A stretch of 49,645 nucleotides of DNA from a bacterium (GTDB lineage Bacteria; Hinthialibacterota; Hinthialibacteria; Hinthialibacterales; Hinthialibacteraceae), in the NCBI GenBank assembly GCA_016125385.1, contig WGLV01000067.1, forward strand, positions 1 to 49,645, written 5' to 3'. The position numbers and the translations under genes are program-made. Position 1 is the first letter of the stretch, and the number at the start of each line of letters is the position of its first letter. Below, in pieces: positions 1 through 49,645 of this stretch. Under the pieces are notes generated by a model. It did not search any database. It was not told the DNA's origin and saw only the letters and a list, made by a program, of their open reading frames with translations.

Positions 1-1
1 C

Positions 2-3000
2 ACCGCGGTGAACGACGCACCGAGTTTGACGCTGAACGGAAACCGGACAGTGTTGGAAGACGCGGGGGCGCAGAGCGTGGTTCAGTTCGCGACCTTTGCA
101 GCGGGCGGCGGCTCGGATGAATCCGGCCAGACGCCTACCTATACGGTTGTGGTTACCTCGGGCGGCTCGCTGTTCAGCGCCTCGCCCGCGATCAACTCGT
201 CGGGTACGCTGACCTTCACGTCGGCTTCAAACGCGGCGGGAGTCGCGTCAGTAAGCGTGACGGTGAACGACGGCGGCGGCACGGCCAATGGCGGCGTGGC
301 GACGGCGGATCAGACCTTCAGCATCACCATCACCGGCGTGAACGACGCGCCGGGTTTAACGCTGGCTGGAAACCAGAAAGCCTACGGTAGCGCGGGCGCG
401 AAGACGGTGAACGGTTTCGCGACGTTTTCACCCGGCGGCGGATCGGACGAGTCTGGCCAGACGCCCACCTATACAGTGGTCATTACCTCGGGTGGATCGT
501 TGTTCAGCGCCTCGCCTTCGATCAACAGCTCGGGCGTGTTGACCTTCACGCCGGCCACGAGCGTGGATGGCGTCGCGTCGGTGAGTGTTACTGTGAACGA
601 CGGCGGCGGCACGGCCAACAGCGGCGTGGCCACGGCGGACGCGACATTTACCATTACCGTTTCAGCCAACGAGCCGCCATTCTGGAAGAGCGTCGGGCCG
701 GGCGGTTCCAGTAATCTGTTTTACGTATGGGGCAACAGCTCAAGCGACGTATACACCGTTGGATCCGCGGGAACCATTCGACACAGCACGGACAGTGGGG
801 CGAACTGGCCTCAACAGACCAGCGGAACCTCGCAATCCGTCTATCAGGTCTGGGGCAGCGGCGCGAATGACGTGTACGCGGTTTGCGGTAGTGGAACGAT
901 TCTTCATACGTCGGATGGAGGCTCTACCTGGACCGCTCAGACCAGCGGAACTTCAAATACCCTGCAAAGCGTGTGGGGCAGCGGCTCGGGCGACGTGTAC
1001 GCGGTGGGTTCTAATGGCACAATTCTTCACACGTCGAATGGAGGAACCACTTGGACCGCCCAGACCAGCGGCGTCTCAAATATGCTTTACCGGGTTTGGG
1101 GCAGCGGTTCGGGCGATGTGTACGCGGTGGGTGACAGTGGAACCATCCTGCATACATCGAATGGAGGAACGACCTGGACCGCTCAGACCAGTGGAACCTC
1201 GCAGACCCTGTATGGTCTCTGGGGCAGCGGTTCGGGCGACGTGTACGCGGTGGGTTCCGGTGGCACGATTCTTCACACCTCGAATGGGGGAACCACCTGG
1301 ACCGCCCAGACCAGCGGAACGTCGGTAAATCTATTGGTTGTTTGGGGCAGCGGCGCGAATGACGTGTACACGGTTGGATCAACCGGAACCATTCTGCACA
1401 GCACGGATGGTGGAACCAACTGGTTCAAGGAAGCCAGTGGAACCACGCAAAATCTGTTTTCGGTTTGGGGTTCCAGCGCCAATGACGTCTATGCGGTTGG
1501 CTGGAGCGGAACCATCCTGAAACGGACCGACGTAGCGGCGTATGACGATGTGGCGTATGTGTTAGAGGACAACACGGTTTCCATCGCGAAAACGGACCTG
1601 ACCTCGAACGACGTTCAGCGATACGGCTCCGCGCTCACAATTTCCTCGGTCTCCGCCGTCACGGGCGGTTCGCCGTCGATCAGCGGTTCGAACGTGGTGT
1701 TTACTCCAACCGCGAATTTCAACGGCGCGGCATCCTTCCAATACAATGTGCAGGACTCGACCGGATCGTCCCGGACGGCGACGGTGACGGTGAACGTCAC
1801 GCCGGTGAATGACGTGCCCGCGCTTGCTTTTGTCCCTTCGGTGACGCTTGAAGACAACGGCAAGTATTCGACCTTGTTCTCCGCCGCGACGTTGACCGAC
1901 GCGGACGGCGGCGACTATAACGGCGGAACCATCACCTTCGAAGTGACCTCCAACCCCGATACAGGCGACAACCTGACCTTCACCACCGGAAGCCTCACCA
2001 TCTCGGGCGGAAATATCAACTCCGGCGCGACCCTCATCGGGACGTACACCGGCGGAGGGACCTCGCCGCTGGTGGTGACGTTCAACGCGAACTCCACCCC
2101 CGCGCTCGCCGATCAGGTGATCGACCAGCTGGCGTATTACCGCACGGCTGCACCCTATACGTCTGCAAAGACCTTCAAACTGACGGTGACGGACGGCGAC
2201 GGCGGTTCGGTCAACGTGACCAACACCATCAATCCGCGTACCGCTCCGGTGGTGACGTTCAGCGTGACCTCGAAGAACTACACCAGCGGATCGATGATTC
2301 TGGACGTCAGCCCCTCGGTGACTGACTCCGATTCGCCCGATCCCTGGCCCGCTTCCGTAACGGCGCAGGTGACGGTGAATCCGGAAAACGTCGATGTGCT
2401 TGAGATCATCGCCGGCACGGTCGGCCCGAGTGGTTCCAGCCCCAGCGCCTTCACGCGTCAGGTGGCGCGGTTGTTCGGCTTGAACCGGCCGTATACGCCG
2501 GTCACCGGCGGGTCCCTGACCCTGAGCGGGAACACGATTCTGCTCGAATCCAGCCCGATCGGCAGCTTCAAAGGGGGAACCAACGGCGCGCCGCTGGTGA
2601 TCTCGGCTTCGCCCAGCACGAGCAAGTTGTACACTCAGGAAATCCTGTCCCGGCTGGCGTACCGCGCCAACGGTTCGACGGCGGTCGCCAACAAGACCAT
2701 CCAGATCACTGTGTCGGACGGCAACGGCGGAACCAGCACGCCGGTGAATTACACCGTGCTGCTCAACAACCCGCCGCTGGCCAATGATGACAGCGCCACC
2801 ACCGACGAAGAGAAAGCGGTGACGGTGAATGTACTGGCCAACGACAGCGACCCGGAATCGACGGCGCTGTCGCTGGTCTCGGCCGGTTCCGCCGCGCACG
2901 GCGCGGTGGTGCTGAGTGGTTCGTCGGTGGTGTACACGCCGAACAAGGACTTCTTCGGCACGGATTCTTTCACCTACTCCATCAAGGACGGAAACCTCGT

Positions 3001-5623
3001 CCCCGCCACCGGGACGGTCACCGTCACGGTGAACAACCTGCCCGACGCGCCGGTCGCTTACGCGCAATCGGTCAGCGTCCAGGAAGATTCGTCGAAGTCG
3101 ATCGTGCTGAGCGCGACCGACGTGGACGGCGATTCGCTGACCTATACGCTGGGGGCGCAACCCGCGCACGGTTCGTTGTCGGGTTCCGCGCCCAATCTGA
3201 CTTATACACCCGTGGCGAATTACTTCGGCTCGGATTCATTCACCTTCTCGGTGAAGGACCCCGGCGGACTGACCTCCGCGGAGGCCCAAGTATCGATCAC
3301 GGTGAACAACGCGCCTGATTTCGCCGTGGCCAACCCGCTCAATCTCCAGACGCTGTCGGGCGCGCCGCTGGTGGTTCCATTCTCCGGCAGCGATCCAGAC
3401 GGCGATACGCTGGTCTTCGCGCCGATCACTCAGCCGAAGAACGGTCTGCTCTCTCAAATAAACGGCGTATGGACCTACCAGTCGAACGCGGGCTTCAGCG
3501 GCGTGGATTACTTCTATTACAACGCCTACGACAACTGGAACTATTCCGCTCAGGCGAAGGTAACCATCTCGGTGGCGCCGCAACCCACGCAGACGCCGAC
3601 GGCGGTTCCCACCTTCACGCCGACTGTGACGCCTTCTCCGACGGCGATCCCGACTCAAACCGCGACGCCGGTCCCGACCGATACGCCGACCCCGGCTCCG
3701 ACAAACACGCCGGCGCCGACCAATACCCCGGCTCCAACCAGTACGCCGACGGTGGCTCCGACTTCGACGCCTGCGCCTTCGCAGACCTCGACGCCGGTTT
3801 CCACCAGTACGCCGACGCCTCAACCAACCTCGACGCCGGCGGCTAGCGCGACGCCGACCAGTACGCCCACGTTGGGTCCGACCAGCACGCCTACGCTGAC
3901 GCCGACCGTGACGTTGACGCCCACGCCCACCATCGCGCCCATCAAACTGACGGTGTCGACTCATCGGGCGCGCCTGGCCGATGGCCAGACGGCGAGCATC
4001 AACATCAATGCGGTCCATCCCGATCAGGGCGCGCTGAACCTGACGTTGAGCAGCGTGCCGGGCGGTGGACTGGCGAGTTCGTCTCAGCTCGGCGGGGTTG
4101 TCAACGCGGTGTATGAGTTCACCGCGTCGCCCGCCAATCGCGGCGCGTACACGTTAAACGTTCACGTCGAAGACGCGACGGACCCGGCGCGTTTCGCCGA
4201 CGCGTCCGTCTCGCTCGAATCGCTGCCCATCCGCTACGACGATCTGGTGATCTCGCAGGGGCAGGGCGGCGACACGCTGATCTCGGTGCGTAACATCGAC
4301 CCGCGCGTCGACGCCAACGGGGATGGATCGAAGGATTCGCTCGACCTCACCGCGCTGAAAACCTCCTGGCCGGCGATTCCCTCCGGCTATGAAAAACTCG
4401 TCGGCGGCGGGACGAACCGCGAGGTCTACGTGGCATCGGGCGATGTCACCGGCGACGGCAATCCTGAACTGATCACCACCTTCGGGCCGCTGGGCCGATC
4501 CGCTTCGCCGAAACAGACCAACCTGTTCTTGACGCGCGGCGTATTCGGCGAAGTGCCCCTGCCGCCGTTCAACGTGTTCGACGATTCGTCCTCCTTCTCG
4601 CCGGGTTACTACACCGGCGGCGAGATGCGGGCGGCGATCGGGAACTTCTTCGGCTCCTCGCCCAGTCAGATCGCCTTCGCCCAGGGACAGGGCGGAGACG
4701 CGGTGGTGCGCTTCCTGCAACACACCGGCGTGGTCGACTTCACCAATCCGGGCCGTTCCTGGCGCACGGTGGGCTGGCTGGCGGGGCGGGTACTGTTACA
4801 GACCAACTCGTTCAGCCCGGCGGGACTGACCGACGAATTCAGCGGCGCGAAGACGCAGAACGCCAATGGAGGAATCACCCTCGCCGCCGGTGATCTGGAT
4901 GGAGACGGGCTGGATGAACTGGTGGTCGGACAGACCGTCAGCCCCACCTCGCGCGGAACCATTCAGGTGCTCGACATGGACCCGCCCTCCGCGAAGAACT
5001 TCGGGCTGTCGCTGAGCGCGAGCCGCATGGAGTACAACCTGTTCGACGATCCGCGATACAGCGATGTGTACGGCGGGTTACGCGGCGACGGCGGGGTGGA
5101 ACTCGCGGTGGCAGACGTGACCGGCGACGGCACGCCTGAAGTCATTCTGACCACGCAGGGCAACAGCCGCAACTACGGCGACGCCCGCGATAACGCGGCT
5201 TACAACCCGATCATTGTGCTGAAACCAGTGGTGGTTAACCATCATGTGACGGGCTTCGATGTTCCACCGGGCGGAATCTTCGGCGCGTTTCTCGCGTTCA
5301 ACCAGCCGCCTGAGGCGCTCAATCCCTCCAGCGGGCTGAACGTGGGAACCGGTGAATTCTCCGGGTTGTATGACGACGGCGATGAACTGCTGGTGGGCAC
5401 GAAGGCGCTGGTCAGTCACGCGGGCTTTTCTTCGAAGGCGAGCCTGGTCCCGCCGCGGGCGCGGGTCGATATTCTCAACGTGAACGAAGTGGATTTCGGC
5501 GGCTTCAAGGTGATCAGCAGCTCCAGCCTGCTGTTCAACGACGCGGAAGGCTTCGCCGTCTTCGCGCCGCCCTTCGAACCCAAAAGCGGAACCGTCTTCG
5601 TGACCAATTTTCAGAAAGATTGA
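2..5623 (+). CDS. Giant modular secreted/surface protein, 5'-truncated by window edge
   Basis: The reading frame is already open at the left edge (codons T-A-V-N-D-A-P), so the GTG at 8 is internal and the true start lies upstream. In order the visible part holds: two 110-residue VNDAP-type Ig/cadherin-like modules; a seven-unit propeller of 41-residue repeats ([13 protein letters not shown]...GTILHTS type, similar to YCF48/photosystem-assembly repeats); more cadherin/VCBS-like modules, including the [11 protein letters not shown]...VNVLANDSD pattern typical of tandem-95 repeats; a 121-codon Pro/Thr linker; and a C-terminal region with a dockerin-like calcium loop ([13 protein letters not shown]) and FG-GAP calcium repeats such as [12 protein letters not shown] and [14 protein letters not shown]. 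No sorting tail or membrane anchor is visible at the C-terminus. Large extracellular proteins of this kind are commonly adhesins or surface-layer components; that role is inferred here. A bidirectional terminator follows. Confidence 0.9.
8..667 (+). repeat. Two tandem 330-bp (110-residue) VNDAP modules
   Basis: Copies start at 8 and 338. Both carry [21 protein letters not shown] and [14 protein letters not shown], so the duplication is visible in protein and DNA. More copies probably lie upstream of the window. Confidence 0.85.
716..1531 (+). repeat. Seven tandem 123-bp repeats encoding a predicted seven-blade propeller
   Basis: Units begin at 716, 839, 962, 1085, 1208, 1331 and 1454, each 41 codons long except the last, which is cut after 26. 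The core is VWGS...DVYAVG..GTILHT..GG..W. Units 3-5 are nearly identical in DNA, which suggests recent expansion or gene conversion. Seven units fit a closed seven-blade beta-propeller; the fold is inferred. Confidence 0.85.
3578..3940 (+). repeat. Pro/Thr/Ser/Ala-rich linker, low-complexity repeat
   Basis: 121 codons dominated by PT, TPAPT and STPT units separate the cadherin-like modules from the C-terminal FG-GAP region. Such linkers are usually extended and often O-glycosylated in secreted proteins. Anti-sense and frame-shifted open frames here are by-products of the repeat. Confidence 0.85.
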
Positions 5624-5680
5624 AAAAGGTTCAGATCGATCTGAGTCACAGCTAAGAAGATTCATCGTAGACAAAAACAG

Positions 5681-5712
5681 GAGGCTGAGCGCACCCCGCG
5701 CTCAGCCTCTTT
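5681..5712. terminator. Bidirectional rho-independent terminator
   Basis: A perfect 12-bp stem (GAGGCTGAGCGC paired with GCGCTCAGCCTC, loop ACCCC) is followed by TTT on the plus strand and by CTGTTTTTGT on the minus strand. It lies between the giant gene and the end of the leftward metal-island arm and could stop both. The stretch 5713-5978 beyond it shows no gene. Confidence 0.75.
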
Positions 5713-5978
5713 GAATTCGTGTTGAAACCTGCCTGTTGGTTGATTGTATCTGGTCTGATTATCCGTCCCTTTTTTGAAACGATGAAGTCAACGCTATTCG
5801 TTTGCCTTATGCCTGTGAATCCAGTGATGAACGAGAAAGTACGTTTTACTGGTCTCGCCAAGCATCATGCATTTGCCGCGCTCTTCGCCGGTTTTGAGTG
5901 ACATTACGATCCGGTCATTCGCCTTGCTTCATTTGGATAAGAGCCGCCAGCGGCGAGATTGTGCCTTTTCGATCTTGG

Positions 5979-6545
5979 CTATTGTGAAGAGATCATTTCT
6001 ATTGCTTTTTTCAATTGTTCTTCAGCCCAATCCTGATGGGCGGGTTTGATGGATCCGTATGTTTGAAATACAAGCAGCCTGACATCATCGACGCTCTTCC
6101 CTCGATCGAGTTGATTCTGAATGTATTCCCTCTCCTGAATCGCTGTGGGGCAGTTGCAGGAGGTCAATTCGTCGTCATTGCATTCTCCACAACCGCATTG
6201 AAAATACGATGCGACTTGATAGATATCCGATGACGCGGAAATGCTTGAGTTGATCTCCTTAAAAGGAGAGTTCACGGTAATTGAAGGAACGGCATCTCCT
6301 CCTGACTGCTGACTCATCCCCTGAATCGCCCACGAAGCGGCGAACCCCGCTGCGGCGATCGATGTGATGACCGCAATGATTAAAGGAATTTTCGATCGGT
6401 TGATTGAGATTTCCCGTGGATGAAATGAATTTTCCTCTGGATGAGAAATTGGTTTTTGTTTAGAGGCATGAACTTCGTTTCCGCATTTGGGGCAAAAATG
6501 ATCTCCGGGGCGTATCCGGGCCTGGCAATCGAGACATTTTTTCAT
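5979..6545 (-). CDS. Membrane protein with N-terminal zinc ribbon and C-terminal CcmH-like Cys domain
   Basis: 188 residues. The N-terminus is a zinc ribbon with C4-x2-C7 and C18-x2-C21 (MKKCLDCQ, FCPKCG). A hydrophobic helix follows at about 54-75. The C-terminal part, about 107-175, resembles the CcmH/CycL thiol-disulfide module of cytochrome c maturation: C117, C119, C122, C130 and C132, then an A..ERE.I...L..G.SVDDV pattern ending in YG. In CcmH a CxxC pair reduces apocytochrome or partner thiols; here the cysteines are more numerous. The start has AGGAG eight bases upstream. It is the last gene of the leftward arm. Role inferred: redox or metal handling of a membrane-bound partner; no exact family recognised. 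Confidence 0.75.
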   Translation of the reverse strand: MKKCLDCQARIRPGDHFCPKCGNEVHASKQKPISHPEENSFHPREISINRSKIPLIIAVITSIAAAGFAASWAIQGMSQQSGGDAVPSITVNSPFKEINSSISASSDIYQVASYFQCGCGECNDDELTSCNCPTAIQEREYIQNQLDRGKSVDDVRLLVFQTYGSIKPAHQDWAEEQLKKAIEMISSQ

Positions 6546-6669
6546 GATGAATCTCCTGATGAGGTTGGTGTTGATTGACCATTGGGCTTTCAGCCAGCGG
6601 TGTTTGTCTCGTTGAGCAAAATGGAAATGACATCATCGCCGTTTTGTTCTTTTCGATTTAATTTGAAAA

Positions 6670-7464
6670 TTAAACGGAGAAATGGTTCCACCCGAAGACC
6701 AGCATGGCTCCAAAATGGCCGGTAAAAACGACTAGACTCGCGCTCAACAACAGCATGGTCCGGTAAACAATCAGCGCGGTGGGAGAAGAGTTTTTCCGGT
6801 TGATTCGTGATGCGATCCAGGAAATTATTACCAGGATTCCCGTGCCAGTCCCCAGCCATCGGTGTATCCACATTGTGGTGTTTAATGGTTCACTGAATTC
6901 CGCGAAGGCTCCCGCCGCCCATCCCAAACAAACCGTAATGACCGTTGCGATGACGGATAAATCCAGAATGAAATAGGCGGCTTCCCGGGAAAAACCTCTT
7001 ATCCCCATGATCGATAAAACCTCGGCAAGCGCCGCAAGCAACAGAAGAACGATCGGAAAGTGGACCATGACCGGATGAAATTTTCCCGCCAAACTCACGA
7101 TTTTCCACATGCCTTCCGCGTGAATATGATGGTGAGAGCCGTGGTGATGGTCCGCGCTTTCATGTTGGTCATGATCCACGCCTGTTTCATGGAGACTCTC
7201 CGCGGCTTCGTGATTGTGAGCATCGGGATGCTCCTGTGATTCATGGGCCGCGTCTTGTGCGAATAAAAAAACGGGCCCGGCGTCTTTCGGGAAGGAGTTC
7301 GCGGATGGAAAGCCCTCATGGCGCGAGAACGCGCCGATGGTGGAGGGAAGACGCCGGACCGATGAGAAATCGAGTTGATGAGTTTGGAACCGAGGCGAAA
7401 AACCAATTCCGCTTTGCGAACATACAAATGCGGCGATCCAGACGAATAATACGGATAATGACAT
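6670..7464 (-). CDS. DUF2231 family membrane protein with His-rich extracytoplasmic segment
   Basis: 264 residues. An N-terminal hydrophobic segment (about 1-15) is followed by a hydrophilic stretch in which 14 of about 42 residues (74-115) are His. The rest, from about 128, matches the DUF2231 pattern: KFHPVMVHFPIVLLLLAALA followed by three more hydrophobic helices containing His and Trp (WIHRWLG). DUF2231 proteins are small multi-helix membrane proteins of uncertain function, often near heme or metal genes. The His cluster looks like a metal-binding loop. GGAGG lies six bases before the ATG. It sits between the TRASH-like and zinc-ribbon genes, which supports a part in metal handling; transport itself is not shown. 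Confidence 0.8.
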   Translation of the reverse strand: MSLSVLFVWIAAFVCSQSGIGFSPRFQTHQLDFSSVRRLPSTIGAFSRHEGFPSANSFPKDAGPVFLFAQDAAHESQEHPDAHNHEAAESLHETGVDHDQHESADHHHGSHHHIHAEGMWKIVSLAGKFHPVMVHFPIVLLLLAALAEVLSIMGIRGFSREAAYFILDLSVIATVITVCLGWAAGAFAEFSEPLNTTMWIHRWLGTGTGILVIISWIASRINRKNSSPTALIVYRTMLLLSASLVVFTGHFGAMLVFGWNHFSV

Positions 7465-7495
7465 TTTTCACCTCCGGTTTACTGTGTTTCAGTGA

Positions 7496-8257
7496 TCAAT
7501 GATGTTGATGAGACGCGTGTCCGTCGGCCGTCTCCGCCGCGCTTGAGGCGCCGGTGTTTGCTGACGCGGTATTATCGAGATATTTCCGGGGATTCTCGCG
7601 CAGTTGTTTTTCACAACCGGGGCAGCACAGACGCACGAGGCGGTTGGCGATGACGATATCCTGGACGGGGCCCATCTTGCCGAATTCCTCGCCTGAAACA
7701 GGGCAGGTTTTCAGCGAAACGTCTTCTTTCCGCTTTTCGATCACCGCCTGATTGAGCGTCTCCCAATACGTGCCGGGCGATTGTTTGAATTTGGCGACGC
7801 ACATCGGGCAGCAGAAGCGGAAGAGCCGGTTGTTATAAATCACGTCAACGGCGGGACCCATTTTTCCGTCCAGCTTCTCGCCTGAAATCAGACACGTGCC
7901 GAGCGGGTAAAACGGTTTCTGATCTTCGATCATGGCCTGATCGATTTTGGAGAGGTACGTGGCCGGGTCGGCCTTAAACTTCTCCACGCATCCCGCGCAG
8001 CAGAATCGAATCTCCCTTCCTTCATATTCCAACACGGCTGGTTCTCCCATCTTTCCCAGCGTTTCACCGGATACTGGACAGGTTGAAAGAGTGTAGGGAT
8101 CGCCCGGGCTGTTTTTCATTTCGTGCATCTTCATTCCGTGATGCATGGACGACGCGCCGTCCATCGCGCTGACTTGAAGGGGAACCCACGCTATCGCGGC
8201 CATACCGAACGGCAACAACCATAAAATCCAATTGCGTTTAGAGACTGACTTGTTCAT
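7496..8257 (-). CDS. Exported protein with three TRASH/YHS-like metal-binding modules
   Basis: The chosen start is the ATG at 8257 (MNKSVSKRN), with AGGAG six bases upstream; an in-frame ATG at 8341 would add 28 residues ahead of the signal peptide. The 253-residue protein begins with a signal sequence (WILWLLPFGMAAIAW). After cleavage comes a Met/His-rich patch (SSMHHGMKMHEM), then three copies of a roughly 50-residue module: C-P/L-x-SGE, about 22 residues, then CC-x2-C, then KF or a similar helix. This Cys pattern is that of the TRASH/YHS metal-binding family seen near copper pumps. The tail is His-rich (DGHASHQHH). Probable periplasmic copper/silver binding protein of the leftward arm. A paralogue with the same triple layout lies at 44.6-45.3 kb. 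Confidence 0.82.
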   Translation of the reverse strand: MNKSVSKRNWILWLLPFGMAAIAWVPLQVSAMDGASSMHHGMKMHEMKNSPGDPYTLSTCPVSGETLGKMGEPAVLEYEGREIRFCCAGCVEKFKADPATYLSKIDQAMIEDQKPFYPLGTCLISGEKLDGKMGPAVDVIYNNRLFRFCCPMCVAKFKQSPGTYWETLNQAVIEKRKEDVSLKTCPVSGEEFGKMGPVQDIVIANRLVRLCCPGCEKQLRENPRKYLDNTASANTGASSAAETADGHASHQHH

Positions 8258-8337
8258 TTGAATCTCCTGCTTTTTGTTTGATTGAATGGGAGCGGGCCTG
8301 TGAGAATCAGGCTCCGCTCCCTCCGATTGTGAAACGA

Positions 8338-8694
8338 TCAAGCTTTCACGTGGGCCTTGGCGGTATGAACTTTGGTGTGAGACGTCCCATTCGAAGGCGC
8401 CGCAACCTCATGTCTGGGCAAATCGCCGCCCAACCGGCTTCCGAGCATCTTGCTCGACTGAAACCGTTTACTCAGGGCTGACTCGCGGGTTGTGTTCGTG
8501 TTCGGGGCGCCGTTCCGTCCTGGCAATTCACCGCCCAGCCGGCTGCCGAGCAGTTTGCTTGAATGCGCCGCGAGCACCGGGTTGGCGCTTCCAGCGGCCG
8601 CCGCCGATGGAACACTGATGGCGATCGAAAAACCCGCCGCCGCGACGATCAACATGCTCTTACGAATGATGGAATGGATGGCCATGTGTTTCAT
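8338..8694 (-). CDS. Small exported protein with duplicated SSK(L/M)LGSRLGG motif
   Basis: The likely start is the ATG at 8694, preceded by GGAGGA; an upstream in-frame ATG at 8853 would overlap the receiver gene and bury the signal peptide. The 118-residue product has a clear signal peptide ending near PSAAAAG, then two copies of a short unit, SSKLLGSRLGGELPGRN and SSKMLGSRLGGDLPRHE, about 40 residues apart. A basic, His/Lys-rich tail follows (HTKVHTAKAHVKA). There are no Cys residues. No family recognised. Position between the receiver and TRASH-like genes suggests co-expression with the metal island. Confidence 0.7.
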   Translation of the reverse strand: MKHMAIHSIIRKSMLIVAAAGFSIAISVPSAAAAGSANPVLAAHSSKLLGSRLGGELPGRNGAPNTNTTRESALSKRFQSSKMLGSRLGGDLPRHEVAAPSNGTSHTKVHTAKAHVKA

Positions 8695-8807
8695 GATACT
8701 TTCCTCCAGAGTTTTGATGTGAATCGTTAATTTGTTTAAGGCTGGTACTTTTTCAGATAACCTTGGCGTCTCTTTTTCTGATTTCCTTAGCGCCTCCTCC
8801 AGATTTG

Positions 8808-9284
8808 TTATCGATTCATCCAACGTTGCCAGAATTTGAATCGAGGCTTCCAAACGGGATGACGGTCTTTTTGACTGGAATCCAGTAGTACTTGTTCGAT
8901 TTCATCCATCGCCGCCTGTTTAGTAAGCGGCTTGGGTAAATAGTGGAGTACACCGAGCGCGGCGGCTTTGCTTTTAAATTGGGGAGTGATTGCTGAACAG
9001 ATCAATGCGATTTTCGCTTCCCAAACGAGCGTCTTTAAAAGCCAAACCGTTTCAAATCCCCCCAGATCATCCTGGGCGTCCATGTCGATCAAGATCAGAC
9101 GGTAGCCTTTCGCACGCACCCTCGCGGTCGCTTCCAGAGAATCCATCGCCTGTTCGATGACGTAACCATGAGGGGCCAGCCAACGAATTAAGTGCTCGTA
9201 TTCACTCGGGGTTGCGCCAACCACGAGAATGGTGTGTTGGTCTGTTGTGAATGACTGATGGGGAACGCCGGTTTGAATCATCAT
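8808..9284 (-). CDS. Single-domain response regulator (CheY-like receiver)
   Basis: 158 residues. A receiver domain spans about 17-137: the strand HTILVVGATPSEY where an acidic pair is normal, LILIDMDAQDD with the probable phospho-acceptor Asp, LICSAIT with the usual Ser/Thr, and LPKPL with the conserved Lys. The first acidic pocket is degenerate (VVGATPS instead of VDDD), so magnesium binding and phosphorylation may be impaired. There is no output domain; the C-terminus is a short basic/aromatic tail (WKPRFKFWQRWMNR). AGGAGG lies seven bases before the ATG at 9284. A sigma-54-like promoter lies just upstream. It heads the leftward metal-island arm and may act as a phosphate sink or adaptor for the neighbouring kinase. 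Confidence 0.8.
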   Translation of the reverse strand: MMIQTGVPHQSFTTDQHTILVVGATPSEYEHLIRWLAPHGYVIEQAMDSLEATARVRAKGYRLILIDMDAQDDLGGFETVWLLKTLVWEAKIALICSAITPQFKSKAAALGVLHYLPKPLTKQAAMDEIEQVLLDSSQKDRHPVWKPRFKFWQRWMNR

Positions 9285-9319
9285 TGGACTGCCTCCTTGT
9301 TGGGCTGCCTTTCTGATAA

Positions 9320-9335
9320 CTCAAACAATGTGCCA
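9320..9335 (-). promoter_or_regulatory. Candidate sigma-54 (-24/-12) promoter for the receiver/TRASH/DUF2231 arm
   Basis: On the minus strand this reads TGGCACATTGTTTGAG: an exact -24 TGGCAC, five bases, then TTGAG in place of TTGCA/T. The start of transcription would fall near 9308, leaving a leader of about 25 bases that contains the AGGAGG before the ATG at 9284. The gene for a sigma-54 activator lies directly upstream. Confidence 0.5.
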
Positions 9336-9432
9336 GAGTGGGGAGAGATTGTGAAAATGGCTGCAAGGAGTTGAAGGCAAGAGAGTTATGACAATGGAGA
9401 AGAGAGCGGAGTGATTCGATGTGAGACCATCC

Positions 9433-9474
9433 ACTCATTCAAATGCCACGGCTCCGTGTGGCAAATGAATGAGT
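9433..9474. promoter_or_regulatory. Long inverted repeat, candidate enhancer site for the sigma-54 regulator
   Basis: ACTCATTC...TGCCAC...GTGTGGCA...GAATGAGT forms an interrupted palindrome: outer 8-bp arms (9433-9440, 9467-9474) and an inner TGCCAC/GTGGCA pair (9444-9449, 9458-9463). It lies three bases past the regulator stop codon and about 125 bp upstream of the -24/-12 element, a usual activator distance. No T-run follows on the minus strand, so a terminator is less likely. The same GTGTGGCA/TGCCAC words recur at 12046-12086. Confidence 0.5.
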
Positions 9475-9476
9475 CG

Positions 9477-10829
9477 TCACGATATTTCATATTTTTTCAT
9501 GCGGTAAATCAGCGTCTGGCGCGTGATGCCCAACAGTTTCGCCGCCTGGTTCTGATTCCCTTTCGTTTTTTGCAGCGCGATTCGTATCAGATCTTTTTCC
9601 ACGTCGTCCAGCACGATGCCCTCAGGAGGGATATCCAGCACTCCGTTCGCGTGGCGGTGTTCCTGATGCGCGATATAGGCGGGCAGGTCTTCCGCGCCGA
9701 TCCGCTCGTCCTGCTGGCGAAGAACAAACGCCTGTTCGATGACGTTCTGTAACTCGCGGACGTTGCCCGGCCAGTCATGGGCTTGCAGCCGGGTAAACGC
9801 TTCCGGATCGATATGAATCCCGGCGCCGCCGAGTTCGCTTAAAAAGTGTTGCGCCAGCAGGGGGATGTCGTCTTTTCGCTCCCGTAACGCCGGCAGCCGG
9901 ATCGGAACCACGTTCAAACGGTAATAGAGGTCTTCACGAAATCGGCCTTTTTCGATCATGCCTTTCAGGTTCTGATTGGTGGCGGCGATGACGCGCACGT
10001 CGACCTTGATCGGACGTTGCCCGCCCACTTTTTCGATCTCCTGCTCCTGCAACACTCTCAGCAGCTTGCTTTGCAGGTCCAACCGCATGTCGCCGATTTC
10101 ATCCAGAAAGATCGTCCCGCCGCTGGCCTGTTCAAATTTCCCTATCCGGTCGTTCAGGGCGCCGGTGAACGAGCCTTTGACGTGACCGAAAAACTCGCTC
10201 TCCATCAGTTGTTCGGGAATCGCGGCGCAGTTCACCGCGACGAACGGCTGCTTCCGCCTTGGGCTGTTGTAATGAATGGCGCGAGCGATCAGTTCCTTAC
10301 CCGTGCCGCTTTCGCCCTCCAGCAGAACGGATGAATGCGTCGAACTCACCCGCCGCAAAATGGTGAAAACCTTTCGCATCGCCTCCGAACCCGCCACGAT
10401 GTGATCCATGCTGTAGCGGCCGATCAGTTCCTCGTGCAGGTGAAAGTTTTCCCGCATCAGGTGGTGATAGTCGAGCGCCTTGCGGGTGGTGTGCAGCAGT
10501 TCTTCTTTTTCAAACGGTTTGCAGAGATAGTCGTACGCGCCCATCTTCATCGCCTGAATGGCGGTCTCGATCGAACCGTGCGCCGTGATCAGAACCAGCA
10601 GCGCGTGCGGAGAAATCCGCTTGATCTCCGCCAGCAGCTGCAGACCGTCCATCCCCGGCATTTTGATGTCGCTGATCACAAGGCCGGGCTGATTCTCTTT
10701 AAACGATTGCAAACCCGAAGCGCCGTCCGAAGCGGTGGTGACGGTATATCCGGCTTCTTCCAGTTGAAACTGCGTAACGCGCAACAGGCTGGGGTCGTCA
10801 TCAATCAACAACAGGCGTGATTCTTTCAT
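9477..10829 (-). CDS. Sigma-54-dependent NtrC-family response regulator (ZraR/HydG type)
   Basis: 450 residues, full length for the family. Receiver domain 5-120 with the acidic cluster IDDD (9-12), phospho-acceptor D54 (SDIKMPG) and K104. AAA+ domain about 140-370 with Walker A GESGTGKE (172-179), the sigma-54 contact loop GSFTGA (219-224, usually GAFTGA), Walker B TIFLDEIGD (239-247) and AATNQNL. The C-terminal Fis-type helix-turn-helix includes NQNQAAKLLGITRQTLIYR. The start ATG overlaps the kinase stop by four bases (ATGA), so the two are translationally coupled. It should bind inverted repeats and remodel sigma-54 holoenzyme. Location between two metal arms, and likeness to ZraR/HydG-type regulators, suggest it senses envelope metal stress through the kinase. 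Confidence 0.93.
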   Translation of the reverse strand: MKESRLLLIDDDPSLLRVTQFQLEEAGYTVTTASDGASGLQSFKENQPGLVISDIKMPGMDGLQLLAEIKRISPHALLVLITAHGSIETAIQAMKMGAYDYLCKPFEKEELLHTTRKALDYHHLMRENFHLHEELIGRYSMDHIVAGSEAMRKVFTILRRVSSTHSSVLLEGESGTGKELIARAIHYNSPRRKQPFVAVNCAAIPEQLMESEFFGHVKGSFTGALNDRIGKFEQASGGTIFLDEIGDMRLDLQSKLLRVLQEQEIEKVGGQRPIKVDVRVIAATNQNLKGMIEKGRFREDLYYRLNVVPIRLPALRERKDDIPLLAQHFLSELGGAGIHIDPEAFTRLQAHDWPGNVRELQNVIEQAFVLRQQDERIGAEDLPAYIAHQEHRHANGVLDIPPEGIVLDDVEKDLIRIALQKTKGNQNQAAKLLGITRQTLIYRMKKYEIS

Positions 10830-11935
10830 GACCCGTTACTCCCCTTGGTCAAAGGAAAACGCAACTGAAAACAGGCGCCGCCTTCATCTCGGTTGGCGGC
10901 TTCAACCGATCCCCCGTGCTGATTCATGATTTTCTGCACGATCGAAAGCCCCAGCCCGGTTCCGTTGGGCCGCGTCGTAAAAAACGGATCGAAGATCCGC
11001 GAGTGGACCTCATCTGGAATCCCCGGCCCGCTGTCTTCGATGCGGCAGATCAGGGCGCCATCGTCTGTGACGCACGAAACGATCAGCTCGCCGCCGTTTG
11101 GCATCATCTGGATGGCGTTGTTGATCAGATTGACCAGAACTTGCCTCAATTGATCCGGGTCGAAATACAGCGAGGGTAGTCCGTCGTCAATCGCCGTGCT
11201 GACCCGGATATTGCGCGACCGGCATTGCTGGAGCGTAAGTTCGAGCACCGAGTTTAACAACGCGCGCAGGTCGCAATATCCCCGGCGTTGTTCCCTGGGA
11301 CGCGCGAAGTTCAAAAATTCGTTGACCACGTGATTGAGGTGATTGATCTCTTTCAGCATGATCCCGGTGAATTCCTGACGCTGTTCGGACGGCAGGTCGG
11401 GTTTCGCCAGAATCTCGGCCGCGCCCTTGATGGATGACAGCGGCGTGCGGATTTCGTGCGAAACCCCCGCGGAAAGCTCCGCCAGCGCCTGGATCCGTTC
11501 CGTTCGCCGCAGGTGTTCTTCCGCGTTAAGAACCTGCTCGGTTTTCTCACGCAGGTCGGCGTAGGATTGCTCCAGTTTTTTTGCGGTTTGCAGAAAACGC
11601 TCCGAGAGGACGCCCGTAACCACGCCGAGAAGGATATGCACGGCGGCTTCCAGCGTCTGGTAGAGGTTCGCCCCCAGAAAATCGCCGCCCCATTGCAGCC
11701 CGATGTGCAGCAGGTGCATGGCCGACATCGCGATTCCCATGATCAGGCCTCCCCACAACCCAAACCAGAAGGCGGAAAGGATGACGGGAAAATAACACAA
11801 CCGGTCATACACCAGGTGAAGATAATGATTGTGAGTGGGCGTCAGAAAATGCAGGTTGGATACAACGATCCCGATGGCGAGAACGATGAATAATTTCGCG
11901 GGGGTCAAACGCTGTAAAAACGCATCAAACATCAT
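10826..11935 (-). CDS. Membrane sensor histidine kinase, partner of the sigma-54 regulator
   Basis: About 369 residues from the ATG at 11935; the frame extends to a TTG at 11953, but that codon overlaps a candidate -12 element and has no spaced ribosome site, so the later ATG pair (11935/11932) is preferred. The N-terminus has about four hydrophobic helices (residues about 19-118 of the longer frame) with several His (THNHYLHLVYD, SAMHLLHIG) and no large periplasmic loop. A coiled stretch follows, then the HisKA H-box SHEIRTPLSSIKGAAEIL with the phospho-acceptor His, the N-box NLINNAIQMMPNGG, and the G-boxes DSGPGIPDE, FDPFFTTRPNGTGLGLSI. The His-containing membrane part could be the metal or membrane-stress input; that is inference. 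Coupled by ATGA overlap to the regulator gene. Confidence 0.9.
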   Translation of the reverse strand: MMFDAFLQRLTPAKLFIVLAIGIVVSNLHFLTPTHNHYLHLVYDRLCYFPVILSAFWFGLWGGLIMGIAMSAMHLLHIGLQWGGDFLGANLYQTLEAAVHILLGVVTGVLSERFLQTAKKLEQSYADLREKTEQVLNAEEHLRRTERIQALAELSAGVSHEIRTPLSSIKGAAEILAKPDLPSEQRQEFTGIMLKEINHLNHVVNEFLNFARPREQRRGYCDLRALLNSVLELTLQQCRSRNIRVSTAIDDGLPSLYFDPDQLRQVLVNLINNAIQMMPNGGELIVSCVTDDGALICRIEDSGPGIPDEVHSRIFDPFFTTRPNGTGLGLSIVQKIMNQHGGSVEAANRDEGGACFQLRFPLTKGSNGS

Positions 11936-11948
11936 GGATTGAACTTTG

Positions 11949-11964
11949 AGCAATCCTTATGCCA
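11949..11964 (-). promoter_or_regulatory. Candidate sigma-54 (-24/-12) promoter for the kinase/regulator pair
   Basis: On the minus strand this reads TGGCATAAGGATTGCT, with the required GG-N10-GC spacing and a full TTGCT at -12; only the last base of TGGCAC differs. Transcription would start near 11938, almost on the ATG at 11935, so the message would be nearly leaderless. This is the weak point of the call. Confidence 0.4.
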
Positions 11965-12045
11965 CCGCAGGGCGTATACCGGTCATCTGATTTTTACGTA
12001 AAAACGGACGATTGAGCCGGTTTCATCCCGCAGTATACCGAAAAA

Positions 12046-12086
12046 GTGTGGCATATCCAACGATTGGGTTGATGCAAATGCCACAC
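12046..12086. promoter_or_regulatory. Perfect 9-bp inverted repeat between the divergent kinase and efflux operons
   Basis: GTGTGGCAT (12046-12054) and ATGCCACAC (12078-12086) are exact complements separated by 23 bases. The centre is about 110 bp upstream of the candidate -24/-12 element of the kinase operon and about 325 bp upstream of the cusB-type start. It shares its core word with the palindrome at 9433-9474, so it is a candidate binding site for the regulator encoded between them. Confidence 0.5.
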
Positions 12087-12298
12087 ATAAGGCGTTCATA
12101 TCGCGCTTGTCTCGATCGCTCTTCGCTGTTGGAAATAATTTTTCCCCTCCGATGCGTTGGCGGCGATTCTCGCTGGAACCCCGCCTTGATACCGTTTTAT
12201 CGGGATCGCCTTGTTTCAACAGGCTCCGATTTATGACTTCATGGAATGCGAATGGGCGAATTGGCATGCAACCTGTATGATTACCTGATAAGTTTGTT

Positions 12299-12327
12299 TT
12301 CAAATTCAGAGGCTCAGGCGATACAAT
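12299..12327 (+). promoter_or_regulatory. Candidate sigma-70-type promoter of the efflux operon
   Basis: TTCAAA, a 17-base spacer, then TACAAT, ending 64 bases before the adaptor ATG. A poor -24/-12-like match also exists at 12262-12277 (TGGCATGCAACCTGTA), lacking the -12 GC. The rest of the divergent spacer 11965-12391 shows no gene. Confidence 0.3.
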
Positions 12328-12391
12328 AAAGACCTGCCTGCGATTTTGAGACAAAAGCATCTGACGGCGAACGTTGTGGCTGGAGACACTT

Positions 12392-14596
12392 ATGAGCAAC
12401 AAAGTTTTTCTTTCAAATTACGTCACCATTCTTCTGGTTGGTCTCATCATGGGGCTGGCGTTTGGTTACTGGGCGGCGGTTTCGCTTTACGCGCCCTCCA
12501 GCGCTCCCGCCGAATTGCACGAACACTCCGATGCGGCCGCGCCCGCTCAGAAAACGCTTTACACCTGCGGAATGCATCCCGAAGTGATCTCCGACGAACC
12601 TGGCACGTGCCCCAAGTGCGGCATGAAGTTGACTCCGATGGACCCGGATCGCGCCCGCACCATTTTGGAAGCGCGTGGCGAAAAGGTCGCCTCCACCGCC
12701 GCCGACAATAAAGAGCGCAAAATTCTGTACTGGCGCGCGCCGATGGACCCCTCATACGTCAGTGACAAACCGGGCAAGAGCCCGATGGGGATGGATCTGG
12801 TCCCCGTGTATGAAGACCAGGTCAAAGGCGGCCCCACCATCACCATCGATCCCGTCACCGAGCAGGACATGGGAGTCCGCTATGACGTCGTCCGCAGCGG
12901 CCCCGTCGTGAAAACCATCCGCACCGTTGCGAATGTCCAGTACGACGAAAACAGTCTCGGAACCGTGACCACCAAGGTGGATGGCTGGGTTGAAAAATTG
13001 TACGTCCAGGAGACTGGTACGCAGGTTCACAAGGGCGACCCCTTGTTCGAGTTTTATTCGCCCCAGTTGTACAGCGCTCAGGAAGAATACCTCGTCGCGT
13101 TGTCCGATCTCGAAAAAGCCCGCCAGCGTAACGCCCCTGAATCGGTGAACATGGCGCAACAGCGCCTTACATCGGCGGAATCCCGCCTGTTGTACTTCGA
13201 CATCGCACAGGACCGGATCGATCGGCTGAAAGCGGAAAAGAAAATCAGCAAAACCATGACCATCCGCTCTCAACTCACCGGCATCGTCACCGATAAAAAC
13301 ATCGTGGAAGGCGACTTCCTCAAGTCGGCCATGCCTGCTTACAAGATCGCCGATCTGTCGTCCGTCTGGGTAATCGGCAAAGTCTACGAGTCTGACCTCC
13401 CCGCGATTCACCTGGGGCAGGAAGCCCACATGACGCTCGATTACCTGCCCGGACGAACCTACCGGGGCCGGGTGACGTATCTCTACCCGTACCTCGAAAA
13501 AGGAACCCGCGAAATCTCGGTTCGCATGGAATTCCACAACCCCGGCTATGACCTCAAACCGGGCATGTACGCCACCATCGAGATCAATTCTGATGAATTG
13601 TCGCGCGAGGCGGTGCTCGTTCCCGACATGGCGGTGATCTTCACCGGCGAACGCCGGCTCGCCTACGTCATGCGCGAACCGGGCAAGTTTGAACCGCGCC
13701 GGCTCGATCTCGGCGTCCGCACCGGCACGCGCGAGTGGGAAGTCCTGTCCGGCGTGGCGCCCGGTGAAAAAGTGGTGGTCAGCGGACAGTTCCTGCTGGA
13801 TTCCGAAGCCCGCCTGCGCGAGGCGACGTTGAAGATGCTCAACCCCGGCATGACCGATTCACGCGACGTCATCTCGGGAAGTTCAAGCCACGTTCATTCC
13901 GCTTCAATGCCGATGGAAGCCACTCCGCCCGCGCCCGTGCTGAACGATAAGTTCGTCTGCCCCATGCCCTCTCACGCGGGCATACTGTATGACCATCCCG
14001 GCGATTGCCCTCTTTGCGGCATGAAACTGGTGCCCGTTCAGCCCTGGAATCTCGAACAGTCCACCATTGAATATTACACCTGCCCGATGCCCGAGCATTA
14101 CGACGTGCATGAAGACCATCCCGGTAAATGCCCGCGATGTGGAATGACGTTGATTCCAGTCACCAGCGATGAGGTCAGCCGATTCCAGAAGGCTCCGCAA
14201 GATCAGGTCCCCATGACGTTGTACACCTGTCCCATGCCGGCGCATGTGGACGTGGCGTCCGATCGGCCCGGCGATTGCCCCAAATGCGGCATGAAACTCG
14301 TTCCCACGTCCAGCGTTCCTCACGGTCAGGAAGCGGAACGCCTCTGGCGTGAAGCCCATCCGTCAAAACCGGAAATCGAGCCGGCGACGGCGGAACGGCA
14401 AGCCCCGGCTGAGGTTCTGTACACCTGTCCGATGCCCTCTGACGCTGATGTGGTGTCCGATCGCCCCGGCGATTGCCCCAAGTGCGGAATGAAGCTCGTT
14501 CCAACATCCAGCGTCGATCATGGCGCTCAAGCGGAAGCGATCTGGAAGGCCAGTCATCCCGTCGATTCCGCCACCGGCGCGCACGCTCATCCCTGA
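12392..14596 (+). CDS. cusB: CusB-type periplasmic adaptor with six heavy-metal-binding modules
   Basis: The ATG at 12392 (MSNKVF) has GGAG six bases upstream; a TTG 18 bases earlier is less likely. 734 residues. A membrane anchor or uncleaved signal (8-30) is followed by two HMBD modules: 56-83 (YTCGMHPE ... CPKCGMKL) and 112-140 (YWRAPMDP ... KSPMGMDLVP, without Cys, as in typical CusB). The adaptor core runs about 145-490: barrel-sandwich, coiled hairpin, beta-barrel (IRSQLTGIVTDKNIVEGDFL, GMYATIEI). Uniquely, four more modules follow at about 520-552, 561-592, 610-642 and 676-708, each CPMP...GxCPxCGMxL. CusB adaptors pass Cu(I)/Ag(I) to CusA in the periplasm. Extra modules would raise metal-capture capacity. 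First gene of the adaptor-pump-OMF operon. Confidence 0.93.
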   Translation: MSNKVFLSNYVTILLVGLIMGLAFGYWAAVSLYAPSSAPAELHEHSDAAAPAQKTLYTCGMHPEVISDEPGTCPKCGMKLTPMDPDRARTILEARGEKVASTAADNKERKILYWRAPMDPSYVSDKPGKSPMGMDLVPVYEDQVKGGPTITIDPVTEQDMGVRYDVVRSGPVVKTIRTVANVQYDENSLGTVTTKVDGWVEKLYVQETGTQVHKGDPLFEFYSPQLYSAQEEYLVALSDLEKARQRNAPESVNMAQQRLTSAESRLLYFDIAQDRIDRLKAEKKISKTMTIRSQLTGIVTDKNIVEGDFLKSAMPAYKIADLSSVWVIGKVYESDLPAIHLGQEAHMTLDYLPGRTYRGRVTYLYPYLEKGTREISVRMEFHNPGYDLKPGMYATIEINSDELSREAVLVPDMAVIFTGERRLAYVMREPGKFEPRRLDLGVRTGTREWEVLSGVAPGEKVVVSGQFLLDSEARLREATLKMLNPGMTDSRDVISGSSSHVHSASMPMEATPPAPVLNDKFVCPMPSHAGILYDHPGDCPLCGMKLVPVQPWNLEQSTIEYYTCPMPEHYDVHEDHPGKCPRCGMTLIPVTSDEVSRFQKAPQDQVPMTLYTCPMPAHVDVASDRPGDCPKCGMKLVPTSSVPHGQEAERLWREAHPSKPEIEPATAERQAPAEVLYTCPMPSDADVVSDRPGDCPKCGMKLVPTSSVDHGAQAEAIWKASHPVDSATGAHAHP

Positions 14597-14658
14597 GACC
14601 ATCGCTCCGTCTTGTTCCGGCCACGGCCTCGTTACGATACCCGATTGAGGAAAGAACC

Positions 14659-17600
14659 ATGATTCGCCGCATCATCGAGTTTTCCATCCAGAATAAATTT
14701 TTCGTCCTGGTCCTGATGGGCGTGATCGTCTTTGGCGGCGTGTTCGCCATGCTTCATATCCCGCTCGATGCGATCCCCGATCTGTCCGATGTTCAGGTGA
14801 TCATTTTCACTGAGTATCCCGGCCAGGCGCCCCGCATCGTTGAAGATCAGATCACGTACCCGCTCACCACCAAAATGCTCGCGGTCCCTTACGCCAAGGT
14901 GGTGCGAGGCTATTCCTTTTTCAATTACTCGTTCGTCTACGTCATTTTTGAAGACGGAACCGATATGTACTGGGCGCGCAGCCGGGTCCTTGAATATCTT
15001 TCTCAGATGCAGTCTCAACTGCCCAAAGGCGTTACGCCTCAGTTAGGGCCCGACGCCACCGGCGTGGGTTGGGCGTTCATGTATTCACTGACCAGCAAAG
15101 AGCGCGACCTCTCTCAGTTGCGCACCCTGCAGGACTGGTATCTGAAATACGAACTGACCGGCGTGCCCGGCGTCAGCGAGGTCGCGTCCGTCGGCGGATT
15201 CGTACGGCAGTATCAGGTGACGGTCTATCCTGAAAAAATGCGCGCCTACGGCGTCCCGCTGGGCAAGATCCGCGCCGCCATTCAGCGCTCTAACGGCGAA
15301 GTCGGCGGCCGCGTGATGGAGATGGCCGAAACCGAATACATGCTGCGTGGGCTGGGCTATCTGGGTACGCTGACCGATGAGGAAAAAGCCAAAGCACAAG
15401 AGAGCGACACTCCGGTTGACGTCGTCCGCTCGCAGAAGGCGGTTCGCGAGTTGGAAGAGATCGCGGTGGGCGTGCGGGATGATGGAACCCCCATCCTGTT
15501 GAGAGACCTCGCGCGCGTCGAGATCGGCCCCGAGATGCGCCGGGGGATCTTCGACTGGAACGGGGAAGGGGAGGCGGTCGGCGGCGTCGTCGTCGTGCGG
15601 TATGGCGCCGATACCCTGACCACCATCGCCAAAGTGAAAGAAAAACTCAACGAGCTGAAACAATCGCTTCCACCAGATGTGGAGATTCACACCGCCTACG
15701 ACCGAAGCACGTTGATCACAAGCGCGGTCGAAAATCTCGGCCACACCCTGTTTGAAGAATCGGTCATCGTCTCCATCATCATCATCCTCTTTCTGTTTCA
15801 TGCCCGTAGCGCGCTGGTGGCGATTTTCACCATTCCGCTCGCGATTCTGATGAGTTTCACCATCATGTATTTTCAGGGGCTCGGCGCGAACATCATGAGC
15901 CTCGGCGGCATCGCCATCGCCATCGGCGCGCTGGTTGACGCCTCCATCATCATGGTTGAAAACGTTCATAAACATTATGAAAACAGCGATGGTTCCAAAT
16001 CGCACTGGGAACTGATCGCTGAAGCCGCGACCGAAGTCGGCCCCACGCTCTTTTTCGCGCTGCTGGTGATCACCATCAGCTTTATGCCCATCTTTACGCT
16101 GGAGGCTCAGGAAGGCCGTCTCTTCAAGCCGCTCGCTTTCACCAAAACCTATGCGATGGGCGCCTCGGCGTTTCTCGCCATCACGGTTTCACCTCTATTG
16201 GCGGGGCTGTTCATCCGAAATACGATCCTCCCGGAAAGTTGGAGCAAGACTCGCCGCTGGATGACCCTGATCCTTCTCCCGCTGCTGGTGTTTCTTTCCA
16301 TTCTGTGGTTCGTCCCCGGCGCGGAAGACGCCCCGGCATTCTGGTTGGGCCTTTCGCTTAAAACGTGGATCGCCCTGCTGGCGGCGGGCATTACGTTTAT
16401 CGTTCTTGCTCCGCAAAAATTGCGGCCTGAAGAAGAAAACCCCGTCAATCGTTTCCTGATCCGGGTATACCATCCGGTGCTGGAGGGAATCCTTCATCAT
16501 CGCGGGCGCTGCTGGGCGGTGATCGCCGTCACGGTGTTGATCATGCTTTCGGTGATCTATCCGTGGAGCCGTCTCGGCAGCGAATTCATGCCGCCGTTGT
16601 ATGAAGGCGACTTGCTGTACATGCCCACCACCCTGCCCGGGATCGGAATCAGCAAGGCCCGCGAACTGCTCCAGCAGACCGACAAGATCATCAAGTCGTT
16701 CCCCGAGGTTCATCACGTCGCGGGTAAGATCGGCCGCTCAGAGACCGCGACCGACCCCGCGCCGCTCACCATGATCGAAACCACCATCATGCTTAAACCG
16801 GAAGAAGAGTGGCCGGTGGTCGATGTTCTTGATGACGCGGGAAAAGTCATTGCTCATCGCAGGCGCACGCCTGACGAACTGATCTCGGCGATGAACCGGG
16901 CGATCCATTTTCCCGGCGTGACCAATGCATGGACCATGCCCATCAAGACCCGCATTGACATGCTTTCAACCGGCATCAAGACGCCGGTGGGCATCAAGAT
17001 CGGCGGCGCCGATCTGCCGACGCTGCAACGCATTGGCGAGCAGGTCGAGGCGGTGATCCATCAGGTTCCTCATACCCTCAGCGCATACGCCGAGAGAGTC
17101 ATGGGGGGCAATTACATTAACTTCACCCCCGATCGCCATGCGATCCAGCGTTACGGCCTGACGGTGGGCGACGTGCAGGATGTCTTTATGACCGCGATCG
17201 GCGGGATGAACATCACCACCACCGTCGAAGGGCTTGAGCGCTATCCGGTCAATCTGCGCTATCCACGCGAACTGCGTGACAATGTCGATGAATTGAAGAA
17301 AGTGCTGGTGGCCACTGACAAAGGCCAGATCCCCCTCGAACAACTGGGAACCTTTGAGATCAAAGTCGGCCCTCCCAGCATCAAAAGCGAACAGAGCCGC
17401 CCGAACGCCTGGGTCTACGTCGATATCAGTGGAATCGACGTGGGAACCTATGTAAAACAGGCTCAGGAAGCTTTGCAAACAGCTATCAAGGAAGGCCGGG
17501 TTAACCTCCCCCCGGGTTATACCATCAACTGGTCGGGGCAGTATGAGTATATGCAGCGCGCACAGGCTCGTCTCGCGCTCATTATTCCCATCACGCTGCT

Positions 17601-18120
17601 CATCGTCATGCTGTTGATTTACCTGAATACTCACAGCCTGATTCAGACGCTGATCGTTATGCTGGCGGTTCCATTCAGTCTGGTGGGCGCCATCTGGTTG
17701 CTCTATTTCCTCAATTACGATCTCTCCGTCGCGGTCTGGACTGGCATGATCGCGCTGGCGGGGCTTGACGCTGAAACCGGACAGGTGATGTTACTTTATC
17801 TGGAGATCGCCCACAAAAAATGGATTCGTGAAGGTAAACTCTCGACCTTCGCCGATTTGCGCGACTCCATTTACCATGGCGCGGTTCAGCGAGTTCGCCC
17901 CAAGGCCATGACGGTGGGAGCTCTGTTCATGGGATTGATTCCCATCTTGTGGAGTCATGGCTCGGGCGCCGATACCATGAAACGGATCGCCGTCCCCATG
18001 ATCGGCGGCGTGTTTTCCAGTTTCGTCATGGAACTGATCGTCTATCCCGTGATTTATTACCTGTGGCGCGGGCGTTCATTGCCCGATGCGAATGCCGAAA
18101 AAAACGCGCATGGAGAATAA
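14659..18120 (+). CDS. cusA: CusA-type RND heavy-metal efflux pump, Cu(I)/Ag(I)
   Basis: The ATG at 14659 (MIRRIIEFSI) is preceded by GAGGA; the longer open frame upstream overlaps the adaptor gene and is not used. 1153 residues, a little longer than E. coli CusA. N-terminal helix, then PIPDLSDVQV-type porter start, the proton-relay helix GIAIAIGALVDASIIMVEN, and a second half with matching helices. The three methionines that bind Cu(I)/Ag(I) in E. coli CusA are conserved: M655 (DLLYMPTTLPGI), M705 (APLTMIETT) and M768 (RIDMLSTGIK); zinc/cobalt CzcA pumps lack this triad. Extra segments are a charged loop about residues 238-265, a long inter-half cytoplasmic/membrane stretch near 525-590, and about 14 residues between M705 and M768. 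It should take metal from the adaptor and export it through an outer-membrane channel. Confidence 0.95.
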   Translation: MIRRIIEFSIQNKFFVLVLMGVIVFGGVFAMLHIPLDAIPDLSDVQVIIFTEYPGQAPRIVEDQITYPLTTKMLAVPYAKVVRGYSFFNYSFVYVIFEDGTDMYWARSRVLEYLSQMQSQLPKGVTPQLGPDATGVGWAFMYSLTSKERDLSQLRTLQDWYLKYELTGVPGVSEVASVGGFVRQYQVTVYPEKMRAYGVPLGKIRAAIQRSNGEVGGRVMEMAETEYMLRGLGYLGTLTDEEKAKAQESDTPVDVVRSQKAVRELEEIAVGVRDDGTPILLRDLARVEIGPEMRRGIFDWNGEGEAVGGVVVVRYGADTLTTIAKVKEKLNELKQSLPPDVEIHTAYDRSTLITSAVENLGHTLFEESVIVSIIIILFLFHARSALVAIFTIPLAILMSFTIMYFQGLGANIMSLGGIAIAIGALVDASIIMVENVHKHYENSDGSKSHWELIAEAATEVGPTLFFALLVITISFMPIFTLEAQEGRLFKPLAFTKTYAMGASAFLAITVSPLLAGLFIRNTILPESWSKTRRWMTLILLPLLVFLSILWFVPGAEDAPAFWLGLSLKTWIALLAAGITFIVLAPQKLRPEEENPVNRFLIRVYHPVLEGILHHRGRCWAVIAVTVLIMLSVIYPWSRLGSEFMPPLYEGDLLYMPTTLPGIGISKARELLQQTDKIIKSFPEVHHVAGKIGRSETATDPAPLTMIETTIMLKPEEEWPVVDVLDDAGKVIAHRRRTPDELISAMNRAIHFPGVTNAWTMPIKTRIDMLSTGIKTPVGIKIGGADLPTLQRIGEQVEAVIHQVPHTLSAYAERVMGGNYINFTPDRHAIQRYGLTVGDVQDVFMTAIGGMNITTTVEGLERYPVNLRYPRELRDNVDELKKVLVATDKGQIPLEQLGTFEIKVGPPSIKSEQSRPNAWVYVDISGIDVGTYVKQAQEALQTAIKEGRVNLPPGYTINWSGQYEYMQRAQARLALIIPITLLIVMLLIYLNTHSLIQTLIVMLAVPFSLVGAIWLLYFLNYDLSVAVWTGMIALAGLDAETGQVMLLYLEIAHKKWIREGKLSTFADLRDSIYHGAVQRVRPKAMTVGALFMGLIPILWSHGSGADTMKRIAVPMIGGVFSSFVMELIVYPVIYYLWRGRSLPDANAEKNAHGE

Positions 18121-18121
18121 G

Positions 18122-19513
18122 ATGAATACACCACGAATCCGCTCGCGTGTGATCCTGCTTTCGCTGCTCGGTTTGGCGGCGGTCTTCATGGCGGGATGCG
18201 CCGATATCCCCAAAATGGAAGAAGTCCGCCCGGCGGCTTTGCGCGAGCGGTTGCAGCCCCCGCTCACCGATGAGCAATTGTCGCAGTTGTCGGGTGAGTT
18301 GCGGCTCGCTCCCGCCCTGATTCTCGGCGCGTCGCGCAACCCCATGCTTCAGGCTGAACGCAAGCGCTGGCTCGCATCTATTGAAACGCTGCCCCAAGCG
18401 ACTTCGCTGCCCGATCCGATGGCGCAGGCTGGTTTTCAGATGCAGAGCGTTGAAACCCGCGTCGGCCCTCAGGAATTCAACGCCGGTCTCACTCAGAGTC
18501 TCCCCTGGTGGCAAAAACTCTGGGCCCGAGGCAAAAGCGCTGAAATTCAGGCCGCCATCGCTCAACTCAAATATGAGACCGCCTTGCGCGATCTCGTGAT
18601 TCAGATCAAGGATTCATACTACGAACTCTATTACCTCGACCGCGCCATCGCCATCACTCAAAAAATCGAATCCCTGCTACGCGATGAGGCCATCCTTGGG
18701 TATCAGGAACTCCTCGTGGGCCGCACTCAGCTTAACGAATCGTTCCGCGCCGAGAGCTGGGCGGCTCAACTCGGCTACGATCGAATCCTGCTTGATGAAC
18801 AGCGCCGCGCTCAGGCTGAACGCTTCCGCGCTCTGCTCAACCTTCCGCCCGATACGCCGATCGGCGAGGTTACAACCTGCCCCCTCTACGATCCGGTGGA
18901 TGACATTACTCCACTGTATCAGCGCGCTGAAGATTACGCGGAAATCCTGAAAATTCGCGGCCTCGAAATCGTCAAATCCAAATACGACGTATTTCTCGCG
19001 CAGCTGTCGCGCGTGCCGGATATCGCCTTGGGGCTGAACTTCATCAACACGGGCGCGGCTCGTATGGCGGGCGTTGGAGATAGCGGCAAAGACCCCTTCA
19101 TCGGCCTCTTTTCGATGAACCTCCCCATCTGGGAACAGCGCAACCGCGCGTTGATTCATGAAAAAGAAGCCGTCGCCGAAGCGATGGAACAACAGGCGAT
19201 GAACGAGGTTAACGACGTTCGCCGCGGCGTGGCCAGGGCGTATTTCGCCGCTAATCTGACCGGGCGTCTGGTCCATCTCTACGCGGATACCCTCCTCCCC
19301 CAGGCCGAGTCGGTCATGCAACAGGCGGAACTCTTTTTCCGGAACGATCAGGCGTCGTTCTCCAGCATGATTGAATGCACGCTGGCGTACCACAATTTTC
19401 AGCTCGCTTACCATCGCGCCCTGGCGGATTACGGTCAGTCTATCGGCCGCCTCGAACAGGTGATCGGCGGAGTCGCCTTCGCCAGTGTCGCGAACGCCAC
19501 GGAACAGGAATAG
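18122..19513 (+). CDS. TolC/CusC-type outer-membrane efflux lipoprotein, copy 1
   Basis: 463 residues from the ATG at 18122, which follows the pump stop codon by one base, with GGAG inside the pump 3' end. A lipoprotein signal ends at a lipobox (VFMAGC), giving an acylated Cys near residue 28. The remainder is the outer-membrane efflux family: two helical repeats rich in Ala/Gln/Leu, with QAGFQMQSVETRVGPQEF, ITQKIESLLRDEAILGYQEL and a second-half ALGLNFINTG. The protein should trimerise into a channel spanning outer membrane and periplasm that docks on the adaptor and pump. Same operon as the pump. Confidence 0.88.
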   Translation: MNTPRIRSRVILLSLLGLAAVFMAGCADIPKMEEVRPAALRERLQPPLTDEQLSQLSGELRLAPALILGASRNPMLQAERKRWLASIETLPQATSLPDPMAQAGFQMQSVETRVGPQEFNAGLTQSLPWWQKLWARGKSAEIQAAIAQLKYETALRDLVIQIKDSYYELYYLDRAIAITQKIESLLRDEAILGYQELLVGRTQLNESFRAESWAAQLGYDRILLDEQRRAQAERFRALLNLPPDTPIGEVTTCPLYDPVDDITPLYQRAEDYAEILKIRGLEIVKSKYDVFLAQLSRVPDIALGLNFINTGAARMAGVGDSGKDPFIGLFSMNLPIWEQRNRALIHEKEAVAEAMEQQAMNEVNDVRRGVARAYFAANLTGRLVHLYADTLLPQAESVMQQAELFFRNDQASFSSMIECTLAYHNFQLAYHRALADYGQSIGRLEQVIGGVAFASVANATEQE

Positions 19514-19516
19514 ACC

Positions 19517-21046
19517 ATGAAACCGGCCATCACACAACCCGCCATTCTGGTTTTGTTATTGCTCGTTGGAGGCTGCGCCGCGCATCAACGCGCTCTGCGC
19601 GAGTATGAGAATGAACGCGCCACGCCGTTCTTTCAGCAGACTCTCGGCTGGATCGGTTCAGCGGCGCAAAGCCAGTCTCTCGAACCGTCCGCCGCCGGGC
19701 CGCTGCCCAAAATCGAACTGGAAGGGGCCGCGTCTCCCGATGAAAAGTTCGTGTCGATCGCGTCGGATTTCTTTCAGGCCGATCCGGTTGCGCTTCAACA
19801 GCGCATTGCCGCGCTCTCTGAATCGGAAGGATTGAAAAAAGTCCTTCAGCCGCGCCTGACGTGGAACGATTTGAGCCTGGCCGTCGCGATTCATAACCCC
19901 GCCGTGCGCGCCGCCCGAGAGCGCTGGCGCGCTACGTTAAACCAGTACGATCAGGCCGACTTTCTCGATAACCTGATCGGCGAATATCGCTCCTTCACCC
20001 GGTATCTCAACGTGACGCCGGGCAAACCGGTCAATAAACAGATGCTGCAATCCATCTATCCCTTCCCAGGAACCATGGCGCTGAAAGGCGAGATGGTGAA
20101 AGAACAGGTCCGTCTGGCTGAGCTGGACTGGCGTCGGACCCTGCGTGAAAAAGTTGTTGAAGCGGGGCAGCGATTTTATGACGATCAATACGTCATGCGC
20201 GCTCAAGATACAACGCGGGAAAATATCGACCTGCTCCAGAACCTGTTGAGTGTGGTGCGCGAACTCTATCAGGCCGGCGGCGCCAGTCAGGCGGGAATCA
20301 TCAAAATTCAAAACGAACTCGAACGCCAGCGCAACATGCTCAAAGATCTCGACTCTCGCCGCATCGCATTGCACGCCCAGTTAACCGCCTCGCTGGGTCT
20401 GGAACCCGGATTCGCGCTGGGCCAGCCGGAAAAAACCAACCAGCCGGAGGTCACGCTGTCGGCGGAAGACCTGTTCAAACTCGCCCGCGACTGCCGGCAG
20501 GAAGTGCTCATGCAGCAATCGAAAATCAACCGGACCGCCATAGCCATTCGGATGGGAGAGGTCATGAATCGCCCATCGGCCAGCCAGGGGTACAGCCAGC
20601 TTGAACGAGGGATGATGCCGGAGGCGTCGGTGGACGCGTCGAAAATGCCATTCGGTCTGGAGCCGAAAACGCGGGATCGGCCCGCCTATGCGCAGGCTGA
20701 ATCGTACCTCGCAGAGATGCGCCAGCGTCTTTTGGGCGAAAACGCGATGATGGACGACGTTCTGCGCGAAACCGAAGCTATGGCTCGGACGATGATCGAA
20801 ACCCTCGACGTCGATCGGCGTGAGGTCCATCTGATCGATAACGTCATTCTACCGCAGGATCAGGCCGCCTATGAAATCTCCTTAAGCGATTATCAGTCCG
20901 GCAAGGCGACGTTTCTCGATCTGCTCGACGCGGAACGCCAGCTGATCAAGAGCCGCCTTGAGTCGCACGCTTCTCATCGCGATCTCAATCAGGCCAGCGT
21001 CCGGCTGCTTACCGTTTCAGGCGCGATGCTGCATGAAAAAAAGTGA
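19517..21046 (+). CDS. TolC/CusC-type outer-membrane efflux lipoprotein, copy 2
   Basis: 509 residues, starting three bases after copy 1. Lipobox LLVGGC gives an acylated Cys. The N-terminal 100 residues before the efflux-family fold (DEKFVSIASDFFQADPVALQ) have no match in copy 1. The fold itself starts near LTWNDLSLAVAIHNPAVRAA and ends with SDYQSGKATFLDLLDAERQL, a strong OMF signature. The two copies are clearly diverged, so this is not a recent duplication. A Met/Gly/Ala/Pro-rich insert (GMMPEASVDASKMPFGLEPK) lies in the second half. Last gene of the operon; a strong terminator follows. Whether the two channels form mixed trimers or work with different pumps cannot be read from sequence. 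Confidence 0.87.
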   Translation: MKPAITQPAILVLLLLVGGCAAHQRALREYENERATPFFQQTLGWIGSAAQSQSLEPSAAGPLPKIELEGAASPDEKFVSIASDFFQADPVALQQRIAALSESEGLKKVLQPRLTWNDLSLAVAIHNPAVRAARERWRATLNQYDQADFLDNLIGEYRSFTRYLNVTPGKPVNKQMLQSIYPFPGTMALKGEMVKEQVRLAELDWRRTLREKVVEAGQRFYDDQYVMRAQDTTRENIDLLQNLLSVVRELYQAGGASQAGIIKIQNELERQRNMLKDLDSRRIALHAQLTASLGLEPGFALGQPEKTNQPEVTLSAEDLFKLARDCRQEVLMQQSKINRTAIAIRMGEVMNRPSASQGYSQLERGMMPEASVDASKMPFGLEPKTRDRPAYAQAESYLAEMRQRLLGENAMMDDVLRETEAMARTMIETLDVDRREVHLIDNVILPQDQAAYEISLSDYQSGKATFLDLLDAERQLIKSRLESHASHRDLNQASVRLLTVSGAMLHEKK

Positions 21047-21120
21047 ATGGATGGAGAAATAAAACGGGGAAGATACAGGAGAGAAATTGAATAACTTGCT
21101 TCCATCGTTTGAGTGAAACA

Positions 21121-21154
21121 GGGAGGAGACGTTCAATCGCCTCCTCCCTTTTTT
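21121..21154 (+). terminator. Rho-independent terminator of the efflux operon
   Basis: GGGAGGAG and CTCCTCCC pair around an inner CG/CG with one mismatch, followed by TTTTTT. The leftward gene ending at 21192 converges on it; the minus-strand T-run is weak. Confidence 0.8.
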
Positions 21155-21191
21155 ACTGGATGTTTGCCTTGTCAGAATCGCATGATTTCGA

Positions 21192-23621
21192 TCAGTACAG
21201 CATGAAATCGGTCACGGCTGAGTCGGGAGTTTCGCCGGGCTCGATCACGGTCGTCAGGTTGAGCGTTGGATCGGGCGTTATGGCGATCCAGTCAACTTTG
21301 GTTTCGGGTTCGCGTGAATGCCAATGTAAGGTGTGCGCACCCGCGGTCAATTCGTGAGGACGCAGTTCATCTGTGAGCACCCAGAATCGTTGTCCATCCA
21401 CAAACAGCCGGTTCCAGATTTTCTCAAACGTCCCTCTTGAAGGCACGACGAAACCATAGCGGTCGTTATCCGCTGAATCGGACATCCCGACGAAGTCGAC
21501 GTCGAATCCGATGTAATAAGAATCCGTCTGATCGCTTTCAGCGCGCACGTTGGCGAACAGGTAATACACGCTTGATTCGAGAACATTCAACTCAAAAGTT
21601 AATTCCTGATCGTTCATGACGCCGCCCGATCTTCCGGATGACGTCGGCATTGCATATAAAAGACTGACCAGAGAATCATCCGCCTGCACGATAAAATCAC
21701 CGGAATGGGCGTGAACCGCTTCCGCTTGAATGAACGTGGTTGATGTGGGAGACACATCAATCGGCTCGGTTCTGATTTGGAAGGGGATGACGTCGGGAAC
21801 AAGATATTTGCCAAACACCGGCTGTGATTCACCCGACTTCAGATCGTACGCCCTGCCGCTGAAAATGCCGAGAACCGCATCGGCTGCCGGTATCGCTGAA
21901 TAGGTTAATTCAGCATCTTGATTCAGCCCTGATACATTCCAGACGATCTTGTTTGCATCGACGTCGAACGAACCCGCGGCGGCGTTGATGTTGGCGGCCG
22001 TCCAGCCCTTCGGGATGGTTTCTTCAACGCGAAGGTCCAAGGCGCTGTTTTTGACGACGCCGGCGCTTAGTGAAACATCGACTGATTCAGGAAGCGTGGA
22101 ACCCGTCGATGGCAAACTTCGTGAAACAATAAAAAAGGCTTCTCGCGGTTCAAAATTCCCGATAGCCAGATTGGGATCGGAGGTAATAACCAGCCAGTCG
22201 ATCTCCGCATTCGTCTCGCGGGGGGCGATATAGAGCGTGTGTTGTCCCTCTGTCAACTCGAATGGACGTATTTCAGTCGTCGTCTCCCAGAATCGCCCGC
22301 CTTCATTGAAGGTATACCACCACCGGCGAACAGGGTCTCTGCTGCCTGTCAGCGGATAGGCGTATTCATCCGTCGCGTCGATCGAGTCAAAGCCGATGAA
22401 GAGCGAATCGCTCTGGTCGTTTTCCCGGCGGCACTGAGCGAAAATGTAGTAGGTCCCCGTCTCCTGTACATCCAGCGTGTATTCAAGCACTCCGTCCAGA
22501 ATCGCGCTTGAACTCCCTTCGGCGGCGGTTACAAGAAATCCGCTTTCAGATCGAGGATCGAATTGCAGACCAAAAGTGCGCACTCCTCCGGTTTGCTCGC
22601 CCCACTCCGCTTCAATGAATCGCGGAATCTGGGGATGAACCGAGAGTACTCCGTGGGGTTGGAAGCCATTTGAGGGGGCGGTAAACATTCTCCCGCCGAT
22701 ATAACCGTCGTGAGTTCCATCCGTGAATGAGCCGTTCCAGATCACGACGGGCCGATCGGGCGGATCGATTGTGTATGTCAGTTCCGCGTCTCCGGTCAAA
22801 TCAGTCAACGTCCATTCAATATCGCCGTTTTCCGTCTGAACGAACTCTCCGGCTGAAACGGAAATATCCGAAACTGATGCGCCGGATGGAATCACTTCGC
22901 TGACGGTCGCGCTTGATACGCTTGCGGCGTGGGCGGCGAGCGTAACTGTCAACGCCGCTCCCTGTTCAGGGGTGGCCGGGTTGAAACGGCGCTCAACCGA
23001 AAAAGGATATTCTTCGATCTTGACCGACTCCACGTCAAATAGTTCCAAGTTGTCATTGTTGCCGGCTGTTACAGCTAAACCAACATAAACAGGGTCGCTT
23101 AACTCAATGTGCTCGGTCTGTTGTAAGGCCCATTGTTCATTCAGGTCGAGCGTATAAAAACGAATGGTATTCCCCACTCGCTCCAGCCGGATGGTTCCAT
23201 CCAGCAGCGAATCGGCCGAAACGAAACCATCGTCCGTCATCGCTTCGCCCCGTAACGTTCTGAACAGTGGATACACGTTGCCGTTACTCTGTTGTACGTA
23301 AGCGGCGAAGGGTGAATCCGCTTCCAGGTCCTGGCGAATCATCAATCCGCCTTGCCCGCCCCCGAGAAGAAAAGTGATTCCTTCAATGGAAAAATTGCCT
23401 GACAGCCGCTTGTATACGAAAAAGCCTGAATCGGAGAAATCGTCGAATCCCGATCCGGACGTCTCCAGTTGATAGGTTGAACCCGAAAGTGCGGCGGCTC
23501 CTTCAAGACCTACATCGCCGATGTCGGTATAACCATCGAATAGACCAACGGGTTCTTGCGCTTGAGCGTAAATGGCGCAAAGAATGAAAATAATGCTGCA
23601 AAACCTGAATAATCTCATCAT
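21192..23621 (-). CDS. Secreted protein with alternating Ig-like and carbohydrate-binding-like modules
   Basis: 809 residues; GGGAGG lies seven bases before the ATG at 23621. A signal peptide (FCSIIFILCAIYAQAQ) is followed by: a jelly-roll or laminin-G-like domain about 25-205 (similar to DUF1349, RLSGNFSIEGITFLLGG); an Ig/DUF11-like domain about 210-320 (EQGAALTVTLAAH, WTLTDLTGDAELTYTI); a beta-sandwich about 335-490 (FIEAEWG, TGTYYIFAQCRRENDQSDS); a second DUF11-like domain about 495-615; and a second copy of the beta-sandwich about 630-795 (SVYYLFANVRAESDQTDS). The two sandwich copies share ...DQ(S/T)DS..IGFD, RFW.T.E.RP.ELT.G.HTL and DW..IT.DP. They resemble CBM-type sugar-binding domains, but no catalytic domain is present. 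No anchor at the C-terminus. Function unknown; polysaccharide binding is a guess. Confidence 0.85.
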   Translation of the reverse strand: MMRLFRFCSIIFILCAIYAQAQEPVGLFDGYTDIGDVGLEGAAALSGSTYQLETSGSGFDDFSDSGFFVYKRLSGNFSIEGITFLLGGGQGGLMIRQDLEADSPFAAYVQQSNGNVYPLFRTLRGEAMTDDGFVSADSLLDGTIRLERVGNTIRFYTLDLNEQWALQQTEHIELSDPVYVGLAVTAGNNDNLELFDVESVKIEEYPFSVERRFNPATPEQGAALTVTLAAHAASVSSATVSEVIPSGASVSDISVSAGEFVQTENGDIEWTLTDLTGDAELTYTIDPPDRPVVIWNGSFTDGTHDGYIGGRMFTAPSNGFQPHGVLSVHPQIPRFIEAEWGEQTGGVRTFGLQFDPRSESGFLVTAAEGSSSAILDGVLEYTLDVQETGTYYIFAQCRRENDQSDSLFIGFDSIDATDEYAYPLTGSRDPVRRWWYTFNEGGRFWETTTEIRPFELTEGQHTLYIAPRETNAEIDWLVITSDPNLAIGNFEPREAFFIVSRSLPSTGSTLPESVDVSLSAGVVKNSALDLRVEETIPKGWTAANINAAAGSFDVDANKIVWNVSGLNQDAELTYSAIPAADAVLGIFSGRAYDLKSGESQPVFGKYLVPDVIPFQIRTEPIDVSPTSTTFIQAEAVHAHSGDFIVQADDSLVSLLYAMPTSSGRSGGVMNDQELTFELNVLESSVYYLFANVRAESDQTDSYYIGFDVDFVGMSDSADNDRYGFVVPSRGTFEKIWNRLFVDGQRFWVLTDELRPHELTAGAHTLHWHSREPETKVDWIAITPDPTLNLTTVIEPGETPDSAVTDFMLY

Positions 23622-23931
23622 GGCGGGCCTCCCGATGCTGTGTAACTTTGCGGATGTATCAATGTGAATATCAAACAGGGCAGGGATTAATCAAATTCAA
23701 TAAATACCAGTATTGCGATTGAGGCATGACGCCTGCAATCAGATCACATTGATGAGGTGGCAAAAAACTATCATGGGGTGAATATACAAGTCAAGCGAAT
23801 GGGGTCCGGCGAAACCGCGATCCGTATTGGCTGATCCAGATCCGTTGAGACCATGTGTATGTTGAAGCATGATCTTGATCCTCATCGGTTCTGAACCGGG
23901 CGATGGAATAAGATATGCTCTCGCCGCCGGA
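23622..23931. other. Intergenic stretch, no gene seen
   Basis: 310 bases between two leftward genes. It is AT-richer near the upstream end and holds the GGGAGG ribosome site of the secreted-protein gene. A short open frame at 23739-23969 has no family signature and runs into the DUF362 gene. No clear terminator or promoter was found. Confidence 0.5.
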
Positions 23932-25110
23932 TTACGCCGCGCCGGGAAAGGGATGCTTCGCTTCTTCAATCGAGAGCCCGCTGATTTCGACCTGGCTCAG
24001 GTCGCCGGTCCCCACCCCCGCCTGGTGCGCGGCGAGAATATGATTGATGCATCGGTTAAACGGAGCGCTCGACCGATGATTCGCTAACGGATTTGAATAC
24101 CCCATCACCGCTGTCGCGGCCGCGTCGGTCGAAACCGGGTTCAGACCCGCGATGATGACGCCCGCTTTTTCCAGCCGCAGGTTGCCGCCCCGGCGGTTCC
24201 ACGGACCTTCGCCACCGCTGATCGTGCTGATTCCATCCACGATGGCCAGGTCGATCGGCCGTGCGTCGTTGATGTCCGTTACAATGTACGGTACGCGAAA
24301 ATGGTCGTTCTGATCGCTGAATCCTTCTTTTTCGCCTTCCGCGCTGAATCCGCGTGAATAGTGCAACTGTTTCCCGCGTCCTTTTTCCGCGTTTTCTCCG
24401 GGGTCGTCTCCATAGATCGAATTAGGCGTGATGCCGAACAGGTTTTTCATGGAGAGCGTGACGCCGGCGGTGGCGTGATTCTTCATCTTCGCCAGTGAGA
24501 TGAAAACATCCGTGTCTTCGTATGAATGATTCAGCATGAAGTGGTCGAACATATAACCGCCTGATTTTGGTTTAAGCGTCGCGTATTTCTTTCCTTTGCC
24601 CAGGTTCCGGGTGTTTTCAAATTCCACCTCGCCCAGCGATAGTATGGAGTTGACGTCCCATCCCGCTCGTCTGGAGGCGAATACCTCCAGCGTCTCGCGC
24701 GCGGGCGCCGATTCGACGATGCGCACCCGCCTGGCGCCGTTGTCGAACAGAATCGCCGTCAGCGCCTTGACGCTGTTTTCATGCGTTACGTAGGTCTCAC
24801 CGCATGGCAGGCCGAACATGACCGGAAAATCTTCGCCGGTCAGGTTGACCTTGATTGTGACCGTCTTGTTTTTTACCAGCGTTCCGATGCCGCCCAGCCC
24901 GTCGAAACATTCCTCCATCGCGCTTCGAATTCCCGGGCCGTAATCACCGCATCGCGCAATCGAGACCCGGGCCGTGTTGAGGCGGATCGGTTTGTTTTCG
25001 GTTGGCTCGATCTGAGCCATGCGGCCCGAACCGCATGAATAGAGAAGCGGCGACGCGGCGCTCAGGGCGCCGGCCGCGAGAAACGCCCGGCGGTTAATTC
25101 GTTCAGACAT
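23932..25110 (-). CDS. Tat-exported DUF362 domain protein
   Basis: 392 residues from the ATG at 25110 (MSERINRR). The ATG six bases earlier sits directly against GGGAG, so the second ATG has proper spacing. A twin-arginine signal (INRRAFLAAGALSAASPLL) ends in YSCGSG, possibly also a lipobox. The body is DUF362: VKVNLTGED near the N-terminus, NGARRVRIVESAP, DVFISLAKMKNHATAGVTLS and MKNLFGITP, then DLAIVDGISTISGGEGPW and PVSTDAAATAVMGY. Members are predicted metal- or Fe-S-associated proteins of unknown activity. There are no ferredoxin Cys motifs here. Export in folded form suggests a bound cofactor. The gene stands alone between intergenic spaces. Confidence 0.85.
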   Translation of the reverse strand: MSERINRRAFLAAGALSAASPLLYSCGSGRMAQIEPTENKPIRLNTARVSIARCGDYGPGIRSAMEECFDGLGGIGTLVKNKTVTIKVNLTGEDFPVMFGLPCGETYVTHENSVKALTAILFDNGARRVRIVESAPARETLEVFASRRAGWDVNSILSLGEVEFENTRNLGKGKKYATLKPKSGGYMFDHFMLNHSYEDTDVFISLAKMKNHATAGVTLSMKNLFGITPNSIYGDDPGENAEKGRGKQLHYSRGFSAEGEKEGFSDQNDHFRVPYIVTDINDARPIDLAIVDGISTISGGEGPWNRRGGNLRLEKAGVIIAGLNPVSTDAAATAVMGYSNPLANHRSSAPFNRCINHILAAHQAGVGTGDLSQVEISGLSIEEAKHPFPGAA

Positions 25111-25437
25111 ATCCATCTCCCAAAAAAAACAAAGAATACCAATACCTTATCCTCGCGGCGCAACCCGCCGCGCTGGAACGTGGAGAAACGAAGCGAAGAA
25201 CGAACGCTGGCGTGATGAGTCGGAGGCTTCGTTAACCGGGTGAGTCGTTCAATCAGGCGTCATGGTTCACTATTTTGATCGAAGATCATTAAGTTGCAAA
25301 ACGTTAATTAAAAAGTTCAACCGTTTTTGCATTCCGGTGCGTCTTATCTTTGTGTAGATACGATTAAAAATTTTAGTTGTAAATCGGATTTTATTTGCTT
25401 TAATGCTATGAAATAGTACTTTTGCGAAGCGTGGAAT
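25111..25437. other. Divergent spacer, no gene seen
   Basis: About 330 bases between the DUF362 start and a rightward gene. The right half (25265-25400) is AT-rich and probably holds promoters, but no hexamer pair stands out. The leftward frame at 25270-25752 is an antisense shadow. Confidence 0.4.
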
Positions 25438-25893
25438 ATGGTGAGTGATCCTGAATACACCGTGATGAGGTTTTGTTTCGTGCAAACCGCGGCTGTCGTC
25501 GTTTTCAGTTTGATCTACGCTCCCCTGCTTTTTGAGGCGGCGCCGCTTCTGATGGGATTCCCGATCCCGTTTCATTCCGCCGTTTATGCTTCCATGTTGA
25601 ACGCGTTCTGCGTCGGGCTGCTGATCGCGACGGTGTGGCGGGTGAGCCTTCACGATGGACGTCCAGTGGTCGGCGTAATGATCCTGCTCGCGGTCCTCGT
25701 ATCGCTCGTTTGCTCCGGCCTCTGGGGAGTCTTGCTCTCCAACCCCGATCATACGCCCATCGGGCTCTGGCGGGGCATGGCTTTGTATTTCATGGTGAAC
25801 GGGGCGTTATGCGCCGCGCTTTGTCTGGCGGGTGTTGGCGCTCTGCTGTTCGCAACGTTGACGATTGGCCGAGGTCAGGTCACCGGGCGGTAA
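25438..25893 (+). CDS. Small membrane protein with four predicted helices, unknown function
   Basis: 151 residues. Four hydrophobic stretches at about 10-36, 45-65, 78-98 and 111-142 are separated by short loops, among them WRVSLHDGRP and LSNPDHTPIGLWRG. No family recognised. The ribosome site before the ATG at 25438 is weak; an in-frame ATG at 25465 (MRFCFVQTAA) is an alternative that still keeps all helices. Its 3' end overlaps the convergent FRG-domain gene by 19 bases. The membrane pattern, unlike the antisense frames, supports a real gene. Confidence 0.55.
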   Translation: MVSDPEYTVMRFCFVQTAAVVVFSLIYAPLLFEAAPLLMGFPIPFHSAVYASMLNAFCVGLLIATVWRVSLHDGRPVVGVMILLAVLVSLVCSGLWGVLLSNPDHTPIGLWRGMALYFMVNGALCAALCLAGVGALLFATLTIGRGQVTGR

Positions 25894-26696
25894 TGCCGCG
25901 CCAGCCAGTCCGCCAGCCCGTCCAGCCCGGGGAACAGAATCCGCTCGGTGATGTTCGACTGATCGAGCTTGTCCCGAATTTCCCACTTCAGCTCTCTTGG
26001 AATAATGATGCGGCGGAACAATTGCGGCCGTTCACGCAGCCACGTGTGCAACCCGGCGAGGGGGCTCGACATCACCGAAAAAAAGGCGAACTGGTTGACG
26101 ATGCGTTCGTCCAGCGAGGGCGGCTCGAAAAACAGCGCCATCGGCTCCGGGCTTAGTTGGTCGTAATCGAAGATCTCGGGCAGAGCGCGCTCGATCATCT
26201 CCAGCGTGAAGGCGTTCGATCCCTCGCCTTCCAGCACGTCGCGCAAAGGCGGCGGCAGAAGACGGTTGGTCTCGACGTAGTTCACCGCCCAGATCGCGCC
26301 GTCGAGGTCGTATCGAAAGGTGTTGGCGGTGGCGAAATGCAGCGCCACGAAGGGAGAGTATGTCCAGTCGAGCAGCCGTGTGGGCAGCCCGTGATGCTGG
26401 GCGATGGTGATCCATCGCCAGTCCGAAAAATGAGCGTTGCCGCCCTGGATCTCCGCGTATTTCTTGAAATTGCGCAACAGGTGATATTCCAGTTGCGCCT
26501 TGCCACGGCATTGCCGGGCGAAGCTCGGGCTCAGGTCGTACGCCCGGTCCGAAACGCCCCGGTAGGCGTAATTCGAGCGGAACCGCCCGATGACCGGCTG
26601 CCATGAGTCCTGAAACAACTGCTCGCAGACTTCCGGCCAGCTGTGGACGATAACGTCGTTGGGCGTCGCGTCGATGAGGTCCATGAGGCCTTCCAT
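25875..26696 (-). CDS. FRG domain-containing protein
   Basis: 273 residues. The FRG domain is named for its F/Y-R-G motif, here AYRGVSD at 44-50, followed by PSFAR and the strong signature QHHGLPTRLLDWTYSPFVAL (100-119), then AIWAVNY. The function of FRG proteins is not settled; they occur alone, and some occur within phage-defence loci. The ATG at 26696 has no clear ribosome site; the ATG at 26684 is preceded by GGAAGG and may be the true start. Lies 36 bases downstream of purM in the same direction, so it is probably co-transcribed, an unusual partner for purine synthesis. Confidence 0.85.
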   Translation of the reverse strand: MEGLMDLIDATPNDVIVHSWPEVCEQLFQDSWQPVIGRFRSNYAYRGVSDRAYDLSPSFARQCRGKAQLEYHLLRNFKKYAEIQGGNAHFSDWRWITIAQHHGLPTRLLDWTYSPFVALHFATANTFRYDLDGAIWAVNYVETNRLLPPPLRDVLEGEGSNAFTLEMIERALPEIFDYDQLSPEPMALFFEPPSLDERIVNQFAFFSVMSSPLAGLHTWLRERPQLFRRIIIPRELKWEIRDKLDQSNITERILFPGLDGLADWLARHYRPVT

Positions 26697-26732
26697 AATT
26701 CAGGGTTCTCGCGGCGGGGGAGGCTTTGACGT

Positions 26733-27755
26733 TTATATCTCGACCGTAACCCGGTCTCCGGCGATGACTTCGCCCGCGATGACGCCTTCCTCGAACAGGC
26801 TCCTCAATGTATCGCCGTCTTTTTCGCTGACGATCAGAATCAACCCGATCCCCATATTAAACACCCGGTACATTTCGTTTGGGTTAACCTTGCCAAGCGT
26901 TTGCATCAGCATAAACAGCGGTGGAGGCGTCCACGCGCCTGCGTTCACTCGCGCCCCGCATCCCTCGGGCAGGATGCGGTTGATGTTGCCTTCAAAGCCG
27001 CCGCCGGTGATATGCGCCACGCCCTTGATCGTGACCGCCGCGCTCGCCTTGTCGAATTCCGCAAGATAAGACCGGTGAGGTTCAAGCAGGACGTCGCCCA
27101 GCGGGCGTCCCAGTCCGTCAGGCGTTGACGAGAGATCGAGTCCGGCTTCTTCCAGCAGGATCTTGCGCGCCAACGTGTAACCATTGGTGTGCAGCCCAGA
27201 CGAAGGCAGCCCGAACAGTACGTCGCCAGGCTGGATGCTCTTTCCGTCGAGGACGCCGTCACGCTCCACCGCGCCGATTATCGTCCCCGCCAGGTCGTAT
27301 TCGCCGGGGGCGTATACGTCCGACATCTGGGCGGTTTCGCCGCCGATCAGCGACATCCCCGCCGCCCGGCACGCGTCGCTCATGCCTTCCACCAGTTGCA
27401 GAAGCACATTGTTATCCAACTTGTGGCAGGCGAAGTAATCGAGAAACATCAGCGGCCGCGCGCCGCAGCACAGCAGGTCGTCGATGCAATGGTTTACCAG
27501 GTCCATTCCGATTCCGCGGTGCTGGCCGTGAGCGGAGGCGACCTTCACCTTCGTGCCCACGCCGTCGACGCTGGAGACCAGCACCGGCGATTTCATCTTC
27601 AGATCGTCGAGTGAAAACATTCCGCCGAACGCCCCGTCGCGATGCAGAACGCGCGGGGTGAAGGTGTTCCGGCATAATTCGGCGATTCGTTTCTTGACGC
27701 GGTCTCCCGCGTCGATGTCCACGCCCGCCTGGGCGTATCGGCTTGATTCGGTCAT
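26733..27755 (-). CDS. purM: Phosphoribosylformylglycinamidine cyclo-ligase (AIR synthetase)
   Basis: 340 residues from the ATG at 27755 (MTESSRYAQAGVD), preceded by GGGAAGG; the longer open frame upstream is not used. PurM makes aminoimidazole ribotide from FGAM and ATP in de novo purine synthesis (cytoplasmic). Signatures: YAQAGVDIDAGD at the N-terminus, SSVDGVGTKVKVA, DLVNHCIDDLLCCGARPLMF, GGETAQMSDVYAPGEYDLAG, GLPSSGLHTNGYTLAR and HITGGGFEGNINRILP. Full length for the family. Follows the cyclo-ligase/TsaE fusion by 91 bases in the same direction; both folate and purine enzymes bear on one-carbon and purine metabolism. Confidence 0.96.
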   Translation of the reverse strand: MTESSRYAQAGVDIDAGDRVKKRIAELCRNTFTPRVLHRDGAFGGMFSLDDLKMKSPVLVSSVDGVGTKVKVASAHGQHRGIGMDLVNHCIDDLLCCGARPLMFLDYFACHKLDNNVLLQLVEGMSDACRAAGMSLIGGETAQMSDVYAPGEYDLAGTIIGAVERDGVLDGKSIQPGDVLFGLPSSGLHTNGYTLARKILLEEAGLDLSSTPDGLGRPLGDVLLEPHRSYLAEFDKASAAVTIKGVAHITGGGFEGNINRILPEGCGARVNAGAWTPPPLFMLMQTLGKVNPNEMYRVFNMGIGLILIVSEKDGDTLRSLFEEGVIAGEVIAGDRVTVEI

Positions 27756-27846
27756 GAGGCCTTCCCGTGGTGGAATTGAGATCGGGTTTCGATTCGTCTC
27801 GCTTGAAGATTGTACAACCAACCGCTCGATTCTCTGAGCCGCCCCG

Positions 27847-28941
27847 TCAGGGCCGAGTGGGGCCTGCCCCATGCAGCCCCGCTTGTGAAACGAGAGGCGT
27901 GAACAGCGTCCATCGCCGCGCGCCGTTGGGAAGAATCTCACCGAACAGGTGTGCGGCGTTGCGAGGCGTCAGCGCGCCGAGCCGTTCGCCCCACTCCACC
28001 GCCGTCACCGCGTCCGCTTCGAACATTTCGTCCCAATAATCGATTTCCTGCGCGGGGATCTCATCCAGCCGGTAGAGGTCGGCGTGATACAGCGTCGCGT
28101 CGCCGTGATATTCGCGGCAGTAGACGAAGGTGGGGCTGGCGGCCGTTTCGCGGGTATGCAACGCCTTCGCCAGACCGTCGGCGAATCGCGTCTTTCCCGC
28201 GCCCAGTTCACCGTGCAGCAGCAGGACGCCGCGCCGCAATCCGTTTTTCACCAGCCGTTCCGCCAGCGCCTGCGTCGCGGATTCATCGGCGCACTCCACC
28301 GCCGAAACGAGCGGCTCATAAGACGCCGCTTCACTGACGATGGCGTCGACCGGGACGTCGTGCGCCTCCGATTGAATGGCGTGAACGATCTGGAATTCAA
28401 ACGCCAGCGCGATGACGCGCGCTTCCCGCCGTTTTTCCTGCAGAATGCGATCGTAATAACCGCCGCCGAAACCGACCCGCCCGCCGAATGGATCGAACGC
28501 CGCGCCGGGCGCAATAAACGCATCCGCTTCGTGCAACGCGGTTCGCTCGCAGCGCGCCGGATCGGGTTCGCGAATCCCGAACGCGCCTCTCACGCTCAGG
28601 TCGTTAAGCGATTCCACCCGATAAAAAGCCGCGTGTTGGCCTTCGATCCGGGGAAATAACACTCGCGTCCCGCGAGTCAGAAGGGCGTCCGCGATGGTAT
28701 TCGTCTGAACTTCGTCCGCTGTGGATGCATATAGCGCGATGCAGTTCGCCCGCTCAATGTCCGGCGTCGTCAACAGGCGTTCGGCGATGCGTTCGCTCTT
28801 GCGCGCCGTCAGCCGGGCGTCCTGCGCCCGCCGCTTCGCCAGCATGGCTTTGCGCAGCGTCTTCTTGTCAGTAAGCCCGTTGTCGCCGAACGCGCGCCGT
28901 TTCAGGTCCATCCATTCCGGATACGTGAGTTTCAACGTCAT
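27847..28941 (-). CDS. Fusion: 5-formyltetrahydrofolate cyclo-ligase + TsaE ATPase
   Basis: One uninterrupted 364-residue frame. Residues about 25-205 are the cyclo-ligase (MTHFS/YgfA), which converts 5-formyl-THF to 5,10-methenyl-THF with ATP: KKTLRKAMLAKRRAQD, VLFPRI, GIREPDP, and the ATP/folate loop GFGGGYYDR (157-165), then VPVDAIVSE. Residues about 211-345 are TsaE (YjeE), the ATPase needed for tRNA t6A formation with TsaB/TsaD: Walker A GELGAGKT (244-251), SPTFVYCREY, LYHADLYRLDE and AVEWGERL. Each half carries its family's key motifs. The first 24 residues precede the usual cyclo-ligase start; the ATG at 28941 has only a weak ribosome site and lies 20 bases after a terminator, so an internal ATG (28911) is possible. 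Confidence 0.92.
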   Translation of the reverse strand: MTLKLTYPEWMDLKRRAFGDNGLTDKKTLRKAMLAKRRAQDARLTARKSERIAERLLTTPDIERANCIALYASTADEVQTNTIADALLTRGTRVLFPRIEGQHAAFYRVESLNDLSVRGAFGIREPDPARCERTALHEADAFIAPGAAFDPFGGRVGFGGGYYDRILQEKRREARVIALAFEFQIVHAIQSEAHDVPVDAIVSEAASYEPLVSAVECADESATQALAERLVKNGLRRGVLLLHGELGAGKTRFADGLAKALHTRETAASPTFVYCREYHGDATLYHADLYRLDEIPAQEIDYWDEMFEADAVTAVEWGERLGALTPRNAAHLFGEILPNGARRWTLFTPLVSQAGLHGAGPTRP

Positions 28942-28961
28942 TGCTTACGTCCCGCGCCGAT

Positions 28962-28990
28962 AAAAAAACCGGCGTACAGCCGGTTTTTTT
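28962..28990 (-). terminator. Rho-independent terminator after the TPR gene
   Basis: AAAAAAACCGGC and GCCGGTTTTTTT are perfect complements with loop GTACA. The A/T-flanked symmetric form works on both strands; it follows the leftward TPR gene. Confidence 0.85.
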
Positions 28991-29013
28991 GAGAGTTCAC
29001 TTGAAAAGAGAGT

Positions 29014-29715
29014 TTACTGGATCGCTTTGACCGGCTGCGCTTTCAGCCATTCCAGCCGTTCCAGCGCGAAGTTAAGCCAGGGCGAGTCTTGCGCGATCGA
29101 TTCATACGCCTGAACCGCTTCATCGGTGCGGCCCAGGTCTTCGAGACAACCGCCTTTCAGATAGAGCACCTGGTTTTTCAACTCGTCCGTCTTCGCTGAA
29201 GCCATCAGCGCGTCCACTTCCTTCAGCGCGTTTTCCGGCTGGCCCAGGCTGCGATACGCCTGAATCATCGCAAGTTCGATCAGGTTCTTTTCTTCGGGCG
29301 TTTTCACGGCGTTCAGCGCGTCCTGATATTCCTTCAACGATTCATCGTAGCGCTTCATGTTATAAAAGCAGTTCCCGCGCATCAGATGCGCCTGAACGGC
29401 GACCTGCGAACCGGCGTGCTCACGCAGTACCGAGTTGAACTTCTCCAGCGCCTGGTCGTACTGATCCTGATTCAGCAGTGACATGCCGTTGGCGAAGGTC
29501 AGTTGCGCCAATTCGTAATCGGCCTTCGACTGAACCTTGTAATAAAATCCGGCCGCGGCCACGACGGCCACGACGGCGATGCCGATCATCAGGTTCTTGC
29601 CGTACTGTTCGAAAAACGTACGGGCGTTTTCGATAAATTCCTGAAGATGGACTTGAAGATCGTCTTCTTTCAGACGCCGTTGCAGTTCTTTATGATCGAG
29701 TTTCGAGGCGGACAT
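29014..29715 (-). CDS. Membrane-anchored TPR protein (YfgM-like layout)
   Basis: 233 residues from the ATG at 29715 (MSASKLDHKE). A basic/acidic cytoplasmic N-terminus (about 1-40, predicted helix) precedes one membrane helix (41-59, NLMIGIAVVAVVAAAGFYY). The rest, about 65-230, is extracytoplasmic tetratricopeptide repeat, with A..FANGMSLLNQDQYDQAL, HLMRGNCFYNMKRYDESLKE and LKGGCLEDLGRTDEAVQAYE. This layout matches YfgM-type proteins, which assist the periplasmic chaperone network at the Sec translocon; BamD-like or generic TPR roles are also possible. Has its own terminator. Confidence 0.8.
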   Translation of the reverse strand: MSASKLDHKELQRRLKEDDLQVHLQEFIENARTFFEQYGKNLMIGIAVVAVVAAAGFYYKVQSKADYELAQLTFANGMSLLNQDQYDQALEKFNSVLREHAGSQVAVQAHLMRGNCFYNMKRYDESLKEYQDALNAVKTPEEKNLIELAMIQAYRSLGQPENALKEVDALMASAKTDELKNQVLYLKGGCLEDLGRTDEAVQAYESIAQDSPWLNFALERLEWLKAQPVKAIQ

Positions 29716-29840
29716 ATCCTGAGAAATCCCCTTACAGATAAAGTATGACGCACGAACCAACTATTCTGGCCAGACCGGTTCGATTCGTCAATGCGCGCGA
29801 TGGATGATTTCCACGCGGCGCCGCGATTCCAGACGGGCGC

Positions 29841-30080
29841 CTAGTGACAGCAGGGGCAGCTTCCACCGTGGCCTCCGCCCGTTCCACACGAACCCGGGTC
29901 CATCCCGCAGCCCCCGTCGCCGCAACCGGACGGCCCACCCATACTGACTCCGAACGTCGAGAGTTCCTTGTTGACCTGCTTGTTGCCGCACGCAGGGCAT
30001 TTTGGGGTATCCTGACTTGAGAAAACCAGCTCTTCAAATCGCAGGTTGCATGATTGGCAATAATATTCAAAAATCGGCAT
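29841..30080 (-). CDS. FmdB-family zinc-ribbon protein with Gly/Cys-rich tail
   Basis: 79 residues; AAGGA precedes the ATG. The first 45 residues are the FmdB regulatory-type zinc ribbon: MPIFEYYCQSC...FE, then CPACGNKQ. In many members a phrase like FGVSMGG follows, as here. The tail is unusual: about 30 residues of Gly with seven Cys (SGCGDGGCGMDPGSCG, HGGSCPCCH), a pattern like a metal-binding tail. Family function is uncertain; FmdB was linked to amidase regulation. Upstream of the TPR gene with 125 bases between. Confidence 0.85.
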   Translation of the reverse strand: MPIFEYYCQSCNLRFEELVFSSQDTPKCPACGNKQVNKELSTFGVSMGGPSGCGDGGCGMDPGSCGTGGGHGGSCPCCH

Positions 30081-30687
30081 GGCGAAGGTCCTTTACTGGC
30101 CGCGTGATCGGTGAGAAAAAAATCTCCGGTTGATTGCCGGATCGCTGCGTCTCAACCTACCCTTAAGGATAGGGCTGCTTCAGCGGCTGGATTGTCGCTC
30201 TGATGGGACGGTTTATAGTCTATTTCTTTCCGGCGGCGAATCAATCTGACCTGAATTACGGCTTCGCCTGTAAAGGATGTTTAGTGGAATAAGCTCAAAA
30301 TCATTAGTAGTGGCGTTAGAGTTTTATGGATGAATCGAATGATTATTTCGTCTGGATTTCCTGAACATCTGAAACAAAAACTGCGACCAACTCGTTTAAT
30401 AAGATAAGTGGCCGACCGGATTTTGTGATTTGTCGTCATTTCGGCCAGGTTTACGACTGAGTGATTGAACTTGAATACAATATGATTTATGGTTTTCGAT
30501 AGCTAACCGTCTGGGCTCTTCGATTAAAGAAGAATATCCCCAGTTTTTATTGGTAGTTATTTTGTTGTGATTGTTCGCCCGAGCGGCGATTGGATACTTT
30601 CGGCTGGCCCAGAGCCACTTTCTATTCTATTTGATGCTGATGGCCTGATCGGTCAAACCATGTTTCTTCATCGTGAGAGAGTTGTGT
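30081..30687. other. Divergent spacer between the zinc-ribbon gene and the type II secretion operon
   Basis: About 600 bases without a supported gene or recognised RNA. It becomes AT-rich towards the right. It should hold promoters for both directions; one candidate is listed separately. Confidence 0.5.
30465..30493 (+). promoter_or_regulatory. Candidate sigma-70-type promoter upstream of gspE
   Basis: TTGAAC, a 17-base spacer, then TATGGT, about 195 bases before the gspE ATG. Agreement with consensus is moderate (4/6 in each box). Confidence 0.3.
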
Positions 30688-32367
30688 ATGGAACCCGTTG
30701 ATTTGATTTCGCTTTTGATGGATAAGGGATTGCTGACGCAGTCAGAGGTCAGTCAGGTCCGTGAAGAGTTGGCTGAAACCGGCGACGGAGTTGAAGATAT
30801 TCTGCTGCGTCGCCAGTTAATTGACGAAGAGCGCCTGCTTGAGGTCATGGGTGGCGCTTATGGCGTTCCATGGGTCGAAATTCCCGACAAGATTCCTCCC
30901 AGCGCGATCAACGCCGCGCCCGCCGAATTCGCCCTTCGTCACTGCGTCTTACCGCTCAGTAAAAATAACGGAAACCTGACCGTCGCGGTCATGAATCCCG
31001 CCGAGTTGCAGGTCTTCGACGACCTGCGAATGCTCACTGGTTGCGAAATCGAGGTCGTCCTCGCCCGGCGCGGCGCCTTGCTCGAAAACATCCAGCGCTA
31101 TTTCGGCGCCAGCATCGAAAAGATGATCGCCAACCTCAGCTCCGAGGATGACGCCTCCGGTTCAGTCGGCGAAAATATCGCCGACCTGCAGGAACTCGCC
31201 CGTGAACCGACCGTTGTCAACCTGGTCAACCTCATTATCTTTCAGGCGGTTCAGGAGGGCGCCAGCGATATCCATATCGAGCCGTTCGGCGTCGAGTTAA
31301 AAGTCCGCTACCGCATCGACGGCTTGCTTCAGGAACAGCCGCCGCCCCCAAAACACCTCCAGTCGGCGATCATCTCACGCGTCAAAATCATGTCCGAGAT
31401 GGATATCGCCGAGCGTTACACGCCACAGGACGGCCACATTCGCCTGCGGCTGGCCGAACGCGAACTTGATTTCCGCGTATCCACCATCCCCACCGTGCAT
31501 GGGGAGAGCGTGGTTATGCGTATTCTCGATAAAACCAACATTTTGCTCGACATCACCGATCTGGGTTTCTTTCCCGATACCCGCAAGACGTTTGAGCACC
31601 TGCTTCACCGCAGCCACGGCATCATTCTGGTCACCGGGCCCACCGGTTCCGGTAAGACGACCACTCTGTACGCCGCGCTCAACCAGATCAAAACGCCCAC
31701 CCTCAAGATCATCACCGTCGAAGACCCGGTCGAATACGATCTGGAGGGCATCAGCCAGATGAACGTCAACGTCAAACGCGGCCTGACCTTCGCCAATGGC
31801 CTGCGCGCCATCGTTCGTCAGGACCCCGACATCATCATGGTGGGTGAAATCCGCGATTATGAAACCGCCGAGATCGCCATCCGCTCCGCGTTGACCGGCC
31901 ACTTGGTTTTCAGCACGCTTCACACCAACAACGCGGCCGGCGCGGTGACCCGTCTTACCGATATGGGCGTCGAACCCTACCTGATCTCATCGTCGCTCTG
32001 CGCGGTGCTGGCTCAGCGGCTCGTCCGCCGTGTCTGCCAGCATTGCAAACAGCCCTACGAACCCGATCCCGAGTTGTTGACGCTGGCCGGCTTCCAGATT
32101 CCCGACGGCGTCCAGGTCTATCACGGCGCGGGCTGTGAACATTGCCACAATCAGGGCTATCGCGGCCGGACCGGCATCTACGAACTCATGATTATCAGCG
32201 ACGCGCTGCGCGAGCTGATCAATCAGCGCACCTCCTCCAACCAGATCCAGCAGCTCGCCAACATCCGCACCTTGCGCGAATACGGCTGGATGAAGGTTTT
32301 GCAGGGGGAAACCACCGTCGAAGAAGTCATCCGCGTTACGGAAGAAGAAGAGTTCGTGGACGAATAA
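30688..32367 (+). CDS. gspE: Type II secretion ATPase GspE (GspE/PilB family)
   Basis: 559 residues from the ATG at 30688 (MEPVDLISL), which has GAGAG eight bases upstream; a GTG at 30673 would add five residues. N-terminal N1E-type domain (DKGLLTQSEVSQVREEL, YGVPWVEIPDKIPP), then the ATPase: Walker A GPTGSGKTT at 317-325, Asp box EDPVEYDLEG, Walker B and His box (DPDIIMVGEIRDYETAEIA, STLHTNNA). A tetracysteine zinc motif, C450-x2-C453 ... C483-x2-C486, is typical of GspE/PilB. This hexameric cytoplasmic ATPase powers pseudopilus assembly. The following genes (pseudopilins H-K, L, M, D) identify the system as type II secretion, though E and F alone also fit type IV pili. Confidence 0.95.
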   Translation: MEPVDLISLLMDKGLLTQSEVSQVREELAETGDGVEDILLRRQLIDEERLLEVMGGAYGVPWVEIPDKIPPSAINAAPAEFALRHCVLPLSKNNGNLTVAVMNPAELQVFDDLRMLTGCEIEVVLARRGALLENIQRYFGASIEKMIANLSSEDDASGSVGENIADLQELAREPTVVNLVNLIIFQAVQEGASDIHIEPFGVELKVRYRIDGLLQEQPPPPKHLQSAIISRVKIMSEMDIAERYTPQDGHIRLRLAERELDFRVSTIPTVHGESVVMRILDKTNILLDITDLGFFPDTRKTFEHLLHRSHGIILVTGPTGSGKTTTLYAALNQIKTPTLKIITVEDPVEYDLEGISQMNVNVKRGLTFANGLRAIVRQDPDIIMVGEIRDYETAEIAIRSALTGHLVFSTLHTNNAAGAVTRLTDMGVEPYLISSSLCAVLAQRLVRRVCQHCKQPYEPDPELLTLAGFQIPDGVQVYHGAGCEHCHNQGYRGRTGIYELMIISDALRELINQRTSSNQIQQLANIRTLREYGWMKVLQGETTVEEVIRVTEEEEFVDE

Positions 32368-32400
32368 ACGAACGCCGCCTGACAGGAAAGCATTGACGAA

Positions 32401-33621
32401 ATGCCGAAATTTCAATATCGAGCACTTACCGCCGAAGGCCGAACCATCGACGGCGTCCTCAACGCGGACGCGCGCGGCGAAGCCGTCGCCCAACTGCGCC
32501 AGCAGGGTATTCGCCCCTTACAGGTGCTTGAAGTCGCTTCGGGCGTCAAGCCGGTTGACGATGACGCCTCTCCCGTCCGCAGGGGCCGCGTGCGTCAGCA
32601 TGACGTCCAGATCTTCACCGCGCAGATGGCCTCTCTGTTGCGCGCGGGCATCGTCCTCTCGCAGGCGCTCTCCATATTGGAGGAACAAACCGAATCCGAG
32701 GCCCTCAAGCGGATCATCCACGACGTCCGCAAGGAAGTCGTCGGCGGTTCAAGTCTATCTGAAGCCCTTCAGCGCTATCCCCGCCAGTTTTCCGAACTTT
32801 ATTGCAGCATGATCCGCGTGGGCGAGTCGGGCGGCGTGCTTGAGGTCGTCCTCAAACAACTGGCCGCGTTCATGGAACGCGAAGCGGCTCTGCGCTCCAA
32901 CGTCCTCACCGCGATGGCGTATCCCTCGTTGGTTGTCATGGTGGGTCTTGGCTCCATCGGCGTATTGGTTACCTTCGTCATCCCCCGGCTGGGGGCGGTG
33001 TTCGCCGATTTCGGCTCCAAACTGCCGATGATGACGCGCGTGCTGATCGATTTCAGTCATTGGGTGATCGATTGGGGCTGGTTGATGCTGATTCTGCTCG
33101 CCGCCGCCGGGTATTTCTTCCGCCGCTATCTCCAGACCGACAAGGGCAGTGAAACCGTCACCCGCGTCGTCGATAACATCCCGCTGCTTGGCATCGTTTT
33201 CGTCAAAGCCCAGATCGCCCGTTTCGCGCGGACGCTGGGCACCCTCGTCAAAAGCGGCATCCCCGTTCTCAACGCGCTGTCGCTGGTGGTGGATACCACC
33301 TCCAACGCCATTTTGAAAAAAGAACTCCGGACGGTTTGTGAAAAAGTCAAAAAGGGCGAAGGTCTCTCCCGGCCGCTGAAAGACACCGGCTTCTTCCCCG
33401 CGATGGCGGTCAACCTGATCGCCGTTGGCGAGCAGTCGGGTACGCTCGACGAGATGCTCTTTCAGGTCGCTGACACCTTCGACGTGGAGGTTGAACAGGC
33501 GATCAAGCGCTTCATCACCCTGTTCGAACCGATGGTCATCATTCTCATGGCGATCGGCGTTGGTGGAATTCTGTTCGCCTTCCTGCTGCCCATCATGAAC
33601 ATCGGCGAGATGATTAAATGA
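32401..33621 (+). CDS. gspF: Type II secretion inner-membrane protein GspF
   Basis: 406 residues, usual length. Two T2SSF domains: about 65-190 (DVQIFTAQMASLLRAGIVLS) and about 270-395 (IARFARTLGTLVKSGIPVLN). Three membrane helices: about 172-197, 220-240 and 375-400. GspF is the platform protein that couples the GspE ATPase to pseudopilus growth. It starts 33 bases after gspE and overlaps the next gene by four bases (ATGA). Confidence 0.95.
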   Translation: MPKFQYRALTAEGRTIDGVLNADARGEAVAQLRQQGIRPLQVLEVASGVKPVDDDASPVRRGRVRQHDVQIFTAQMASLLRAGIVLSQALSILEEQTESEALKRIIHDVRKEVVGGSSLSEALQRYPRQFSELYCSMIRVGESGGVLEVVLKQLAAFMEREAALRSNVLTAMAYPSLVVMVGLGSIGVLVTFVIPRLGAVFADFGSKLPMMTRVLIDFSHWVIDWGWLMLILLAAAGYFFRRYLQTDKGSETVTRVVDNIPLLGIVFVKAQIARFARTLGTLVKSGIPVLNALSLVVDTTSNAILKKELRTVCEKVKKGEGLSRPLKDTGFFPAMAVNLIAVGEQSGTLDEMLFQVADTFDVEVEQAIKRFITLFEPMVIILMAIGVGGILFAFLLPIMNIGEMIK

Positions 33622-34163
33622 GGGCGCGCGCCGCATCGCGAAACGGATTCACCTTGATGGAAATGATGATGGTTATCGTCATCATCGGAATCATGACCGG
33701 CATGATGATTCCCTCGTTTCGCAATGTGCTTGATGGCCAGGCGTTAAAAAACACCGCGCAGGGCGTCGCCAATCTGGTCCGCTACGCGCGCAGCGAATCC
33801 ATCCAGCAGAGCGCCGAAACCAAACTGGTATTCGATAGTGAAACCGGTCAGGTCGTCTTTTCCATCGAATCCGATCCGTTCAATCAGGCGGGCGTCTTCA
33901 CCGAACAGCGCACCCCGTTTCCTCCGCCGGAAGAACTGATCAGGGGCAAGGTCAAGATCGCCTCCATTCTCAAGAGCAACCTGTTCGGCGGACTCGAAGA
34001 AAACGAGCTGGATTTCCGGCCCAACGGCTCATCCTCCGACGCTCTGATTCAGATCGTCGAAGCCGATAAAGAAAATCCGAGGGTCTACACGGTGGGCGTC
34101 GTCGGCCTCACCGGTCAGACCTTGATCTGGGACCACGCCGTGGAGAATCTGTATGCGGAATAA
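33618..34163 (+). CDS. gspH: Pseudopilin GspH-like
   Basis: 181 residues. A short leader ends at G10, then the prepilin signature FTLMEMMMVIVIIG with Glu at +5 and a hydrophobic helix to about residue 33. The globular part has the GspH pattern LVRYARSESIQQSAETKLVF. It lacks the calcium-loop and C-terminal pattern of the major pseudopilin GspG, although it occupies the place where gspG normally follows gspF. A minor pseudopilin of the pseudopilus tip, or a divergent replacement of the major one. Confidence 0.85.
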   Translation: MRARAASRNGFTLMEMMMVIVIIGIMTGMMIPSFRNVLDGQALKNTAQGVANLVRYARSESIQQSAETKLVFDSETGQVVFSIESDPFNQAGVFTEQRTPFPPPEELIRGKVKIASILKSNLFGGLEENELDFRPNGSSSDALIQIVEADKENPRVYTVGVVGLTGQTLIWDHAVENLYAE

Positions 34164-34572
34164 CCGGCCCGGCGAAGCTTCTTTTTCCCTGGTGGAGGCG
34201 CTCTGCGCCACCGCCATCATGGGCATCGCCGTCACCAGCATACTCGCCACTTTTTCCGCCTCGCTGCTGGCCGGGCGCGCCGCCGAGGACTACGCCCTCG
34301 CCTCGTCCATGATGACCGAGTTGCGCGCCTATGTGCGCACCAACCAGTTCTCGCCGCTCATGCCCAATCAGGGAACCTTCACCGAACATCCTGAATTTTC
34401 CTGGACCGCGACCTATACCCAGGCCGAGTACGCCGATCTCTATCAGGTCGATCTCATCATTCAGTGGGCGCGCGGCGACCGTGAATATCAGAGCCATTTC
34501 GTGACCTATCATTACCAGCCCGCCGTCGAGGAGACCGATGAAACCGGCGCCGCCGCGGGGGAGGGGACATGA
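34153..34572 (+). CDS. gspI: Pseudopilin GspI-like, atypical cleavage site
   Basis: 139 residues. The N-terminus EASFSLVEALCATAIMGIAV is a prepilin helix with Glu at +5 counted from Phe, but the residue before the cleavage point is Ser rather than the near-invariant Gly. The order H-I-J-K and the size fit GspI, which bridges H, J and K at the pseudopilus tip. Its start overlaps gspH by 11 bases with GGAG upstream, and its end overlaps gspJ (ATGA). Reduced processing by the prepilin peptidase is possible. Confidence 0.8.
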   Translation: MRNNRPGEASFSLVEALCATAIMGIAVTSILATFSASLLAGRAAEDYALASSMMTELRAYVRTNQFSPLMPNQGTFTEHPEFSWTATYTQAEYADLYQVDLIIQWARGDREYQSHFVTYHYQPAVEETDETGAAAGEGT

Positions 34573-35306
34573 TGGATCGCCGCGCGGGCTTCACCTTGAT
34601 CGAGTTATTACTCGCCACCGCGTTGACCGCGATGGTGGTGACCGGCGCGTTGTTTTCTCTTTCCGTCATCCTCAACGCCTATAAGGCGTATGGGGGAAAA
34701 ACCAACGACGCTGAAATCGCCAACATGATCTTCACCCGCATGCGGCTCGATCTCACCGCGGCCTTCCTGTCGCCTCATGAAGACCGCACCCGTTTCGTCT
34801 GCAACGATACGCAGAGCGGCGATCTCGATGCCGATACCCTGACCTTCATCGGCATGGTCAACGAACCCGTCGAGATCGGGCAGGGAACCAGCGACCTCGC
34901 TGAAGTTCAGTACTACATCGATGATGACGATTCCACGCCCGAGCGCTGGCTGGTGCGCCGTTTCGATAACACGCCCGACGACGATCCCTTCACCGGCGGC
35001 GAAATCGCCCTGCTGGGCCCGGGCGTCCAGACGATAGACTTTCAGTTCTTTGATGGAACCGAATGGTGGCCCCTGTGGGATTCCTCTTCCAGCCTGCCCA
35101 TCGCGGTCAACGTCAGAATCGGTTTCTTTCATCCCGAGCGCGAGGGCGAGCCGCCCGTGGCCGAACGGATGCAGACCTTCTCTACCACCTTCTGGATCGC
35201 GCTCAGCCGAGGCGGCGACGCTCTCGACGATCAGGCTCTCGGCCTCACGGGAGATGAAGAGGGGCAAGGGCAAGGACAGGGGCAGCAGCAGGGAGGCGGG
35301 CAATGA
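34569..35306 (+). CDS. gspJ: Pseudopilin GspJ-like
   Basis: 245 residues. Cleavage after G7 of MMDRRAGFTLIELLLATAL, with Glu at +5. The globular part has the GspJ pattern: FTRMRLDLTAAFLSP, LTFIGMVNEP, EVQYYIDDDD, GVQTIDFQFFDGTEWWPLWD, LPIAVNVRIGF. The C-terminus ends in a Gly/Gln tract (EEGQGQGQGQQQGGGQ) encoded by a short GGGCAA-type DNA repeat, which could vary in length. Overlaps gspI and gspK by four bases each. Minor pseudopilin at the tip. Confidence 0.88.
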   Translation: MMDRRAGFTLIELLLATALTAMVVTGALFSLSVILNAYKAYGGKTNDAEIANMIFTRMRLDLTAAFLSPHEDRTRFVCNDTQSGDLDADTLTFIGMVNEPVEIGQGTSDLAEVQYYIDDDDSTPERWLVRRFDNTPDDDPFTGGEIALLGPGVQTIDFQFFDGTEWWPLWDSSSSLPIAVNVRIGFFHPEREGEPPVAERMQTFSTTFWIALSRGGDALDDQALGLTGDEEGQGQGQGQQQGGGQ

Positions 35307-36631
35307 ACCGTCAACGCGGCGTGGCATTGATTATCGTGCTCTGGGTGGTGACCGTGATGGGAACCTTCACCATGCTCTATTCGCGTCAGGCCCGCCTCGC
35401 GCTCAAGGTCAACAAAAACCTGAACGACGGCGTTCAGGCCGAGCTGCTCGCCGAAGCCGGCGTCCAGCGCATGATCGGCGAACTCGTCAATGACGATACG
35501 ACCACGACGTACGATTCGCTCGACGAAACGTGGAGCGACAGCGCCGATCTGTTTTATGACGCCCAGTTGGGTAATGGCGTCTATCGCGTGACCCGGCCCG
35601 ATCTGAGCCAACCCGGCGCCGTCGCCTATGGAGCGGTCGATGAATGTTCCAAACTCAACGTTAACACCGCCACCCGCCAGCAGTTAATGGCGTTGCCCAA
35701 CGCGACCGATGAAATCGTCGACGCCATTCTCGACTGGCGCGACGATGACGATGACCCGCGCACCTATGGCGCCGAATTCGACTACTACATGTCGCTCGAA
35801 GAGCCCTACCAGCCCAAGAACGGTCAGTTCGATACGCTGAATGAATTGCTGCTGGTGAAAGGGATGTCCGTCGACGTTCTCTACGGTGAAGACGTGAACG
35901 CCAATGGCATCCTCGACGCGAATGAAAACGACGGCGAAGCCAGTTACCCCATCGATAACGCCGACGGCGAACTCGATAAAGGGTGGATCCATTACCTGAC
36001 CGTTTTCTCGTATGAAAAAAACGTCACCGGCGATGGAAGCTCCCGCGTCAACATCAATGAAGCCGATGAAGAAACCATGAAAGACCAGCTGGGCGATGTT
36101 CTGGAGGATCAGGATATCCAAAACATCATCAGCGGGCGCAACAACAATCAATATCAACGCATCGGCGATCTGATTTCGCCGTCCAATAATAACAACAATG
36201 GCGGCGGTGGACGTAACGGCGGCGGAAGCGGCTCCAACGGGGTGCTCGATCGCGACAAGATGCGCGACGTGGCCGATCTCATTACCGTGTCCAGCGATCA
36301 GCAGCTCTTCGGGCGCATCAACATCAACACCGCCCCGCGCGAGGTGCTGACCTGCCTGCTGCCCAATAATGAAGAACTGGTCGAGGCCATTCTCGAACGC
36401 CGCGAATCGGGCGACGGCCCCTTTGAAAACATCGGCCAGCTGTTGGATGTTCAGGGCATCACCAACGGCCAGTTCGCCAATCTGACTGAAACCTGCTGCG
36501 CCAAATCGGCGGTGTTTTCCATGCGCGCGGCGGGGTATATCGAAACCAGCAAAGCGTATAAAGAAATCTACGCCATCGTCGACCGTGGCGCGGACCCGGT
36601 CACGTTGCGATATTGGAAAAACGTCCGCTAA
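35303..36631 (+). CDS. gspK: Pseudopilin GspK
   Basis: 442 residues, the largest pseudopilin, as usual. The leader ends at G6, followed by VALIIVLWVVTVMGTFTMLY; as in other GspK proteins, no Glu is at +5, fitting a tip position. The body has the GspK pattern: ECSKLNVNTATRQQLMALP, DAILDWRDDDDDPR, INTAPREVLTCLLP. An insert of Asn/Gly repeats (NNNNNGGGGRNGGGSGSNG, about 293-313) interrupts the body. RBS GGGAGG lies just upstream within gspJ. Confidence 0.92.
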   Translation: MNRQRGVALIIVLWVVTVMGTFTMLYSRQARLALKVNKNLNDGVQAELLAEAGVQRMIGELVNDDTTTTYDSLDETWSDSADLFYDAQLGNGVYRVTRPDLSQPGAVAYGAVDECSKLNVNTATRQQLMALPNATDEIVDAILDWRDDDDDPRTYGAEFDYYMSLEEPYQPKNGQFDTLNELLLVKGMSVDVLYGEDVNANGILDANENDGEASYPIDNADGELDKGWIHYLTVFSYEKNVTGDGSSRVNINEADEETMKDQLGDVLEDQDIQNIISGRNNNQYQRIGDLISPSNNNNNGGGGRNGGGSGSNGVLDRDKMRDVADLITVSSDQQLFGRININTAPREVLTCLLPNNEELVEAILERRESGDGPFENIGQLLDVQGITNGQFANLTETCCAKSAVFSMRAAGYIETSKAYKEIYAIVDRGADPVTLRYWKNVR

Positions 36632-36716
36632 CCGCACGGACTGAATCACGATGGAGATGGGTGGGTGAAATTGAATTCATTCTGGTCGAAAGCAAAACGC
36701 GAGAGCGAAAATCATT

Positions 36717-38156
36717 ATGGCTAAGGCACAACATCTGGTTCTGTTTCAGCGTATGGATGACCGCCTCGTCTGGCTTGAAGCCTCCAGCGACCGCGGCGTC
36801 TCTCGCGTCGTGTGCGCGGGCGCCGAACCGCTCGAAGGCGGCGTGGACGGCCTGCACTCGGCGGTGGAAGCGGCGGCGCGGCGTTTGCGGCTCGGGCTGA
36901 TGACGCGTTATGACGTCGTCCTGACCGCGCCCAACCACCTGCTCACCGCGCGCCACATGGAGACGCCGCCCACCGATGAAGACGCTATGCGCGACCTCGT
37001 CGCCTTTGAAGTCTCTGAAGCGCTGCAGGTTCCCATCGAAGACGTCGCGTGGGATTACTGGTCCTCGCCGCGCCGCGAAACCGGCGAAATCGGCCGATTG
37101 CTCTGGTTCGCCGCGCGCCGCTCGATCCTCGAACAGTGGCTTTCCGTCTGGCCCAACAATCTCATGCCTCCCAGCCAGATCGCGCCCTCCGTCTGGGCGT
37201 TGTATGAATACGGTCTGCGCATGGAGGGCGGCCCCTTCCGTCAACCGGCGATCCTGATTCATCGCGAGGGCGACCGCGCCGAGATCGCGCTTGCCGATTC
37301 TCAGGCGATCTATTACACCCGCTCCGTCTCCTTGCGGTCTTCCGTTGAGGAGGATGAATCATCCGAAGCGCGCATGCGCCGTCTCAACGCCGAAGTAGAA
37401 CGAACCCTGTCGTTCATGAGCGGCCGCGTGATGGACGGCGAATTACGCGGGATGGCCCTCATCGGGTTCAATGGTTCCGCCGGCCCGCTTGAGTCGCTGG
37501 CCGCCGAACGAAGTCTGACCGTGTATCACGTGACGCTTGATGACCTCAAAGGCGCGTTCGAATCGGCTGGAGACGGGCTGACTCCCGATCACGCCTCGCT
37601 GTTGGCCATCGCCTCTTCGCGTCTCCGCTCCGGTGAAGAGGGCGTTAACCTGCTTCCACGCGATGAGGTCGCCGCGTCGGGATGGGGTTCGCCATTATGG
37701 GAAGCCGCCCGGCCCTCAAAACCCTTTATTCAGAGGGTGGGCGGCTTGGCCGCCGCGATTCTGCTGGTCTGGATTGTGGGGTCGATCTGGTTTGGCCGCG
37801 CCGTGGAAGCGCGGCTCGAAGAAGGCGCCAATCTCATCAAACTCGCCGAGCGCCTTCAGGCTGAAGAAACCGCCCTCCGCGCCATGAAAAATCAGAACGT
37901 CGACATGGCCGGAATCATGATTTTTCTTTCCACCATTCTGCCAGACAAGATACTGGTTAAAAATTTCCAACTCAGCGCGTCCGATGGAATTCACATGTCG
38001 TTAACCGGCGGCAACAACCAGAGCGCGCTCGAGATCATCGAAAAAATGAACGCCAGCCCCTATTTCCGCGACGTGATTACCGACCGCGCCGTGGCTGAAC
38101 GGGAAGGCATCGTGATTTATCTGGAAGGCAAGGTCATCCCCGGCGCGAGAGGGTGA
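36717..38156 (+). CDS. gspL: GspL-like assembly protein (PilM/PilN-like fusion)
   Basis: 479 residues. The cytoplasmic N-terminal part (about 1-330) is an actin-like PilM/GspL domain (VVLTAPNHLLTARHMETPP, DLVAFEVSEALQVPIEDVAW). One membrane helix lies at about 344-362 (GLAAAILLVWIVGSIWFG), then a periplasmic coil and a small alpha/beta domain (DKILVKNFQLSASDGIHMSL). This is the GspL arrangement, connecting the GspE ATPase to the inner-membrane platform. Gap of 85 bases from gspK; GAGAG about ten bases before the ATG. Confidence 0.8.
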   Translation: MAKAQHLVLFQRMDDRLVWLEASSDRGVSRVVCAGAEPLEGGVDGLHSAVEAAARRLRLGLMTRYDVVLTAPNHLLTARHMETPPTDEDAMRDLVAFEVSEALQVPIEDVAWDYWSSPRRETGEIGRLLWFAARRSILEQWLSVWPNNLMPPSQIAPSVWALYEYGLRMEGGPFRQPAILIHREGDRAEIALADSQAIYYTRSVSLRSSVEEDESSEARMRRLNAEVERTLSFMSGRVMDGELRGMALIGFNGSAGPLESLAAERSLTVYHVTLDDLKGAFESAGDGLTPDHASLLAIASSRLRSGEEGVNLLPRDEVAASGWGSPLWEAARPSKPFIQRVGGLAAAILLVWIVGSIWFGRAVEARLEEGANLIKLAERLQAEETALRAMKNQNVDMAGIMIFLSTILPDKILVKNFQLSASDGIHMSLTGGNNQSALEIIEKMNASPYFRDVITDRAVAEREGIVIYLEGKVIPGARG

Positions 38157-38228
38157 ATCGCACCGTCCTGTTTGAAAATCGGGATGAACTTCGCCGCTGG
38201 CGAAAAAAAGTGAAGAGGGACGTAATTC

Positions 38229-38804
38229 ATGGCTATGTCTGAACGCGAAAAAAAACTGGCTCTCGCCACCGCCGTGGTAATGGTGGTGGGGCTGTCCTAT
38301 ATCGGGTTGAAAGTGATGAGTTCGGGTGACAGCGTTGAAGTTTCCGCCGCCACGGCGGGCCGCTTCCAGACGCTGTTCGATCAGATGGAAGACGTTGAAA
38401 ATCAGAAAGACAAAAATCAGACGCTTCGCAAATCGATCGGAAACCTGCAGGGAAAATTCATTTCCGAAAAAGACATCAGCGAGTTGTACGCCGAAATCGA
38501 ACAACTCGCGGGGCGCAGCGGCGTACAGGTCAAAAACATCTCCAACGTCACCAATCGCCGCGCCAAGCCCATGCCGCGTCTCGAAGCCAATCTCTCCATG
38601 GAATGCCAGTTTCAGCAGCTGATCCAGTTTCTGGATAATCTGAAAACCTCGAAGCTGATGCTTCAGCCGCTTGACGTGCGAGCACAACTCAAAGACCCCA
38701 ACCAGCCCAACCTGCAAATCCAGTTGACGCTGGTGACGTACCTGATGGACGGGCGCGCCTCATCATCGAGCCCCACCTCGCTTCAACAGGAGAATGGCGC
38801 ATGA
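38229..38804 (+). CDS. gspM: GspM/PilO-like assembly protein
   Basis: 191 residues with GAGGGA upstream of the ATG. Short cytoplasmic N-terminus (MAMSEREKKLALA), one helix (about 10-30), a coiled stretch (about 45-85, QMEDVENQKDKNQTLRKSI), then a ferredoxin-like domain (FQQLIQFLDNLKTSKLMLQP, TLVTYLMDG). The layout is that of GspM/PilO, the partner of GspL in the inner-membrane platform. Assignment rests on layout and position more than on sequence identity. Overlaps the next gene by four bases. Confidence 0.75.
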   Translation: MAMSEREKKLALATAVVMVVGLSYIGLKVMSSGDSVEVSAATAGRFQTLFDQMEDVENQKDKNQTLRKSIGNLQGKFISEKDISELYAEIEQLAGRSGVQVKNISNVTNRRAKPMPRLEANLSMECQFQQLIQFLDNLKTSKLMLQPLDVRAQLKDPNQPNLQIQLTLVTYLMDGRASSSSPTSLQQENGA

Positions 38805-39547
38805 ATACCCGCATCAACGAACAAATGCGCGGCTGGGTGCGGGTCTACTGGCAGCCCGCCATTTATGGCCTGCTTGGTTTCATTTTGCTGATCCAGTTCG
38901 GCGTGTATGGATACCGCTGGCTGGAGCTCCGCTCCATCGATTCCCTCATCGCCAGCGCTGAAAACGCTGACCCCGCTCCGGGCGCGGGCGATTCCAAACC
39001 AGGTGAAAATTCAGGCGGACCGGGTAATCCCGGTGGACCCGGTATGCCGGGCGGCCCCGGAAATCCGGGCGAGGAGCGAAAGCCGGAGAAGGATATTTTC
39101 CGTAAGGAAGAAGTCAAATATCAATTGACCGCGATCTATTTTGACAAAGCCGTCATCAATGGTCAGGAGGTCGCGGTAGGCGGGCGGGTCGGCAAGGCCA
39201 CGCTGGATGAAATCGACGGCTTCAGCGTCATCATCAGCGAAGAAGGCTCCGATCAATCCAAGCGTCTTGAGATGTTTACCGGTCAGGATGGTGGAGGCGG
39301 TTCACCCGTGAACCGGGGAGGGGGACCGTCTTCTCGTGGCGGGATATCGAGGCCGCGTCCTTCGTCTCCGCCCCCATCCAATTCCAGCCGGAGGGTTTCC
39401 AATGATGGCGGATCATCCGGCATTCCGGATGACATTCGGGAACGGTTGCGATCGATGTCGCCCGATGAAAGGCGCCGCGCGTTTGAAAGCTTGCCGCCTG
39501 ATGTGCGTGAGCGCATCATGCAGCGCCGGGGCAACCGGGGCGGATGA
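38801..39547 (+). CDS. GspC/PilP-position protein with collagen-like linker
   Basis: 248 residues, start coupled to gspM by ATGA with CAGGAG upstream. One membrane helix about 19-38, then a linker with nine Gly-x-y-like steps (GGPGNPGGPGMPGGPGNPGE, nt 39014-39073), then a small domain about 100-160 (VKYQLTAIYFDKAVINGQEV, AVGGRVGKATLDEIDGFSVI) that recalls the homology region of GspC/PilP (mature fold: a small beta domain before the secretin). The C-terminal 90 residues are Gly/Ser/Pro/Arg-rich with SPDERRRAFESLPPDVRERI. GspC links inner platform and secretin; here the gene sits just before gspD and no other gspC is seen in the window. Assignment is inferred. Confidence 0.6.
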   Translation: MNTRINEQMRGWVRVYWQPAIYGLLGFILLIQFGVYGYRWLELRSIDSLIASAENADPAPGAGDSKPGENSGGPGNPGGPGMPGGPGNPGEERKPEKDIFRKEEVKYQLTAIYFDKAVINGQEVAVGGRVGKATLDEIDGFSVIISEEGSDQSKRLEMFTGQDGGGGSPVNRGGGPSSRGGISRPRPSSPPPSNSSRRVSNDGGSSGIPDDIRERLRSMSPDERRRAFESLPPDVRERIMQRRGNRGG

Positions 39548-39607
39548 GTTTCGCGCGATGATGACTGATCTGAACAAAAAACAAAAACAAGAGATAGAGG
39601 CGTAATC

Positions 39608-42430
39608 ATGAAAAAGACGATGCAATCCACCATTCGGCGAAGCCTGCTGGCGATTCTGTTATTACTGCCGCTGGGGCCGGCCGCGTTCGCTCAGAATAGC
39701 GAACCCGCCGCTCAACCCGCCGCCGCGACCCCTTCGCGCAACAACCTGGGCGCCATCTTCGCCGACGCCATCAAATCACTCGTCAACGAGGGCAGCGTCT
39801 TCGTCCCCAATGGACAGTCCGCTCAACCCGTGCCGGGCAAGGAAGGCGAGCCTGAGAAATTTCAACTCAATTTCAACAACGCGCCTGTTGAACAGGTGTT
39901 GAAGTTCATGAGCGACCTCACCAAAAAAGTCGTATTGAAAAGCGACGAGGTTCAGGGCCAGTTCAACATCATCAATCCCGGCGAAGTGACGAAGGAACGC
40001 GCGCTTGAAATCATCGACGCCGCGTTTCTGTTGAAAGGCTACACCTTCATCGAATCCGACCAGATGATCATCGTGATGACCGTTGCGGCCGCCAAACAAA
40101 AAGGCCTTGAGGTCGAAGCCGGAACGGGGACCGAAGAGACCGGTTCGCGGATGAAACATCAGGTCATCAAACTGAAGTACGCCTCTCCGTCTCAACTCAA
40201 AGACGCTTTGGCGCCCTTGATGCCTGAAACGTCCAACATGATCGCCGACGAACGTACTCAATCGCTTGTGATCACTGACACCGCCTCCAATATCCAGCGC
40301 ATCACCGAACTGATTAACGAACTCGATAAAGAAGACGTTCTCAGCAACACCGCCGTTCAGGTCTTCCGTCTCAAATATCTCAACGCCAATGAAATCGGCC
40401 GCAATCTCGACGATCTGCTCGCCAGCGTGGCCCAGTCGGGCATGTCGGGCGATGATCGTCGCCGACGCAATAACATCAACGTCGAAGTGATCACCGACCG
40501 TGAAACCAATTCGATTATCGTCTCCGCGCCGAAAGATGCGATCGATTCCGTCAGCGAATTCATCAATAAACTTGACCGGCCGAAATCCGATGAACTCCAG
40601 ACCCAGAATTTCACGCTGCAGCACGGCGACGCCACCGAAGTCGCCCAGACGCTGAACTCCATCGTTCAGTCTCGCATGACCCAGTCGTATCGCCCCGTCG
40701 TCTCGGCCGACTCGCGTACCAACACCATCATCATCTCCGCCTACCCCGAAGACGTACTCGCGATGGGTAGCCTGATCCGCATTCTCGACAGTAAAGACTC
40801 GTACGAAAAAATTACTCGCGTCTTTAAACTCAATAACGCTGACGCCATCCTGCTGCGCCCCATGCTTGAGCAACTCATCAATCAGGAAGATGCCGCCACT
40901 AGCACGCGTTACCGCTACTGGGGCTATAACCAGCAGCAGAAAGACGTTTCCATCATCGAAGACCAGCGCATGAACGCCCTGGTCGTCACCGCCAAGCCCG
41001 GCGAGATGCCCATGATTGAAGATATGATCGAACAACTCGATCAGCCCCTGCCTGAGTCGGCGGAAGAACCTCGTGTTTACCAGGTCAAACACGTCCGCGC
41101 TTCTGACCTGGCCTATCTGGTCAATAACCTGTTTCAACAATCGCAGAACAATAACTATTACTTCTATTCCGGTCAGCAGAATCAGGACATCACCGGCCTC
41201 TCCGGCAAGGTGAAAGTTATCGCTGACACCACCACCAACTCGATCATCGTCATCGCCGCCACGCCCCGCGCCTTCAGCGTGATCGAAAAACTGATCGAAA
41301 AACTCGATCGCATCTCGCCGGAATTCGGCGGAACACGCGTTATCAACCTCAAAAACGCCAGCGCGGTCGAGCTCGCCGATCAGTTGAATGAGTTGTTTCA
41401 GGAAGACCGCCAGGGCGGCGCCAACCGGGGCTTTTACTGGTATCTCAATCAATCCAGCGGCAACGCGCGCGACGAGACCTTCAGCAACCTGATCGGCAAC
41501 GTGCGCATCGTGTCTGAGACCCGCACCAACTCGCTGCTGGTCACAACCAATTCGCAATATTTCGAAACCATCGAACAAATCATCAATGAACTCGACCGCG
41601 AAATCGCACAGGTGCTCGTTGAGGTGCTCATCGTCGAGGTGACGGACCTGAAAGATAATGAACTCGGCATCAACTGGCCCGATAACATTCCGATCACAAC
41701 TTCTCTCAGTTATGACGGCCCGTACGGCGGTCTCGCACTCAACCGCGCCACAGTGTTGACCCAGACCAGTTTCCAGACGGTGTTGAACGCGTTGGGGCGC
41801 TATGACAAAACCAACGTCCTCGCTCGACCCAACATCCTGACGGCTGATAACAAGTCGGCTTACGTCGAGGTGGTTGAAGAGGTCCCCGTCATTGGCTCGA
41901 TCTCTCAGAACAACATCTCCACCAGCCAGTCGATCGATTTCCGTGAGCCGGGCCTCAAACTCACCGTCGTCCCGCGCATCAATGATGAAGACACGGTGAC
42001 CATCAACGTGAATCTGGAGACGGGCCAGGTGCTCGATCAGTTTTCACTCAAGGTCAACGGTTCTGAAATCCCCGCGTTCGCCCGCCGCACGGTGACTACC
42101 GAACTGACCGTCAATAATGAAGAAACCGCCGTGCTCTCCGGCGTCATTGACCAGAGCGTCACCAAGGTCGATGACGGCATCCCGGGACTGATGCACATCC
42201 CCGTCATTGGAAGCCTGTTTAAGTCTCATTCCAATAAATCGAGCAACAAGGAACTGATGGTGTTTATCACGCCGTACATTTTGAATGACAAAGATGACCG
42301 GCAGGATGTTTTGAAGCGCCAACAGAAACGGCTCGAGCAATACGACGTTTATAAGAAGAGTCTGATGGACCTGAACATCCACTCCGGCGTTGATGGCGAA
42401 GCAAACGATGCTCAATCTTCGGAAAAATAA
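39608..42430 (+). CDS. gspD: Type II secretion secretin GspD, long form
   Basis: 940 residues, against about 650-700 for typical GspD. Signal peptide cleaved near AFA-Q (28). An N0-like domain about 76-160 (FQLNFNNAPVEQVLKFMSDL) is followed by about six N1-type (KH-like) repeats, each ending in a phrase like ELINELD, INKLD, RILD, IEQLD, IEKLD, INELD. The secretin core starts at AQVLVEVLIVEVTDL and includes RPNILTADNKSAYVEV, VPVIGSISQ, the GLKLTVVPRI and DGIPGLMHIPVIGSLF signatures, and ends in LMVFITPYIL. It forms the outer-membrane channel. Extra N-domains lengthen the periplasmic vestibule. No lipobox and no S-domain-type tail is obvious. RBS GAGG before the ATG. Confidence 0.95.
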   Translation: MKKTMQSTIRRSLLAILLLLPLGPAAFAQNSEPAAQPAAATPSRNNLGAIFADAIKSLVNEGSVFVPNGQSAQPVPGKEGEPEKFQLNFNNAPVEQVLKFMSDLTKKVVLKSDEVQGQFNIINPGEVTKERALEIIDAAFLLKGYTFIESDQMIIVMTVAAAKQKGLEVEAGTGTEETGSRMKHQVIKLKYASPSQLKDALAPLMPETSNMIADERTQSLVITDTASNIQRITELINELDKEDVLSNTAVQVFRLKYLNANEIGRNLDDLLASVAQSGMSGDDRRRRNNINVEVITDRETNSIIVSAPKDAIDSVSEFINKLDRPKSDELQTQNFTLQHGDATEVAQTLNSIVQSRMTQSYRPVVSADSRTNTIIISAYPEDVLAMGSLIRILDSKDSYEKITRVFKLNNADAILLRPMLEQLINQEDAATSTRYRYWGYNQQQKDVSIIEDQRMNALVVTAKPGEMPMIEDMIEQLDQPLPESAEEPRVYQVKHVRASDLAYLVNNLFQQSQNNNYYFYSGQQNQDITGLSGKVKVIADTTTNSIIVIAATPRAFSVIEKLIEKLDRISPEFGGTRVINLKNASAVELADQLNELFQEDRQGGANRGFYWYLNQSSGNARDETFSNLIGNVRIVSETRTNSLLVTTNSQYFETIEQIINELDREIAQVLVEVLIVEVTDLKDNELGINWPDNIPITTSLSYDGPYGGLALNRATVLTQTSFQTVLNALGRYDKTNVLARPNILTADNKSAYVEVVEEVPVIGSISQNNISTSQSIDFREPGLKLTVVPRINDEDTVTINVNLETGQVLDQFSLKVNGSEIPAFARRTVTTELTVNNEETAVLSGVIDQSVTKVDDGIPGLMHIPVIGSLFKSHSNKSSNKELMVFITPYILNDKDDRQDVLKRQQKRLEQYDVYKKSLMDLNIHSGVDGEANDAQSSEK

Positions 42431-44280
42431 TGTGGACCAGCTCTGTTCATGCGCATGACAGTACGAAACTGAATGAGAACATGATGAAAAATATCTGGAT
42501 GACGATTATGATCTTCGCCGCGGGGCTCGCCATTGGGTACGCGGTGAATCAGGTGATGAAACCCGGTGGCGATGAGCCCCTCGCCGTGGTGGCGAGGGAC
42601 GGCGCCGGCGCGAAAGCGGATCAGGATTCCGCTTCAACCCCGAAAGAGCAGAAGACTGCTGGCTCGCTCACGTCTGAACAACTGTTCGATCAAGCGTTGC
42701 CGAACGCGTCGCTCGCCTGGTTGTGGGTCGACGTAACCGGCTGGCGAAAACAGCTGGGCGCGTTCGATTCGCTCTGGAAAGACGAAAACGCCGCCCGTGT
42801 GCTTGATGGCTTCGCCTCCGCGTTTCCTCAAGGCGCCACCGAAGCAGTTTCCACGCTGGCGTCGCTGAGTGACGCCATGCGGCTATATCTCATGCCGCCT
42901 CGTGGAGAGTCTCACGAAACGGTCAAAATCGCCGCGTTTTCGATGAAGAATGACAACGCCATCGAAGCACTTCAGAAAAACCTGCCGGGCGTATCTTCCG
43001 AACAGAAAGAGTTCAACGGTCACAAACTGACCGTGCTCAAAACGCCTTTGGGCGAATGGGGAGCGCGCGAAGACGGTAAGGTTCTCTGGCTGTGCAACGA
43101 CGCGCCCGCCCTGGCGGAAGTGCTCGACGGCCCGCCGCCTCCCGGCGTGATGGATCGCCCTCCCGCTCATCATGAAGTGCTTGGCCGCTTTCCCAGCGCG
43201 TCGGCGGCGCTGTTTATTAATCAGCCCGGATTGGCGATGCCCGGTCCGTTGGCGGCTCTCGCCGCGCTGGGCGCTCATGAAGCCGCCTGCGTCATTCGCT
43301 GGCCGGATGGAAAAGGATGCCTGACCGCGATGGCGCGAGTCGAAACGCCTCCTCCGTGGGTTGATCAATGGCTGCCGATGGATTCGCCGCTCTTCAGCGA
43401 TTCCGACCCGGCGGGGCTGCTTGAACTCGCGTTCCGCCGAGCCCCCTCCGGCGGCGTGACCGCGGCGACCGGGGAGACCGGTAATGAGCCCTCCGCCAAT
43501 GCTTCACAGGATCTATCCGGGCAAATGGAATCCGCCTCTGATTCTCCGCGTGGATCGCGTGGCGAACGAGGCGGCGGGCGTGAAGGCCGCATGCGGCGAT
43601 TCGGGGGCTCTGGCGGGGTGAACGGCTTGACGCCGTTTCTCAATCTGGCTCAACCGGGCCAGGTCGTGGGCGTCAATCTCTTCGGATTTTATGAAGGCGC
43701 TCCTGCGATCGCCTTCGCCGTGCCGTCTTTCTCGCCCAAAGGGACCATGCTTGATTGGCTTGACCGGGCGCCATCCATCGAAAAGACCGAAGTGGAAATC
43801 AATCATCTCCCCGGAGCCGAGTATCGTTTTCCGGATGATTCTCGCCGGGGATTTGACCTGTCTCAGCTGCTGGCGGTCGAGCGCGACTCGGTGATGTACA
43901 TGTTCGATTCCGAAACCGCCGCTCGTCATTACTTCGGCGAGGTCTACAACGATCCGGGTGGAAAGATGCGCCGAGATCGTTCTCAGCGCGATTTCCTGAA
44001 TAATGTTAAAACACCTTCTCAGGCGCGGATGGTCATTTCATCCGACCTCTATCAATTGATACTTGATGTGGAACGCAACCGACTCGCTCTTGAGGGAGAC
44101 GCCGCCGATCAGTTTGATGCGCTGGTTGACGCGATCCATCCATATCTGGCGTCAGCGGCGGTTTCAGCGGGGTACGAGGGTAAGGAATGGTTCCTCGACT
44201 TCTATACCAATGACGAACAATCTCAGATCGTCGAAACGCTTTTACTGGGCCTCGGCGCGTATCGCCTCTTCTATCATTGA
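42430..44280 (+). CDS. Membrane-anchored protein of unknown function, last gene of the type II operon
   Basis: 616 residues; the ATG at 42430 overlaps the gspD stop codon, with GGAA upstream, while the ATG pair at 42481/42484 begins nearer the helix. One membrane helix (IFAAGLAIGYAVNQVM) follows a short cytoplasmic part, then an extracytoplasmic domain of about 570 residues. Its layout (SLAWLWVDVTGWRKQLG, ALQKNLPGVSSEQKEFNGHK) resembles DUF3352-like proteins but the match is weak. A low-complexity Arg/Gly stretch lies at about 376-397 (SRGERGGGREGRMRRFG). Position after gspD suggests a part in secretion, or a cargo-linked role; unproven. Confidence 0.7.
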   Translation: MWTSSVHAHDSTKLNENMMKNIWMTIMIFAAGLAIGYAVNQVMKPGGDEPLAVVARDGAGAKADQDSASTPKEQKTAGSLTSEQLFDQALPNASLAWLWVDVTGWRKQLGAFDSLWKDENAARVLDGFASAFPQGATEAVSTLASLSDAMRLYLMPPRGESHETVKIAAFSMKNDNAIEALQKNLPGVSSEQKEFNGHKLTVLKTPLGEWGAREDGKVLWLCNDAPALAEVLDGPPPPGVMDRPPAHHEVLGRFPSASAALFINQPGLAMPGPLAALAALGAHEAACVIRWPDGKGCLTAMARVETPPPWVDQWLPMDSPLFSDSDPAGLLELAFRRAPSGGVTAATGETGNEPSANASQDLSGQMESASDSPRGSRGERGGGREGRMRRFGGSGGVNGLTPFLNLAQPGQVVGVNLFGFYEGAPAIAFAVPSFSPKGTMLDWLDRAPSIEKTEVEINHLPGAEYRFPDDSRRGFDLSQLLAVERDSVMYMFDSETAARHYFGEVYNDPGGKMRRDRSQRDFLNNVKTPSQARMVISSDLYQLILDVERNRLALEGDAADQFDALVDAIHPYLASAAVSAGYEGKEWFLDFYTNDEQSQIVETLLLGLGAYRLFYH

Positions 44281-44598
44281 TCTCCGCGCCAGCCCGATCA
44301 TCGGCGCGTCATGACTCAAAATCGGGGGCGGGGCGGATTTAAAACCTGCTTCGCTCCTTTGTTTTTGTATTTCAAACGCGCAACCGGAACGTAACTGCCT
44401 TGATTTGTTATCCTGTATATCCTTCAAATCCTTCAGACAAAGAAAGCGGTATTTCTCAATCTCGCCTGCCTCGGCGACCAACGGGAGCCTTGATACGTGC
44501 AATCCAAATATTTGGCCGCGGACACTGTCCGCAAAAAAACGGGGCCGAATTTCGGCCCCGTTTCGACATGCGGTTTGTAATCGGTTTGTAATAAAAAT
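44281..44598. other. Convergent spacer
   Basis: 318 bases between the end of the secretion operon and the end of the leftward TRASH-like gene. It contains one clear terminator (44533-44563) and no supported gene. Confidence 0.5.
44533..44563 (-). terminator. Rho-independent terminator of the second TRASH-like gene
   Basis: AAACGGGGCCGAA and TTCGGCCCCGTTT pair perfectly over 13 bp around one T. On the minus strand seven T follow. The plus-strand T-run is only three, so it acts mainly leftward. Confidence 0.85.
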
Positions 44599-45279
44599 CT
44601 AGCCGGCGTTCTCCAGCACGACGCCTTCATCGGCCAGCTTCTGAAAATACGCCGCCGAATCTTCCTTGAATTTCGCGTCGCAACCCGGGCAGCAGAAATA
44701 GACTTTCTTGCCGTCGATCACCGCGCTTACGTCTTTCTGAATGGGTTCGCCGGAGATCGGGCATTTCGTCTGCGCGATCGTCAACACGATGGGCGCCTGC
44801 TTGCTTTCCATCAGTTTGGCCATGCCTTTCTCTGGGTCTTTCTCAAAGGCGGCGGCGCAATCGGGGCAGCAGAACTTCACCAGCGCGTTGTTTTTCACCA
44901 CCCAGATGTCTGCGTTCACGGCTTCGCCTGACATCGGGCATTTCGTCTGTGTGGTGAATCCTTCCGCCAGTTTCGGTTCTTCGCCTTTTTCGCGAAGTTT
45001 CATCAGGGCGGTCAATGGATCTTTTTCCACAGCTTTGGCGCAGTTGGGGCAGCAGGTGCCGATTTTATATCCCATCACTACCGCGCCGTTGTCTCCCACG
45101 ACCGGCTTACCGCTCAGTGGACAAACCGTTTGCTCCTTCAGATCGCCGATTTTTTCCACAGCGGCTTTGATGGCGTCTTTCGCCGCGTCGTCCCCCGCGT
45201 TTTCCGCCGCGAACAGAAACGGCGCGCTGAGCGCGACCGCCAGACCGCATACAACGATTCCTGTCAACAACTTTTTCAT
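44599..45279 (-). CDS. Exported triple TRASH/YHS-like protein, second locus
   Basis: 226 residues. A signal peptide (MKKLLTGIVVCGLAVALSAP) ends near LFAAE. Three modules follow, each C-P-x-SG ... about 20-22 residues ... CC-P-x-C: CPLSGKPV...GTCCPNC, CPMSGEAV...KFCCPDC, CPISGEPI...YFCCPGC, followed by a short helix (EKDPEKGM). The same Cys plan as the protein at 7496-8257, but without the Met/His-rich patch or His-rich tail. Modules of this type bind metal ions, often near copper pumps, yet this copy stands away from the metal island, next to the sdh operon. It has its own promoter candidate and terminator. Periplasmic metal binding is the likely role; delivery to a respiratory enzyme is speculative. 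Confidence 0.82.
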   Translation of the reverse strand: MKKLLTGIVVCGLAVALSAPFLFAAENAGDDAAKDAIKAAVEKIGDLKEQTVCPLSGKPVVGDNGAVVMGYKIGTCCPNCAKAVEKDPLTALMKLREKGEEPKLAEGFTTQTKCPMSGEAVNADIWVVKNNALVKFCCPDCAAAFEKDPEKGMAKLMESKQAPIVLTIAQTKCPISGEPIQKDVSAVIDGKKVYFCCPGCDAKFKEDSAAYFQKLADEGVVLENAG

Positions 45280-45328
45280 CAGGACGTCTCCTTTTCTTTT
45301 GAACTCAAGATTGATGCCGTATCCGTTG

Positions 45329-45357
45329 ATTGTACGTTTATCGCTTAATTATCACAA
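45329..45357 (-). promoter_or_regulatory. Candidate sigma-70-type promoter of the TRASH-like gene
   Basis: On the minus strand: TTGTGA, a 17-base spacer, TACAAT, ending 50 bases before the ATG at 45279. The remainder of the divergent spacer (45358-45637) is AT-rich and presumably holds the sdh promoter, which was not resolved. Confidence 0.45.
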
Positions 45358-45637
45358 AATTTCTAAAAATAATAAAGTATAAACTTCCGCATTCTCCTAA
45401 ACGAACCGTCTCCCCGCCGGGTAACGGTTCTTCGTTGCCCTCGAATTCCGCCAATTCAATAATGCGCTCCATACCGATCGGATTGTGAGATTCGATGGTT
45501 TGATCAAACACTTTAGTGATCAAGGTAGGCAGGTTGCAATCCCGAAATAAATTCATTACAATCACCAGTGGCTTTGTCGTTCAAATCGCCGAAACGCGTC
45601 TTTTGTTATTTAGCTATTTAACCAATGAGGAACGGAT

Positions 45638-46270
45638 ATGTCAGAATCCAACTCAGCCCCTTTTCTCCTCCGCCGATTTCAATCCCTGCTGGGTATCATT
45701 CCCGTGGGCGCTTTTTTCGCCGAACACGCCTTCACGAATGGGCTGGCCTTTTTTCAGGGTATGGAACATTGGGATGAAGCCGTCGCCTTCATTAACGGCC
45801 TCCCCTTGTTGTTGTTCATGGAAATCTTCCTGATCGGCGTTCCCATAATCCTCCACGCGCTGATCGGCATCTACATCTGGATCTTCTGTGAGACCAACGT
45901 CCAGCATTACGGCTATTTTCGCAACTGGCTTTACACGCTTCAGCGCTGGACGGGGATCATCGCCATCGTCTTCATTGGGTATCACGTCTACAAACTGCGC
46001 ATCGAGTGGCATTACACCACCGATCTGCACATCGTCAATTCGGGTTACGTCGCCGCTTATTTTCATGAGCTCTGGCACGTGATCTTCTACTTTGTCGGCA
46101 TCTCCGCCGCAACCTTCCACTTCGCCAACGGCTTATGGAACTTCGGCGTGAAATGGGGAATCACGGTGGGCGAACGCGCGCAGGTGATCTCCTGCTACAT
46201 TTGCACCGCGATCGGCGTCGCCGTTTACGTCTTCTTTATGGCGTCCTTATACGCTTTCACCACCGCCTGA
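45638..46270 (+). CDS. sdhC: Succinate dehydrogenase cytochrome b558 subunit
   Basis: 210 residues; GAGG seven bases before the ATG. Five membrane helices. Four His at positions 30 (FFAEHAF), 73 (ILHALIG), 116 (IGYHVYK) and 161 (TFHFANGLW) match in spacing the two heme-ligand pairs of B. subtilis SdhC. This is the single-subunit, two-heme type of complex II membrane anchor (no SdhD), generally linked to menaquinone. First gene of sdhC-sdhA-sdhB. The subunit passes electrons to the quinone pool at the inner membrane. Confidence 0.95.
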   Translation: MSESNSAPFLLRRFQSLLGIIPVGAFFAEHAFTNGLAFFQGMEHWDEAVAFINGLPLLLFMEIFLIGVPIILHALIGIYIWIFCETNVQHYGYFRNWLYTLQRWTGIIAIVFIGYHVYKLRIEWHYTTDLHIVNSGYVAAYFHELWHVIFYFVGISAATFHFANGLWNFGVKWGITVGERAQVISCYICTAIGVAVYVFFMASLYAFTTA

Positions 46271-46293
46271 AACCGGATAGGAGCATTGATATC

Positions 46294-48165
46294 ATGGCAC
46301 AATCGCGTTTTATCGTTGTTGGAGGCGGACTGGCTGGCTTGATGACCGTCATCAAACTGGCGGAAGCGGGCAATCAGGTCGATCTCTTTTCCGTGGTTCC
46401 CGTCAAACGGTCTCACTCCGTCTGCGCCCAGGGCGGCATTAACGGCGCCGTCAATACCAAGGGAGAGGGCGACTCCCCCGAGACCCACTTTTACGACACC
46501 GTCAAAGGCGGCGACTTTCTCGCTCATCAGCCTTTCTGCAAGGATATGTGTTATCAGGGACCGGCCATCATCTATCTGATGGACCGCATGGGCGTCCCCT
46601 TTAACCGGACTAATGAAGGCCTGCTCGATTTCCGCCGCTTCGGCGGAACGCTGTATAACCGCACCGCGTTCGCCGGCGCCACCACCGGCCAGCAGCTGCT
46701 CTACGCTCTCGACGAACAGGTCCGCCGCTTTGAAGCGGACGGTCTCGTCAATAAATATGAACGCTATGAATTTCTCGGCGTGGTGAAGGATTCCAACGGT
46801 TCCTGCCGGGGCATCGTCGCCGTCGACATGGACACGCTGGAAATCAAATCGTTCAAGGCCGACGCCGTCGCGCTTGCCACCGGCGGCCCCGGTCTGGTGT
46901 ATGGCCGCTCGACCAACTCGATGATCAACACTGGCTCCGCCGCTTCATCCGTCTATCAGGATGGCGCCAAATACGCCAACGGCGAGTTCATTCAGATTCA
47001 CCCCACCGCGATCCCCGGAACCGACAAACTGCGCCTGATGTCCGAGTCGGCGCGCGGCGAGGGCGGCCGCGTCTGGGTTCCCAAACAGAAGGGCGATTCC
47101 CGCCCGCCGCGCCAGATCTCCGCGAATGAACGCTGGTACTTCCTCGAAGAAAAATACCCTCGATTCGGCAACCTGGTCCCGCGCGACATCGCCGCGCAGG
47201 AAATCTATAACGTCTGCGTCAATGAAGGCTACGGGCTCGGCGGTGGAAACATGGTCTATCTCGACCTCACCCACATCCCCCGCGAACAGCTCGACAAAAA
47301 ACTGTTCGGCATCATGGAGATTTACGAGAAATTCGCGGGTGACGATCCCCGCGACGTCCCCATGAAAATCTTCCCGGCGGTCCATTACAGCATGGGCGGC
47401 CTCTGGGTCGATTACGAACGTACGCCCGACGGTTTCCTCGACCGCAAGAGCCCTCGCGTTCACATGACCAACATTCCCGGTCTATACGCCGTCGGCGAGG
47501 TCGATTACCAGTATCACGGCGCCAATCGCCTCGGCGCCAACTCGCTGCTCTCCTGCCTCTTCGGCGGCATGGTGACCGGCCCCGCGATGATGGAATACGT
47601 CAAGAACCTCAACGGAGCCAGCGGCGATCAGCCCGGCTCGATTTACGACGACGCCGAGTCACGCTGGAAAGACCGCTTCAACCAGATTCTCGCAATGGAT
47701 GGCGAAGAAAACCCCTACCGTCTTCATCACGAAATGGGCGAACAGATGATTCGTACCTGCACCATCGTTCGCTTTAACAAGGCGCTGTCCGAAAACGAGG
47801 GATACCTGAACGGTCTCAGCGACCGCTGGAAGAAATGCAGCGTGCTGGATACCGGTATCACTCGCAACCAGTCGGCGTTGTTCATGAACCATCTCTGGAA
47901 CATGATCGAGCTCGCCAAGGTGATCAATAAGGGCGCCCTGCTTCGCGATGAGTGCCGGGGCAGCCATCTCAAGCCCGATCTGAAGATGGAGCAGCCCAAA
48001 GATCAGAATTCGCCGGAATACAAGGAATTTCTCGACAAGTGGCACAAACAGAATGATGAGTGGCTTAAAACCACCATCGCTCAATGGTCGGACGAGGGGC
48101 CGCAAATCTCGTATGAACCGGTCGACACCAGCATCATCAAGCCGATTCCGCGCCGTTACGACTGA
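46294..48165 (+). CDS. sdhA: Succinate dehydrogenase flavoprotein subunit
   Basis: 623 residues from the ATG at 46294 (MAQSRFIVVG), with AGGAG upstream; the longer open frame overlaps sdhC and is not used. FAD-binding VVGGGLAGLMT at the N-terminus, and the flavin-attaching His41 in RSHSVCAQGGING. Active-site region: IQIHPTAIPGTDKLRLMSES, ARGEGGRVWVP. C-terminal HGANRLGANSLLSCLFGG. Long, as in the B. subtilis/epsilon/Bacteroidetes-type enzymes. Oxidises succinate to fumarate (or the reverse) at the cytoplasmic face. Confidence 0.97.
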   Translation: MAQSRFIVVGGGLAGLMTVIKLAEAGNQVDLFSVVPVKRSHSVCAQGGINGAVNTKGEGDSPETHFYDTVKGGDFLAHQPFCKDMCYQGPAIIYLMDRMGVPFNRTNEGLLDFRRFGGTLYNRTAFAGATTGQQLLYALDEQVRRFEADGLVNKYERYEFLGVVKDSNGSCRGIVAVDMDTLEIKSFKADAVALATGGPGLVYGRSTNSMINTGSAASSVYQDGAKYANGEFIQIHPTAIPGTDKLRLMSESARGEGGRVWVPKQKGDSRPPRQISANERWYFLEEKYPRFGNLVPRDIAAQEIYNVCVNEGYGLGGGNMVYLDLTHIPREQLDKKLFGIMEIYEKFAGDDPRDVPMKIFPAVHYSMGGLWVDYERTPDGFLDRKSPRVHMTNIPGLYAVGEVDYQYHGANRLGANSLLSCLFGGMVTGPAMMEYVKNLNGASGDQPGSIYDDAESRWKDRFNQILAMDGEENPYRLHHEMGEQMIRTCTIVRFNKALSENEGYLNGLSDRWKKCSVLDTGITRNQSALFMNHLWNMIELAKVINKGALLRDECRGSHLKPDLKMEQPKDQNSPEYKEFLDKWHKQNDEWLKTTIAQWSDEGPQISYEPVDTSIIKPIPRRYD

Positions 48166-48274
48166 GGCGCGGCGTCTGGCGAGTTATCGCAGGGTGGGCA
48201 AGAGGCCGCCGCACCGGGAGGATCGCCCGCGGCGGGTACAATGTACGAAACGACGACGCATCGGAGGTTGATTG

Positions 48275-49021
48275 ATGTCATCCACCATTGAAGTCCATAT
48301 CAAACGCCAGAAAGAAGCCGGCAAGCAGCCGTATTGGGAGAAATTTCGCGTCCCGTATCAGGCGAGCATGAACGTCATCACCATCCTGCAGGAGATCCAG
48401 CGAAACCCCGTCACCACATCCGGTGAAAAGGTCGCTCCGGTCGCGTGGGATTGCAGCTGTCTCGAAGAAGTCTGCGGCGCCTGCACCATGGTCATTAACG
48501 GGCACGTCCGCCAGTCGTGCAGCGCACTGGTCGATAAACTCGAACAGCCCATCGTTCTCGAACCGATGCGCAAGTTTCCCGTCGTGCGCGACCTCGTGGT
48601 CAATCGCCAACGCATGTTCGAAAGTCTCAAAAAAATTCAGGCATGGACGGCTATCGACGGAACCTACGATCTTGGTCCCGCTGAAAAACAAGCGCCTCAA
48701 CACCAGCATGAACTTTACCTGTTCGCGCGATGCATGACGTGCGGATGCTGCGTCGACGCCTGCCCGCAATATACCCGCGAGGGTGATTTCGTCGGTCCCG
48801 CCGCGCTGGGTCAGGCGTATCTCTTCAATAACAACAAGTCGGCGCGCTTCCAGGCGGAAGAACGCCTCAACGCGTTGATGGGCGAGGGCGGCATTCAGGA
48901 TTGCGGCAACGCTCAGAACTGCGTTCGCGTCTGCCCCAAAGATATTCCGCTCACTCGCGCCATCGCCAAACTCAACGGAGCGACTATGGCTCAGTTCTTC
49001 AAAAACTTGTTGTTCAAATAA
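48275..49021 (+). CDS. sdhB: Succinate dehydrogenase iron-sulfur subunit
   Basis: 248 residues from the ATG at 48275; GGAGG lies eight bases upstream and the TTG codon just before it is not needed. [2Fe-2S] site CSCLEEVCGACTMVINGHVR...C. The C-terminal ferredoxin part has CMTCGCCVDACP and CGNAQNCVRVCPKDIPLT, serving the 4Fe-4S and 3Fe-4S clusters. It links flavin to heme. The phrase CGNAQNCV..CPK.IPLT is typical of the B. subtilis-like complex II. Separated from sdhA by about 110 bases; terminator follows. Confidence 0.96.
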   Translation: MSSTIEVHIKRQKEAGKQPYWEKFRVPYQASMNVITILQEIQRNPVTTSGEKVAPVAWDCSCLEEVCGACTMVINGHVRQSCSALVDKLEQPIVLEPMRKFPVVRDLVVNRQRMFESLKKIQAWTAIDGTYDLGPAEKQAPQHQHELYLFARCMTCGCCVDACPQYTREGDFVGPAALGQAYLFNNNKSARFQAEERLNALMGEGGIQDCGNAQNCVRVCPKDIPLTRAIAKLNGATMAQFFKNLLFK

Positions 49022-49087
49022 TCCTGATCAACCGGCGCCGCGTCATCTCTATTGACGCCGCTTGAAACGGTTCCAACGCAATCCCGA

Positions 49088-49118
49088 GACTCGCGAACCC
49101 CTCGCGGGTCTTTCTTTT
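49088..49118 (+). terminator. Rho-independent terminator of sdhCAB
   Basis: GACTCGCGA pairs with TCGCGGGTC (one T-G wobble), loop ACCCC, followed by TTTCTTTT. Confidence 0.7.
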
Positions 49119-49263
49119 GTGGATTTCCTGCTTTCGTAATTCAATAACCAAACGATTCCTCGTGATACAATCTCATACAGATCTTGCCTGTCCTGACTCA
49201 TACTAAAGAAAATCGCCGCGCTGCCACGCTCGTCGCTCCAATGTGGTGTGATTCTGAAAAACG

Positions 49264-49292
49264 CTGATATCTGCGCCAAATCGCCCTATAAT
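49264..49292 (+). promoter_or_regulatory. Candidate sigma-70-type promoter of the Uma2-type gene
   Basis: CTGATA, a 17-base spacer, then a perfect TATAAT at 49287-49292. The -10 box covers the upstream in-frame ATG at 49291, so translation must begin later, at 49330. Confidence 0.5.
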
Positions 49293-49329
49293 GTACTTAA
49301 AGCCTTTGATGGAAGCGGAGAGCCTTTCA

Positions 49330-49511
49330 ATGAACACCCAGACGCTGCAACGCCCTCTCAAATACACCTACGACGACTATCTTCAGTTGCCGGAAGAGAA
49401 GCGGTTTGAACTCATTCAGGGAGACCTCGTCATGGTTCCGTCGCCTTCAGAAGGGCATCAGGATATTTTGGGCCGCCTGTATATGTTGATTAACTCGTAT
49501 GTTGTTAGAAG
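49330..49511 (+). pseudogene. Uma2/DUF820-type nuclease-fold gene, cut by an insertion element
   Basis: The ATG at 49330 (MNTQTLQRPL) has GGAGAG upstream. About 61 residues match the start of Uma2/DUF820 proteins: YTYDDYLQLPEEKRFELIQG, LVMVPSPSEGHQ, LGRLYMLINSYV. The family has about 180-200 residues with a PD-(D/E)xK-like fold. After VVRS the frame enters IS sequence and stops at 49561-49563, so the catalytic core is missing here. The 3' part may remain beyond the element, outside the window. Function of the family is unsettled; many copies are typical of some lineages. Confidence 0.8.
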
Positions 49512-49645
49512 TGGACCCCGGAAGCTGGACAGTGGCCTAAGTGAATCTCCTGGGATACAGTAGGCTCAAACTGGAGCCGAGAAGGAGATGGAATCATGCG
49601 GCGTAAACGGCGGAATCATGCACCGGGTTTCAAGGCGAAAGTCGC
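49512..49645 (+). mobile_element. Left end of an IS3-family insertion sequence
   Basis: The sequence from 49512 (TGGACCCCGGAAGCTGGACA) resembles IS3-family terminal repeats of the TGACCCCGAAAGTTGGACA type and falls where the Uma2 similarity ends. An OrfA-type gene begins 84 bases in. The right end, target duplication and orfB are outside the window. Confidence 0.8.
49596..49645 (+). CDS. IS3-family transposase OrfA, N-terminal fragment
   Basis: Seventeen codons before the window edge: MRRKRRNHAPGFKAKVA, with AAGGAG upstream. This is the usual start of IS3-family OrfA (HTH_Tnp_1 type; compare RRNHSPEFKAKVA). Such proteins bind the element ends and, by programmed frameshift, are joined to OrfB. 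Cut by the right edge of the window. Confidence 0.85.
   Translation, partial: MRRKRRNHAPGFKAKV

Follow-up and report, generated by a model that had tools for sequence, protein, structure and literature searches.

5-Formyltetrahydrofolate (5-formyl-THF) is a dead-end inhibitor of folate enzymes. This compound is cleared by 5-formyltetrahydrofolate cyclo-ligase (MTHFS, or 5-FCL), which thereby removes an inhibitor of folate metabolism (PMC3223725) and is normally a stand-alone protein of ~190 amino acids (aa). TsaE (YjeE), also normally a stand-alone protein (~130-200 aa), is a weak ATPase that competes with tRNA for the TsaD-TsaB complex and resets this complex at each turnover (PMC9654439). 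Several fusions of t6A genes have been described, namely alr-yjeE in Clavibacter, yeaZ-rimI-ygjD in Coriobacterium and hydrolase-yeaZ in Dehalococcoides; these were read as hints of interaction, and clustered or fused t6A arrangements were said to be restricted to gram-positives (PMC3571937). A published MTHFS-TsaE protein was not found in the literature searched, which covered few subscription journals or protein databases, and the matches that combined TsaE with cyclo-ligase merely mention both terms. The DNA analysed here very probably comes from OLB16, or Candidatus Hinthialibacterota, a phylum with genomes of 3.4-7.5 Mb (PMC11382960).

One reading frame holds MTHFS and TsaE

The window (the whole stretch of 49,645 nucleotides under analysis) contains a single unbroken frame of 364 codons on the minus strand in which the two families are joined:

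27847..28941, minus strand: MTHFS-TsaE fusion gene (364 aa, ATG start)
28330..28866, minus strand: MTHFS domain, residues 26-204 (PF01812, TIGR02727, fold match 2jcb)
28291..28329, minus strand: junction, residues 205-217 (AASYEPLVSAVEC), modelled within a continuous beta strand (207-217)
27952..28290, minus strand: TsaE ATPase domain, residues 218-330, with Walker A GELGAGKT (PF02367, TIGR00150, folds 5np9 and 6s84)

In Pfam, PF01812 matched residues 26-204 with 131.5 bits (cut-off 27) and PF02367 matched residues 218-330 with 98.2 bits (cut-off 26.6). The NCBIfam equivalog models TIGR02727 (MTHFS) and TIGR00150 (TsaE) scored 157.1 bits (cut-off 84.9) and 86.5 bits (cut-off 60.1), respectively. 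These scores confirm the preliminary description of the locus, which had read a full cyclo-ligase and a full TsaE from one 364-residue frame. All four motifs that it had named were found (GFGGGYYDR at residues 157-165, GELGAGKT at 244-251, SPTF at 269-272 and EWGERL at 316-321), and the strand, which it had not given, is minus. The MTHFS half, when aligned to 1sou and 1ydm, has K..LR at its N-terminus as well as the PG..FD..G.R.G.G.G.YD motif, and the TsaE half carries the Walker A, switch SPTF, D-x-Y-R and EW motifs. A frameshift at the junction, which had been raised as a possibility, was looked for and is absent, with 11 other genomes having the same continuous frame. The fusion is genuine, and the predicted product of this frame is one protein that holds both complete enzymes.

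AlphaFold gave a compact two-domain model of the window's fusion (mean pLDDT 91, pTM 0.89), in which no floppy or disordered linker is present, and a model with pLDDT 88 and pTM 0.86 for a relative that is 33% identical to the window's protein. One 11-residue strand bridges the domains in both models (residues 207-217 in the window's protein). The MTHFS half matched 2jcb with a TM of 0.87-0.89 on target, the fold of the TsaE half matched 5np9 and 6s84, and neither half had other significant fold matches.

Whole-genome searches of the genome to which the window belongs (G000, 95.8% complete) found exactly one TsaE and one MTHFS, both in the fusion gene, and no second tsaE or second MTHFS. The check for a separate tsaE elsewhere in this genome thus came out in favour of the fusion, since there is no stand-alone tsaE beside a decayed fusion half. 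The partners of TsaE are encoded on contigs C35 (TsaD) and C24 (TsaB).

Conservation within the phylum

We sampled the phylum with 14 genomes, G000 included. An intact fusion with MTHFS at the N-terminus, TsaE at the C-terminus and a near-constant junction is present in 12 of the 14, from four families, and the eleven other intact proteins are 30-53% identical to that of the window. Across all 14 genomes no MTHFS or TsaE copy above cut-off was found beyond the fusion. In G011 (L017:1474-2583, minus strand) the frame runs on past the junction but is interrupted within TsaE, close to Walker A; this interruption may reflect a sequencing error (indel) or decay. Neither TsaE nor MTHFS was detectable in G010 (92% complete), where TsaD (L133) and TsaB (L132) are present. 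Because a neighbouring gene for a TPR-repeat protein (probed with the TPR protein of G012) is also missing from G010, this absence likely reflects a missing chromosome segment rather than the loss of an essential gene.

Twelve MTHFS residues (K26, R30, E77, P145, G146, F149, D150, R155, G157, G159, G161 and D164) and ten TsaE residues (L246, G247, G249, K250, T251, S269, D288, R291, E316 and W317) are invariant across the 12 intact fusions. Within one genus, dN/dS was 0.15-0.19 for the MTHFS half and 0.04-0.18 for the TsaE half, and between G000 and its relative G001 the values were 0.29 and 0.15, respectively. With dN/dS well below 1, both halves are under purifying selection. The sequence of the junction drifts: G000 and G001 have different codons at 11 of its 13 positions.

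An alignment-based scan of genome contigs matched 'Omnitrophota bacterium SURF_12' (QZKN01000170.1) together with stand-alone MTHFS genes, and a single-sequence scan of the same contigs gave no match. The OLB16/SURF_12 lineage had been misassigned to Omnitrophica (PMC10066038).

Searches outside the phylum

Outside the phylum ~370 genomes were sampled, at about one to three per family and thus not exhaustively, and none of the matches listed spanned both MTHFS and TsaE. One of these listings comprised the best ~150 matches, among which a fusion would be expected to rank high. For 47 of the outside genomes, every strong TsaE match lay in a frame of ~130-220 aa. Since tsaE was found within 5 kb of only two (L057 and L094) of 79 stand-alone MTHFS loci from other bacteria, a neighbourhood of MTHFS and tsaE is not general. 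At L094 (4992-6784, plus strand), from Streptococcus ovuberis, the stand-alone MTHFS and tsaE genes lie on the same strand, ~0.8 kb apart.

On inspection, a match reaching residue 271 (L061) was no fusion, and a long MTHFS frame (L130) lacked any further Pfam domain and resembles read-through in a GC-rich frame. Two other long MTHFS frames outside the phylum are RarA-MTHFS rather than MTHFS-TsaE proteins. They come from two genomes of one genus (L128:3-1697, plus strand; L129:1589-3499, minus strand) and combine RarA/MgsA (MgsA_C, 211-225 bits) with a C-terminal MTHFS (152-158 bits) in one frame.

Gene neighbourhood

Directly downstream of the fusion lies tsaB in nine of the 13 fusion-bearing genomes, G000 not among them; the identity of tsaB was checked by TIGR03725 in five of the nine and for the tsaB of G000 itself. 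The spacing between fusion and tsaB, measured in eight genomes from the nearest plausible starts, ranges from -7 to +23 nt. This adjacency suggests that the fusion is co-expressed with tsaB in the relatives. In G000, tsaB sits on a different contig and not directly downstream of the tsaE part; the operon argument thus fails for this genome. The co-regulation that had been proposed earlier is therefore suggested by these relatives but not by the window's own genome, where the place held by tsaB in relatives is occupied by purM:

29014..29760, minus strand: gene for a TPR-repeat protein (TPR_21-like), upstream of the fusion, a neighbour kept in several relatives
28962..28990, minus strand: GC hairpin with flanking A and T tracts, seen in the sequence that separates the fusion from the TPR gene
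26733..27755, minus strand: purM, downstream of the fusion, with a likely start at 27755, 91 nt past the fusion stop

The hairpin is located ~20 nt upstream of the fusion ATG and has a folding z-score of only -1.2; judged from its sequence, it is terminator-like, or possibly an attenuator. Adjoining purM, the window also encodes an FRG-domain protein (25875-26696, minus strand) and, at 23932-25116 on the same strand, a DUF362 protein with a twin-arginine-like N-terminus (RRAFLAAG).

Discussion

We think it likely that this locus encodes a bifunctional housekeeping protein which originated from a single joining of neighbouring genes in the phylum ancestor and which was then kept, with halves that are probably independent of each other. 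The N-terminal half is predicted to act as an ATP-dependent MTHFS that converts 5-formyl-THF to 5,10-methenyl-THF. The C-terminal half would be a TsaE ATPase that docks on TsaD-TsaB, comes off again and so resets the t6A-synthesising complex. As both active sites are conserved and neither enzyme has a backup copy, both jobs are most likely carried out by the fusion. The order of fusion and then tsaB in the relatives makes it likely that MTHFS was attached at the 5' end of a tsaE-tsaB pair: an MTHFS gene beside this pair would have lost its stop codon, once, in the phylum ancestor, and the product would have been passed down ever since as the sole copy of both enzymes. The two halves would do their ordinary jobs independently while having dosage, transcription and cellular location in common.

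A single fusion event is most likely, the main argument being the shared domain order and near-constant junction. The trees leave one versus several events unsettled: an unfinished quick tree of the MTHFS half requires three changes, and in the tree of the TsaE half the fusions form one group with zero support. The suggestion in the preliminary description that the genes are simply joined neighbours has become the simplest reading, in the form of neighbours that were joined and then retained. Had the fusion brought no benefit, its retention throughout the phylum would be mildly surprising, because fusions can split again.

A rival reading is a functional coupling of the halves, with MTHFS riding on TsaD-TsaB-TsaE, or with folate or ATP occupancy of one half altering the docking or ATPase activity of the other, so that translation dependent on t6A would be tied to one-carbon status. 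The retention of the fusion throughout the phylum as the sole copy would fit this reading, as would the compact two-domain model, which predicts a continuous strand over the junction and no flexible linker; moreover, TsaE docks and undocks, excluding tRNA, so that a bulky partner could matter (PMC9654439). However, no fusion appeared among the matches listed from the ~370 genomes outside the phylum, stand-alone MTHFS is seldom near tsaE (2/79 loci), and the junction sequence drifts. In addition, both MTHFS and t6A genes join other neighbours as well, as in RarA-MTHFS and the other t6A-gene fusions, which weakens any special link between MTHFS and TsaE. We therefore regard coupling as rather unlikely. 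That the MTHFS half is a permanent working subunit of the t6A complex, whose folate or ATP state tunes the docking of TsaE on TsaD-TsaB such that t6A follows one-carbon status, seems quite improbable. The physical link proposed in the preliminary description stands in so far as the sequence predicts one polypeptide, phylum-wide and single-copy. The proposed connection of folate status to translation fidelity found no support, the association being absent from the sample outside the phylum and tsaE being near so few MTHFS loci.

It is very unlikely that the MTHFS half has been repurposed, as a scaffold or a related enzyme, and is no longer a cyclo-ligase. There is a precedent in the 5-FCL-like (COG0212) proteins, one of which has no detectable 5-FCL activity and takes part in thiamine salvage (PMC3223725), but the window's protein scores 157 bits against the 84.9-bit cut-off of the equivalog TIGR02727, its ATP/folate motif is fully conserved, and G000 has no other MTHFS. 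Internal initiation or proteolysis might yield separate MTHFS and TsaE proteins from the one frame. A few weak start codons do occur near the junction in some members, the sole candidate in the window being a GTG at residue 215. This codon is not conserved in relatives, no internal start codon at the junction is conserved among the relatives compared, and two relatives have no ATG, GTG or TTG across the 40-residue junction stretch; together with the lack of a disordered linker in the predicted model, this makes a two-protein product extremely improbable. An assembly or frameshift artefact might be suspected, given that the phylum genomes are drafts, probably metagenome assemblies, and that G011 has a broken TsaE frame. 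The chance of this is vanishingly small, as the artefact reading is refuted by independent genomes with the same open frame: it is seen in 12, the others being 30-53% identical to the window's protein.

In this phylum two unrelated housekeeping enzymes are thus fused as a single-copy gene, so that making the folate-repair enzyme there would always entail making the t6A ATPase as well. Should the halves communicate, one-carbon metabolism would be linked directly to a tRNA modification; if they are independent, they offer a clean case of joined neighbours retained over a long time. The fusion may in addition be useful as a signature gene of the phylum.

The fusion is a new domain architecture built from two well-known families. 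With MTHFS/5-FCL (TIGR02727, PF01812; B. anthracis 2jcb, A. aeolicus 1sou, human 3hy6) it shares sequence, the full domain, the catalytic motif and the fold, but the known enzyme normally stands alone instead of being fused to TsaE, and the MTHFS half in the window's family has an N-terminal helical extension, unlike the usual MTHFS. With TsaE/YjeE (TIGR00150, PF02367; B. subtilis 5np9, T. maritima 6s84, 6n9a) it shares the full domain, the Walker A, SPTF and EW motifs and the fold. Whereas known TsaE is normally stand-alone, here a longer protein has it as its C-terminal half, and the TsaE halves of the fusions are more diverged, at 83-110 bits versus 115-137 bits for the best stand-alone copies. 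The RarA/MgsA-MTHFS proteins likewise combine MTHFS with an unrelated P-loop ATPase, but in these MTHFS occupies the C-terminus and is joined to RarA. The alr-yjeE, yeaZ-rimI-ygjD and hydrolase-yeaZ fusions likewise join a t6A subunit to a neighbouring housekeeping enzyme (PMC3571937); unlike in those, the partner here is MTHFS, and the fusion extends through a whole phylum that lies outside the gram-positives.
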